Positions 1 through 64,000 of a stretch of 64,000 nucleotides of DNA are shown here, one piece after another. The notes below the pieces were generated by a model, which was not told the DNA's origin, did not search any database, and worked only from the letters and a program-made list of their open reading frames with translations. Made by a program: the position numbers and the translations under genes. Location: the NCBI GenBank assembly GCA_951640195.1, contig OX621164.1, forward strand, positions 2,275,098 to 2,339,097. The letters are read 5' to 3'. The first letter of the stretch is position 1; each line of letters starts with the position of its first letter. The DNA comes from Porpolomopsis calyptriformis (lineage: Eukaryota; Basidiomycota; Agaricomycetes; Agaricales; Hygrophoraceae).

Positions 1-368
1 GACTAAGGTGGGGTGTCTATGTTGAGATCGAAACTAAGGATACAAACTCTAGCTACGCTATTTATCTATGTTCTGAGTTTGAATCCTACGACTCAACGGC
101 AATCCATGGAACGGCTGATTCAGCTGCTGCGGAGGGCTGCGCAACTGCGGATGACTGAGCTACTGCGGATGGCTGCGCAACTGCGGATGACGTCATTGCC
201 GACCAATGGCGGAAGTCGCTCATGCGTGACGGTCACAGATGTGACAGTCACGGTCACAAGTGACTAGAAGGAAACGATGAGATAAGGAAGGTGGTGAATG
301 AGTGAGATAAGATTAGATAGGCTGCGATAAGATAAGATAAAAATGAAAAGGATGAACGTATCGTAACA
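1..368 (-). repeat. LTR (family H), 3' LTR of Gyp-A
   Basis: On the minus strand an LTR-like sequence starts TGTTACGATACG at 368 and runs leftwards to about position 20 (…CTCAACA) or to the window edge. The same sequence, more decayed, sits at 48652-48930 on the plus strand, where it directly follows the purine-rich end of another Gypsy element, so it is read as a Gypsy 3' LTR. Homology between the two copies continues past CAACA into a GACACCCC stretch, so the outer border is uncertain. It follows the end of the Gyp-A coding region once the inserted LTR at 376-984 is set aside. Confidence 0.65.
123..194. repeat. 36-bp tandem repeat, two copies, inside LTR H
   Basis: Two adjacent 36-base units (123-158 and 159-194) share the core GGCTGCGCAACTGCGGATGA and differ at only a few bases. 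The homologous LTR near 48.8 kb keeps just one degraded unit, so the repeat has expanded or contracted between family members. Confidence 0.7.
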
Positions 369-375
369 TGGCCAT

Positions 376-984
376 TGATACGTCTGCTTCATGTATGAGA
401 ACTGAACACAGAACAAGGTGCGAGGACGACTATAAAGAGTCTCGACACAGTCTATGATTGATGGTCATGGAAAGGGAGTCTTTGATCGTTCGCGAACGAG
501 ATCGATCGGGGAATCGGAAGGATCGGAAAGTCGAAAGAGGAAGTCTTAGAAGATCTAAAGAGGATCTAGACCCGAGAGCAAGAGAGAAGCGAATATCTAA
601 CTTGTTAGATCACTAGCTACAACATACAGTATATATATCTTCTAGTACAAGGATCCCTTTGAGTGTATATGATAAAAGGGGAGCCTCTCTAATGATCTAA
701 GGGGAAAGTAGTGAATGGGAATGAAGGAATCGAATGAAAAGGGAGAAATAGAAGAGAACAGATGCCTTTTGAATAGTGTCTTCCCTTTGATATACAAACT
801 TTCGTTTGCGTTTGGAAAGCTTCGATCGCGTTCGGAGCATTCGATGATTCTTGAAGTCGTTCGGGACGTTCGGAAGCTGTTGGGAGAGTTCGGAGAGTTC
901 GAGTTCGTATTTGAAGGACTTGATAGGCATCTAGTATTCGTATAGTTGAATATACGGTGCTCAGGGGACGGAGGGGTCGTATCA
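376..984 (-). repeat. Solo LTR, TGATAC family (subtype I)
   Basis: A 609-bp sequence with matching termini (plus strand TGATACG…CGTATCA). It is flanked by CCAT (372-375) and CCGT (985-988), a 4-bp target duplication differing by one CpG-to-CpA change. A second copy lies at 55278-55885. Its minus-strand start (TGATACGACCCCTCCGTCCC) is clearly related to the LTRs at 9056, 17293, 26088, 30425 and 48009. It separates the end of Gyp-A pol from LTR H, so it is a later insertion rather than Gyp-A's own LTR. Confidence 0.75.
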
Positions 985-987
985 CCG

Positions 988-2164
988 TTTCAGCAGTTGA
1001 TGAGGGGTATCTACACCCATTAGGGTTAGATATTTATCTAGAGCACTAAGCTCTTTACACGACGAGATGGGCTCCCATGTCGTGTCTCCGAGGTTCCAAC
1101 GAACCTCCAGCTCGAGTTTTCAGTTGTCCCACCTATGGCCAACTATTTCGTCGACTAACCATTCGGTTTGAAGTGGTTCACCAAAATCATAAGTGTCTAC
1201 TGACGCTCGGTTAGGGAATAACGCATCATCGTTCGGATGGTGCAGATGCAGCAAATTTACATGAAAGCGCAGATGAATCTGTCGCTTCGCGAGCTCGTCG
1301 GGGAGTTCCAACTCATAGTTGGATTCATTAGGAAAGGCCCATACGACTTTGTACGGCCCAATGAACCTTGGCAGTAGTTTCCCTGCTCTCTCTACCTTGC
1401 AGTAGTTTAAGGTTCTTGGTTGATAGGTACATGAAGTCGTTTACTTTTATCGACGGCTCTTCCCTTCTATGCAGATTAGCATAGTGTCTTTGAAATACGC
1501 GATGCGCAATGATCGCATCGTGAGCAGCTGCCAGATTCTGCAGCGCTTGTTGAGCAAATGCTTGGACACCTGGTGGTGTCTCAGCAGTGTTTTCTACCTG
1601 CTTAATCATAGCAGGCATATATGCTCCATTCAGCTCAAACGGGGCGAAGCCTGTAGCTTCACTGATACTCGCATTAATTGCGAATTCAGTCATCGGGATC
1701 TTTGCAATCCAGTCTCATTGATCCAAGCTTATGGTCACTTGGAGGATTTGTCCTATTGAACGATTAGCTCGTTCAGTTGCGCCATCCATCTGAGGATGGA
1801 AAGATGTAGACATCAATAGTTTAGCTCCTAAGAGCCTATGAAGTTCGCTCCACCATTTGGAGGTAAATTTCGAGTCTCTGTCCAAGACTATACTTTTGGG
1901 AAGGCCGTGAAGCCTTAATACTTCTTTTAAGTAGATCCACGAAAGCTCTGATGCTTTCGTTTTGGTATTCACCAGAATTAGGTGGATCATTGATGTCATT
2001 CGACAAATGACTACCCATAGGTAATTGTACCCATCAATTTCGGGAAATGGACCAATAAAGTCCATTCCTATTGATTGCCACGGTTTCATGGGTATGGGTA
2101 ATGAATGCAATGGTCCTGTCAGGCGCTGCATATTGTCTTTCGATGTTTGACAAGTCTGACACAA
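988..2164 (-). pseudogene. Gyp-A integrase with chromodomain-like tail
   Basis: The integrase core is readable from 2164 to 1715. The three DDE positions appear in GMDFIGPF, then LDRDSKF, then GATERANR, so the catalytic acids are kept. After a break the C-terminal domain continues 1693-1328 and 1311-1120, including HLRFHVNLLHLH and VDEIVGHRWDN. Beyond a stop the same frame gives a tail with LEVRWNLGDTTWEP and a LDKYL end, which fits a chromodomain that would direct integration. Function would be strand transfer of element cDNA in the nucleus. Frameshifts and stops make this copy inactive. Confidence 0.8.
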
Positions 2165-2212
2165 CTTGCAGAATTGTTTAACGTGGCTAAATATCTTAGG
2201 CCACTAGTACCA

Positions 2213-3280
2213 TCATCTTATGTAGTCGGCGGTATGTTGTAGACCAAAATGGCCCACTATTGAGTGTGCTTGATCAATGATCAGGCCAAAAATTGATTCT
2301 TGTCCCATCTTTGCAGATGGGATACATAGTACTTCCTCTCCCCCCAAATTCTTGGACCAAATCAGGCCTTCACAGACAGTGAACACCTTATGGTGATCAG
2401 GGTTCTCGAGAACCTTGCTGAATAATGCGTCGGATATGTATCCTCCGTGAATCGCTACTGTCAGCGATTCATCATGCTCTATACGAGCGCGCAAGTTCTC
2501 TCCCTGTTTATGGGATTGGAATATTGTTGGATCATCCAGGGACAATCTTAATTTTTTCATTGGTTCCATTTCTGGAATTGGAACTAGCGTGAGCACTGCC
2601 GCTTGCACATCTCTATCTTCTTCTCTTTCGAGAAGACGATTGCTTCGGCGTCGTTGAATGTCTTCAATGACCTGGATAGCCTTCATTTCGTTTAGACGAT
2701 CCCAAGGGAGATCATCCTTTTCTGGGTCTAGACGTATATCTATGTCTATGTATTCGCTCATCGGATGAGCGTCATACCATGTATCACTTTCATAATAACG
2801 TGATAATGCATTGGCAACTTTATTCAGTTGCCCTTTAACATATGTTATGTCAAAGTCAAATCTTGACAGGTATTCCATCCAACGAGCTTGTCGGCTAGAC
2901 AGGCATCTTTGCGTCTTGAAAAACTCAAGAGCTTGATAGTCAGTCACAATGTGAACCCGATATCCTATCAGTTTGTCCTCCCATTTAAGGAGAGCTTCAA
3001 GTATCGCGATCGTTTCGTGCTCGAATGTACGATAATTTCATTAAGCATCTGTAAACTTTTGCGACATAAATCCTGCTGGTCTGCAGGTTTGCCAGGTAGG
3101 ACCTTGTCCATACATTGCGCCGACGCCATGTATTGAGGCATCGCAGATGACCCATATGGGTTCATCTTTCTTGTGACATATTGGCACTAGTATAGGTGTC
3201 GAGCAGCATATCTGCTTTATTGTTTCAAAGCATTTATTGTGGATTGGTCTCCACGCGAACGGTTGCCCGTTTGCTGTCAT
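2213..3280 (-). pseudogene. Gyp-A RT thumb/RNase H and integrase zinc-binding region
   Basis: Two blocks. The 3280-3041 block has PFAWRPIHNKCFETIK and WVICDASIHGVGAM, the linker and start of the RNase H-like domain with its catalytic D. The 2947-2213 block has DYQALEFFKTQRCLSSRQARW and DFDITYVKGQLNKVANALSR, the RNase H C-terminal part, and ends with a GHFGLQHTADYIR stretch that belongs to the HHCC integrase zinc-binding domain. A frameshift separates the blocks. In related elements ADALSR or ADCLSR is usual; ANALSR here is a D-to-N change. Confidence 0.8.
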
Positions 3281-3493
3281 GGCTACTAATGGCCCTGTAT
3301 AACTTGAGATATCTGGCAGGAAATGCGCCAGATATTGTACGAGTCCTATAAATTTCTAGACATCATTGTAATTGTGCGGTTGTCGCCAATCACGTATTCT
3401 CACCATTTTATCGGCGTCTGCGTGTAGCCCTTTGTCATCTATCTTATGACCTAGACAGTTGATAACATCAGCATACAGTTCACACTTCTCCTC

Positions 3494-4291
3494 TTAGAGG
3501 TAGAACTTGTATTCTCGTAGTTTACCAAACACGAGACCCAAGTGTTTTTCGTGCTCTGAGACGGAAGCACTATAGATGAATAGATCGTTGAGATAGGCAT
3601 GCATGAATATGCCAATAAAATCTCGAAAGATCATTGTCATTACCCACTGGAACGTAGCGGGTGTGTTGCAGTCTCCTATCTGCATTGTATGGCTCACGTA
3701 GGTGCCATATATAGTTGCAAACATGCTTTTATGCACATCTTCAGGTACTGTCTGTACCTGCTCATAAGCAGCTGATAGGTTGATTTTTGACCTTATTGTT
3801 CCACCGGCCACATCATATCTGATCTGGTCTTGGTCAGGAAAGGGCGTAACATCCTTCAAAGTATTGTTGTTGTATTTACGACAATCAATTGGCATCTGTA
3901 GAGTGCCATTCTTCTTTGGAATGCACAGCATCAGAGCTGCTTGATCTGTTTGCACTGATTCCCACCATCCGGTGTGCGTATACTGTGCGATCTTCACCAT
4001 AAGCTGAGGCTTTAGCGAGTCCAGACATCTCGGAAGGTAGTAGTTGTACTTTTTATCTTCGTCGATAAGAGGTATGTGGTGATTAACACCATGTACCAGA
4101 GGCAATTCCTCGGGCACTCCGTGCATGATATCTTGGCATGCTTCGATCCATTTGGCTTGAAGGTGAGGTCTGTCCTTGTGTGTTAGGGATGTTTCGGTCC
4201 TTTCGTTCGGTTGAACAATTTGAGCTACACTCAGTAGCATTTTTTCATTTGACCCGGTAGGGGTACTCTCATTTATTTTCTTTGTGTTCAC
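3494..4291 (-). pseudogene. Gyp-A reverse transcriptase, catalytic residues lost
   Basis: A 265-residue open frame covering fingers and palm of a Ty3/Gypsy RT. Recognisable parts are LMLCIPKKNGTLQMPIDCRKYN, then the motif A region SKINLSAAYEQV, then the active-site box AYLNDLFIYS. In the family, motif A starts with aspartate (IDL) and the box is YLDD. Here the codon at 3779-3781 reads Asn and the codon at 3587-3589 reads Asn, each explained by CpG to CpA on the coding strand. Two of the three metal-binding aspartates are therefore missing, so this RT cannot work even where its frame is open. Confidence 0.85.
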
Positions 4292-4429
4292 GTCTGAACA
4301 CCTTTTTCTTCAGAACTCCTCAACAAACTCTTTTGGTTTGTCGGTTTCTATGACATCCTGTCTGGACGTCTTCCCTGCAGAACCTTTCGGTTCTGTGTCT
4401 GCTAGTCATTCAGCAGACCTTTGTTCAGT

Positions 4430-5839
4430 TCAACGCAGTGATTGTCTGCGCACAATTTCATCATTTTCCTCCCCTTCAGTTAGAGCGGGAGCAGCTACCC
4501 TGCGGACCATTATCTGGTTCGCGCTAGGCTCTAGCGTAATTTCGAATTCACACATGAACCCGATGCCAATTATAGCATTGAATCTGTCGATATTTACGAT
4601 ATTGAAGTAGTATTTCTTTGTGATACTTTCATATCGCACAGGACAGTAAGTACCACAGTTAATCCGCGATCTGCTACCGCGGCATCCTAGTTGGATCGGA
4701 ACAGGGTCCTTCAACTGATATATTTTCAAATTTGCGACTCTCGCAAATTCTGGGCTAATGGCATCAGAGGTGCTGCCTGTATCGAACATTACAATGGCTA
4801 TGAGGCCATTTAATTCCATGCAAGCCACTAAAGGCCTTACTTTCGTGCTCAGCTTCGCTGGGTGGTCCTGCTGCCTGCTGGACTTACGAACCCATGATTT
4901 GGGTTGAGTGTCCTCTTTGAACACTTGTTTGTCATTTATAGACACTATAAATTCACAAGCAGAGTTACTCGTTTCTCTTATTGAACGTATCTGTTCGTTG
5001 ATGATGTTATTGTCGTCTTCCTCTTGTGAGTACTCCTCATACTCATCATATTCCTGGAGGTGATACTCTTCACCTTGTGATGTATACTGCGATCCTTGTA
5101 ACGGATCGTCCTCCTCTTCCTCAACTATGATTCTGTAGTTGTTTTGAGGCTCGTCTGCCTCTTGATCATTCTCCTCGATAGCGTCTTCTGCTACCATTTT
5201 GAATGCATCCTCCCCCTCTTGGATTGCTGCCATTTGGGGCTTCCCAAAATTGGGACATTTAGGATCAGTTGCATAGTGGCCAAGTTTGCCACACGCGTAG
5301 CATTTCACACCAGACGATCCTGTCTGATTCTTATTATATGCCGGCACCTGCAGTGTCGGTTTACTTCCAGAACCACTAGGTCTATTTGGCAGTAGTCTGT
5401 AAGGCTGACAGTTGTCAGTCAGTCTATACAGTTGGTATGGACCTCGTTTGTTAGCATACTTATTGTACGCTGGCTTCGAATACGATGGCATCTCTTTATT
5501 TGTCGTCTGATTTGTTGGCGGCCGCATATTCGTGGTTGCTTTTGGCTGACTAGTTACTCCAGATGTTGCCTTGCGTCGCTCATCATAGCAATGCTTTATT
5601 CGAATACTCTCTTCGACACGTCGAGCAACTTTGAGGATTGTCTCAAGTGACGAGGTTTCGGCGGTAACGCCTTTCTGGACAACTGCGTCGGTTATCCTTG
5701 CAGGTAGACCCAATAATAATTGGGTTTTAAACATATACGAGTCAGGCTCATGAATCATACATCCTGCGTACCTCTCAAGGTTGTAGAAAAATCCTGAGAC
5801 ACCACCTTCCGTGGTGTACTTTCTCGAATAGAATTTCAT
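4430..5839 (-). pseudogene. Gyp-A gag C-terminal half with zinc knuckle and aspartic protease
   Basis: A 469-residue open frame. It starts inside the capsid-like region (LERYAGCMIHEPDSYMFKTQ, LLLGLPARITDAV). A CCHC knuckle CYACGKLGHYATDPKC follows near residue 175, then a long acidic Glu/Asp-rich linker. The protease shows IVMFDTGSTSDAISPEFA near residue 340, with the DTGS catalytic triad typical of retropepsins. The frame ends just upstream of the RT. Gag packages RNA and the protease processes the polyprotein. The frame is long and intact, but its start is truncated relative to the rest of gag. Confidence 0.85.
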
Positions 5840-7537
5840 CGTAGCATCCTGTATGGATGCTTCATGAATGAACCAGTCATACAGTCTGGTTATGACCTCT
5901 TTAAATGTCCATCAGCGTTTCTGCCTAGACATGCTGTCAACATTGTCATTGAACCACTGTCTTGCTTTGTCCGCAAGATAAATAGCCGTTAAAGCAATAC
6001 GCTCTGGCTCAGCATTAGGTCCAGCGTAGTTGGACAATTTCAACCATCTCAAGAATGATTGAAGCTACCCATCAAATTTCTCGATGTCCTCCTCACTGCT
6101 ATACTCTTTTGGAGTAGGCAGTTTAGGTAATGAGGTTCAGAGACCAGATAGGTTTCCTTTCAGTGGTTTGCCCACTTGTTCATCAATTAATTTATGATAT
6201 TTACGATGAATGTCTCTGAGGTAATCAGAGCGTCGATCTTTCCCCTCATATTTATGAGGTTTACGGCTACGACTTCTGTGTCGTATTGTTGTTTTTGACG
6301 TCTGTTTAGACGTTCTCTTACTACCATGTCCGGTAGTGTCGGATGGTCAATTCCTCAACTGGTCACTTCCAGTGTCCATCGTTTCGCTACGATCGGACTC
6401 ATCATCAGAAGACGATCCTTGATCTGGGTCATCTGAATCACTGTCATCTGACTGGTGATACCGCCTTCTATCTGAGGGCAGCCTGCGGTCTCGTTTGGAC
6501 TGCTCATTTTGTCCTTCTGCCCATAAATCTATGGTTTCTCCAGAAGCGTCAAAGGCAATGCCTTGATCGTCCAGGCCGGATCTTCTAGCTTCACAGATGT
6601 CGCCATTTCTCAACCTTTGTATGGCCACTCTGTCTTTGAGTGTGAATGTGCCTAGTCTTGAGGCCGCTTCATTTTCTTGTTCGAACGACCTGTTCCGGTC
6701 GTTCCTCCTCTTACTTCCATGTCGATGTTTATCGACTCAATCAGCCGCAGCTCGCTGTCTCTGATAGATGGAGCTTGTCTCATCTTCTTGTCGAGGACGG
6801 CGAAGCTCAGCTTCTGCTTGCTGTAGAAGTTCATCTTCTTCGTCCCTATCTGGACAAATGGTTGTATCCGTCTTATTTCGACAGGTGTTGTCACTATTCT
6901 TATGCACCATAACCTTATTAAGGTCGTTGGCTAGCTTCATGAATTCCTCACGACTAATTCCGCCCGTTCTCATCTGAACAAGTACATTGACCCTGTCAAC
7001 TACATTGGAGAGCATCTCGCTTGATGCCTCACGATTCTGCGGGTGCTTTTCTTGTCGTCTCTTATTACAGGTCACAGTCAACATCTGACTGGGTGTGGGT
7101 GATAGGTCTCGTCGCTCATATTGATCATCTATTTCATTATGCTGTAATAGATTTAACATTTGATGAACGTATACTCATTCATTCAGGTTTCATGATGAGG
7201 AAGGGTTTCCTGTCCTCGTTTGACCCTCAGTGAGGGTGTGCATCAAAGTATCGAGTGTAGGGTCAATTGTCATGCTTACGCACTGACTTGTCGTCAGCAA
7301 TGACTCCTCTCTTTCCGTAAGTTGGGAACTGCCATCGTCTAAGTTGGCACGGTGTCTTCGTTCACTCTGGGGTGAATTTACAGCCATTGCTGGCCATCTT
7401 TGGGTGTCGCTAAGGTCGTGACATGGCACACCTGAATCAGCAATGGCGCTCATCTGCGCCGTTCCTGGGTCATCGTCATCAGGCAGTTTGCCTTGCAAGT
7501 TGCGCGCCGTTGAGGCCCGCGTGATTCGAGTCTTCAT
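5840..7537 (-). pseudogene. Gyp-A gag N-terminal region, fragmented
   Basis: Gag probably starts at the ATG at 7537, giving MKTRITRASTARN, a basic N-terminus similar to agaricomycete Gypsy gag proteins. Open blocks follow at 7537-7190, 7159-6737, 6894-6652 and 6628-6347 in different frames. They include an acidic coiled-coil-like stretch (DRDEEDELLQQAEAELRRPR) and a Ser/Asp-rich stretch. The interval 5840-6346 continues gag but is broken. The segment 6590-7170 is duplicated at 54681-55277. Confidence 0.65.
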
Positions 7538-7756
7538 GTGGGTCTTCATCATTGACGGAGGCTGTGTCATCGACTGGGAAGCTTTTTCAATCAAAGTTGA
7601 TTTACACAGATATTCCACAATTTCTTGTGGATGTGCAAAAAAGTGTAAGGGTTGGGGATAAGTTATCACACTTTGCTCAATACCAGGATATGCACAGAAC
7701 CAATGTATTGGGGCAATCTGGTATAAGCGGGAGTAGGATGTAAACTTATTGTTTAC

Positions 7757-10610
7757 CTAAGTGTAACTAGTACTTAAGGTATCTGGTACAAATACATACA
7801 AACACAGCATGGTGGCTGTATGTAACATATCTGTTACAGTAGCCAAAAGAATGAATGGAGTAATTATTCTAAGACTAGAGCAATTAATAGAGAATATTGC
7901 ACAGGGGGAAAAAATACCTTCACTGTTAGACACATCAACTAGTATAGCACACTCATTAATTCCTCCATGGAACCCAGACTGGGATTCACCAGCTTGACAA
8001 TCAAGTTTGGTGAAGTTGAGGGCTGCTTTGACAATTTGGTTGAATGAGCCAGGACAGAGGTTTCCAATTGTTATCTGGTAGTGCTGGGTCACTATGCCCA
8101 AATTCAACTCAGTGAATGCCTTGTTCTTATAGTCTTTGTCAGTGTTGGTGTTGACAGACTTGATAACCCCTTTTGACACATTGGCATATTCTTCCTGGGT
8201 AGTAATAGTACCATCAGCATAGAACATGTATGCTTGCTCAACCTAAAACACACATTAGTAATTTTGAAAAGCGGGCAAATTTTATAAAATAGTACTGCAG
8301 CTGCTGAAATTGCAAGAGCAGATTTTGCCTGCATGACATGGCCATGTTCGTGAAAGGCAGGCACATCCAAGGCATGATTAATAGCTTTGAAGTGAGAGGA
8401 AAAAGTTTGAATAATTATAGAACCACGAAATAAACCTCAGAACATCTGTAATTAGGTGATTAATACTATTGTAATCATAATGGAAAAACATACTGCTCTG
8501 TCATCACCTTCAGCTGTTGAGTATAGGAATGCAAAATGCTTGAGTTGCTGCTGAGCAAACTCAGCGTGGGCCTCCATGGAGTTAAAACCCTGGTTGGTAT
8601 TGAAAAGGGCATGGATAATCACAATGGCTGCAGATGCTATGGCTACATGCTATTCATAGACATGTTAGTTGGTCTATTGACATCAGTAGTAGATATGTAA
8701 ATGAAAAGTACAGTACTTACTATCCTGAAGACAGCATCATTCAATGTAACGGTATGCTTAATCTTTTTGCTGACAGGCCTGTTTTGAAATACAACATCAA
8801 ATGCAGCTTCCATTGCTGGAATAGAGTCTTCATCAGGTGCATGCTTGTAAGCTGCTACAAAGTTGAGGTAGGTTAGGATGTAGACATGGCACCAGATGTT
8901 ATCTTGATGAACACCTTCTGGGAGGCCAGCATTGACAAACTTCCAGTTTGCACTGATGCAAGCCTTGGCTATGGTAACTGCCAACTCCTCAAGTTAAACA
9001 TTTTCCTATAAAAATGTCATTTCAGTGGTAAAAAAACAAGTGGTATAACTCACGGTGATGTGATGTGGAGCTGTCTGAGCCCTGGAATCTGCCCCAAGAG
9101 ATGTTGGGAGGCACAATAGAAAGGAGCTATCAAAGAAATCATGAAAATCAAAGAAATAGAAGAAATTGGAAAATCGGAGCAGTCTCTAGAGTGCTAGAGG
9201 CGATCGTAAAGGCTCAAACATAAAGTACTAGACGTGGGACGATGGAATCTATCTTCCTTCTCTATGATACAAACATATCTACAAGTCAATATATCTGTGA
9301 AAACAAAGATCCCTTTGTATGCTATATAATAAAGGGATGAGACTTCTGAACAAAGCCACCAGTGAAAGGGTCAATAGAAATGATGAAAATCTACACAATG
9401 GATGTCTGGCTATCAGATGCATCCTTTGATATGAGCTGCGAACGCGAATCGAAGGATCGGAGAATTCAAAGAAATTCGCAGAAATCTGAAGCATTCAGAG
9501 ATAAATCACTGGACAGGAAGCCAAATCGCGTAGTCGAGGACATTATAGCAGTGTAGTAGACGTCTTTGGGATCACGTCGATATATAAAACATGTACTCTG
9601 GAGCTCAGGGGACCAAGGGGTTGTATCAACAGCCTTATTGGTTTTTTTCTTAGTGTGATGATGCCACTCTTCATTGCTCATGTTGATGGATTTGGGAAGT
9701 GGATCCACATCCTGGAACTGGTCAAAGACTTCCACATAAGGACCCTTCTTGTCCTTCAATTTGGAGGACTTGGAGACAAGCATGGAGGAGGGAACAGTTG
9801 AAAAACTGTGATAGCTTTGGGTCTTGGTGCTAGGATTGGTAGCATGAGTCACTCCAACTCTTATGGCCCAGTTGGTGATGAGGATGCTGGGGGTAGTTTT
9901 ATCATGCCTGCAATGATTATGGTCAATATTATGGTAAAAAAGTGTCATCTCTGTGAGAAGCAGGAGTGTGAGAAAAGAAGTCACCTAATAATGGTATTAG
10001 TGCCTTGCTTGCTCCATATGGCTTTAGGTGACAAGTTAGGTTCGAAAGGAGTCAGTAGGGAAAATAAATAAATGAAATACCAGTTTTAAGTGCTTTAACA
10101 GCTTCCCTTGTCTCACCCTTCTTAGGCCTCTTCTTTTGACTGCTGCCATTATCCTCATCCCCATTGCCCTCATCCTTATCACCCTCACTGAATTTGTTCT
10201 CATCAGCAGTGAGTGAGTTATTACTTGGTTCATACTCATTCTCCTCATTAGAGGTTGACTTGGCTACCGAATTTGTGCCCATAGCATTATTACCTTTGTG
10301 AGCCTAGGAGGTATGTCTAAGTCTCTTGGTTTCTGCAATACCTTGCTGTGCTTGATAGTCTTGTATGCTGATTTTATTTTCTAGGGCAGCTACTATATGT
10401 AGCTTTTTGGCTATTGCTTTTTTGTTCACCTGCTACTGCTGCTGCTACTAGCACTCTCAGTTAGCCTTCATCTCCACTTTCATGTGCCTTTTCCTTTTTG
10501 TAGCTATGACTATGAGGCCAGGGTGTTGGTCAGCATTGGATGGGTGTGTGTGCATTTTTGGGACTGTGCAAGTGAGGAGTAAAGCAGGTGGTGATTATGG
10601 TTCATTTTCT
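7757..10610 (-). pseudogene. Multi-exon gene relic, possibly DUF6532-like, split by solo LTR A
   Basis: Several minus-strand blocks join across good GT-AG introns. The N-terminal part (about 10610-10050) has KKAIAKKLHIVAALENKI and then an acidic and Lys-rich stretch. Next come 9984-9629 (EEWHHHTKKKTNKA), 9000-8710 (AVTIAKACISANWKFVNAG to TLNDAVFRI), 8660-8490 (AIASAAIVIIHALFNTN), 8450-8290 (SHFKAINHALDVPAF) and 8250-7757 (EQAYMFYADGTITTQEEY to LNLGIVTQHYQITIG). The pattern of a hydrophobic middle, an IHALF block and a C-terminal A-A-V-E-x-A segment resembles the basidiomycete DUF6532 family, but that is a memory-based guess. In-frame stops show it is broken. Confidence 0.45.
9056..9628 (-). 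repeat. Solo LTR A, TGATAC family
   Basis: Plus-strand ends TGATGTGATG…TTGTATCA match the other family members in inverse orientation. Flanks are ACGG (9052-9055) and ACAG (9629-9632), a 4-bp duplication with one CpG-to-CpA change. Removing the LTR and one duplicate restores an exon end directly followed by a GTGAGT donor, so it landed exactly at an exon-intron border of the surrounding gene. Confidence 0.8.
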
Positions 10611-11246
10611 TTTCCATTTTTTCTCATCATGTGAACTTCACAGCCATTCCACCCTAAATCAATAAGTCCCCACCTCAAAATTGCAATTGCAATCATGCCA
10701 ACAAGCCCAAGTTAATAGGTAGCCTCCACCCACTTATCCACCTGTGATATAGATATTAATACAAATCCAACTAATCCTAGATCTTTCCAACCCAGCCCTT
10801 GATATCTGCTTTGCACCCACCCAGGTTGTAACCGCATCTTTGGCAATCAATCTGGTCTTACAAAACACCTTTGAACCTAACATGCACATGGGTGACATGC
10901 ATCTACAGCTTTACCTCCACCCCCCCCACCTCAATCTCATTCATCACCTCCATCATCATCCCCTCCACCATTGCCAATGTCTATCTCCCCCAGTCAGGAA
11001 CCCTGGTTCCCCAATGATACAATGGGGTCTTCACTGCTACACAGCTTCACTAGAGATTACTAGGGCATCAATAGCCCTCAAGCCCAGATGTAGGTTTTTC
11101 ACTTGTTGATAAATGGTAAGTCAATCATTTTTTGTTGCATATTTGTCTTCACTAATGTATGCGACTGACAGGACAACCCTGTGATAAAAATGGGATGTAT
11201 CTGCCTCTAAATACCCCCTCTACCCAATCCCCCACTAACTAACTGG

Positions 11247-11615
11247 TGTTATGATTCAGTAGTTGAAGGTTTTACTTCTCGCATTGGAGGGGCTGATAAG
11301 GAATATGAATTCGACTAAAGAGTGAGGGAGCTAACTAGGAATTGAACTTAATCTACTGACTAGAGGTCAGGCTTTATATACTAACTACCTGAGTCGCCAT
11401 GAGTCAGTCATGAGTATGATTACAAAGCAGAATCTGGAATGTGACTAGTAAAGAGTCACAAAAAGAATGGTGGAAGTGGAATGTGACTTGTGAAGAGTTA
11501 GAAAGGAAAAACATGTGATCAGTCTCTATATATAAAATGGTAAGGCGGAAGGATAAACAGAACAGAGACTAATCAAGTATGACTAAAAGAAAAAAGAAAA
11601 AGTACATCTGTGATA
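11247..11615 (-). repeat. Solo LTR G1 (relative of Gyp-C LTR)
   Basis: A 369-bp insertion that interrupts the Plavaka reading frame between its N-terminal and central parts. Minus-strand start TATCACAGATGTA compares with TGTCACAGATATA in the copy at 21567-21924 and TGTCAGAGATATA in the Gyp-C LTR. Flanks are CTGG (11243-11246) and CTGG (11616-11619). On the minus strand it has TAGTTAGTATATAAAGCC preceded by TGACTCA-type motifs, the same promoter arrangement as in the Gyp-C LTR. Confidence 0.65.
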
Positions 11616-12174
11616 CTGGTCCCTTTTTTTATCACATGTCCAATTCAAGACTGCAGACTTCTTGTTTCAACATGCCCAGATGTCTGCTGGATATATAAAT
11701 GAATTGCTTGATATTTAGGCAGCATCTCTGCTCCCATTTGGTGCATCAGGCCCTTTTTCTAACTGTCGCGAACTGTATAAAACCATCGATAATGTGGCAC
11801 TGGGTGATGTTCTATGGCAGTTATTCAAGCTGAGCTATCAGGGAGTTGTCCCTTCTGATAACCCCCCCTCCTGGATGACACAAGACTTTGAAATTTGGTA
11901 TTAGGACCCTTATGAAGTGATTAAGAATATACTTGCGAATACTGATTTTAATAGTGAGATAGACCCTGCCCCTTTTTGTGAGTATGATAAGTATGGCAAC
12001 TGTAAATATTGTAACTTCATGTCTGGTGAATGGGCATGGTCACAGGCTGTAAGTTTTATTTCTTTTATACAAGCAGCATTCATCTGATCTTTTATCAGGA
12101 TGTTATTGCTGAGGATCCAGAAACACATGGGTTGATGTTCATACCCATTATCCTCAGTAGTGATAAGACAACAG

Positions 12175-12397
12175 TGTTGGAATAACAAGCCTTACAGGGC
12201 TATAGGTTGGAAGCGGGAGTGTGCTTGGCTCGGAGCCTGTTCGGATTATGTAGTTATGTACTATCGCGCTTATTCTGACTTACTCGGGATAATGGACCGG
12301 ATTAGTGCCAGCGCACAGCCGCGTGGCTGTGCTGTATGTACAAAAACCCGAGGGTGATCCCGAATCACCCTCTGTGCTATTACATCCCCGTCTTTTA
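12175..12397 (+). repeat. 5' LTR of Copia-1
   Basis: Begins TGTTGGAATAACAAGCC and ends CCCCGTCTTTTA. 223 bp, with 221 positions identical to the 3' LTR. The two differences are T here for C in the 3' LTR, both in CpG context. Confidence 0.95.
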
Positions 12398-12411
12398 GGT
12401 TATGAGCCCTG
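12398..12411 (+). other. Primer binding site matching initiator tRNA-Met anticodon arm
   Basis: Immediately after the 5' LTR the sequence GGTTATGAGCCCTG is the reverse complement of CAGGGCTCATAACC, the anticodon stem-loop of the budding-yeast initiator tRNA-Met as I know it (CAT is the anticodon). Priming from an internal, half-tRNA position is known for Drosophila copia. The match is seen in sequence; use of the site is inferred. Confidence 0.7.
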
Positions 12412-12466
12412 TGTAACCACTCGCAGTCATATTTTCCTTTACTACTAGACTTACCATCATTCCACT

Positions 12467-15400
12467 ATGGGCACCATCGCAGCTACCACCTCTACCGCGC
12501 CAGCTTCAACCCCTCAAGCAACGACACTTTCAAGCGACACTTTACCCGCAAACGTCCCAAAGCTCGAAATCGACGGCTCAAACTGGGCCATCTGGTCATT
12601 TCGTTTCGAAGTTGCTGTGAAGGCTAAACGAAAATGGTGGCATTTTGTAGGAGGACAAAGGCCAGTTCACACCGGTGTTGTTACCACTGATCAACAGGCC
12701 GAGCTCGACAAGTGGGATGAAGACGAGGCGACCGCGATGTACCTCCTCACGCAACGGATCCCGGATTCGATCATCTTTCAGATCAAGGGGCTGACGACCA
12801 TTGCCGCCATGTGGAAACTTATCATCGCTGACTACACAGAGAAGGGAGCGTATGCGAAGACCAACCTGCGGCAAGACTTCCTGCAATCAAAGTGCAGAGA
12901 AAATGCCAACGTCTGCGAATTCCTAATGGAACTGCGCAGCAAGAAGGAGCGACTGGCAGCTGTCGACGTCAAGATCGATGACAAGGACTATGCGTCAATG
13001 ATACTATCAGCCATTCCGCATTCCCTATCAACTTTCGCCGCAAGTATGGTAAGCGCCACGAGGCTCCTAGCCTCCCAACAACCCAATGTCACCTCTCAAG
13101 ACATCAAGCCAGATGCGCTTATCGCGCTCATCTCCGAAGAGTACGACAGGCAAGTCACTATGCGACAACGAAAGCCTGGTTGGAACCAACGAAACCGTCA
13201 CGACGGCGACGAAGCAATGTCAGTCGCACCCAACGACTCTAAATGACCTGGAAGACAAATGGGACGGCGAACGGCCGGTCCCAAGGACGAATGCTACAAC
13301 TGTGGCAAGCGGGGGCACTTTTCCCGGGACTGTCTTGCACCCCGAAAGCCCAAACCCTCAGGCAGCGCGAATGCTGCAATCGATTCCGATTCGGAAGCCT
13401 GTTACACTTTCAAACCTGACATTGAGTCCTCGAACGAATCGCAAACGACGACCGACCCACCCCACGACAGATGCACCTCCATGCCGGAGCTAGGCATCGT
13501 CACGAATGGCGATGACAATGAGGGGGAGAATTACAATGATAGATATGAGATGGATTGGTTCAACCGAGTAAATGCTGACCGTCGCGACCCAGAGTGTCGC
13601 GGGCGGGATCTCACATGCGATGACAATTCTGATGCGAGCACTCGTTTCATCACGGATGGAACACCAGTTGACCCCGACCCCATCACGATCGCATCAGTCG
13701 ATGCTGAAGGAAACGCTGGCGAGACGTTAACAATTGAGTTATACGACTCTGGTGCAACCCAGCACATCAGTCCCTACCGAGGGAACTTTGACCGACTCAC
13801 ATCAATACCTCCCAAGACCCTCTCTGCCACTAACAAACAGAAGTTCGACACTATCGCCAAGGGCAATATGGTTATTGAAATCCCGAATGGATCGCGAACA
13901 TCGAAAATACGACTCACGGATGTCTTATACTTGCCCACTGTCGGATACACGCTTGTATCAATCGGATGACTCGATGAAGACGGATACTCCACGGACTTCA
14001 AACACGGAACTTGCACGATACAAAATCACAACAGCGATATAGTGGGGCGAATCCCCAAAAGCTGCCGAGGACTATACAAGGTCACCCACAATGCGCAAAA
14101 CGAATCCACGAATGCCATTGAAGATGCTATCGGCGTAATGGACCTGCACAGTCGCCTGGGACATGTATCCCCCACTGCCGCTCGAAAGCTCATTGAAAAA
14201 GGCCTGGTCACCGGACTACGTCTTGACCCAAAGAAGGATAGCGAATCTTTGTTTTGCGAAGCCTGTGTATATGCCAAGGCAATGCGAAAGTCCATTGCAA
14301 GGGAGAGAGTTAGTGAGCGCGCCAAGAACTTCAGAGATGAAGTACACACCGATGTGTGGGGACCGTCCCCAGTTGAAACACTCCGAGGGTGACACTACTA
14401 CGTCTCATTCACTGATGATGCGACACGACATACCTGGCTATACCCATTAGCAAGAAAATCGGAAACGTTCGATGCCTACCGGAAGTATGAAGCATGGGCC
14501 CAGACCCAGCATGACACCAAAATCAAGGTCCTCCACTCAGACCACGGAGGAGAGTATCTGTTGGAAGCATTTGTTAGGCACCTAGAGGCTGCCAGAACTA
14601 AACAGAAACTCACAGTACACGACACCCCACAGCACAACGGCGTAGCGGAACGTCGAAATCGAACCATCCTTGAGAGGGTGCGCGCGCTCATTTATGCAAG
14701 TGGACTTCCGCGATCACTATGGGCTGAAGCCGCTGGACACATTGTCTGGCTAATGAACCGCACATCAACAAAGGCTCTCGACAGCATGACGCCATATGAA
14801 GCACTGTATGGTCGGAAACCGAGCCTTAAAGGGCTACAGGAATGGGGAAACCACGTATGGGTTAGAATCGAAGCAGGCGACAAACTTGGAGGCTGCGTTT
14901 GGAGAGGACGATGGATCAGATTTGACTCGAAAAGCAATGGATATCGAATCTATTGGCCCGAAACCCGCTCAGTCACTGTCGAACGGAATGTTTATTGGAA
15001 CGAAGATGCCGCAACTGTCGAATGAAGTCTCGAAGGAGAGGATTTACCTGAGATTGCTGAGACTTATCCACAGCGCGCAGACACACCTGCACCCCCACCA
15101 ACGCCCCCACCAGCACCGGAACCTCAACCAGCACCAGCACCGGAACCAGCACCGGCACCCCCGAGAATGATAATAGAAGTCCCCGATCGCCACTGACGTG
15201 ATCGAAAACCTAGCCAACATATAGCGGACCTAATTGCAGGCAGAGGCGTCGCTTCCACCTCAAGAAGAGACCCAATCGTACCAACCGGAGTACAACTGCC
15301 AACAATCCCGACCACCACCGGACATGATACAGCCGATGCCAACCAAATGCCGAATGACCAAGATGACCTGACAGCATCAATAGTCGAATACGCGACTATG

Positions 15401-17041
15401 GAACCCAGTACCAGTTCCACTGATCTAATCAATGAGGCTGGAATGCTAGCAGAGGCAAATGCAACTGAGGCTATCGAACCCCGCACACTTGTGGAAGCAA
15501 AATCACTTGTCGATTGGCCCGAATGGGAATCAGCCATCATGGAGGAACTGAAGATGCTCGAAAGAGCAGGAACTTGGGTGATCGACCACCCACCGCTGGA
15601 AGCAAACATCGTCGGATCAAAATGGGTTTTCTGACTGAAGCGAAATGCCGCCGGAGAAATCGTACGGAGAAAGGCCCGACTTGTCGCGCAAGGATTCTCC
15701 CAACTTCCTGGAGTGGACTACTTTGATACGTTCGCGCCCGTCGCCAAGCTAGCGACAATCCGCACCTTCCTTGCCATATCCGCGCAGACTGATCTCGAAC
15801 TACACCAGATCGACATCAAAGGTGCATATCTGAATGGCAAACTCACCAACAACGAGCGCATCTACATGCGTCAACCCCCTGGATATTCCGCTCCCAATTC
15901 CGATGGCCAAGTGTGCCGACTTGTCAAAACAATCTATGGCCTGAAGCAGTCGGGCCGCCGCTGGTACCAAAAACTTGTCGGAATCCTTGTCAACCGGATG
16001 GGATTCACTGTATGCGATGTCGACGAAGCCGTGTTCTTCTGTCGCAATGAAAAGTCCCAGATAATCATAGTTGTCCATGTCGATGACTGCACGATTGGGG
16101 CAACGAATCTCGATTTGATCGTCAGTTTCAAGTCAGAGATACAGAAACACCTTGAAATAACTGACCTCAGAGAGCTGCATTGGCTCTTGGGAATTGAAGT
16201 CATCCGCGACCGTCAATCCCACACGATCTCGCTGTCGCAGTGAGCCTATATTGATTCAATTGTGCATCGTTTCGGATTTGATGACAACAAACCCGTATCG
16301 ACCCTGATGGACCTGCAAACCCGCCTAACGCAGGTGCAATCCCCTACAACACCCCTTGAATGCGCCCGAATGCGCAACATACCATATCGCGAAGCAGTTG
16401 GATCGCTGATGTACGCATCACTCGGAACCCGACCAGATATATCGTTCGCCGTAACTACGCTTTCCCAATTCTCAAGTGATCCTGGAGAAGCTCACTGGGA
16501 AGCTGTAAAACGAGTATTCCGATACCTGAAGGGAACAAGGGACCTATGGTTGGTCTATGGGGGAGTCGAAAAGAAGCTCACTGGGTGGGCAGATGCAGAT
16601 GGAAGCATGGCTGAGGACCGCCATGCAATCTCGGGATATGCTTTCCTTATAAACAGTGGAGCCGTCTCCTGGAGCGCCAAGAAGCAAGAAATCGTCTCGC
16701 TTTCCATGACCGAGAGTGAATATGTGGCTGTAACGCATGCAGCCAAGGAGGCCATTTGGCTCCGGTCGCTAACAAGCCAACTTTTCGGATTCGCTAACCT
16801 GGCGATGACCCTGTTCTCCGACAACAAATCTGCCATCGCTCTCACACAAAACTTGCAGTATCACACCTGGACAAAACACATTGACGTCCGCTACCATTTT
16901 ATTCGCTGGATTATCGAAAATGGGACCCTCCGACTCGTCTACTGTCCTACCGACGACATGATTGCAGACACCCTCACGAAAGCACTACCATCTCCGAAAG
17001 TCAAGCATTTTGCTTTGGAACTCGGACTTAGCAAGGCTTGA
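12467..17041 (+). pseudogene. Copia-1 gag-pol, one frame with seven TGA stops
   Basis: One uninterrupted frame of about 1,524 codons with no frameshift. Order: gag (from MGTIAATTSTAP), zinc knuckle CYNCGKRGHFSRDC (about 13289), protease LYDSGATQHIS (about 13739), GAG-pre-integrase HSRLGHVSPTAARK (14147), integrase with D in VHTDVWGP (14344), D in LHSDHGGEY (14536) and E in HNGVAERRN (14637), a Pro-rich linker (15080-15165), RT with VVHVDDCTIGA (about 16070), and RNase H with WADADGS and LFSDNKSAIAL. PR-IN-RT-RH order defines Copia. Stops at 13244, 13967, 14390, 15023, 15194, 15632 and 16241 are all TGA; aligned Copia-2 codons are CGA or CAA where readable. The last stop overlaps the polypurine tract. 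Confidence 0.95.
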
Positions 17042-17048
17042 GGGGGAG
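17040..17048 (+). other. Copia-1 polypurine tract
   Basis: GAGGGGGAG lies directly against the TG of the 3' LTR, the place where plus-strand DNA synthesis is primed. It overlaps the TGA that ends gag-pol. The Copia-2 equivalent is GAGGGGCAG before 26834. Confidence 0.85.
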
Positions 17049-17271
17049 TGTTGGAATAACAAGCCTTACAGGGCTATAGGTTGGAAGCGGGAGTGTGCTT
17101 GGCTCGGAGCCTGTTCGGATTATGTAGTTATGTACTATCGCGCTTATTCCGACTTACTCGGGATAACGGACCGGATTAGTGCCAGCGCACAGCCGCGTGG
17201 CTGTGCTGTATGTACAAAAACCCGAGGGTGATCCCGAATCACCCTCTGTGCTATTACATCCCCGTCTTTTA
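17049..17271 (+). repeat. 3' LTR of Copia-1
   Basis: Same 223-bp sequence as the 5' LTR apart from two CpG sites that remain CG here. Followed by AACAG, the second copy of the target duplication. Confidence 0.95.
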
Positions 17272-17292
17272 AACAGTGTCTGTTGCAACTGG

Positions 17293-17855
17293 TGATACAA
17301 CCCCTTGGTCCCCTGAGCTCCGGAGTACATGTTTTATATATCGACATGATCCCCCAGACATCCACTACACTGCTACGATGTCCCTGACTACGTGATTTGG
17401 CTTCCTGTCAATTGATTTATCTCCAAATTCTCCAAATTTCTTCAGATTCCTCGATCCTTCAATTTGCGATCGCAGCTCATATCAAAGGATGCATCTGATA
17501 GCCAGACATCCATTGTGTAGATTTTCATTGTTTCTATCAACCCTTTCACTGGTGGCTTCGTTCAGAAGTCTCATCCCTTTACTATATAGCATATAAAGGG
17601 ATCTTTGTTTTTACAGATATATTGACTTGTAGATATGTTTGTATCATAGAGAAGGAAGATAGATTCCATCATCCCACATCTAGTCCTTCATGTTTGAGCC
17701 TCTTCGATCATCTCTAGCACTCTAGAGAGTGCTCCAAATTTCCGATTTCTTCTATTTCTTCTATTTTTACAATTTCTTTAATAGCTCCTTTCTATTGTGC
17801 CTCCCATCATCTCTTGGGGCAGATTCCAGAGCTCAGACGGCTCCACATCGCATCA
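17293..17855 (+). repeat. Solo LTR D, TGATAC family
   Basis: Starts TGATACAACCCCTTGGTCCC and ends CTCCACATCGCATCA; a TATA-like CATATAAAGGG lies mid-element. Flanked by CTGG (17289-17292) and CCGG (17856-17859), a 4-bp duplication with one CpG decay. Excision of it restores the Plavaka frame (SVAT-G-NTEYY). It lies only 21 bp from Copia-1, so two insertions hit nearly the same spot of one transposase exon. Confidence 0.9.
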
Positions 17856-20198
17856 CCGGCAACACAGAGTATTACCAACTCTATATTGGGATTGGCAATA
17901 CCCACAATGGTCTCTATTGTACTTACCGAAATGGGTTGACCTTAGTTGGGTTCTTAGGGATTCCAAAAAGTATCCTTTGTTCCCCTTCCCCCCTTAACTA
18001 GTTACTAACTGAATTTAAGGGGAGAGGGTCCATACTGGCACTGATGGGTTTCATGACTTCAAACGTCAACTTTTTCATTCAAGTCTTATACAGATTTTTT
18101 CTACTCTTACACTAGCCATGACAATACCAGAGGTAGTTAGGTGCTATGATGGCTAGTTTGGTGAGCCATCTATGGCATTGGTCTGTATATTGCTGACTAC
18201 CAAGAGCAAGTTCTCATTGCCTGCATTGTGCAGGGCTGGTATCCCAGGTATGTTCATGCTAGGCTTTGCATCTATATCATACTATTTATTTTTTTGCAGG
18301 TGCATTGCAAGGCCAATCAATCTTGATGAAGAAAGTCCCTCACACACATGTGAACATGCTATAGCTGTCATGCAAGGATTAGGACTTGGTGTTGCTTGGA
18401 ACAACTATGGTATTGCCAGACAATGCATTGTAGGTGTACTATTGTTATTAAATATTCTGTTACATCTTACTACATTATATAGCTATTCACCAATAACTTC
18501 CCTCATGCTGATATTCATCAGCTCATGGCCCCTAACCTCCTTCACTAGCTTATCAAGCATGTGTTTAAGGACCACCTTGTTGATTGGGTTGAAAGCTACC
18601 TAGTTATCACATATAGTAAGAAGCATGCATAGGAGATTCTTGATGATATTGATCATTGGTGAGCTATTTAATACCTGGGTGTTTCTAGATATCTGAAACA
18701 AGGTTGTGTTAAAGGATTGCATGTTCTTCTCCCTTCATAAATCTACACAGATTCCCCCAAGGTTGAGGATTCAAACAATGGATAGGGGATGATTCAAAGG
18801 CGCTTATGAAAGTATGTGATGGTCTATTCTAGTATATCTCAACCTAATACTTGATCTGGAGGTATACCTTCCAGCTATTGAAGGTCATGTGCCAGTTGCA
18901 ATAGTCCATACCATCTGTGCCTTTCTTGAATTCTGCTATATTGCATGGCAGAATAAACATAACAAGAAGACACTTAATGATCTTGGTGATGCACTTGCTC
19001 ATTTTCATCACTACTGAGAGGTGTTTAGAACATCAGGTGTGAGGCCAACTGGCTTTTAACTTCCTCACCAGCATAGTATGACCCACTATATTGCTCTAAT
19101 CTGAGCTTTTGGTGGGCCAAATGGCTTGTACTCCTCAATCACTGAATCAAAGCATATTAAAGCTGTTAAAGAGCCTTGGAGACCACAAACTGCTTTGAAG
19201 CTATAGGATAGATGCTGCTTATGAACCAGCACCTTGATAAGCTGGCAGCACTCTGTGTTAACTTCACTCAATGTGGAATGCTCCATGGGACAGCTCTTTC
19301 AGAGGCACTAGGTTATATTCTTCCTGTCACTGATGAAGGAGATAGAGTGGCAGATACTTCTGGTAATGATGGGGAAGATGATAATGGTGCAATTGAAGGT
19401 TCTATCTCATCATATGTTGATTTACCACAGACAGTTGGTAAGCATCAAATTCTTCTTAACTTTTTATATATATTGATTAATTATATTACAGTTAAAACAA
19501 TCTCTGTTCCCTCACTTTCAAGTGAAATCCAGCAACCAGCTTTCCCAATGCTTATACACCACTTCCTTTATGACCAACTCTACCCTAACAGTATTCTCAC
19601 ATCATCTGAAATTCCTCTGGATGACTGCCCATCTTACTCTGGCAAGATTAGGGTGTATCACTCTGCTGTTGCCTCTTTTTATGCTCCTAGCAACCCAAGT
19701 GGTACTAGTGGTATGTGTTGGGAACACATCTGTACAACAAATTTATAGCATAAGGGTCCTCCTTGCTTTGACTGTGCTTTTCTTAATCGTGATCCTAGCC
19801 TTCCTGGAATACTTGGCCTTGATATTGTTCATATTCTTTTATTCTTCTCTTTTGATTTTCATGATACAACATTTCCTTGTGCTTTGGTTCATTGGTTTAC
19901 CATTCTTGGAGATAAACCTGATGAGGATACTAGTATATGGGTTGTTCAACCTGAAACAGATTCAGAAGGTTCTCCTGTAATTTCTATTATCCACCTTGAT
20001 TCTGTTATATGAGTAGCTCACTTGGTTCCAGTTTATAGTTCTAGTTTTCTTCCAAAAGGTATTGGTTCTCATCATTCTCTTGATATTTTCAAGTCTTTTT
20101 ATATTAATAAGTTTATTAATCATTATGCTTTTACATTAGCAATACAATTATTTTCCTATTAACTAATATGTTTATTTGATAGTGATCTGAAGAAATAG

Positions 20199-20469
20199 TA
20201 CAATTTAAGTAAGAGATAAGATAAAGTTAACCCCTTTCCCTATGATGTTCCACATGCACATTTATTTATCTATAGTACCTTCAGCTCACAAGGACTGCAC
20301 AGGCTATATATAGCAATTGTTAGGTAAACTAAACATAGTGAAAGCATGTATTATACCTTATTGAACTTGTTACATGGTAACTCTCTAGAGTTAGATGGAT
20401 ATCTAAAGTCAGGTAAAACAGGCTTTCTGCTGGCATAAGAGAATCTTCAGATAGAAAAGTAAGATAGAG
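20199..20469. other. AT-rich stretch after Plavaka, no gene seen
   Basis: AT-rich DNA following the end of the Plavaka coding region. It probably holds the transposon 3' region, but I could not identify its terminal inverted repeat. Confidence 0.4.
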
Positions 20470-20720
20470 GATAGGGGGGGCATAGTGGCTCAGGTGGCAC
20501 TGTCATGTCTTCCTGGACTCTTGCTCTTAGGTGCTGCTCATGAGTTCAAATCCTTGGGACAACACTTTAGACACCTATCAGAGTTTCAATACCTCTGGCA
20601 CCCACCAACCTGCATGGGAGCACTAGAAGGCCCTGTTGAGCCTACTGGCTGCAGGGACCAATCAGGAGCACACCATTGTGACTATGCCTCAATCATGTTA
20701 TGGTAATGATTATATTCCCT
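20470..20720 (+). repeat. SINE-like sequence with tRNA-type A and B boxes
   Basis: TAGTGGCTCAGGTGG at 20483-20497 fits a pol III A box and GAGTTCAAATCC at 20542-20553 fits a B box (GTTCAAATCC). The spacing of about 45 bases between boxes suits a tRNA-derived promoter. The flanks do not fold into an obvious tRNA. No second copy was found in the window, so its 3' border and family status are unknown. Confidence 0.35.
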
Positions 20721-21566
20721 TCATTACTGAAAAGGTGTTGAGGGCCTTGGAGAGGGTGGGAATTAGGAGGTCTATAAGAGGTGATTCTCTAACCATGGAC
20801 CAAGAAACTACCTAGGTAGGCATGTATGGACTGCAATATGAACCTGAGTGTACCACTCAGCTGACCTAGAATTGGTTGTGTGCCAAGACTGCCCACTCAA
20901 AACCTATTATATGCATATGCTATTACATTCTTTTCCCTATCAGATGCCTCCAGCTACTTGTCCTAAGTTATACTGGAAACTATATTATACTTCTCTTTCT
21001 ACTTCTCTCTCCTCTCAGTCCTTGATATCCTATTTCTATACCCTAGCATCTTCTATATCATCACTTACACTAGTACAACAAATATTTAATGTTTTTAAGT
21101 TTTATCTACAGTTGCTTTGAAAGGGGGTTCATTGGGCAGTCCTTGCAAGCTGCAGGTACTGTGGAATAATAAATGTGCATGTGGAAGCATCATATCTCCC
21201 CCTCTGTCTCCTTATTTTACCTTCAGTACTCTTACTTTGTCTTAGCTGCTCTGACTTGTCTTACTGGACTTATTTTACAAATGTGCTTACTTATTGGTCT
21301 TAATTTCTGGTCTAAGTAAGCTAAGACAAATTAAGTTGGATAGTGTTTTGCTGATGCTTGAGACACTCATTGATTTTCATTATGAGAGTGGCAATTTTGA
21401 TTATCTGGTTCCACAAATGGATGCAAAATTCTATTATAACAAGTTTAACCATCTTCATTTACTCAACAATGTTGCCTCCATGGCCCAGATGAATCCTCAA
21501 AAATTGGTAGTCTGTTATAAACTGGTTGTTGTCGAGGCAGTTTTACTTAGGGCACTCTGTCCTATA
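20721..21566. other. Anonymous AT-rich region
   Basis: Short open frames only. The longest (21294-21569, plus, 91 codons, starting MVLISGLSKLRQIKLDSV) has no motif I recognise and could be a fragment of a decayed element. No splice structure or repeat border is convincing. Confidence 0.3.
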
Positions 21567-21924
21567 TGATGATGAGAGTCTCAAGGTCCTAGTTATTGGG
21601 GTAGCTAATGAGGAATCAGACTTAAAGTCTTAATATGACTAACTACAAGTGTATATACTAACTATGCTACTGCAGATGAGTTAGTAATACATGAGGAATA
21701 CATGCAATGAGTAAAAGATAAACATGATAAGGACTTGGAGCATGTGAAGAGATGAAACATAGGAAGTTGGAAATAAAAAGTATCCTACTTAAGCTAAATG
21801 AAAGATACAAGGTAATGGGGAATCCTATGACACAATTGTGGGGAATCCCAAGCAAGATAAGCAGAGTCTGACTAAAGTACAATGACAAACATAGATAGAG
21901 AAGGAAAAATTTATATCTGTGACA
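21567..21924 (-). repeat. Probable solo LTR G2 (relative of G1)
   Basis: Minus strand starts TGTCACAGATATAAATTTTTCC at 21924 and ends …CTCTCATCATCA at 21567. The internal sequence aligns with the solo LTR at 11247-11615 (shared CTAACTA…TATATAC promoter block and AGACTGACT-like stretch near the start). Target duplication is not clear. Confidence 0.5.
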
Positions 21925-23147
21925 TAGTCCCAAATAACAACTACCTACAAAACCAGACTGTATGTATTTAGAATATGCTCAGTTGTGATCTTCATTTATT
22001 GTATCTCATACAAGTTCACATCCCACAGTTTACAGTGTCAGCAAGTGAAGGACATTTCTAGGCTATCTCAAACATTGTGACTCAACTTATTCTTTTCTCT
22101 GATGCAAATCACAAAATACACTTGGACATATTGAAAACCCTTCTCTTTGCATATGACTTTACCATCCTTCACTCCACAGCAGATGTTGTTGAGGGTCTGC
22201 AAGGTTAATTAAGGGCAGCCTTGGAAATAGAGCAAATGGTTTAAAGAAAAAGCTCCCATTTCACTGACTAGGGTAAATTTGAGCTACTCAAACTTAAAGC
22301 ACACATTTTCTTGCTTTCTGAGAAGCTTGACTACTTGTTTGAAGCTATTAAATTGGCTTAAGATCAACTCAATAATTATACTGCTCAGAAGTCAACCCTC
22401 AAACTATATGTCTCCTGAACTAAGATCTCATAGAGAATAGTGGATAATCAATAAGATCTTCTCATCAAAATTTGGTAGTGCATGATATTGACTTTTCCTA
22501 CCTTAGTTAATAAGATAGTTCAACTATTAACAATCTAGCCATTAGAAACCTTCAAGCTTTCAATCCCAGTGAGAAATGTATCAATATAGAGTGATTTAGT
22601 GCAACTCCTATCATTGCAATCAGTTTAAGTCTCTAGTAATTGCAAATCTAGGCTATACTTATTTTTTAGCTTATTAAGAATGATTTCTCCCTACTATAAT
22701 CTACTGCAAAGGTTTTGATGGATTTGAATAAGTCATTTGAATAAGTTATTTGTCCCAACATGAGGGTATGCATATTTAATTTGTACTAATTTATAGCTAT
22801 TTACTAGTAGCATCCATTCTACTGCCCCCCTATGCTCACTCCCCCCCACTGCCCCTCCCACTCCTTGTCATCCAACTGCCCATCCTGTTCCCTTGCTCAT
22901 GCTTGTTGCTAAAAAGGCATCCTCAAACTGTTTGTACACATATCTGAATTAAGCTGGGACTAATCTACTCATTATTGCTAAGAGGGTTGTTGCTTTGTGT
23001 AGTAACTATCAGTAACTGTAGAATACAATAGTGCAGGCATGTACTGCTACCTTCTCTATAGCTATGAATTTCTATATAATAATGTAAGTAAGTGTAAGAC
23101 ATAGTAGATATTCTACATACCTTCTCCTCCAATGTACTCAATCTATT
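21925..23147. other. Anonymous AT-rich DNA, no supported gene
   Basis: All frames are closed often. A stretch near 22130-22250 reads LLFAYDFTILHSTADV, loosely like an RT palm box, and may be a retroelement remnant, but too little is preserved to classify it. Short C-runs occur around 22826-22860. Confidence 0.35.
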
Positions 23148-23745
23148 TTAATACAACTTGAATTCACTATTTGTTACCTGTAGATTTGTTACTAGGTATT
23201 CATCTAAGACTATTTCTTCCTCTTTCTCCTCTAGACTTTGGTATATCTCTTTGAGAAAGATGATTTGTACCTTTAAATCTGCCTTCTCTTCTGCTATTAC
23301 TGCCAAAACCTCCTGTAACACCTCCTTATCAGCAATTATCACCTTCACCTTCCCTTTCCCCTTCCAACCTGTAATCAGTCATGATAAGCTCTTTGAGCTC
23401 TTGCCCTCTAGCTCCTGCTCAAAAGGGGGCAGCTTATCAATATAGATAATAGGACCTATAAAAAGAGATAAAATTAGAAAAGAAAAAGAAAAACTTATGT
23501 GAAACTGCCCTCAATGACTTGCAAACCCCCTTCTCCAATTCACCCACCATCACCATATTCTCACCCTTCAGTACAGCCTTTACTCACAGCTTGTACTTCT
23601 TCCCAAGCTTTGTTGTACCCTTCCAGTAACATCCACATTTATCCATTATGCATTTGGTACACAACAGTGTAGGAGATCTATCCTCCCTATGAATGGAAAA
23701 ACCTTCCACCATCTACAAGAGTTCAACCTCACCTAATCCGCACTC
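23148..23745 (-). pseudogene. Relic of Zn2Cys6/coiled-coil gene (copy 2)
   Basis: Minus-strand blocks align to the gene at 56.2-57.5 kb. Block one reads TKCIMDKCGCYWKGTTKLGK (copy 1: AKCITDKRGCYWKGENRLGK). Then, after an intron with the same position, GPIIYIDKLPPFEQE and GKVKVIIADKEVLQEVLAVI (copy 1: GPVVYINETPPFKEE and KVMAADEEKSREVLAAI). It ends in a coiled coil FLKEIYQSLEEKEEEIV. The first half of the cysteine cluster and the long N-terminal coiled coil are missing. A truncated Copia-2 starts immediately to the right (23.77 kb), so the gene was cut by retroelement activity or deletion. Confidence 0.7.
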
Positions 23746-23772
23746 ACATATCCCAAGCCAAACCCCTCCTGT

Positions 23773-26700
23773 CGGAAGCGTTTGTTAGGCACCTAGAGGC
23801 TGCAGGAACGAAACAGAAACTCACAGTACACAACACCCCACAGCACAATGGTGTAGTGGAATGTCGAAATCAAACCATCCTTGAGAGGGTGCGCGCGCTC
23901 ATTTATACGAGTGGACTTCCGCGATCACTATGGGCTGAAGCTGCCAGACACATCATTTGGCTAATGAACCGCACATCAACAAAGGCTCTCAATGGTATGA
24001 CGCTGTATAAAGCACTGTATGGTCAGAAACTGAGCCTTAAAGGGCTACAGGAATGGGGAAACCATGTATGGGTTAGAATCGAAGCAGGTGACAAACTTGG
24101 AGGCCACATTCGGAGAGGATAATGGATTGGATTTAACTCGAAAAGCAATGGATATTGAATCTATTGGCCCGAAACCCGCTCAGTCACTGTCGAATGGAAT
24201 GTTTATTGGAATGAAGATGCTGCGACTATCAAACAAAGTCTCAAAGGAGAGGATTTACCTGAGATTGCTGAGACTTATCCACAGCGCGCAGACACACCTG
24301 CACCCCCACTAACACCCCCACCAGCACTGGAACCTCAACCAGTACAAGCACTGGAACCACCACCGGCACCCCCAAGAATGATAATAGAAGTCCTGGATTG
24401 CCCCCAATGTGATCAAAAACCTAGCCAACATATAGTGGACCTAATTGCAGGCAGAGGCGTCGCTTCCACCTCAAGAAGAGACCCAATCGTACCAACTGGA
24501 GTACAACTGCCAACAATCCCGACCACCACCAGATATAATACAGCCGACGCCAACCAAATGCTGAATGACCACCCCCAAGATGACCTAACAGCATTGATAG
24601 TCAAATACACGACTACGGAACCCAGTACCAGTTCCACTGACCTAATCAATGAGGCTGGAATGCTAGCAGAGGCAAATGTGACTGAGGCTATCAAACCCTG
24701 CACACTTGCAGAAGCAAAATCACTTGTCGATTGGCCCGAATGGGAATTAGCCATCACGGAGGAACTGAAGATGCTCGAAAGAGCAGGAACTTGGGTGATT
24801 GACCACCCACCACCGGAAGCAAACATTGTCAGATCAAAATGGGTTTTCCGACTGAAGTGAAATGCTGCTGGAGAAATCGTATGGAGAAAGGCCCAACTTG
24901 TCGCGCAAGGGTTCTCCCAACTTCCCGGAGTAGACTACTTTGATACATTCGCACCCATTGCCAAGCTAGCGACAATCTGCACCTTCCTTGCCATATCCAC
25001 ACAGACTAATCTTGAACTACACCAGATCAACATCAAAGGCGCATATCTGAATGGCGAACTCACCAACAACGAGCGCATCTACATGCGCCAACCCCCCGGA
25101 TATTCTGCCCCCAATTCTGATGGACAAGTGTGCCAACTTGTTAAAACAATCTATGGCCTGAAGCAGTTGGGCCGCCACTGGTACCAAAAACTCGTCGGAA
25201 TCCTTGTCAACCAGATGGGATTCACCGTATGTGATGTCGACGAAGCTGTGTTCTTCCATTGCAATGAAAAGTCCCAGATAATCATAGTTGTCCATGTCGA
25301 TGACTGCACGATTAGGGCAATGAATCTTGATTTGATCATCAGTTTCAAGTTGGAGATACAGACACACCTCAAAATAACTGACCTTGGAGAGCTGCATTGG
25401 CTCTTGGGAATTGAAGTCATCCGTGACCATCAATCCCACACAATTTTGCTGTCACAGCAAGCCTATATTGATTCAATTGTGCATCATTTCAGATTCGATG
25501 ATGACAAACCCATATCAACCCTGATGGACCCACAAACCTGCCTAACGCAGGCACAATCCCCTACGACACCCCTTGAACATGCCCAGATGTGCAACATACC
25601 ATATCGCGAAGCAGTTGGATCACTGATGTACGCATCACTTGGAACCCAACTGGATATATCATTTGCCGTAACTACGCTTTCCCAATTCTCAAGTGATCCT
25701 GGAGAAGCTCACTGGGAAGCTGCAAAACGAGTATTCCAATACCTGAAGGGAACAAGGGACCTATAGTTGGTCTATGGGGGAGTCAAGAAGAAGCTCACTA
25801 GGTGGGCAGATGCAGATGGAAGCATGGCTGAAGACCACCATGCGATCTTGGGATACACTTTCCTTATAAACGGCAGAGCCATCTCCTGGAGTGCCAAAAA
25901 GCAAGAAATTGTCTTGCTTTCCATGACCAAGAGTGAATATGTGGCTGTAACGCATGTGGCCAAGGAGGCCATTTGGCCCTGGTCACTAACAAGCCAACTT
26001 TTCAGATTCGCTAACCTGGCGATGACCCTGTTCTCCGATAACAAATCCGCCATCACTCTCACACAAAACTTGCAGTATTACGCCCAGTGATACAACCCCT
26101 TGGTCCCCTGAGGTCTGGAGAATATGTTCCATATATCTACGTGATCCCCAAGACATCCACTACACTGCTACGATGTCCCCGACTACGCAATTCGGCTTCC
26201 TGTCCAGCGATTTATCTCCGAATTCTTCGGATTTCTGTGAATTTCTTCGAATTCTCCGATCCTTCGATTTGCGTTCGCAGCTCATATCAAAGGATGCATC
26301 TGATAGCCAGACGTCCATTGTGTAGATCCTCATCATTTCCATTGACCCTTTCACTGGTGGCTTCGTTCAGAAGTCTCATCCCTTTACTATATAGCATATA
26401 AAGGGATCTTTGTTTTCACAGATATATTTACTTGTAGATATGTTTGTATCATAGAGAAGGAAGATAGATTCCATCGTCCCATGTCTAGTCCTTCATGTTT
26501 GAGCCTCTTCGACCGCCTCTAGCACTCTAGAGAGTGCTCCGATTTTCCGATTTCTTCGATTTTTACGATTTCTTTGATAGCTCCTTTCTATTGTGCCTCC
26601 CACCATCTCTCAGGGCAGATCCCAGAGCTCAGATGGCTCCACATTGCATCACCGGATGAAACATATCGATGTATGCTACCATTTTATTCGCTGGATCATC

Positions 26701-26829
26701 GAAAATGGGACCCTCCAACTCGTCTACTGCCCCACCAACAACATGATTGCAGACACCCTCACGAAAGCGCTACCATCTCCGAAAGTCAAGCATTTTGCTT
26801 CGGAACTTGGACTTAGCAAGGCTTGAGGG
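23773..26829 (+). pseudogene. Copia-2 integrase C-terminus, reverse transcriptase and RNase H
   Basis: Readable pieces: 23856-24122 (late integrase, RVRALIYTSGLPRSLWAEA), 24378-24860 (linker to RT start), 25083-25766 (RT with VVHVDDCTIRAMN; both aspartates of the DD box kept), 25767-26087 and 26656-26829 (RNase H, WADADGSMAEDHHAI and HIDVCYHFIRWIIENGT). Several stops. At the Copia-1 stop codons this copy has CGA (24844 region, VFRLK) or CAA (about 25458, LSQQAYI), showing the ancestral arginine codon decaying on either strand. Confidence 0.9.
26088..26651 (+). repeat. Solo LTR E, TGATAC family, nested in Copia-2
   Basis: TGATACAACCCCTTGGTCCC…CTCCACATTGCATCA, with CCAG (26084-26087) and CCGG (26652-26655) as the 4-bp target duplication. 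Comparison with the uninterrupted Copia-1 sequence shows the insertion point exactly, between QNLQY and KHIDV of RNase H. This is the clearest border definition for the family. Confidence 0.95.
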
Positions 26830-26833
26830 GCAG

Positions 26834-27056
26834 TGTTGGAATAACAAGCCTTACAGGGCTATAGGATGGAAGCAGGAGTAGACTCGGCTCAGAGCCTGCT
26901 TGGATTATGTAGTTATGTACTATCACGCTTATTCTGATTTAATCAGGATAATGGACTGGATTGGTGCCAGTGTATAGCCGCATGGCTGTGCTGTATGTAC
27001 AAAAACCCAAGGGTGATCCTGAATCACCCTCCGTGCTATTCTATCCCCGTCTTTTA
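26834..27056 (+). repeat. 3' LTR of Copia-2
   Basis: 223 bp, TGTTGGAATAACAAGCC…CCCCGTCTTTTA, aligned to the Copia-1 LTRs with many CpG transitions (for example CGCACAGCCGCGTGG against TGTATAGCCGCATGG). Confidence 0.95.
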
Positions 27057-27842
27057 GGTAGTTCTTTTTACATCTTGCCACTGCTTGTACCAGGTCTACA
27101 CAACTCCAATAGCTATTGGTTGTATTCAGCTGGTTTTGAGCAAGGCAAGTGTCTAAACTCTTACACCTATATTACACAAGCACTGACTTACTATGTACAG
27201 AACCTCAGGTCTCAAGGCATTAGTTGATCAGATAAGAAGTAAAGGAGATACAGCTAATTTACTGCAAGCCTTTCAAAAGTAAGGTGTGATGGTCACAGTG
27301 ACAAGTCACATGCAATACACTGTAAAATCTACAATGTTGTTTACATCTGGAAGGGGGGGAACCCTTCCAGATTAAAGTTTATAGAGAGGTAGATTTTGGA
27401 CATTCAGACCTTATTATAACACAGCTGACTTAGCATGTGCAACATTTATTGTTTACAACACATTCCAAATGCTATAGAAAGGCTTCCATTATATTCTTAC
27501 AAATTTGACTAAAATTTTCTTTTGTTATATTTTCAAGCAATACATGGTTTTTTGTTAATCATTTGCAACTTTGCAATTTATTGGGATTTTACAATGAGTG
27601 AAGTGCCGACTTGCCGTCAGCATAAACCTTGGTTGGTAAACGGTATTCGATTTATATAGACTACGCACAAGGCGGAGTGAGCAGGGAGTATCGAGCCAAA
27701 TATTGTACCAGAATGTAGAATTTATCTACTGCAAAGAACAAGTAGCTACAGGGTATAAGAGCAACGAGAATCCACCATGCGCTAAGTGACCAGCTTCAAT
27801 CAACATTAATGAGGATAGATTAAGTATGAGCACATACCTGAA
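27057..27842. other. Non-coding stretch with a strong hairpin
   Basis: No gene seen. At 27346-27371 TCTGGAAGGG and CCCTTCCAGA form a perfect 10-bp stem around a 6-base loop. Around 27565-27600 there is TTGCAACTTTGCAATTTATTG, a sequence repeated in degenerate form at 35890-36075 on the other side of the Helitron, so it may belong to Helitron flanks. Confidence 0.5.
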
Positions 27843-29038
27843 CTATTTCTTAGAGCCCGAAGCAAAGTTTCGAAACTTCTTCAGAGTGATGTCAGGCGTA
27901 AGCGGATTGGTCATGTTCCATTTCCTTTTCTTTGGCATAATAGGCCCTTGAGTCTCGGGGGGGATAAGTACCCTCATTGAAAAGACATTGGCAACATAGC
28001 AGTTGCAAGGCTGATTGTCTTTCTTGGCTGCAATGGGCCAATGGGTCACAATGAAGTGAATCTGAACCATTGCACCCTGAAGATATTTTCTATAATTTTT
28101 AGGAGCAATAATTCAGCTATGTGCATTGAAGGCTTTGACATAGTTTACACAATGAGTGTCGACCATTGAGAGTAGGGCAGTTTGCGCTGCTGGATAGTAC
28201 CCATCCCATCCCTCAATTGTGAATTCACAAGGAATGTCTAAAGTATAGATGTAAGATATTAATTGACAACATGACATTGAGCTCACCATCGGAATCTTTC
28301 TTTGTTATGATGGCAGGGGTGTTAACATCATCACCAGCATCCTCAGAGTGAACAGATGCATCAGAAAGAGTCTTCTCATCAACATCTACAGATTTCTTGC
28401 CAGTGAACCTCAGGGTTCCATTCAGATCCTTCTGCTTTTTGTATTCAATATCAGACAGCGTAACAATACGATAGCAAAATAAAACATACTTCAAATAACA
28501 CATGGCAGAACTTCAGCTTTGGATTCCCCGACACAGCACTCTTCATGAGAAATCCCTTTACATTTGAGATGTCCTTGCTGCACATTTTATCGATTGAAGT
28601 TTTTAGATTCTTCAAAACATTTTCGAAGTCACCAGCAAAAACTTCGTGATTCGGTGCTTCTCCGGTGCAGGTGAGTTTAACATTGGCAAATTCTGGTGCA
28701 GCTAAAGAGGGGCCTTTCCACATTCCACAAGACGTGAACCAATAATCTTCAGCAGGAATGAAGACAACGGCAGATAGGATGGCATGTTCAGGTGGATCAG
28801 GATCGGGTGCATTGGAATCTTGCCTCCATGCCTCTTTGGCAGCCTCTGAAGCAGCAGCAGCTTCCACTGTGACAAGCACATTTGCTTTACCCATATGTAC
28901 CCATGTCAATCTATCTGCCACATTGGGAAGACCAATGTATACACCTCGTTCTTCATCAGATACAATGAGTGCGGCACGAGCTATTTGTAATTTTTCAGCT
29001 AGGTATCCAGCAACTGCCTTGTTCGATGAATGCTCCAT
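27843..29038 (-). pseudogene. Uncharacterised three-exon gene, back-to-back with the Helitron
   Basis: Start chosen at the ATG at 29038 (MEHSSNKAVAGYLAEKLQ). Exon 1 runs to about 28490 and contains SDEERGVYIGLPNVADR, an Ala-rich segment (VTVEAAAASEAAKEAW), VVFIPAEDYWFTSCGMWKG and MKSAVSGNPKLKF. An intron starting GTATGT leads to exon 2 (KDLNGTLRFTGKKSVDVDE, acidic tail), and an intron GTGAGC…CTTTAG leads to exon 3 (IPCEFTIEGWDGYYPAAQTAL, IIAPKNYRKYLQGAMVQIHF, basic C-terminus PKKRKWNMTNPLT with a PKKRK nuclear-signal-like run). One in-frame TGA (28113-28115) in exon 3 could be a decayed CGA. I recall similar multi-copy basidiomycete proteins but know no function. Confidence 0.55.
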
Positions 29039-29078
29039 GGAGAGGGAAGAGATTGGAAGGAATGATGGGGGGGGATAA

Positions 29079-30424
29079 ATGAGACAAGTTGAAATGAGTG
29101 AACATGAGTTAGTTATGCAGCGCAAATGGTGTCAGGGGAAGAAAAAAGTAAGAATGAAAAAATGTGAACAACATACTATTCAGATTTTTATACCATCACT
29201 TCAGGGCATATTACTGCCATCAGACATCAGTGGAGTCAAGCATGGTAGCCAGGGCAACCTAAAATTACTAGTGCCAACAGAATTGACAGTGCTCAGTGTT
29301 CAAATTTCCAAGTTAAGCATGCCAGTACTCACTCCCAAGCAGTTATCCAAACTCACTTGTCGGGAGCTCCGAGACTTGATCCAAGGGAGTCTAGTGGTAT
29401 CTCGTGCTCACACAGTCCACAAAGGCCAATTTATAGAATACGTTATCGCGAATGCTTCATCAGAACTTTTGCACACTCTCAAAGAAGCTATTCAAAGGAA
29501 GAATGAAGATCAGGAAACCCGAAGGAATAATAGGAAACGCAAACATACTAAAGTCCAGATCCATCATTGAAAGGCTGCATGGGTTGAAAATGAGGTTGAA
29601 GAAGAATGCGATGTATTGAAGTTCCTCAAATTGCCAAGTCACGAGCAAGTTAAATGATATTACAATCAGTTCTACAAAGCAACATCTAATGCTGCTGTAG
29701 AGATGAATGTCTGTGGTGTTTGTGCATGCAAAGTTAGGGTGAGGGATGACTGCGTATCCTTGCATCAAATAACGGACCTACCTCACTCTGATCAACTCAT
29801 TCCTAAGGAGCCTCATCCCACACACAATACTTTCAATGGACAGTTATTGGAAAGGGAGGGTGTCATTGAGGCGATGGTCAAACGTTGGTGAGAGTGTGTA
29901 CTCAATGTCTAAAAGAGTTGCGTGAGGGACGCAACAAACCTCCCGCCCTCTCTCTTGCCAATAATTTATGGGTCGGTCGGATACCATGGCAGTTGGAAGT
30001 GCTCACCTTTCCTGAGCAACTTCTCATTGCACATCTCTATCCTTGCATCTATGTTTTCAAGCTTTTCCCTCATGGATTCAACACTTGACCCAACTCTGAA
30101 AATTTGTAGCAGGGTATGCGTGGAACGGTTAGCACTTACGATCTTGACACAAAGGGCATTGTCGAAATGATTCATGGAAATTTGATGCCCCATCCACTGT
30201 CAATACTTCCCCAGGTGATTTCAGTAACTTTCATTAGACATGGCGACTTACCAAAGCAATGGTTGCAAACCACATTTCGAGTCTGTCATCAAATCCTATT
30301 CGAAGCCCTCAATTGGCTCAAAGCAAATAATCCAAAATACTATGGCGACATCAGCATCGATCCTGAACAATTGAGCTGACTACCTGAAGATGATGTACCC
30401 ACCAAGATACTTGCCATCATCCGT
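29079..30424 (+). pseudogene. Helitron protein N-terminus with DUF6570
   Basis: Opens with LTPKQLSKLTCRELRDLIQG and a basic stretch, then after frameshifts VCGVCACKVRVRDDCVSLHQ, an IPKEPHPTHNTFNG block, CTQCLKELREGRNKPPALSL, ANNLWVGRIPWQLEVLTFPE, STYDLDTKGIVEMIHGNL and ALNWLKANNPKYYGDISI. These are hallmarks of the DUF6570 region that precedes the Rep domain in fungal Helitrons. The two CxxC pairs may bind zinc. The frame runs into solo LTR B at 30425 and resumes at 30983. Confidence 0.85.
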
Positions 30425-30978
30425 TGATGCGATGTGGAGCTGTCTGAGCTCTGGGATCTGCCCTGAGAGATGATGGGAGGCACAATAGAAAGGAGCTATC
30501 AAAGAAATCATAAAAATCGAAGAAATAGAAGAAATCGGAAAATCGGAGCACTCTCTAGAGTGCTAGAGGCGGTCAAAGAGGCTCAAACATGAAGAACTGG
30601 ACGTGGGACGATGGAATCTATCTTTCTTCTCTATGATACAAACATATCTACAAGTAAATATATCTGTGAAAACAAAGATCCCTTTATATGCTATATAGTA
30701 AAGGGATGAGACTTCTGAATGAAGCCACAAGTGAAAGGGTCAATGGGAACGATGAGGATCTACACAATGGACGTCTGGCTATCAGATGCATCCTTTGATA
30801 TCAGCTGCAATCATGAATCGAAGGATCGGAGAATTCCGAAGAATTCGGAAATAAATCGCTGGACAGGAAGCCGAATTGCGTAGTCAGGGACATTGTAGCA
30901 GTGTAGTGGACATCTGGGGGATTACGTAGATATATGGAACATGTACTCCGGACCTCAGGGGACCAATGGGTTGTATCA
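30425..30978 (-). repeat. Solo LTR B, TGATAC family, in the Helitron
   Basis: 554 bp, plus-strand ends TGATGCGATGTGG and GGGTTGTATCA. Perfect 4-bp target duplication CCGT (30421-30424 and 30979-30982). Removal joins IIR to QTTDIS in frame. Confidence 0.95.
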
Positions 30979-30982
30979 CCGT

Positions 30983-33457
30983 CAGACTACTGATATTAGC
31001 CTAATCGACCAAGAACAAAATGGATATATCCCATTAGATGAGGATGGAAACAAAGGTGAATCACCTTATCTTGCATATCATGTGATATTTACAAGCAAAG
31101 TTGAATGCAGAACCGGATGTACGTACTGTAACAAATGTTCTAACTGAAACTGATGTTGTTAATGAGAGCAGTGTGTGTATATGACATGTAAATACATCAA
31201 TCAGTTATTGACAGTTTCTCAAGACGATCAGCCAAGTGTTATCCCAATGCATGTGTCAGGAACAGTAGACACTGAGATGGCCATGACAACTGCGAATAAA
31301 ATGATGCAATGGGGATTAACAAACCTCTGGAAAGAAGGAGTGGAAGATGGTTACTTGATAAAACATGGTCGATGGCCAGCTCATGATTTTGGCCATCCGA
31401 GGGGGAACAACATCCGAGGAGTGACTGAAGATGACCCCGATTCAGCGAATTTCTTTGAAAAGGCATATCCATGTCTTTTTCCATATGGTCGAGGTGGAAT
31501 CAAGGCTGATAGGGAAACACCAGTCGAATTCAATAAACATGTTAAATGGGCCTTGCAGTATTTTGACTGTCGATTTCGCAAACATGAAACATTTCCTTTT
31601 CTTGTTTTGGGTATCTTGCAATGGCGCCAAGCTCTAGGATCTGCTCAAATACAAATGCATTAAAAGAACTTCAAACAAGATGCTCGTATCTTATCAACTC
31701 TTGTTATCAACTATGCAGTCAAATATGGTCAACGATGATTTACCTTGGTCCACCATCTCTTTGGATCACAATCAATCCCAGTGACATGCATGATCTAATT
31801 GCACAAGAGTTTGCCAGGGAAAATATCAATTTGGATCAATTTCTCGCAACCCTTGGGCCAGATATGGAGAGGCATACACAGAACATCGCAGCTGACCCTT
31901 ACACTGCTGCTAAGTTTTTTCAATTCATGATCAAGGTGATACTTGAAACACTTTTCCAGATCAAAGTTCAAAAGCATAAGGTGAACAGCAAGATGGGTAT
32001 TCTAGGACGTGTCATAGCATATTTTGGAACAGTGGAGTCCCAGGGCTGTGGGACCCTTCACCTGCACCTTCTCGTTTGGGTGATGCATGTACCAACCTCT
32101 GATGAGATGAGAGAACTTCTCAAAAGCAAGGATTTTCGCAACCGCATAGTTTCCTATATTTGAATGAATCTCCGAGCCTACCTCCCAGGACTTGAATCAG
32201 CTGAATCCATCAAAAAAATTCCAAGAGAAAATGACATCACATATAACCGACCACCCCAACCTTCTTCCATTGATTACGATGATCAACTTCAATCATTTGA
32301 ATTACGTTTGGCAAGAATGATGCAGGTATATACTTGCAAGGTTGGGCAATGTTTAATCCCTGACAAGCATGGGCGACTTGTGTGTAAATGCAGAGCTCCG
32401 TTCGAATGTGCGCTTGATGAATTCATAATGGAAACAGGGAAATGGGGTGCAAAGTGCTTGTACCCTTTCATTAATGGATGGGTTCCAGGTATCCTCATCA
32501 ATGTGAGATGCAACAATGATGGAAAGTTACTCACCAATGGAGATGATACCAAGAATATCACGTTCTACATCACAGCCTATTCGGCCAAAAAACAAGGATA
32601 GAACTTTAATCTATCTGCCGTGCTGACGCAAAGTTATGCCTACCATATAGATCATCCCAATATTCAATATGTCGACAGTATTCGCGACAACCAACACCTC
32701 TTATTATTCTGTCTTTCTTATTCACACCATTAATCGTGAGCAAGAATTGGTGGCAGTGATGATCATCTCATATCTTATGGGATGGGGAGATGTGTATAGA
32801 TCTCACACTTATACCGCTATATACTGGTCGTCTTTTGCAGGCGCTCTGCTCAAGGTATTCCCTGAACTAAAGCAAGACAAAACCTAAGTTGCTGATTGGA
32901 CTATTGATATGACGCAACTCACATAAGATAACCATAGTGAATGTACTGCTACCCAAAACAATGAAAACGCCCTGTAAGTGATTAAAATAAGACATTGTAA
33001 AGATTTACTAATCATACTAGTGGGGAAGTTTGCAATGGCAGCAGAGATCGCGGAGATGTAGACATGCCAGCCGAAGAGGTAACTGCATTAAAATCTCAAT
33101 CAATAGTCACATCATTGAGTTCGCATATTCCATTGATAGAGTGCTAATGAGGTTATCACTCTTGATGCGGATTCAAGAGGTCATATCTTTGCTAAATGCC
33201 AAGTAAACAATTATCAGTTCCACAGAGAGGGACTTTCCAACTACAATGTACTTGAATTTTTCGTATCTACATATGAGGAAGATATTAAAGCATGAAAATG
33301 AAATTCCAATGATGATGATAGCAAGGAGGAAGATGATACTTGGAGAAAACCAGGATGACCTCCCAATGGTCAGTTTTAGTATATCGATAGTCATCCTAAA
33401 GCAAAACAGAAACAACAAGTGCTACATACCCAAAGTCACTGAAATCTTCCAAATGTT
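30983..33457 (+). pseudogene. Helitron Rep (helicase-like) domain
   Basis: Begins with IDQEQNGYIPLDEDG and a CRTGCTYCNKC cluster. Blocks at 31175-31663 (FFEKAYPCLFPYGRGGI) and 31690-32163 (GPPSLWITINPSDMHDLIAQ, GRVIAYFGTVESQGCGTLH) lead to HLH at 32059-32067, the two-histidine motif of HUH replication initiators. Then 32164-32601 (MNLRAYLPGLESAES, CLIPDKHGRLVCKC, LYPFINGWVPGILINVRCNN). Canonical SQGRGTLHLHLL has R where this copy has C. A TGA just before MNLRAY is a likely decayed CGA. From 32600 to 33457 the frame is badly broken. The intact enzyme would nick and join single-stranded DNA during rolling-circle transposition. Confidence 0.8.
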
Positions 33458-35716
33458 GTGGGATGGTATTTTCCCCAGTGTGATGACCCCAAGATCCATA
33501 ATTTCTACTATGCCTCAATGCTCACACTTCTCAAACCATGGCATGACATCTATATCAACTTAAAGACACCTTTCCAGACATGGTCCGAAGCCTTTTATGA
33601 ATTCCTTGCCCAATCTCCTACACGCACTAAGTGTATTTTAAGCAGAATACAATATTTTCATGAGTGTCAATTATCCACACACCAAGAAGGAGATAATCTC
33701 ATTGAAGGCATATGTAGAGAGCATATTGAATGGACCATAGAGGAAATGGATCTTGGAGAGGACGTTCAAGAGCAAGAAATGGGTTACAGTGAAGAAGGCC
33801 TCACAAATCTGATTGCATCTCAGACATCCTTAGCTGAAGAGGCTCACAGACGACTTGCAATTGAAATCGCCAAACGCGCCAAGATATTTTCAAACGACAA
33901 TGCTCGATGGACTACAACAAACAATACAGTCACGAATGCTGAAGGAGACGATCTAAGCAAACTGGAAACATGGAGGGCCCAGATGAAAAACGATATCGCA
34001 ATGCAAAACCAGGATAGCGACCTACCATGCTTCCAACCTATGGACAATACCAGTGCCAGGGTAACATATGGCAAATCATTCAATACTTCAGTAAATGAAT
34101 TCGAGCACCAACCCATAATCAATGTACGAGCACTGGAAGTGTCCTTATCGGCAATTGATACTTCGCTCCTCAAACCTGACCAATATCGAGCGTACGACAT
34201 TGTGATATGGCATCTAGAACAGACACTCGCCAGTCACAGTCCCCCACTGTTACGAATGATTATATACAGAGAAGGAGGAATGGGAAAATCTAAGGTTATT
34301 CAAATGATTATAGAGACTTTCACTCAATGCAGGGCCAAGTATATGCTTATTAAGTGTGCATACACTGGAGTAGCAGCATCTCTCATTGACAGCAAGACTA
34401 CCCATACTTTGGCCTCAATATCTACCAAATCGAACAATGTATTAAGCGACGAATCGAAAGCCAAATTGCAACAGTTCTGGTGCAACAAACAATACCTTAT
34501 CATAGATGAATATTCAATGTTGTCAAAATCGTTCCTAGCCTTACTGTTGCGGAATATTGGTATCGGAAAACAAGGCTCAGAAACAGCAAGAGGAGACTGT
34601 TCTTTTGGGGGAGTAAATGTTATACTGTGTGGAGACCTTCACCAGTTCCCGCCTGTCGTGCAATCACAGACAGAATCGTTATATTACCCAGTAAACATCG
34701 CTTGCAATGCTATGGATTGCCAACTGGGATGTACGATTTATGAAGAATTTTCAACAGTTGTTATATTAAAAGAGCAAATGCGGGTATCAGATCCAATCTG
34801 GCGGGATTTATTGAACCATCTATGACACGGGAAAGTACAAGAATGACATATAAAAATACTCCAACAATTCATCATCCAAAACGCCAGCAATGCAGATGAA
34901 TTTCAAGAAGCAGGATGGGACAACGCGGCACTTGTAACCCCTTGGCATGCTGTTCAAACCTTGTGGAATAACTCCGCAGCACAAAAATGGTGTCAGAAAA
35001 GTGGTGAATGACTCTTTGTGTGCGCTGCGGAAGATCGGATCAGAGGACGCGAACTGACATTAGTGGAACGATATGCTATGGCAGCCCATATCAAGACAGA
35101 CAAATGCAGAAAATGAAAAGACTTACCACAACAGGTTGAACTGGCCAAAGGAATGAAAGTCTTGGTGATGGACAATGTTGAAACTGATTTGGACATAACA
35201 AATGGTGCTCAAGGCGAAATAGTCAACATCGTTCTCCATCCTGAGGAACCACCATTAGGCAACGAACCAATTTATCATTTGAGGCACTTGCCAGCCTACG
35301 TACTTGTGAAATTCATCCATACGCAAGCATCTAAACTTGATGGATTGGAGATGTCCGTGATACTGGTGGAATGTGAGAGTGCTACAATGCAGATCAGGGT
35401 CCCTACAAGCGCAGGAAAGAGCATCACATGTACCATCCAGCGCAAACAATATCCGATAACAGTGGCCTACGCATTTATGGATTATTGCGTACAAGGCCAA
35501 ATGCTCCCTTATGTCATTATCGATATTGCAACACCACCAAGTGGAACACTTATGCTGTTCAATCTTTATGTCGCGCTTTCTCGAAGTTCAGAATGCTCTA
35601 CCATACGACTCTTGCAGGACTTCAACCCAAATTTATTCAAGCAATCACATGACATGGAATTAATGAATGAAGACAACAGGTTAGAAATCTTGAACAAAAT
35701 AACCATGCGGTGGTAG
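33458..35716 (+). pseudogene. Helitron Pif1-type helicase domain, Walker A altered
   Basis: Long frame 33458-34825 then, after a broken stretch, 35153-35716. Walker A at 34274-34291 reads GGMGKS; the family has GGTGKS, and ATG from ACG is a CpG change. Walker B is YLIIDEYSM, followed by CGDLHQFPPV and LKEQMRVSDPIW. The C-terminal part has TNGAQGEIVNIVLHPEEPP, AYAFMDYCVQGQM (family AYAFTDYRxQGQT, again two CpG changes) and NLYVALSRSS. The intact helicase would unwind DNA during Helitron transposition. Threonine loss in Walker A should cripple ATP binding. Confidence 0.85.
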
Positions 35717-35879
35717 CAAGAGATGGGGCGGGAGCGAGAAGTAATCACAGTCACAGAGTAAATTATATAATTTTACATTTCAGTTTTACATTTCGGCAAT
35801 AGGAAAGCGGAAAAAACTGGGTTGGTCGAAAACTGGCTTCATTGAAGGGGTGGGAGATACCTTGTTAAGCAAGGTAACT

Positions 35880-36075
35880 GTGCAATGAGTTGCAATAGAT
35901 TATTTGCGACTTTGCAACTTATTAGAATTTGCAACTGTGTGACAATAGACCATTGCAACTTAGCAATTTATTGAAATTCTGTGACTGTGCAACTCATGGT
36001 GATTTTGTGCTTGTGCAATTAGCAACAATGCAATGTACTGTGATTTTGCAATTCTGCGACTTACTGTGATTTTGT
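35880..36075. repeat. Degenerate short repeats of a TTGCAACTT/TGTGATTTTG type
   Basis: Four to five imperfect units combining TTGCAACTTAGCAATTTATTG-like and CTGTGATTTTGCAA-like words. A related unit occurs at 27565-27600. Just before them, ACCTTGTTAAGCAAGGT at about 35859 is a short perfect hairpin. No CTRR terminus follows at the right distance, so a Helitron end is not proven. Confidence 0.5.
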
Positions 36076-36282
36076 AACTTTTGATCTGTTAGATTGGAAA
36101 TGTCAGAGAGGTGATAATTAATAGGAAGGTAGGGAGAGTAGGAGGGATGTATAATGAAGGAATGTATTCACTGAGATCAGCATGAAGTGTATCACTCCAC
36201 AAAATCAATGTGGAAATAAAACTGTCACCAACTCACACCATCACTGAGGACCTCAACAAAACAGCTGCGAATTACATCTTCA

Positions 36283-39200
36283 TCATACACGATTGTAATT
36301 TGTAAGAAGCATTTGAGTGTGAATCCATATATCAAACACAGTAGTCCTCCCATCCATTAGCATACACTCTTCTCGCAAGGCATCTTGTAACCAACTATTT
36401 ATGTCAACTATGATTCTCAAGTCACAGGTGTGAATATCGAGGGCTGGTGGGGTTTGCATACCACCGGAAGACACATTTAGTGTAAACTTGTGACACAATT
36501 AGGCTATAACTATAAGAAGAAGAACAGAGCTCACTTTGAAATGGATGGAGGGATCTAAAGGCAACAAATCCGAATCGGAGATCGCACAGAGCAAAAGCGT
36601 CGCACGCATCAGAGGGTAATTCCGTTCCTTCTCGAAAGCCTCCTCAGGTATGTGAGTCCCTCTTAGTTGTGCGGGATGGCCAACTCCATGCAGCCATCGT
36701 AAGAGATGGAACTGGAACATGCTCCTGAGCAGGTCATGGAGTTCCGATTCAACTATATCAGTTGTGTAAAATTGGATCCTCTCAATAATCTCGCTAATCT
36801 GGGTAATGCGACGGTTACACATAGCAGCTAGGAGCTGTCGACCATAGTTGGGAATCTCGGTATCACGAAAAGTCTGTAAAGTTGAATTCACCAGCTTGTA
36901 TGAGTGACGAAGAGGGAGGAGAATGATAACCTCAAATAATTCTTGTGATCCCAAGTGCACATTGAAACCTTCCCGAAATGCCTGAAATTCACTACTTGTC
37001 CAGGGCTCACAATCACCGAGAAGTACCGCTTCGATCAATGCTTGCGTGGTATGACTATGGGCTTCAAGCGTCCGAGGTGCAGTGTAAGGAGTAAACTAAA
37101 CAACAGTCAGCACATTGTGGGGAAGACGACAGCTTGGGTTTACATCAGATATATCCAGGTACTGCACCAACAGCTGGGAAACAGGATGCTGATAATCACT
37201 TGCAATTAGATGGTCCGTAGCATCAAACTTGAACCAGGGATGCAGCACTTCGGCTGAAGTGGGGTCCAGGGCACGGATATAATCAATGCTGTGCGGGAGA
37301 CCGTCCTTTTCATAGACAAGCGCATAGAACAGCCATGGAGTGATTGGATCTGGAGTCAGCCCGAGGACTAAGATGTGCAATGCACACCAAAAACCTGTTG
37401 CCCAAAACAGGTCCACGCATGGCGAGGCAGAAAATCAATAAAATCGGGGTTGATAGAAGTCACCTCGAAGGCCAAAGATGGGCTTTTTGGTGAGAAGCTT
37501 TACGCTGGTGCGCAGAATGGCACGGTTTGGGCTGTCCCCAAAAGCCTGGGTGAATGAGCCGCTGGTAGAGATTGTAAGCAATAAAGTATAAGGCGAGTTT
37601 GTGTGATGCGTACATTTCTATACTGTGGAAGCATTGCAGGAATGTGTGCAATGGCTGTTTCTCGCACCTTACACCATCAGGTGGGGTAAAGGTGAGATCC
37701 TCTTGGGTCGTCGATGATCTCTTGAGGAACATAAGAAGTTGTAACAAAGCATCCGCAACTGCCTCAACAGTTGGACCAGTCACCTTCAGCCCATCACTGA
37801 AGGGTCCCCGGCTGGTGAGCCGGTACACGTGGGACTGCCATTCTTTAACTGAATGGGGCGATGCCCTGGCGATGGTCACAGGATCGGGAGGGCTCGTAGT
37901 TCTTGAGAGTTGTGTCAGAGGGTTAGGAAGTAAGCGGTTCGGTGAAGACTGAGAAGTGTCGGAAAGAGTCGCAAGACTCGTTATTGATGTAGCATTAGGA
38001 GTGGGGGTGCCAAGGCGAGGTCGCGATTTGTGTGAGCCAGCGAGAGTGCTGGGGCGAAGCTGCGATTCGGGTGAGCCAATGGGAGTGCCAGGATGACGCT
38101 GCGATTGGGGCGGGTCATTGGGAGTGCCGGGGCGACGCTGCAATTCGCGTGGGCCAGTGGGAGTGCTGGGCTGAAGCTGCAATTCGCGTGAGCCAGTCGT
38201 CCGCTGATATACGATAAACTCACCAAGTCTTCCTCCATCCGTCGACGGGTTGCGGGACGTTGCGTCCCAGAACCCTAATATAGAATTTAGTACGCATCTT
38301 GGATATTCCGAACTGTACCGACCTGGGATAACGTCTGGGGTCGCACAGTAACACCAGAACTCTTGGGCAATAATGTACGATCCTGAAAAAGGGAGATGAG
38401 AGTGTCGCGGCATAAGAGACATGCAAAATTTACTTGTACCCTCGTGGGGCAAGCGTCATCACACCTCCCACTCCTGTTCCTGGGCGTCCTTGATACACCC
38501 TGTAGCCCCCTCCATACCTGCCATGGAAAACAAGGATGAGGCTGTGTGTCGTTTTCCACAGGCCCAGTGAGGCTAGTAAAGCGAGGTGCTTTTTAAACGT
38601 CAGCATAAGTAATGACAAGAAAAGGCTTGGACTTACCGAACAAAAGAAGAGGTCGAAAATCGTTGTAACATGGATTGCTCACTGCTTTGGCATCCACGAT
38701 TGAGAATATGAAATCTCTTCCCATAAGACCTGCAGATTTGAATGAACAACGGTTTCCCTGCTCTGCTCCCCTTCCGGACAGCAGTACCCATGGCCAATTA
38801 AAGTAAGTGCATTGAGAAAGGTTGGACGGTGGTGTGAATCTAAAGGCAGATACGATTCGCGATTCTCCAAGTTGCTCTGTAATCTGTTGAAATACTTGCA
38901 ACCAAACTTCCCCCTGAGGGTCAGTGGGTAGCGAAACCCCGCAGAGCAACCTGAACCTTTCAAGAGTATCCAGGACCAACATGAGGTTGTCAATGCTAAA
39001 ATTGTATTTCGGACTCATGTTGTTCTGCTCAGAAAGCTACAAAAAATCAAGTATTGCGCACAGGATTGAGAGAAGTCTTACCGGGAATGGCAGGCAAACT
39101 GCCAAAAATTCCTTCCGTGCAGGTGCGAGGTTGTTCACAGCCTGTAGAGTTTGCAAACTTAGCCTGCCGACGCTCCCCCTCCCGTTACCTCCCCTCCCGA

Positions 39201-39576
39201 TTCCTCCCCTCCCGTACCCTCCTCTCCTGTTCCCTCTCCCATTACCTGCCCTGACACTCCCTCTCCCATTCCATATGGTCTCCCCACTGGGAAACACACT
39301 GCGATTTCCACTACTAGAAGAACCAGGGGGAGTTCGACCTCACTGTATGGAAAGATTGCATCTTGCGAGCGTAGCAGCCGAAGTGAAATCGGGCATAAAG
39401 GCTTCAACTGGGCGTTGCGACACATTACGAGTTGCGGAGTTGGTATGCGAGAGTGCATTTGGTCCGGAACCTCTCTCAGGCAATGAACGTGTAGGGGGAT
39501 TAGGGAGTGCGAGCAAATTAGATGCGGTATTGTTTGAAGTGACTATGGCACTGGGAGCACGTTTCCTACCGAGCAA
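36283..39576 (-). CDS. Uncharacterised multi-exon protein with RGG-like and 13-residue repeats
   Basis: Minus-strand blocks join through short GT-AG introns. N-terminus from 39576 (MLGRKRAPSAIVTSNNTA), then a Gly/Arg stretch (NGRGNRRGGYGRGGIGRGGN), an exon 39018-38640 (FSIDNLMLVLDTLERFRLLC, TPPSNLSQCTYFNWPWVLL), an exon with PRCVLNSILGFWDATSRNPS followed by five 13-residue Pro-rich repeats (38004-38197), then EDLTFTPPDGVRCEKQPLHT, FWCALHILVLGLTPDPITPW, GFNVHLGSQELFEVIILL, FQFHLLRWLHGVGHPAQLRG and a C-terminus ending FDIWIHTQMLLTNYNRV. The final part is faintly reminiscent of HECT-like agaricomycete proteins, unproven. Two in-frame TGAs may be decayed CGAs. CpG is well preserved compared with neighbours, so it may be younger or less methylated. 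Confidence 0.5.
38004..38197 (-). repeat. 39-bp coding minisatellite, five copies
   Basis: Encodes five successive 13-residue units such as TGPRELQRRPGTP, NDPPQSQRHPGTP and IGSPESQLRPSTL. Length is a multiple of three in every unit, so the frame is kept, which argues that the tract is or was translated. Confidence 0.8.
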
Positions 39577-39589
39577 CGATGACAGGTGA

Positions 39590-41464
39590 AAAGGAACTCA
39601 CGGAAAAATACTGTGAGAGATCCATGAATGAGAGCACAAGCACATCATGTGCATAGTCCAATTGTCGTTGTCATTTTGCTGTTGGAATATTCAGATTCCA
39701 GGAACACCGTTGCAAGAGAACATACTAGATAAAAACCACTACATAACACTTGTGGATGGCTGCCACGATTATGCGAAAAATTGTGCTGTTCAAGGAGTCG
39801 ATGCTGCCACCATGGGTGACCACAGAGGCAAATCTCCTCAGGATTTGTCGGACACTGTTAACAGAAAATTTCAGCACTAAGGCTATTGCGCAAGATAGGG
39901 ACCAACGGATGAATAGGAGCTAGGCGTCGCGAAACCACCACACTCGCATTTGTGACAAATGCATTCTGCTCGTGGGTGTAGCATTTTGAATGAGGTTGGA
40001 GGAAAACAAAGGTTGCTCAGATCTTTCCGAAATAGCAAAGACCTGCGTATTTTTAGAGAAGTTGCAATCGCGATTGCAGAGTCGCAAATGTAATTGGACA
40101 CATCATTGTACTTGTGTCTGCTGTAGGCCGACTCCGCAAAATTCCCACAGCGATCCCAACCTTTCCGACGATGGGTGGACGCACTGCGACTGCCTCTACA
40201 GGCTTCAACCTGCCTCAAAGTCTGCACTTACAGTATTATTAAATCGCTCTCTGCGATTCTAGCACCAAGGTCATTGATATTCGATAGCATATAGCGGTGA
40301 CCTCCCACTGTGGCAATATCCCCTGGCATGAATCGCCGTTACCAATGTGGGGAAAGGTTTTATCAAGAATGTTGGCCTTTGATCCTTCCATGAATTGTGA
40401 TTGGGCCTTGCAATTAAAAGCTGAAAAAGAGTGTCGGGGTGTTTGTCTAGAATGTCCGAGGTATTTCGGTGGCAGTGACAGATGAAATCACTTTCTGAAG
40501 GAAGCAAAGTCACCTTGCTGATCAACGTGAACCTTTCAACTCAAGCTGTGGTTGTACCGATCACCCCCTGGAAGGTTGAGGGTAATGTCGCAGAGCTGGT
40601 GGTAGGTCAAGGAGCGCTGGCCAGGAATAATTTACAGATCGGGCAATAAGGGAAGGGGTATCGATGCCTTCAACGGGGAGTTTTCTCTCTCAATCTGTGT
40701 TACACACAATGCTCTGCCGGGTCGCATGAAGATATGGGTTTATACCCTTGTGGTTACCATTCGCCTTTGTCAACACCACCACGAGTGGCCAATTTTATTC
40801 GCATCAAAAAATGAATTTCTACAGTATATTCAGTCGCACCATCAGTGTTAAGGTCGCGGGGATCGCGGGCTTATTCCAACTCTGATACGACGAAGTAAAT
40901 GTCGCAACCGAGGTCGCAGAGGGGGAGGCGAAATCGAAATGCATTCCAGAATCGCGGGTCCTTTGCCAAGAGGGGGAACTATTCTTGGAATGGACAGTCA
41001 TATGATGGCCATACAATAGACCCAGAACCTTTGGGTCTGATGTATTTGTGTAACATTGGGGATATTTCGGTCCCTATAAGTATACATATATTTTCAACCA
41101 TCGCTCATTGCTGAGGACCTCTCACCATGCATCGCCGCACCCTGACGCGGCGTGTATGACCAGCCCGAATCCGCGCTGATGGGATTTCCCCAATCACTTC
41201 CCCACAACCCTGACCCCGACCCGTGTCAATCTCTCCTCTCAACACCACTGCCCTCAGGACAGAAGGTTAATTGAGCATTCGATTGACATGAATTCCTCTG
41301 ACCTATTGAGTAGATTCGATCCGATCGCCCTCCCCCATATCGATTAGCAACGACGGTGATTATATCTTCCCCTTTCCAGATCCCATCCCAGACTGAATTG
41401 TCCTCCAGAGCATACGACACCTTCTCCGACTTTAAGCTCTCAAGAACCTTCGGGGCCAGTCCTC
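39590..41464. other. CpG-rich stretch without a supported gene
   Basis: Only short frames. The DNA is unusually rich in TCGC/GCGA words (for example around 40060-40090, 40850-40960) and contains a 16-bp perfect palindrome TGCAATCGCGATTGCA at 40063-40078. It may be promoter and 5' DNA of the downstream plus-strand genes or the end of a mobile element. Confidence 0.4.
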
Positions 41465-42697
41465 TTGCCCTTAATCAGTTTTGTTCAAGGGGATTTTAAA
41501 GATGTGCTTGATCGCCTTGTGTCGCAACAAGGCCCCTCTAGCATCATACCAGACAAGGATCGCACACCTTCGCCAATAGTGCGCAGTGAAGCGCCATCCC
41601 CCATGCGGGAGGACCCTCCTGATGGAATCTGGGGTGGATTTACGATCCCACCTTCCCCACCTCACGCAAGTTCTCCAACCCTTTCGCAGCAAGAACCCAA
41701 CCACACATCCTCTGTACTTTTCAGGCTACGGCGCGATTCGATCAGTTTCAGGACCTCCTACCTGGAGCACGATCTTCAACTTCCTCACCGGCCGCACTTT
41801 ACGACGCTATTCCATCAAGCTACAGGACCCCTCTCCCAAGTCGGCTGAGTGCTCGCAAAATGGTCCTCGAGCCATCACGCAATGGTTGGGTCATCCCCAA
41901 AGCCAATTGATGTTGCGACCGAACACTACTGCGACTATCAATCGCAATACTGAAGTATCAGTTGCCTTGGCCTGCTGCTGAATGGGCCTGAGGATCCTCG
42001 TATCGAGCCTGTGCCCGACAACATCAAGAAGCAAGAATTCTACCTTCGCATCGGTCTGGAACAGCATCACCCCCTCTATGTAATCTACATTGTCGATGAG
42101 GTAGATTCTTCTTGCCACAGTTACTACCATACTGACACGACTCACCACCAGACTAGTATAACATTGCTTCCAGATGACGTTAATGAAATCGATGATCCGA
42201 AAGCTCCAAAGGGCGACGAAAACAAAATCCGATCGGCTTACCTGGTCCAATCAATCGCGATTGATGTTATCAAAAGCCAGGGGTACAGTCGTGCCTATGT
42301 TATGTGCTTCAAGTATCGCTTATTTGAAGACGTACAAAAACATCTTCAACCAGGCGGCACTGTTAAAGATTGCGACTTACTTGATTGGATCAAAGAGAAG
42401 CCAAGCACTTGGAAAAATGTCAAAACCAAAGCTCGCTCTGCGATAGCTTCGATGGACAAACTCCGTATCCACATGGCACAGGAGCCCCTTTGCAGGGCTT
42501 CGCAGGATGATTACCTCGTTCTAGAGGCATTATTGGGTGGCCCCCTGTTCCCACACTCTCTTGATCCTCACGAACATCAGAGTGTACCTGGAACGACCCC
42601 TTTGCAACTAACCGCGCAAAGCAAGGCCATCCGCTTGGCCATCCTTGGTTTGGACAGAATCAATACCCGTGTGACACTTTGGGATTATTATCAATAA
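41465..42697 (+). CDS. Uncharacterised gene upstream of the integrase-core gene
   Basis: A clear C-terminal exon, about 42000-42697, encodes PRIEPVPDNIKKQEFYLRIG, LYVIYIVDEVDSSCHSYYHT, DVNEIDDPKAPKGDENKIRS, HLQPGGTVKDCDLLDWIKEK, AIASMDKLRIHMAQEPLCRA, LVLEALLGGPLFPHSLDPHE and ends RINTRVTLWDYYQ. Upstream blocks (41465-41848, and 41586-41981 in another frame with GPPTWSTIFNFLTGR) are probably earlier exons or a frameshifted part. No domain recognised. It has few stops, and keeps CpG. It lies 381 bp upstream of an integrase gene in the same orientation, so both could belong to one mobile element or simply be neighbours. Confidence 0.45.
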
Positions 42698-43078
42698 CCC
42701 CTGCTTCAGTTGGCCAAAAATCAGTTAGCCAAAAATCGTAGATAGCTGTAGATTAATTGTAAGTAGGTGCGGAAACCTTTCCCAATGTTTACTTCAATGC
42801 TAAGGAGGTATCGCTTGCTCATCCTTATTGCGATTTATGATAATTGAATTGAAAAAGATCAATAAGTCGATAACAACCTTTCCTAGTCCACGGAATGGCC
42901 CACTATCCACAGGCACAAGCACGAGACAGGGTGAGCACATGTGACGTGGCGCTTCTCTCATTCCTGGTCTGTTCTCTTCTGAGCCTGTTGACCTCTTGAT
43001 CTCGCCGACCACTCTCAATTTCGCCCAATCTCCCTCTTGTCACTTTTCACTGGCATCTACCCTCGCTACAACCCCTAA

Positions 43079-44890
43079 ATGAGCCAGCGATTGGATGTGT
43101 TGCGTGAGGCCTACCACGATTTGGCACAGCGCTTGCAGGGCAAGGTGCAGATGTGTGTGGGACATACCCGTTACCTCCGTTTACTTCAAAATGAAGTATT
43201 CAGAATGTCGACCGCAGCCGAAGAGGTCTGTCTTTGTATTCGCGACCTTCAAACATCTCATGTTACTGCATATTTCAGAATCGCGAAATCTTTCCAATTG
43301 AGGAGTACCGCACTCTTTGTGAGAGTATCGAATACATGTTGCACCACCTAGACGAAGCTGTCCATCAAGCATCTGATCAACCAGATGAACCAGGATTGGT
43401 TGTGAGCGAATATGAACATACTGGGTGATCGGGATGTCCTTGCATAATATTCGATCGCCGTTTCTTGGAATCTGCGCTGGAGCTTCGTGGTCCCGCCGCT
43501 ATCGCCAGCGTCTTCAACTGTAGTCCTCGAACTGTAAGGAGGAGAGCCATAGAGTATGGATTCCTGGATGTCAATGAATCACCTTTCCAAAACGTTGCAC
43601 AGGAGGATGGATCCATCTCCCGCATTTGGGTTGGCAAACCAAGACATACCCGGATGTCCTTACTGTCGGATGATGATCTTGACAAAGTCGTCGTCGAAAT
43701 CCTTAGAAACTTTCCACACTATGGTCGACGACTAATCGATGGCCACCTTAAGAGTCAGGCCTTTGTATTCCGATGAAGAGGATTCGGGAGTCCCACCTGC
43801 GTGTTTACGGACCACCCCACCAGTTTGGCCATAGGGAAATCACGAGAAGGGCTTACAATGTCCCAGGTGTCAACTCCCTCTGGCACCACGACGGTCAACA
43901 CAGTCCGTACCGCCCACTTGATTGCTCGTCGCGCCCCTCATACCTTCATTCACAGGGCTAATCCGATATAAATTAGTTACTCATGCTTTTATTGATGGCA
44001 AATCTTGCTTTGTCACAGGCGCCAGAATACACAACAATAATCATGCATCTACAGTGTTGCAGCTATTCATCGAGGCAACGCAGCATGGAATTCCAAGGAG
44101 AATCAGAGGTGATCACGGTACCGAAAACATTGAGGTTGCGAAGTGGATTGACGAATACCATGGCGCACCTTCTTATATCTGGGGGAGGTAAGTTTACATC
44201 AATCTGTATGTCTCCGCCCTCATGGTACCTGTCAGGAGTGTCCACAACACTCGAATTGAGAGGCTATGGTTTGATTTCACGGAAGGAGTGGGAGCCAAAT
44301 GGAAGGAGTTTTTTGTTAACTTAGAAGCTTGCGATGGTCTAAATCCCGAGCTCCAGACCCACATTTGGCTCCTCCATTGGCTATTTCTCGATGCCATCAA
44401 TCAAGATGTTGAAGAGTGGGTAGTATCATGGAATTGTCATGTCATTTCCATCCGAGGTGGACCATACCGAAGCCCAATGGATCTCTTTATGTTTGGATTG
44501 ATACATGATGGGCCTCGGGGAATCCACCACCTTATCAATGGAAGTAGGGAGAACGAGACTAATGATCTACCTGAGGACGAAACATCAAACCCAGCTGAAC
44601 GCGGTACTGACTGGGAGGCCTTGCTGGGCCGTGATGCTATTCATCACTTATATGCAAATAACCCTCACAACTTGGATGACATCGAGAATATTGTTAATCA
44701 GAGTGAGCTACCTGTGCATATGTCGGAGGTACACTGTGAGGTCGAAGAGGATATTTTTGGAGAGGAATTCATTGTTGCTCTGAGGGAGAAGTTGCGAGAG
44801 AGTCCTGAAATTGATCTCACTTCTAGGAGTATGATTGCCCGTCAATTTATTTGGCAGAGAGTATTGGGGATTTACCAAGAGCTATTGTAA
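43079..44890 (+). CDS. DDE integrase-core domain protein with introns
   Basis: Exons in order: MSQRLDVLREAYHDLAQRLQ (43079), EEYRTLCESIEYMLHHLDEA, ESALELRGPAAIASVFNCSP with a helix-turn-helix-like SPRTVRRRAIEYGFL, DDLDKVVVEILRNFPHYGRR, VPGVNSLWHHDGQH, an intron ending CATTCACAG, LVTHAFIDGKSCFVTGARI, RIRGDHGTENIEVAKW, YIWGR, an intron GTAAGT…CTGTCAG, SVHNTRIERLWFDFTEGVGA and a long C-terminus. The DDE acids are at 43890 (D), 44111 (D) and 44258 (E). This matches the integrase-core family common in Agaricomycetes, whose cellular role is not known to me. A frameshift near 43260, a stop near 43428 and a break near 43760 suggest mild decay or unseen introns. Confidence 0.7.
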
Positions 44891-44938
44891 TTAATGTAAC
44901 ATATCAGCAAAACCTGATTTTGTATTGCAAGCAAGCAC

Positions 44939-45092
44939 TAAAAGATGGAGGTAAAATAGCATGGAGGGTGATGTTGGAATCACCCTTGGGTTTTGTACAT
45001 ACAGCACAGCCATGTGCCTGTGTGCTGGCACTAATCTGGCCCACTATCCTGAGTAAGTTGAAATAGCATAACACTACATACACTATGGGAAG
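44939..45092 (-). repeat. Copia LTR fragment
   Basis: Minus strand reads as the 3' two thirds of the Copia-1 LTR (…CTGTGCTGTATGTACAAAA…CATCTTTTA), with CpG sites mostly changed. Its 5' third is missing. Confidence 0.8.
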
Positions 45093-45815
45093 TAAAATCA
45101 ATGATAAGTAGTGATTTCATCACTGTTAGGGCAAAAAGTAGTAACTAAGTCACTGTATTCTGCACTCACAAGTATTCAGTGAGTGTCCATTGGCACTTCT
45201 TTACAGTGACTTGGTCACTTAATCACTGAAAAGAAGATATACATTTTTGCAGTTACTTTCATTCATTGACTAGCCTCACTGAATCTGAGTTGGTGGTGTA
45301 CATAGGATTGGAAGATCAAATAAAACTCTATCTATTAATGTATTTCTTCATCATCCCCTGAGATCTCTGAGTCTGAGTCTGAATTCTGCTCATCATTGGT
45401 GATAAACATGCCCCTCGCAAGTCCCACATTCCAGTTGATGATACCCCATCTACCCCTGGTTAATACCTAGCCCATGGCACCACAGATGTTTGTGATATCA
45501 GTGACAATGGGTGCTAGATTGTGTGTGAAGTTTGTAATGATACAGGCTACATCCCTGCCTTCAGTTCTCTAGGGTGTGATGAGTGTGAGGATTTAGATCC
45601 TACCCTGAAGGTTACCCCAAACACTCTCTATCCCCAAATGACATGCTAGGATCTATTCCAAAACTCCATAGTTGATTGTATTCACTTCTTTGCCATGTTC
45701 TCTAATGAAAATGATTTCAAACTATGTAATTAGAAATAACCAATTAGCTTGGGATCACTGAATGTGTTTATGCACCCAAATGTATGAATTGTTCTGATAA
45801 GACTGACCACACCTT
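45093..45815. other. AT-rich stretch, no supported gene
   Basis: Contains repeated CACTG/CAGTG words and the palindrome GTGACTTGGTCAC near 45210. On the minus strand an acidic C-terminus-like frame (SDSDSEISGDDEE) near 45370 suggests the end of a decayed transposase, but nothing upstream identifies it. Confidence 0.35.
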
Positions 45816-46251
45816 TGTCAGAGATATATTTTTTCTTTTCCTTTGCTTATCTATCCTTGTTTACATCAGACAGTTTACACCAATAGCTGCTTAGCCACCC
45901 AAGCTCTGCTTAGTAATAGAAGGTGACCAAGCTATACCTATATTTAGTCTACCATCACTTTCTTTATCATTCCATGTGACTCATCCGTAGTCACTACAAC
46001 TTATTTATATTTAGACTCATACATAGTTATTATGACTCATCTGTAGCTAAGACTCATATGTAGTCGCTATGACTCACACATAGTCAGTATAACTTATACA
46101 TAGTTAGTATATAAAGCCAGCAGTAGATAGACTTAGGATAAGTCTGTTTCTTTCATTAACACCCTAATTAGTAGTCTCCCAACTCTTTGAAGACCCTATA
46201 CTCAGAGTCTGAAGTAAAACCTTGCAATCAACCCTAGACTGCCATCTAACA
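45816..46251 (+). repeat. Solo LTR of the Gyp-C family
   Basis: 436 bp, TGTCAGAGATATATTTTTTC…TGCCATCTAACA, aligned to the Gyp-C 5' LTR at 61553-61911. Flanks ACCTT (45811-45815) and GCCTT (46252-46256) are a 5-bp target duplication with one CpG-to-CpA change. It is 77 bp longer than the Gyp-C LTR because of extra repeats in its upstream half. Confidence 0.85.
45977..46116 (+). promoter_or_regulatory. TGACTCA repeats upstream of TATATAAAG in the LTR
   Basis: Exact TGACTCA at 45977, 46032 and 46070, with variants AGACTCAT between them, spaced 20-40 bases, end at a TATA box TATATAAAG (46108-46116). TGACTCA is the binding site of Gcn4/CPC1 and AP-1 type bZIP factors. The Gyp-C LTR has two exact sites (61711, 61751) and TATA at 61769. 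Regulation by a bZIP factor is inferred. Confidence 0.5.
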
Positions 46252-46345
46252 GCCTTAATAATTTCTATAGCCAAAACACAGCTCTGACTAAGTCCCCTCC
46301 ATGATGGATATGCATCCTACCCCACATAGGTATAACATGGGGTAG

Positions 46346-48659
46346 GTGCGCTACAATCACATCCTGTTGATGCCCAAGGAGGGTGGTGAAATATTTAATG
46401 ATTCTTCTTCACAGATCATTATTAGGCTGGTAGTCCTTGATGCAGGGCATTCGAAAAATATAACAGGTCTCACAACTGGAGATGTACTGTTTCACATCTC
46501 AACAGATGCACCAAAGCATCTTGTTTGCCTGTGAAGACCCCACTCCATCCCTTTGACCCCCCAGCTCACCCATGGGATACAATTACCATCAACCTCATAG
46601 GACCTATACCCGAGTGTCAAGGATACAATGCTGTCCTGACAATTGTCGATGCATTCTCGAAGGCAGTCAAATTCGAGCCCACACACATTGAGCTCAACTC
46701 TGAAGGCTTCGCCAAGATCATCTGAGATCATGGAGTCCCTTGACATATCATTCACGATCGCGATCTGCAATTTGTATCAAAATACATGACTGATCTCTTC
46801 CACCTCTTAGGCACAACTCAGAACATTTCCACTGCCTACCACCCACAAACTGATGGCCAATCTGAATGGATGAACCAAACACTCAAACAGTATTTACAAG
46901 TCTTCATCAACCACCATCAGGATAACTGGAAGGAATGGCTAGCGCTGGCCAAATTTTTATACAATAATTCTGTCTATACTACTACCACCCAAACTCCTTT
47001 CTACATCAATTACAGCTAACATCCCTGGTCAGGAAATGGCACCTGAAGAGAGGTCCAAAATGAATCCACTGCTCAATTCACCAAATGAATGAAACACATC
47101 TGTCAAGAGGCCGAATCTGCCCTTGGACAGGCCAATGAGAAAATGAAGACTAGTTACAACAAATGATCCTGATCTGCTTATGAATATTCCCCTGGAGACA
47201 AGGTCTGGCTCACTGCCATGAACATCAAGACCAATTGAGCAATGAAGAAACTCGACAACAAATGCTTCGGACCTTTCAAGGTTATTAAGAAAATTGGTTA
47301 TTCAGCCTACCGACTCAAGCTCCCCCATGAATGGATAGGTCTGCACCCAGTCTTCAATGAGTCCTATCTGTCCCCCTATTGTTATTCTTCCTTTCCAAAC
47401 CAAAAAGCTCCCCCTCCCCCTCCTCCTCTCCAATTGGATGATGAAACTGAATACGTTGTCAAGAAAATTCTGGATTCCTGGGTCTACCAAAAGCAACTCC
47501 AGTATCTGGTACACTGGGAAGGTTACACTAATGAGGGGGACACCTGGCAATCTGCATCTGATGTTGCACATGCTCAAGAGTTAGTTGACGAGTTCCAAAC
47601 TCTGAACCTGAAACGACTAGCTCTGAAACTTCAAATCTGTGTTATCTGTATAGATGATTTCTTCAGTATCAATGATTGCCTCTATGATCCAGTCACCAAT
47701 TCATATGGTGAGGGTTACAAGCCACCAACGATATCTGACAACATTAATGTTGTCATTCCACTCACACCCATTGAAGTTAATTATATCTTAGATTCTGACT
47801 TCAATGCTTCCGCTCTTCTCCCTCATCTTCCCTCTCATGTATGTCAAGCTTGGATCTATGAAGAAGGTCTGGTCAATGCCATCACCCTTGTTATGTGATT
47901 GGACAATCGTGGCCAAGTGCTCTATGTGTATCAGCTCACTCTCCCTCTTTCGGCTCTGGATATCCAACAATGTTATGGTCACTACCTCCCCACTATCCCC
48001 TGTTATGCTGATGCGATGTGGAGCCATCTGAGCTCTGGAATCTGCCCCAAGAGATGATGGGAGGCACAATAGAAAGGAGCTATCAAAGAAATCATAAAAA
48101 TCGAAGAAATAGAAGAAATCAGAAATTTGGAGCACTCTCTAGAGTGCTAGAGGCGGTCAAAGAGGCTCAAACATGAAGGACTAGACGTGGGACTATGGAA
48201 TCTATCTTCCTTCTCTATGATACAAACATATCTACAAGTAAATATATCTGTGAAAACAAAGATCCCTTTATATGCTATATAGTAAAGGGATGAGACTTCT
48301 GAACGAAGCCACCAGTGAATTGGTCAATGGAAACGATGAAAATATACACAATGGACGTCTGGCTATCAGATGCATCCTTTTATATGAGCTGCGATTGCGA
48401 ATCAAAGGATCAAGGAATTCGAAGAAATTCGGAGATAAATCACTGGACAGGAAGCCAAATTGCGTAGTCAGGGACATCGTAGCAGTGTAGTAGATGTCTA
48501 GGGGATCACATTGATATATAAAACATGTACTCTGGAGCTCAGGGGACCAAGGGGTCATATCAACATGCCATGCTGGCTCCTGCGAGACTGTTTAAGACAT
48601 CTCCAATGTCTATGTTAACCTCGCACAGACACAATTATGAAGGGAGAGTGATGTTATGA
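46346..48659 (+). pseudogene. Gyp-D integrase with chromodomain and long C-terminal extension
   Basis: Integrase core from about 46500: CTKASCLPVKTPLHPFDPPA, LIGPIPECQGYNAVLTIVDA, HDRDLQFVSKYM, STAYHPQTDGQSEWMNQTLK (E in SEWMN). Several in-frame TGAs. The C-terminal half 47242-47898 is open: GPFKVIKKIGYSAYRLKLPH, LHPVFNESYLSPY, then a chromodomain EYVVKKILDSWVYQKQLQYL, VHWEGYTNEGDTWQ (about 47448-47560). The frame then continues past one TGA (47899 side) and past solo LTR C to a stop at 48657-48659, inside the first bases of the 3' LTR. Protease, RT and RNase H are missing, so this is a 5'-truncated Gypsy. Confidence 0.8.
48009..48562 (-). repeat. Solo LTR C, TGATAC family, in Gyp-D
   Basis: 554 bp, ends TGATGCGATGTGG and GGTCATATCA. 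Left flank ATGC (48005-48008); right flank is AC then ATGC (48565-48568), an imperfect duplication. Removing it restores the reading frame from TIPCYA to MLAPARLF of Gyp-D. Confidence 0.85.
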
Positions 48660-48930
48660 TGCATCCCATTTTTCATTTTATCTTATTGCAACCTTTCTTA
48701 ATCTTATCTTATCCCCCCCACAACTTTCCTTTGTTATCTATTACTTGTAGATTAGAGGGGAAATTGCTATTGGTCGGTGATGACACTATCCATAGTTGTA
48801 CAGCAGCTGAGTCAGCCATTCCATGGATTGCGATTGAGTTGTAGAGTTCAAACTCAGACTAGATAAGTAGTATAGTTAGGGTTTGTAGACTCAGTTTCGA
48901 TCCCAACAGAGACACCCCCCCTTAGCTTTT
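48652..48930 (+). repeat. 3' LTR of Gyp-D (family H)
   Basis: Starts TGTTATGATGC right after a purine-rich GAAGGGAGAGTGA tract and aligns to the minus-strand LTR at 1-368 (shared TTTTATCTTAT, GGTCGGTGATGAC, CAGCCATTCCATGGATTGCG, AGTTTCGAT). The outer end is uncertain, at CAACA near 48908 or a little further. Confidence 0.7.
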
Positions 48931-48965
48931 AGCTGAGATCTTGGTCCCCTCCATTGAGCACCCTA

Positions 48966-49857
48966 AGCATGACTGGGAGGCCCCTGCACCTTAACACTGA
49001 ACCCCCTCTTTGTTTCATCTGTCAATGCAAGCACAAACTCTCAAAATGCAAAGAAACGACATTGCCAAATGGAAAACAAATGTTTGTGAAATGTTCTGAT
49101 AGCAAACTCATCAAATGGAATGGAGGATCCACTATCTGCTTCTTCTTCAATACTACCAAAAAATACAAATATCAACACTCAGATCTCCACATATGCTCCT
49201 TCTGCAGTGCCAACAATCACAGCACCTCCTCTCGCAGATGCATCTAACTTATCAGCATTATCAATTATTTATTCCATCTCATCTGATGCATCTCATCTCA
49301 TCAATTCACTTCACTTCAACACCTCATTCCACCCTTCCAATCAGAAAATTTATCTTGACAACCTGCAAATCACACATCACCCATCTAACAACAATCACAA
49401 TTTCTCTCACATCCACACCCCCTATAGCCCTAACACCTTCTTCTTCTATCTCTCCAAAGCCAACATCATGCATCTGTATCCAGAACTCCCCTTCAAACTG
49501 AAATACAGCTTTTCATTGGGACCCATCCTACCAATCTCCCAATCTTACACCCCTGACAATCCTCCCTCTGCATATCTCTATTCTGACTTCATCAATCAAT
49601 ACATATCAGATGAACTCATCAAAGGATGTTTCACCAGTCCATTCACCTGTGAACATTTAGAATCAAAAATTAGCCATTTTCATTCCTCCCCCATTCAAGT
49701 TGCTATTGTCAACAATGGCCCTGACCTCCCACCCAAGCTTTGTTGCTGTTGCAACCTCTCATTCAAAGGTCTCACCTCTGCTTCTGTAAATGACCTAATT
49801 GACTTGAACAATTTTCACACCAAATGGTTCACAGCCATAGACTGTGCCAAATCATAA
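48966..49857 (+). pseudogene. YR-retroelement gag-like zinc-finger protein and start of RT
   Basis: First part 48969-49247: LCFICQCKHKLSKC (CxxC…H…C), GGSTICFFFNTTKKYKYQHS and HICSFCSANNHSTSSRRC, two to three Cys/His clusters as in the gag-like first frame of such elements. From 49246 the frame shifts to LYPELPFKLKYSFSLGPILP, YLYSDFINQYISDELIKGCF (N-terminal extension of RT) and LPPKLCCCCNLSFKGLTSAS, where related elements read KLRICRHLSKG. Confidence 0.65.
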
Positions 49858-51177
49858 GATTATTTCATCCATTACCACTAATCAACCACCTACTCATTCA
49901 ATATTCTCATTTACCCCAACACACCATCATATCACTAGTGTAGCAGTTTGCAAGCCAGTCTTGCTTAAAGCACTATGACTCTACAACATATTCTGATCAA
50001 TTTCATCACCAGGTTAGCTCCACTCCAGCCGGTGCCCAGGTGGCATGTATGGATGTTGAAGGAGCCTATCACACTATACCAATCAAACCCAACTACAAAA
50101 AATTCAACATTGTCCATTTCCTCAACCTCTTTTATATCAATCACAACATCCCATTCAGCACAGCATCAGCTCACAGCCTCCAAGGAAAAGTTGCAGATGC
50201 TATAGTTGATATACTACACAGCCTAAATATCCATCCCATCATCAAATGGGTTGACAACTTCATAATCTTTTGCTTTCCCTCATTATCTAGTCCTTACTCA
50301 TTACCCAAATTTCCCTCCTTCCTATATAACTATGATCTCCCCCATCTCCCCCATCTCATCTCACCCCTTGGCATCCCATAGCACAAGGAGAAAGGACAAG
50401 ATTTTGGTTCAACCTTTCCCTATCTTGGGTTCTTATGGGATTTATCGCTCAAGACTATCTTGATCCCTGACAAGAAATGCATCAAACATCTCTCTCACAT
50501 CAATTCCTTCCTAACAAACTACAAAGCTCACAAAGCACTCAAAAAAGATGTCCAAAAGATTGGCAGTTCTCCCTTCCACCTCTCTAATCTTCTTGTGGTT
50601 GTTATCCTTCCCTAATGAATTCACACCTCATCATCCACCCCTTTCAGTCATCATAGACTTAAAATGGTGGTCTCAAGCCCTCAATGACCATTCCTTCTCA
50701 AGATCACTCACCCCAACCTCGACCCTGACTGATCTTTGCATATAGGTCAATGCCTCCACTGACTGGGGCATTGGTATTCTCATTGGTGATCACTGGGAGG
50801 CATGGCATCTTCTGGAAGGTTGGAACTCATCTCAAAGGAATATAGGTTGGCTTGAAGCTGTCACCATTGAACTTGCTATAGGCTCACTCATTATGCTAAA
50901 TCACAAAAACCTCCACATACTCATTTATAGTGACAACATGGGTGCTATCGGCACCTTTCAAAATGGTTGCTCTCGAAATTTTGAAGTCAACCTAGTAATA
51001 CATCACACTGAAAAATCATTAGACCTTAGTAGTCTCTCTATTCAATTAATCTATGTAGAATCCTCTTCCAACCTTGCTGATCCCATCTCCAGGGGTCTCC
51101 TTCCTCCTGCACACCTTTGCTTACCCCCTTCCCACATTCTTGATGCATATTCTCTGCAGTTCCTTCTCCATGCTTAA
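49858..51177 (+). pseudogene. YR-retroelement reverse transcriptase and RNase H
   Basis: RT motif A is ACMDVEGAYHTIPIKP (catalytic D kept). The active-site box is IIKWVDNFIIF, where relatives have an aspartate pair, so the second D has become N. The connection region has PYLGFLWDLSLKTILIPDKK. RNase H starts VNASTDWGIGILIGDHWEAW, with IYSDNMGAIGTFQNGCSRNF and LIYVESSSNLADPISRGLL (51060). Several stops and frameshifts (50380, 50745). Confidence 0.75.
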
Positions 51178-51239
51178 TTATATCTCTCTCTCAGTACCTA
51201 GCTAATGTTAATATCCGCGACAAAGTAATCAAGCTATCT

Positions 51240-52477
51240 GCTCTGTTCCCTGATCCTCAACTCTCCAATCAACAATCCCCCACCTCTCTCCCAGCTAAGA
51301 TGCACCATTCTAAATCTCACAAACCTCATAAGATGAATATCATCTCCCCCTCTATCTTCCATCCCCACATCCTAGCAAGTGACTGCTTAAACATATGGTT
51401 TTCTCCACATTCCATCTCCACCCAACTACCTCTCTCTGTCATATTCCCACAGACAATTCTGGCAAAAAGGTGCAAGGTCCTGACCTCTTCACTGGATGTC
51501 TCCACACAATCTAGATATAGCACCAGACTACTCAGATTTACCCAATTCTGCAACAGACTTGGCATCGCAGAAGACCTACATATGCCAGCATCTGAGAACC
51601 TGCTCTCCTTGTTCGCAGCAGATACTACAGGCAAAATCTCTAGTTCAACCATTGACACATGGCTCTCTGGTCTACATGCCTGGCACATTATACAAGATAC
51701 ACCCTGGTTTAGAGGAGAAATCCTCTCACAGGTCAAGAAAGGTGTCCACAAACTAACACCTGATACCTCACATCGCAAGAAATAACCTCTGGTCACCATT
51801 GAACACTTATATACCCTGAGGCAAGACCTAGATCTCTCCAACACCCATGATATTGCTGTATGGGCAATTACAACTATAGCCTTCTGGTCTTGCTATCAAC
51901 TGGGAGAACTTCTCATACCAGTCCTCTCCAACCCAGACCCTGGCAAACATGTCACTCACTCCACTCCAATATCCTTCTCAGAGATCAACACAATCAAATT
52001 TACCTCTTTATGCATCCCATGGATAAAAACCACTCAAAAAGAAGGAGCTAACATCTCCATCACCTCCCACTCCCACCCCTTATACCCTTTGACTGCTCTC
52101 AAACTTCATTTATTAGTATCCAACAATGTTCCCTCTCACGCCCCCTTATTCTCTTATATCACTGCAAACAAAGACTAGTTACCCATGACTCGAGACTGGT
52201 TTCTCAAATGCTGCAATGCCATCTGGAGCGATCTCAGACTAACAGTGATAACCAGACACAGCTTCCACATAGGTGGTGCATCGCACCTATTATTATTAGG
52301 TGTACCCCCAGATATTGTAGCCACTCAAGGTTGATGGCACTCCAGATCCTTCTTGGAATACTGGAGAAGGATTGAAGCCATACTGCCCCTCTTCATCTCA
52401 TCCTCTACTCCAGACTTCCATATCACAGCTCTCTCTTCTGCTATAGCTGCTTATCAAAAATATCACAATTTAAAATA
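51240..52477 (+). pseudogene. YR-retroelement tyrosine recombinase, catalytic Arg lost
   Basis: N-terminal SAM-like DNA-binding part: LDVSTQSRYSTRLLRFTQFC, LSLFAADTTGKISSSTIDTW, LSGLHAWHIIQDTPWFRGE. Catalytic part: AVWAITTIAFWSCYQLGELL (family CCRLGEL, so the first catalytic R is Q here), then RHSFHIGGASHLLLLGVPPD at about 52254-52313, where the family has HxFRIGG, then QG, a TGA and WHSRSFLEYWRR, where the family has QGRW and the nucleophilic Tyr of the EYW segment. The R-to-Q and R-to-H changes and CGA-to-TGA stop are all CpG transitions. The intact enzyme would integrate circular cDNA by strand exchange. Confidence 0.8.
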
Positions 52478-52795
52478 AGAAACACCATCTCATCAAGCAG
52501 TTTGGGGTTGTTAGGTCATCTCAGACTCGATGCTTGTGTGCTTTGTGATGAGAGGTTGGTTCATTCTTTATGACCCTCAAATATCTCAGACCACCTTAAC
52601 ATGCTCAAAAGTTTGGGTCCTGATACTAGTCTCATTTTTCTTTTCATATCAAGTATCCAACAACACTCTCAATGTACCCAAACTTTTCCCCCAAACCAAA
52701 AGAAATTGTAATCAACATTTTTAGACTATTATTATTATCAATAAAATTTTAATTATTGATTCTCATCCTTCAATTTCTTAAGGTTGTACACTACA
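52478..52795. other. YR-retroelement 3' region
   Basis: No gene. AT-rich, with AATAAAATTTTAATTATTG near 52740-52758, a plausible polyadenylation region for the element. Confidence 0.4.
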
Positions 52796-52982
52796 AAGCA
52801 GGGTGTTGTGTACTGTAAGTTACTGTTGTATTCCAGTAGCCTCTAGGTGCCTAACAAATGCTTCTAATAGATACTCTCCTCCACATGGATCATGGAGGAC
52901 CTTGATTCTGGTATCATGCTAAGTCTAACACCATGCTTCATACTTCTAGTATGTATTAAATGTTTCCAATTTTCTTGCTAAT
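52796..52982 (-). pseudogene. Copia integrase fragment
   Basis: Minus strand aligns to Copia-1 14447-14625: LARKSETFDAYRKYEAW region, then AFVRHLEAA and the start of the HDTPQHNGVAE region, highly decayed. It ends abruptly at the TG of the 1.7-kb unit, so that unit (or a rearrangement at its end) cut the fragment. Confidence 0.7.
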
Positions 52983-54677
52983 TGTCACAACTGTAGTTGC
53001 AAGTCTTTTCATTAATCACAAGGCAGGCCTTGGAGCTTAATAAGTCTAGAAGGATGTAGAAAAAGGTTCTGACAGGAATGTCTTCATAAAGGGTGATGAT
53101 TCTGTCAGTATTAAGTTTGACTTCTATAAAGAAGTTCTGTTGTGGGTTAAATCCATTTCATGCCTCTGCTGAGAGTTTAGGGAATATAGGCATGAATAGT
53201 TGGCTCAATGGTTTCGAGTTTATGTTTCTCTTTCCTTGTTCTGATGGAAAGGGAGTCTGATGATTCTGATTGCGTTCGTGCTACTACAAGTAATCTCACA
53301 GGAGGATGAAGTGATGATCCGCTTCACCCTCAGGGTTTATATAGTATTTCTAGAATAGGAGTCATTATGAGTCAGCTTCTGCAGTCACCCCATTTTCTAT
53401 TGTTCACAGCCTCCAATTTAAGGTTTGCTATTGTTCCTAGTCATACTGTGGAAGGCTGTTGTGCTTCTGATGACTCAATTCTATTGGGCATAGCCTTCCG
53501 CAGCACTGGGTTGTGTTGTCTCATGACTAGTTCCTATTGTTCTTCTGGTCATGAGATTGCCATTGTTTCTATCTCTTGTCTGGCATATCGGGTTTCTCTT
53601 CTTTGTCTGAGAAAGCTCCTTTTGGTCATCCCTTTGTATGCTGGCATATAAAAGGTGTGGAGTTGTATCCCTATACTTCAGTTCAATCCTCGTCAATCAT
53701 CATGACTCCCTCCCACCAAGGCCACTACGTCCAATTCTTCAAGCAGTCTGGGGTGGTGCATCGCACTGCCCCTGTCTTTCTTGACTGCAATTCCTTTCAC
53801 TACTACCTTCAGCATATCCCTTCTGATGCTGACCTCTGTTAGTCTTCCTTCTCCTGCTTTGCTTGCAGTGGCAAGTACAAAGTCAAGAAGTGTCTGTTCA
53901 TTCACTAGCCAATCCAGCATACTTGTGGCTTGATAGAGGATCCGCTTGGTAAGTACTTTGTTTTGTCTTCATTAGTCTGTGTTTATTGATAATAGGCTTT
54001 CTTTTCTTAGCTTAGGATAATGATGCCCCTCCCCCTACTTCCCAGCTCCCTTTGGAGGAGCAAGTCGATTGGAGTTCCAATCATTGGGGGCACCCTCTCC
54101 CTTTTGCTAATCCCAAGCCTGAGCACTGGGCTGCCAGTCCCCCCTTCCATCCTTAGACCCCTGGTCCATTAAGTTCTTTGTCAAGTGGTAAGCTCTTAAC
54201 TCTCTCACCCTCTTCATGATTGCTGACTCCTTATTCCTTAGTTGAAGATTTGTCGTCATCATTGACTAATGTCAATGTCAAGATTGAGGAGGAAGAAGTT
54301 CCTCCCAGTTTGTTGTGGAGTCCTACCAATGATTGGTTGGGTGAAGAAGCAAGAAAGATTGCAATGAGTTTTGTTGAGGGGAAGGCTGCTGAGTTGCAGG
54401 CCTCTGGTGGAGACACCAATGGGGCAATCTATTGGGGAAATAAGTTGGCCACATTAGATAGTCAAGTAGTTTCAAGTTTCATAGAGTTCTTGAGGGATAG
54501 CATGGTGCAGGAGATTGCCAAGATGGACTAGTTTAATTAGTTAGTTGGACATGGACTCCCCCTCTTGTACAAACAGTCTCTGCTGCCAATAAAGACAGCC
54601 CCCTTCCAAAGAGAACAGGCATAGAAGAGAAAGGAAAAGAATGGAAATTTAAGAGAGTGAACACCAATTTCATGACA
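52983..54677 (+). mobile_element. 1.7-kb TG…CA unit, left copy (decayed)
   Basis: 1695 bp, TGTCACAACTGTAGTTGC…CCAATTTCATGACA. The whole sequence is an inverted copy of 58776-60485. Its gene (from 53701, MTPSHQGHYVQFFKQSGVVH) has the same three exons as the right copy but with stops (for example TAG for the Trp codon near 53840). AATAAA at 54588-54593. Flanks CTAAT and CTAGG do not form a convincing duplication: left flank is Copia DNA, right flank is Gyp-A gag DNA, so one side was probably rearranged. Confidence 0.75.
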
Positions 54678-55277
54678 CTAGGCCAGATCTTCCAGTTTCA
54701 CGGATGTTGCCATTTCTTAACCTTTGGATGGCCACTCTGTCCTTGAGTGTGAATGTGCCTGGTCTCAAGGCTACTTCATTTTCTTGTTCGAACAACCTAT
54801 TCCTGTCGTTCCTCTTCTTACTTCCATGTCAATGTTTATCGACTCGATCAGCTGTGGCTTGCCATCTCTGATAGATGGAACTTGTCTTGTCTTCTTGTCA
54901 AGGATGGCAAAGCTCAGCTTCTGCTTGTTGAAGAAGTTCATCTTCTTCATCCCTATCTGGACAAATGGTTGTATCCGTCTTATTTCGATGGGTGTTCTCA
55001 CTATTCTTATGCACCATAACCTTATTAAGGTCATTGGCTAGCTTCATGAATTCCTTATAACAAATTCCACCTATTCTCATCTGAATGAGTACATTGACCC
55101 AATCAACTACATTAGAGAGCGTCTCACTTGATGCCTCACGATTCTGCAGGCACTTTTCTTGTCATCTCTTATTACATGTAACAGTCGACATCTGACTGGG
55201 TGTGGGCGACAGGTCTTGTTGCTCATATTGGTTGTCTATTTCATTACACTGTAATAGATTTAACATTTGATGAATGT
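54678..55277 (-). pseudogene. Second copy of Gyp-A gag fragment
   Basis: Aligns to 6580-7173 (shared ATGGCCACTCTGTC…, ACAGGTGTT/GGGTGTTCTC…, TAATAGATTTAACATTTGATGAA) with mostly CpG differences. It ends exactly at the LTR at 55278. Confidence 0.85.
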
Positions 55278-55885
55278 TGATACGTCTGCTTCGTGTATGA
55301 GAACCGAACACAGAACAAGGTGTGAGGACAACTATAAAGAGTCTCTACACAGTCTATGATCAATGATTGTGGATAGGAAGTCTTTGATCATTTGCGAATG
55401 TGATTGATCAGGGAATCGGAAGAATCGGAGAATTAAAGGAGGAAGTCTTAGAAGATCTAGAGAGGATCTAGACTCAAGAGTGAGAGAGAAGTGAATATCT
55501 AACTTGTTGGATCACTAGCTACAACATACAGTATATATATCTTCTAGTACAAGGATCCCTTTGAATGTATATAATAAAAGGGGAGCCTCTCTAATGATCT
55601 AAGGGGAAAGTAGTGAATGGGAATGAAGGAATCGAATGAAAAGGGAGAAATAGAAGAGAACTGATGCCTTTGAATAGTGTCTTCCCTTTGATATACAAAC
55701 TTTCATTCGCGTTCGGAAAGCTTCGATCGCGTTCGGAGCATTCGATGATTCTCGAACTCATTCGGGACGTTCAGGAGCTATCAGGAGCGTTCGGAGGGTT
55801 TGAGTTTGTGTTCGAAGGACTTGATAGGCGTCTAGTATTTGTATAGTTGAATATGCGGTGCTCAGGGGATGGAGGGGTCATATCA
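55278..55885 (-). repeat. LTR, TGATAC family subtype I, second copy
   Basis: 608 bp, TGATACGTCTGCTTC…GGGTCATATCA, close to 376-984. Left flank ATGT corresponds to ACGT in intact Gyp-A gag; the right flank is unrelated to gag, so DNA on that side was lost or replaced. Confidence 0.85.
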
Positions 55886-55974
55886 TCTCCTCCTCACTGA
55901 AATGTTGACTGTCCTCAGTCAATCACGTGATTTGCCGGTAATTGCCAAGGCACGTTTATAAGTGTGACAAGTGT

Positions 55975-57546
55975 GTCACATTCTTCTTCAGACATGACTG
56001 TCTTCAAACCGCATACCACAACGCCAAGAAAACTGCAACAAGCCATTCAAAATAACAAAGAACATTATCAATATCGCGAAACAGAAGATTTGTGACCAAA
56101 TGAGGTCGCTTCCAGATGGGGTTGCCGAACCCAAAGACTATAAAGTCTGGGGGCAACAGTTTTGTAAATTGCTGATAAGTCTTGTGTTTTTTAATTGTTT
56201 TTCTTCGCTAATCCATCTTTTTAGATCGCATATAATCAGGTTATGAAGGCCCTGAAGCAAACATCAATGGACAATGAGGTCATCGCGTGGCAAAAGGAGG
56301 CCCATGAGACCTTCAACGCTTTTGAGGAATGAGAGTGATTGGAGTGGGCGGGGGAGATGTTGATGCCAAGACTGGCAGAGGTGGTGCATCGGGAGGTTGA
56401 GGAGAAAGTGGAGGTGGAGAGGGTAGAGCAAGAGCGAAGGGATGAAGAAGAATGCGAGGCAAGGGAGAGGGCAGAGGCATCTGCATGGGAGGAACGAGAG
56501 AGGGTCGAGCATGAGGAGCAAGAGGAGCGAGAGCGAGCAGAGCGTGAGGAATGAGAGGAGCGCGAGCAGGTTGAGAGGGCAGAGCGGGAGGTGCGAGAGA
56601 AGCGGGAGTGAGAGGTACAGGAGGAACAGGATGTGGAGGATCGGAAGCAGGTGGAGGAGACCTACGAGAGGCTCCTCCAGTCGCTTCTGGATGGCAAAAT
56701 CGACGAGGAGGAATTCTGTCGAGAAATGGAAAAGGCAGTGGGTGAGGGCAGAACGAAGGTGGCAGAGGTGTCAGCAGATACGCCAGACATGACGGGGGCA
56801 ACGACGGAGACAATGGAGGATGGGCATGAGCCCCCAGTTGACGAAGACGAATTGGCGGCAGCAGCGCAATCGCTGACTGGTGAAGACGAGATTGAGAGGT
56901 CCAAGGCAGCGTATCGGGAGAGGATGGCAGAGAAGGGACGCTCCCTTCCAGTGATAACAATGCAGGAGTACCACAAGTGAAAAGCGATGGAGGAGACTTT
57001 GCGCCTGGTCAAGGGCAAAGTAAGTCTCTCTTTCTTTTTCTCTTATTTTTGTTTTTATTAATGGACTCTTTTATTTCGTAGTGTGATTTCTGCAAAAAGG
57101 TCAGCGCGGAATGCGAAATTGGCCCCGCCAATCCATTGTGCGCCAAGTGCATAACGGATAAGCGCGGGTGTTATTGGAAGGGGGAGAATCGGCTGGGGAA
57201 GAAGTATAAACTGCAGCCCAAGGCGGAATTGAAGGGTGCGACCAAGTCAGCGACGGCGGAAGAGTTGAAGAAGGGGGTTCGGAAATCGGTGAGGGCCGTG
57301 TCTCGTAAGTTTATTCCTTTTCTAATATTCTTTTTCTTTTTCTAATTTCTTCTTTCTATAGGTCCAGTAGTCTACATCAACGAGACCCCGCCCTTCAAAG
57401 AGGAGATGGTGGGCGAGAGTTCGAAGGAAATGACACGACCAATCGCAGGTCAGAAAGGGAAGGCGAAGGTGATGGCGGCCGATGAAGAGAAATCGCGGGA
57501 GGTTTTGGCAGCGATCGCGGAGGAGAAATCACATGTAAGAGCGTGA
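55975..57546 (+). pseudogene. Zn2Cys6 cluster protein with long coiled coil (copy 1)
   Basis: Exon 1 starts near 55995 (MTVFKPHTTTPRKLQQAIQN). After an intron ending TTTTTAG at about 56225, exon 2 gives YNQVMKALKQTSMDNEVIAW and a highly charged Glu/Arg coiled coil to 56980 (KQVEETYERLLQSLLDGKID, GEDEIERSKAAYRERMAEKG). Intron GTAAGT…CGTAG, then exon 3 (57082) CDFCKKVSAEC…LCAKCITDKRGC, a perfect CX2CX6CX8CX2CX6C fungal binuclear zinc cluster (57082-57171). Intron 57304-57361, then GPVVYINETPPFKEEMV and a second short coiled coil. All in-frame stops (five or six) are TGA, probably from CGA. Zn2Cys6 normally binds DNA; here the cluster is C-terminal to a coiled coil, which is unusual. A relic of the same gene is at 23148-23745. 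Confidence 0.65.
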
Positions 57547-57789
57547 ATCGTTGTTCTCGAAGAGATTTTGAGGGGTTTAGAAGAGAAGGAGGAGGAAATG
57601 GTTTGTGAGAATTTGTAGACTTGTACTTGTCTTGTATAATTTTTGTAGCCTTTAGTCTTTTCTCTTTTAAAATGTATTTTTGTTTCTAAAAAAATGAAAG
57701 AAAGACTTTGGAATGAAAAAAGTGCATAGCAATGTGTTACGGCAGGTTACAAGTCCTCGATCGCAATGCTATTGAGTGGTTCGCTAGCT
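57547..57789. other. Non-coding stretch downstream of the Zn2Cys6 gene
   Basis: Holds the presumed 3' end of the gene (decayed coiled coil LRGLEEKEEEMV to about 57605, then T-rich DNA). Nothing else seen. Confidence 0.4.
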
Positions 57790-58775
57790 AGCGAACATTC
57801 CATCTCTCTAAGTCATGAAGTTGATATATCGAGGAATCGTTTAGGAATTGCGATCGACCTTCAAGCGAAGTATGGGATGACTCTAAATGCAGCGATTGGT
57901 TAGTGTAAGATGGATCTGTCGAGCTCTGCGATGATATAAGCTTTCCCTAGGTTTCGAGATATCACGACCAGGGGTCCTAGGTATCGAGGACGCATTTTCT
58001 GATTGAGAGACTTCTCAATCTTCGTGTTCCAAATGAGTATGAGATCACCAGTTTTGAAGTCATAGTTGCGAATGGTTTTCTCGTGTCTCTTCTCGAATCG
58101 AATGGCGGATCATAGACAAGCGGTGAGAACCTTCAATTGAAGTTGCTCTAAGTCAGCATCTCATTTCTGTAGAGCAATCACGCATTGTGAAATTAGATCT
58201 GTTGTCGAGAGAACCGAATCCGGAGTGGGAAGGAGATATGTCACTTTGGAAATATCTAAAGGAAGTAATGGCTGAGATCCAGTGACGGAAAAGTAGGGTG
58301 AGCATCCCAATCATTTTTAGGTAGTGACGCACTCAGCCCAGAAGACAGAGTAGGCTCCGATCGACCATTGTTTCTGATCGCCATTGACAGCTTTGAATAG
58401 CGATTGTCATACGTCGAAGTGAGATCATTCAACTATTCCATTCGCACAAGAGTTGTATCTGCTGATGCGAATATGGTTGATCCGATAGTGCTTGGCGAGG
58501 TGATCTACGGCTTCTAAGAAGGCTGTTCCATTGTCTGTGACAATTTCTCGAAGGGAGCCCTAGCGACAGATTATATCCTCGAAGATCCATTCGCTAATTG
58601 ATTTAGCTGTTTCCGAACGAAGCATTTGGAATTTGGGATAGTGGGTGAGGGAGCATCATCCTTGAATGATATATCAAAAAGGACCAGATCGCGGCATATG
58701 CATAGTGTCAACATAGATTTTGGCGAATAGGGGAGCTGGCATGGAGATGGTTGGAGGGATGAGGGCTTACATAGT
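57790..58775 (-). pseudogene. Gyp-B integrase core and C-terminal domain
   Basis: Minus-strand continuation of the pol region at 60491-61552, from which it is separated by the right 1.7-kb unit. Shows FAKIYVDTMHMPRSGPF (first catalytic D), SISEWIFEDIICR, REIVTDNGTAFLEAVDHLAK (second D), HIRISRYNSCANGIVE (E), GSQPLLPLDISKVTYLLPTP, TIRNYDFKTGDLILIWNTKI and MRPRYLGPLVVISRNLGKAY. Stops are mostly TGA. Once the unit is removed the frame runs from CHTCQVRQ into this segment. Confidence 0.85.
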
Positions 58776-58935
58776 TGTCATGAAATTGGCATTCACTCTC
58801 TTAAAAATTTCTCTCTTTTCTTCGTTCTTTTCTTTTTCTTTCTTATGACAGTTCTTTTGGAAGGGAGGCTGTCTTTATTGGCAGTGGAAACTACTTGTAC
58901 AAAGGGAGGAGTCCATGTCCGACTAGCTAATTATA

Positions 58936-59766
58936 CTAGTCCGTCTTGGCAATCTCCTGCACCATACTGTCCCTCAAGAACTCTACAAAACTCGACACTA
59001 CCTGACCATCTATTGCGGCTAACTTATTACCCCAGTAGATTGCCCCATTGGTGTCAGCGCCAGAGGCCTGCAACTCGGCGGCCTTCCCTTCTACGAAACT
59101 CATCGCTATCTTTCTCGCTTCCTCACCCAACCAATTGTTGGTGGGACTCTATAACAAACTGGGAGGAACTTCTTCCTCCTCGATCTTGATGTTGACGTTA
59201 GTCAATGACGACGACAAATCTTCCACTAAGAATGAAGAGTCAACAATCACAAAGAAAGTGAGGGAATTGAGAAGCTTACTACTAGATAAAGAACTCAATG
59301 GACCAGGGGTCCAAGGATGGAAGGGGGGACTGGCAGCCCAGTCAACTGCCTCCTTCTTGACAGAAGGGAGGGAATCAGCCCACTTGTCAGACCCCCAATT
59401 AACCTGCTCCTCCAAAGGGAGGTGAGAAGTAAGGGGAGGGGCGTCATCATCCCAAGCTAAAGAAGGGAAAGCCTATTATCAATAAACACAGACTAATAAA
59501 GACAAAACAAAATACTCACCAAGCGGATCCTCCATCAAGCCACAAGCATGCTGGATTGGCCAGCGAACGAACGGACACTTCTTGACTTTGTGCTTGCCAC
59601 CGCAAGCAAAGCAGGAGAAAGAAGACCAACAGAGGTCAGCGTCGGAGGGGATGCGCTGGAGGTAGTAGTGAAACGAATCGCAATCGAGAAAGACAGGAGC
59701 AGTGCGGTGCACCACTCCAGACTGCTTGAAGAATCGGACGTAGTGGCCTTGGTGGGAGGGAGTCAT
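58936..59766 (-). CDS. Zinc-knuckle protein encoded in the 1.7-kb unit
   Basis: Three exons, no stops, about 238 residues. Exon 1 59766-59520: MTPSHQGHYVRFFKQSGVVH, then CFACGGKHKVKKC, a CX2CX3HX4C knuckle one residue shorter than the retroviral type, and a further C/H pair (QHAC). Intron GTGAGT…CTTTAG. Exon 2 59456 to about 59277: AWDDDAPPLTSHLPLEEQVN, Pro/Ser-rich end. Intron GTAAGC…TTCTTAG. Exon 3 to the stop at 58936: EDLSSSLTNVNIKIEEEEVP and a helical C-terminus WLGEEARKIAMSFVEGKAAE, FVEFLRDSMVQEIAKTD. Start chosen because a TATA box (59815-59822) lies about 50 bases upstream and both copies share this ATG. Resembles a small gag-like nucleic-acid-binding protein; the role is unknown. Confidence 0.65.
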
Positions 59767-59814
59767 GATGAATTGACAAAGATTGAACTGAAGCATAGAG
59801 ATACAACCCCACAC

Positions 59815-59822
59815 CTTTTATA
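59815..59822 (-). promoter_or_regulatory. TATA box of the 1.7-kb unit gene
   Basis: Minus strand CATATAAAAGG, conserved in the left copy (53647 region). It lies about 50 bases upstream of the shared ATG. Confidence 0.6.
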
Positions 59823-60274
59823 TGCTCAGACACAAAGGGAAGACCAAAAGGAGGTTCCTCAGTCAAAGAAGAGAAACCCGATACGCCGGACAAGAGATAG
59901 AAACAGCGGCGATCTCATGACTAGAAGAACAATAGGAACCAGTCATGAGACAGCACAGCCTGATACTGCGGAAGGCTATGCCCAATAGAGTTGAGTCATC
60001 AAAACAACACAGCCTTCCGCAGTATGACTAAGAACAATGGCAAACCTTAAACTGGAGGCTGTGAACAATAGAAAATGGGGTGACTGCAGAAGCTGACTCA
60101 TAGTGACTCCTATTTTAGAAATACTATATAAACCCTGAGGGCGAAGCGGATCATCACTTCGTCCTCCTGTGAGATTACTTGTAGTAGCACGAACGCAATC
60201 AGAATCATCAGACTTCTTTTCCATCAGAACAAGAAAAGAGAAACATAAACCCATAACTACTGAGCCAATCGTTC

Positions 60275-60485
60275 ATGCCCATATTCCCTAAACTCTCAGC
60301 AGAGGCACGCAATGGATTTAACTCGCAGAACAACTTCTTTGTAGAAGTAAAACTTAACTCCGAAGGAATCATCACCCTTTACAAGGATATCCCCGTCAGA
60401 ACTTTCTTCTACATCCTACTAGACTTATTAAGCTCCAAGGCCTGCCTTGTGATTGACGAAAAGACTTGCAACTACAGTTGTGACA
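60275..60485 (+). CDS. Divergent reading frame reaching the unit's terminus (partial)
   Basis: Frame with MPIFPKLSAEARNGFNSQNN, FFVEVKLNSEGIITLYKDIP, VRTFFYILLDLLSSKACLVI and DEKTCNYSCD, running off the unit end into Gyp-B DNA. In the left copy (minus, 53190-52983) the frame is kept apart from one stop, and differences are conservative (V/I, S/T, E/D), so the frame seems to have been translated. No family recognised. It points away from the zinc-knuckle gene, so the two would be divergently transcribed. Confidence 0.4.
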
Positions 60486-60490
60486 GTAGT

Positions 60491-61552
60491 TTGGCGAACC
60501 TGACAGGTATGACACGTCCAAACGAACCAGACTATGTCGGGGGCCATATGAGGCCACCAGAAACATTCGGAAATGATCGATCGGGTAGTGAAGATAGCCT
60601 TGTGGCCTGTTCGATCGTGAAGTTCCGTCATAATTGCTAATTGGCGATCCAGATCCATGACTAATTTCTGAGCTCCTTGTCTATCTTTTCACCATAGTCA
60701 GTCATTGTCGATAAAGAACTCTTCGCAGTATCATATAAAACTTGCATAGTCATTGTCGGACATGTTGCTCAGTCATTCGAGATCTGAGAGCCATTTTCGA
60801 ACAAGGAGAAGTCATCAATTGTCTTGCTGAGCTGCTTCTGATCACAGAATGATGTTGTAGGAATTGGTACGTGGGTGGGTAGGATCCTCCTCCTCCTCAC
60901 TGAAATGTTTACTCTGCGAGTAAACTGAGGTGGGCATTCGGAGGGATTTCGTTCAGGGCGTGGGTGAATCATTGATATGGTGCATTAGTCTGTGGACGCG
61001 ATCGATCCAATCGTCAAAGTCTTTATCAATCGGTTCTTCGTTGTCTTGGTCATCAGGCTGTCAGGGACGTCGAGAGAGACTTTTGGGACCATGGTTCGAA
61101 CCAGCGACATGTACCAAAGTAAAATGGAACGTGAGAATCACTACGATCCATCTGTTAATACTGGCTTGAGGTGCAATGTCTGGGTTCGCTAGCATTCCTT
61201 TGATATAGCGAGCATCAACTTCTATAATGAGGTTCCGAATGCTGATGAGGTAGAGTCAGAGTGATCGCAAGGCTCGATAGAGACCATAGAGTTTGAGTTT
61301 TAGTTGAGAGAACCTTCTTTCTCAATCATTCAGTGTGATCAAACCGAAATGATTATAGTACTATTTCTTTAGGTCGTTAGGATTGCATTGGCACAGGTGA
61401 AAGCCAACCGCAATATATGAGGTGTCGACGGCGAGTATGACGGGAGCGTCAGAAGTATAATTGAGTACTCGTAGAGTGGGCGATTCTAGAAGAGCTTGTT
61501 TTAGGTCCTCTTGAGTGGCGAGTTGATCGGGACTGAATTCGAAGGGCATATC
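60491..61552 (-). pseudogene. Gyp-B RNase H and integrase zinc-binding region
   Basis: From the right: DMPFEFSPDQLATQEDLKQA, APVILAVDTSYIAVGFHLCQ (RNase H-like, first acidic residue), IRNLIIEVDARYIKGMLANP, SINRWIVVILTFHFTLVHVA, an acidic linker, then LAIMTELHDRTGHKAIFTTR and WTCHTCQVRQ, the HHCC zinc-binding domain of integrase (60655-60491). Frameshifts and TGA stops occur. The upstream RT is absent because the Gyp-C LTR starts at 61553. Confidence 0.85.
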
Positions 61553-61911
61553 TGTCAGAGATATATTTTTTCTTTTTCCTTTGCTCATCTATTCCTATTT
61601 ACATTAGACAGTTTACATCAATAACCGCTTAGCCACCCAAGCTCCGCTTAGTAATAGAAGGTGACCAAACTATATCTATATTTAGTCTACCATCACTCTC
61701 CTTATCTACATGACTCATCCATAGTTGTTACAACTCACACGTAGTCAGTATGACTCATACTTAGCTAGTATATAAAGCTAGCAGTAGATAGACTTAGGAT
61801 AAGTCTGTTTCTTTCGTTAACACCCCAATCAGTAGTCTTCCAACCCTTTAAAACCCTACACCCAGAGCCTGAAGTAAAACCTCACGGTCAACCCTAGACT
61901 GCCGTCTAACA
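61553..61911 (+). repeat. 5' LTR of Gyp-C
   Basis: 359 bp, TGTCAGAGATATATTTTTTC…TGCCGTCTAACA, TATA box at 61769-61777 preceded by TGACTCA at 61711 and 61751. Left neighbour is Gyp-B RNase H DNA, cut at DMPFEF. I could not name the tRNA matching the bases after the LTR. Confidence 0.85.
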
Positions 61912-62195
61912 AGAAACAGACTTCCTTCTTGCTCACTCCACACTATACAACCTCTACTCTGTCTGGCCAGCACTGAAGGTCTTCACCCACCAGATCACTT
62001 TCACCACCCAGACATCAACATCGATTAGGCTTGCTCTCTCCCCTTGTATTCCCATCAAGCCCCCCCAATATCCAACTGCCACTGTTCCACCAATGGTTTT
62101 GACTTGTTCATCATCCACTATCCCTCACCCTGCTATCCCCCCCTCCCAGGAAGGCTCTCTCCCTCCTGTCCCAGCTCCCTTCCACAACGAGACAG

Positions 62196-63508
62196 TTGAC
62201 CCTGCCTAAGAAGAAGAAGAACAAGAACAAGAACAAGCGGGTCCCTCTCACTCAAAAGGGAAAGGTCGAGCTGAGGACAATGATGAGGACGAAGAAGAAG
62301 ATCCACATGTAGCCTTTGAAACTATGAAGCAGGATTATCAGCAATTGCTATAGGTCTAACAAGACCAAGTGCAAGCGAGTCATAGAATCAAACAACAACT
62401 TCAAGTATTGATGACCAACCTCATAGGCCCCCAACCCCCTGCCCCTCTTAGGCTATTCCCCCAACCTTTCCAAGCACCCCCAGTATTCCCCCAACCTGTT
62501 CTTGCCCCTGCCCCTGTCCCTGCCCCTGCCCCTGCCCCCACCAAGATCAAGATGAACCCTCCTGATGAATTCTCTGGTGATCCCACCAAGCTCCGCAACT
62601 TCCTGCGTCAAGTGAAGCTGAACCATTTGGGATGACCAGGAATCTCAGAGGCTGACAAGATTATCTATGCCTTGTCTTATATGATCAGAGGAAATGCAGA
62701 ACCATGGGCTGAGCGTCAAGTAGATGCTTACACAATGTTGAACTGGGTTGGTGCCAATTGGGCTATCTTTGAACAAGCCCTTGCCCAAGACTTTGGAGAC
62801 TTGGACCCCAAGTCAACTGCTCAACTGAAGATCAAGGATGTCAAGCAGTTCAACAAGAGCGCAGAGGAGTACAATATTAATTTCAATCAATGGGCCCATG
62901 ATACTGGATATGGACAAGAAGCTTTGATGACTTTATATAAAGATGGACTCAACCCCTCCCTTTTGCGACAGATCTACCTTTCAGATTGTCAACCCACCAC
63001 CCTCTTTGAATGGCAGTCTCATGCTGCTGAACTTGACAGATGACATTGAGAATTTCTGGCTAGAACGTCTTCTAAGCCCCAGACTCGCAACACTCGCATC
63101 ACTAACACCCCCTACCGACAAGGACCACCTGCTGGTCCCTCCACCTATTCCAACCCTGCTGCCCCCAGAATCAAACAAGAAGAGAAGCCTGCTTCACTAG
63201 GAGGAATTCCCAAAGGAGCATGTTTCAACTGTGGACGATTTAGCCACTTTGCCAGTTCTTGTCCCAATGCTCCTAGGATGAGTACTTCTGGTTCTGGAAG
63301 CTGCTCCTTCACCCCAGCAGCTAGAGGTCATGGAGGAAAGAAACCTGGTCAAGGAAGAAACGTTCAAGTTCTGGAGACCTCAGCCTCGATTGAGGAGGTC
63401 AACTCCAATGAAGATTCTTGTCAAGACTTTGAGAAGTGTGGTATCATCAACTGGGAGCCTAAGAGGAAAGAAGAGCTGAAGAGAGCTTTGGAGAAACAGG
63501 GTTTTTGA
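62196..63508 (+). pseudogene. Gyp-C gag with CCHC zinc knuckle
   Basis: Starts with an acidic region (EEEEQEQEQAGPSHSKGKGR), then a Pro-rich tract with alternating AP (APVPAPAPAP), then the capsid-like part MNPPDEFSGDPTKLRNFLRQ, ALSYMIRGNAEPWAERQVDA, DLDPKSTAQLKIKDVKQFNK, NQWAHDTGYGQEALMTLYKD and FEWQSHAAELDR. The knuckle CFNCGRFSHFASSC lies at about 63221-63270. TGA stops at 62633 and 63040 and a frame break near 63045 interrupt it. Gag would package element RNA. Confidence 0.85.
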
Positions 63509-64000
63509 ACAGTCCAGACAATAGCTCGTGCATTGCGGACTCCTTTTCTACGTGTACCACTACCCCTATGCAATCTATTTCTCAAATTCTTGGTGCACTT
63601 GATTCGAGTGAAGAAGCCTTAACCATACCCCTTTGGTTGGAAACCACAGACACTGGTAGACGAATTGCTGCCAGTGCATTGATAGACTCTGGTGGCTCTG
63701 GATGCTTTATAAACTGGAACTTCGTGCAGGAGTGCGATATCCCTTTTTATCGATTGGAAGGACCAATCCCTGTGCAGAATGCAGATGGGACAGACAACCA
63801 AGGAGGTCCCATTGAATATGCTGTAGACCTGTGGATGGAGACGCCAGATTTTCCTAGGGAACGAACCCATTTGGAAGTGACAAATTTAGGAGATATGATA
63901 TAGGTTATCCTCAGCTACCCGTGGCTCAAATGTAATGATCCCCTGGTTGACTGGAAGGCTGGAACACTGACTTCATGTCAGACTGTGGCCCCAACCGAGT
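63505..64000 (+). pseudogene. Gyp-C aspartic protease region
   Basis: Frame 63505-63903 contains IAASALIDSGGSGCFINWNF at about 63662, with the D-S-G catalytic triad of retropepsin-like proteases, and NLGDMI; the same frame goes on past a TAG (63901) to VILSYPWLKCNDPLVDWKAG, the conserved G-x-x-W-L-x-x-H/C-N-P block before the RT (G is S here). The element continues beyond the window. Confidence 0.8.

What the first reader, a model, noticed from the sequence alone, without database searches (positions are those of the whole stretch)
58776..60485. Compact 1.7-kb mobile unit with LTR-like ends that carries its own intron-containing zinc-knuckle gene
Seen: a 1710-bp unit with TGTCA/TGACA ends and a 5-bp ATAGT/GTAGT duplication sits cleanly inside the Gyp-B integrase. 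It encodes a complete three-exon protein (about 238 residues) with CX2CX3HX4C, its own TATA box and AATAAA. A decayed copy lies at 52983-54677. LTRs rarely carry intron-containing genes, and DNA transposons seldom have TG…CA ends with 5-bp duplications. It could be a solo LTR of a retrotransposon with coding LTRs, or a gag-only non-autonomous retroelement that keeps its introns because the gene lies antisense to the genomic RNA.
Basis: partly seen in the sequence, partly recalled or inferred. Interest (0 to 1): 0.88.

Follow-up and report, generated by a model that had tools for sequence, protein, structure and literature searches.

The report
Antisense spliced gene inside retrotransposon LTR
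The 1.7-kb unit is the long terminal repeat of a fungal retrotransposon; intact copies of this repeat carry an antisense gene with two introns that natural selection has preserved, so each repeat left behind keeps a copy of the gene, an unusual place and form for a retrotransposon gene.

Summary
The same genome holds about 240 LTR starts but only 16 LTR-PBS junctions. Seven complete elements were read (LTR, 5.3 kb gag-PR-RT-RH-INT-chromodomain, PPT, LTR); all seven have identical 5-bp duplications. The three-exon zinc-knuckle gene lies in U3, antisense to gag-pol and so to the genomic RNA, which explains why transposition through RNA does not remove its introns.

The gene looks real. Spliced in silico, 34 of 65 aligned copies give exactly 237 codons although intron lengths vary (62-65, 53-58 nt). 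GT..AG is kept in 65 of 65 and 64 of 65. Indels largely avoid exons. Pairwise dN/dS is 0.18. Variants shared by five or more copies favour silent changes; differences between the two LTRs of one element do not. So selection acts in the transposing lineage, and inserted copies decay.

Correction: the window copy itself is broken (stop at codon 167). No relative of the protein turned up. Function is inferred: an element-coded, nucleic-acid-binding regulator whose dose grows with solo LTRs. Antisense ORFs, LTR-coded genes and spliced antisense retroviral genes are each known; ten searches of an open-access library listed no report of this combination.

The parts
58776..60485 (+). Solo LTR (U3-R-U5) of the chromovirus, element sense strand = +
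   Evidence: TG..CA ends; 240 genomic 5' ends; pairs around a gag-pol interior
58771..58775 (.). Left target duplication ATAGT (right copy GTAGT at 60486-60490)
   Evidence: exact duplications at 34 of 46 LTRs not joined to an interior and at 7 of 7 complete elements
59815..59824 (-). TATA box of the antisense gene (CATATAAAAG)
   Evidence: exact motif in 60 of 65 copies
59520..59766 (-). Antisense gene exon 1 (ATG; basic, CX2CX3HX4C knuckle)
   Evidence: 247 nt in 65 of 65 copies, no indel; knuckle C52, C55 and C64 33/33, H59 32/33 in intact copies
59457..59519 (-). Intron 1
   Evidence: GT..AG 65 of 65; 62-65 nt; yTnAy branch-like site
59280..59456 (-). Exon 2 (acidic linker, fastest evolving)
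   Evidence: 177 nt in 61 of 65, 174 in 4; dN/dS 0.31
59226..59279 (-). Intron 2
   Evidence: GT..AG 64 of 65; 53-58 nt
58936..59225 (-). Exon 3 (acidic); in this copy broken by a stop at 59149-59151
   Evidence: 290 nt in 61 of 65, 289 in 2, 287 in 2; dN/dS 0.13; stop
58874..58879 (-). AATAAA poly(A) signal of the antisense gene
   Evidence: first such motif found in 63 of 65 copies; at unit positions 85-98 in at least 48 of them
60125..60133 (+). TATA box of the genomic-RNA promoter
   Evidence: motif in 64 of 65 copies
60155..60165 (+). Probable RNA 5' end, complementary over 11 nt to the PBS after the 5' LTR (self-priming)
   Evidence: 11-nt complement in 3 of 7 complete elements, 10 nt in a fourth, not found in the other 3 (only stretches that begin in the first 6 nt after the LTR were tried); motif exact in 32 of 65 copies
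60275..60485 (+). Start of a sense leader ORF that leaves the LTR, crosses the PBS and overlaps gag in complete elements
   Evidence: LTR part open in 56 of 65 copies; 167 aa in 3 of 7 complete elements, 91-97 aa in the other 4
52983..54677 (-). Second, decayed copy of the same LTR, opposite orientation
   Evidence: 86.5% identity; gene broken at codon 47

Best explanation
The unit is a solo LTR of a Ty3/Gypsy chromovirus. Its long U3 (about 1.38 kb) holds a whole gene on the opposite strand: promoter, three exons, two spliceosomal introns and poly(A) signal, coding in intact copies for a 237-residue zinc-knuckle protein. The sense genomic RNA carries the gene's complement, so its introns are not spliced out of it and are copied at each transposition. 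The gene is part of the element: selection keeps the protein in the transposing lineage and is not seen once a copy is inserted. LTR-LTR recombination removes gag-pol but leaves one copy of the gene behind, so gene number follows total LTR number, not element number. Shown: anatomy, orientation, intron and frame conservation, purifying selection in the amplifying lineage. Inferred: transcription and splicing, self-priming, and function. Most likely function (about 0.45): a nucleic-acid-binding accessory protein that acts on the element's own LTR or RNA, a regulator in the manner of HTLV-1 HBZ or of Ty1 copy-number control.
For: Paired LTRs with matching duplications around gag-PR-RT-RH-INT-chromodomain, PPT and PBS. 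gag-pol on the strand opposite to the gene. 34 of 65 copies splice to exactly 237 codons, across seven combinations of intron lengths (12 over all 65) of which only one has both introns a multiple of three (one of the 34 lacks ATG). Distinct indel runs per 100 bp: exons 0.0, 0.56 and 1.03; introns 7.9 and 16.7. Pairwise dN/dS 0.18 among 33 intact copies. Transition variants, changing or stop: silent: LTR pairs of one element 65:38, singletons 30:14, carried by 2-4 copies 36:33, by five or more 54:81 (pairs and singletons against the last, p = 0.0006 and 0.0016; biallelic columns only for the last three). Variants shared by five or more copies show no codon-position bias in introns, 3' flank or promoter.
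Against: No RNA data: promoter, splicing and protein are predicted. No homologue of the protein was found, so conservation is shown only inside one family in one genome. Copies share history, so variant counts are not independent; recurrent C-to-T decay adds noise, and four variants shared by five or more copies are stops. dN/dS was taken on copies chosen for being intact. The promoter also has few indels (2.8 runs per 100 bp), so indel rarity alone does not mark coding DNA, and its variants, even in sum, are uneven within single frequency classes (7/4/15 and 13/16/5). Exon 2 is weakly constrained. No step of the proposed function is tested.
Confidence: 0.87

Rival explanations
1. The antisense transcript matters, not the protein: transcription from U3 makes dsRNA or interferes with the sense promoter, and the ORF is incidental.
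For: Antisense regulation without protein is described for Ty1 and proposed for Tf2 (passages of PMC7175516) and is discussed for plant elements (passages of PMC7264820).
Against: dN/dS 0.18, exact frame conservation after splicing, indels rare in exons, shared variants mostly silent, and the knuckle cysteines kept in 33 of 33 intact copies.
Confidence: 0.06
2. The protein is a second nucleocapsid or RNA chaperone that packages or escorts the genomic RNA, rather than a regulator.
For: Basic N-terminal domain with a CCHC-like knuckle.
Against: The element's Gag has its own canonical zinc knuckle; the protein matches no Pfam family; its exon 2 and 3 parts are acidic.
Confidence: 0.28
3. The unit is a gag-only non-autonomous retroelement or a DNA transposon with its own gene.
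For: Compact, with its own gene, and most copies appear to stand alone.
Against: It forms direct pairs joined to PBS and PPT at the ends of a gag-pol interior in complete elements.
Confidence: 0.02
4. A host gene was recently captured in the LTR and is a neutral passenger.
For: Introns and a self-contained gene look host-like; no relative was found to fix its origin.
Against: Shared variants show selection over the family's history.
Confidence: 0.04

Closest known systems
Antisense additional ORFs (aORF-3R) of plant Gypsy elements (Grande gene23, RIRE2, Retand) and Boty brtn of Botrytis (PMC7264820 and PMC11963269, passages; brtn primary paper not read)
   Same: Extra gene antisense to gag-pol, present across the family, function unknown, sometimes its own promoter
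   Different: Those lie inside the element between pol and the 3' LTR, so they would be lost in solo LTRs; the word 'intron' has 0 occurrences in both texts. Here the gene is wholly inside the LTR, doubled in each element and kept in solo LTRs.
HTLV-1 HBZ (recalled; an antisense promoter in the HTLV 3' LTR is stated in PMC7264820, passage)
   Same: Antisense, spliced (recalled), driven from the LTR
   Different: HBZ's main coding part lies inside the provirus (recalled); no sequence relation is claimed; here all exons are in U3.
MMTV Sag (recalled)
   Same: Protein coded inside the LTR
   Different: Sag is in the sense direction and not an antisense split gene (recalled).
Tf1/sushi chromoviruses
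   Same: Chromodomain integrase with Tf2-type SH3 domain, 5-bp duplications, PBS complementary to the probable RNA 5' end in part of the elements
   Different: No antisense LTR gene known to me; LTRs of Tf1 are much shorter (recalled).
Ty1 copy-number control by truncated Gag (p22) and antisense RNA (PMC7175516, passages)
   Same: Element-coded restraint that grows with copy number
   Different: The Ty1 factor is a truncated Gag from an internal start; the likeness here is only a proposed way of working.

Membership tests
Ty3/Gypsy chromovirus | PR-RT-RH-INT order with C-terminal chromodomain | tested here: met
   RVP_2, RVT_1, RT_RNaseH, Integrase_H2C2, rve, SH3_Tf2-1, Chromo in this order; RNase H read from L010, the others from L009
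LTR retrotransposon (solo LTR) | TG..CA direct repeats, 4-6 bp duplications, PPT and PBS | tested here: met
Tf1/sushi self-priming group | PBS complementary to the first nucleotides of the element's own RNA | tested here: inconclusive
   11-nt complement 30 bp after the start of TATA in 3 of 7 complete elements, 10 nt in one, not found in 3 by a limited scan; RNA start not testable here
aORF-3R elements | Antisense ORF between pol and the 3' LTR | tested here: not met
   Gene is antisense but lies inside the LTRs
MMTV-Sag type LTR gene | Sense-strand ORF in the LTR | tested here: not met
   This gene is antisense; a separate sense leader ORF does start in the LTR
HBZ-like antisense retroviral gene | Spliced antisense mRNA from the 3' LTR, coding for a bZIP protein (definition recalled) | tested here: not met
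   Antisense split gene predicted, but no bZIP or other Pfam match at E up to 1; mRNA not testable. Works-like claim only
Gag-only non-autonomous element | No pol in the unit's family | tested here: not met
   pol present in complete elements

The most novel reading that the evidence does not exclude
The LTR is a mobile, intron-keeping gene cassette that works as a copy counter: each transposition adds two genes and each solo-LTR event removes gag-pol but leaves one, so the dose of an antisense-coded regulator records total past activity and restrains (or licenses) the few complete elements. The excess of apparently solo LTRs (about 13 per element with an interior, from 240 LTR starts and 16 PBS junctions) would then be part of how the element persists.
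Probability: 0.27. Interest if true: 0.87.

Novelty: new variant of a known kind. Interest (0 to 1): 0.72.

Why it matters
Retroelements tend to lose introns because they pass through RNA; here an intron-containing gene is carried round after round simply by lying on the other strand, and it sits in the part of the element that survives LTR recombination. The function of antisense ORFs in LTR retrotransposons is stated as unknown in two papers seen in passages (PMC7264820, PMC11963269). This family gives a clean test: the two LTRs of one element show the neutral pattern and the subfamilies show the selected one, within one genome, and the protein is small.

Tried and rejected
Protein homologues: none for the whole protein (416 candidates), for an alignment of exon 1 from 16 of the 33 intact copies (13 candidates), in Pfam or, for exon 1, in viral contigs; PDB hits not meaningful (best E 0.37 and 1.4). 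The protein collection does hold relatives of this integrase, best 62% identical, from metagenomes, but a split gene is hard to see in such collections. Fold of exon 1 from a single sequence: mean pLDDT 49.6, not used and not searched. Idea that the antisense exon 1 derives from the element's own sense leader ORF: rejected, P = 0.74 and the reversed control scored better. Idea that overlapping sense ORFs explain the pattern: rejected; the longest (208 aa in L009) is kept at 190 aa or more in 11 of 65 copies. Idea that intron 2 is coding: rejected; unspliced reading gives 255 aa in copies with the 54-nt intron but stops early in the subfamilies where its length is not a multiple of three. Two hits that looked like joined exons were read: both carry both introns (one lacks the LTR's right end). 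Sister families: outside the family the next RT was at most 54% identical among the hits listed (95 of 1072 candidates scored), so none was close enough to compare. Codon-phase counts for exon 2 were offset by one position; codon-position counts used come, and the 52/28/108 set fed to (p = 0.004 against singletons) was re-phased by hand. Species not identified.

Full report
WHAT IS THERE. The genome that holds the window (33.5 Mb, 17 contigs) has 240 places that match the unit's first 31 bases and 221 that match its last 34 bases, with up to 3 mismatches; the reversed control patterns gave none. Sixteen places join the unit's right end to a primer-binding-site-like stretch. Nineteen match the PPT-unit pattern: sixteen with at most one mismatch, and three with two mismatches that I do not count as junctions. 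So most LTRs appear to be alone. I read 66 full-length copies, one of them twice, which leaves 65; six further partial matches were set aside. These 65 are the best-scoring copies of two searches that each scored 40 of about 295 candidates, the second only in part because, plus the LTRs of complete elements; they are not a random sample. Direct pairs about 7.05 kb apart (start to start) enclose 5.3 kb of interior. Seven complete elements all have identical 5-bp duplications. The interior codes, on the unit's + strand, for Gag with a CCHC knuckle, protease, RT, RNase H, integrase with Tf2-type SH3 domain, and chromodomain. The unit is therefore an LTR, and the window copy a solo LTR in a Gypsy integrase with a 4-of-5 duplication.

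THE GENE. On the minus strand, antisense to gag-pol, lie a TATA box, exon 1 (247 nt), intron 1 (63), exon 2 (177), intron 2 (54), exon 3 (290 with stop) and AATAAA. Spliced in silico, 34 of 65 copies give 237 residues (33 with ATG). The other 31 end early. Intron lengths come in 12 combinations over the 65 copies and seven among the 34, only one of which has both introns a multiple of three, while the exons keep 247 (65 of 65), 177 (61; 174 in 4) and 290 nt (61; 289 in 2, 287 in 2). Splice sites are GT..AG in 65 of 65 and 64 of 65, with yTnAy branch-like sites.

SELECTION. Among 33 intact copies mean pairwise dN is 0.047 and dS 0.262 (ratio 0.18; exon 1 0.12, exon 2 0.31, exon 3 0.13). Singletons fall evenly on codon positions (16/17/18); variants carried by ten or more copies fall on position 3 (26/18/81). 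The best control is internal: differences between the two LTRs of one element arose after insertion, and their transitions are 65 amino-acid-changing or stop against 38 silent, near the 476:235 expected for random transitions (240:129 if only C to T and G to A are counted), while variants shared by five or more copies are 54:81; those in 2-4 copies lie between (36:33). The mutation process is the same, so the difference is best read as selection. Shared biallelic transversions are few (8 changing, 5 silent, against 1211:211 possible), in the same direction. For variants in five or more copies the promoter, introns and 3' flank show no period of three; the promoter's single frequency classes are uneven in opposite directions (7/4/15 and 13/16/5) and cancel. 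Results that weaken the case: exon 2 is loosely held, four shared variants are stops, the promoter too has few indels, and all copies are from one genome.

HOW IT WORKS. The genomic RNA starts, by the TATA box and the PBS complement, near 60155, so the gene lies in U3 and its complement is carried at the RNA's 3' end. The spliceosome can see the introns only in the antisense RNA, so reverse transcription copies them unchanged; none of 67 copies examined had lost one. Recombination between LTRs leaves one copy of the gene behind. After insertion, decay is mostly C to T at CpG (163 of 225) and CpA (51 of 225), though the window LTR holds 96 CpG and 228 CpA among 783 C contexts. The protein has a basic N-terminal part with a knuckle-like CX2CX3HX4C and further invariant Cys and His, an acidic linker and an acidic C-terminal part. 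I infer a nucleic-acid-binding regulator of the element; this is not tested. Because the element has a normal Gag knuckle of its own, a second nucleocapsid is the main rival, not the first choice.

COMPARISON. Antisense extra ORFs are known in plant and fungal LTR elements but inside the element (PMC7264820, PMC11963269, PMC8365987: passages; PMC8365987 shows brtn as an additional ORF and, in a cited title, as antisense). An antisense promoter in the HTLV 3' LTR is stated in PMC7264820 (passage); HBZ's coding layout and MMTV Sag are recalled. Rotifer elements have varied extra ORFs (PMC5408684, passages). Self-priming is described for Tf1 and proposed for Tcn1 (PMC7175516, passages), and named as a known mechanism in PMC2864245 (passages). 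Ten paper searches listed no report that I could recognise of an intron-containing antisense gene wholly inside an LTR; they cover open-licence PubMed Central texts only, I saw listings for most papers, and Repbase entries were not searched. I class it as a new variant of a known kind.

Noticed in passing
window 60275-60485; L009:1997-2500: A sense ORF starts inside the LTR, runs across the LTR end and PBS and overlaps the start of gag (167 aa in 3 of 7 complete elements, 91-97 aa in 4). Its LTR part is open in 56 of 65 copies. Common variants (ten or more copies) favour codon position 3 (7/1/23), but singletons lean that way too (6/6/13), so it may be a kept protein; no Pfam match.
   Followed up: partly
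L009, L010, L011, L043, L044, L046, L047 (LTR pairs): Post-insertion changes between LTRs are almost all transitions (225 of 233), mainly C to T at CpG and CpA: a RIP-like or methylation-driven decay in this fungus, which also inflates LTR-based ages.
   Followed up: partly
window 59767-60155: The promoter part of U3 is more alike between copies (mean identity 0.94) than the silent sites of the gene (dS 0.26), as if two divergent promoters share a constrained control region.
   Followed up: no
L023/L025, L053/L054, L051/L052: Three pairs of solo LTRs have the same flanks (first two pairs on contigs C1 and C9, the third both on C9), a sign of larger segmental duplication.
   Followed up: no
window 33458-34822: A PIF1-like helicase ORF (455 aa), possibly part of a Helitron or other large element.
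   Followed up: no
window 12467-13966: Copia-type gag and zinc knuckle ORFs, beside a 2.3-kb repeat (14558-16867 and 23769-26084).
   Followed up: no
G000, RT matches of this family: 12 of the 16 RT matches that belong to the family carry in-frame stops, TGA in each of the 12, consistent with decay of most interiors.
   Followed up: no
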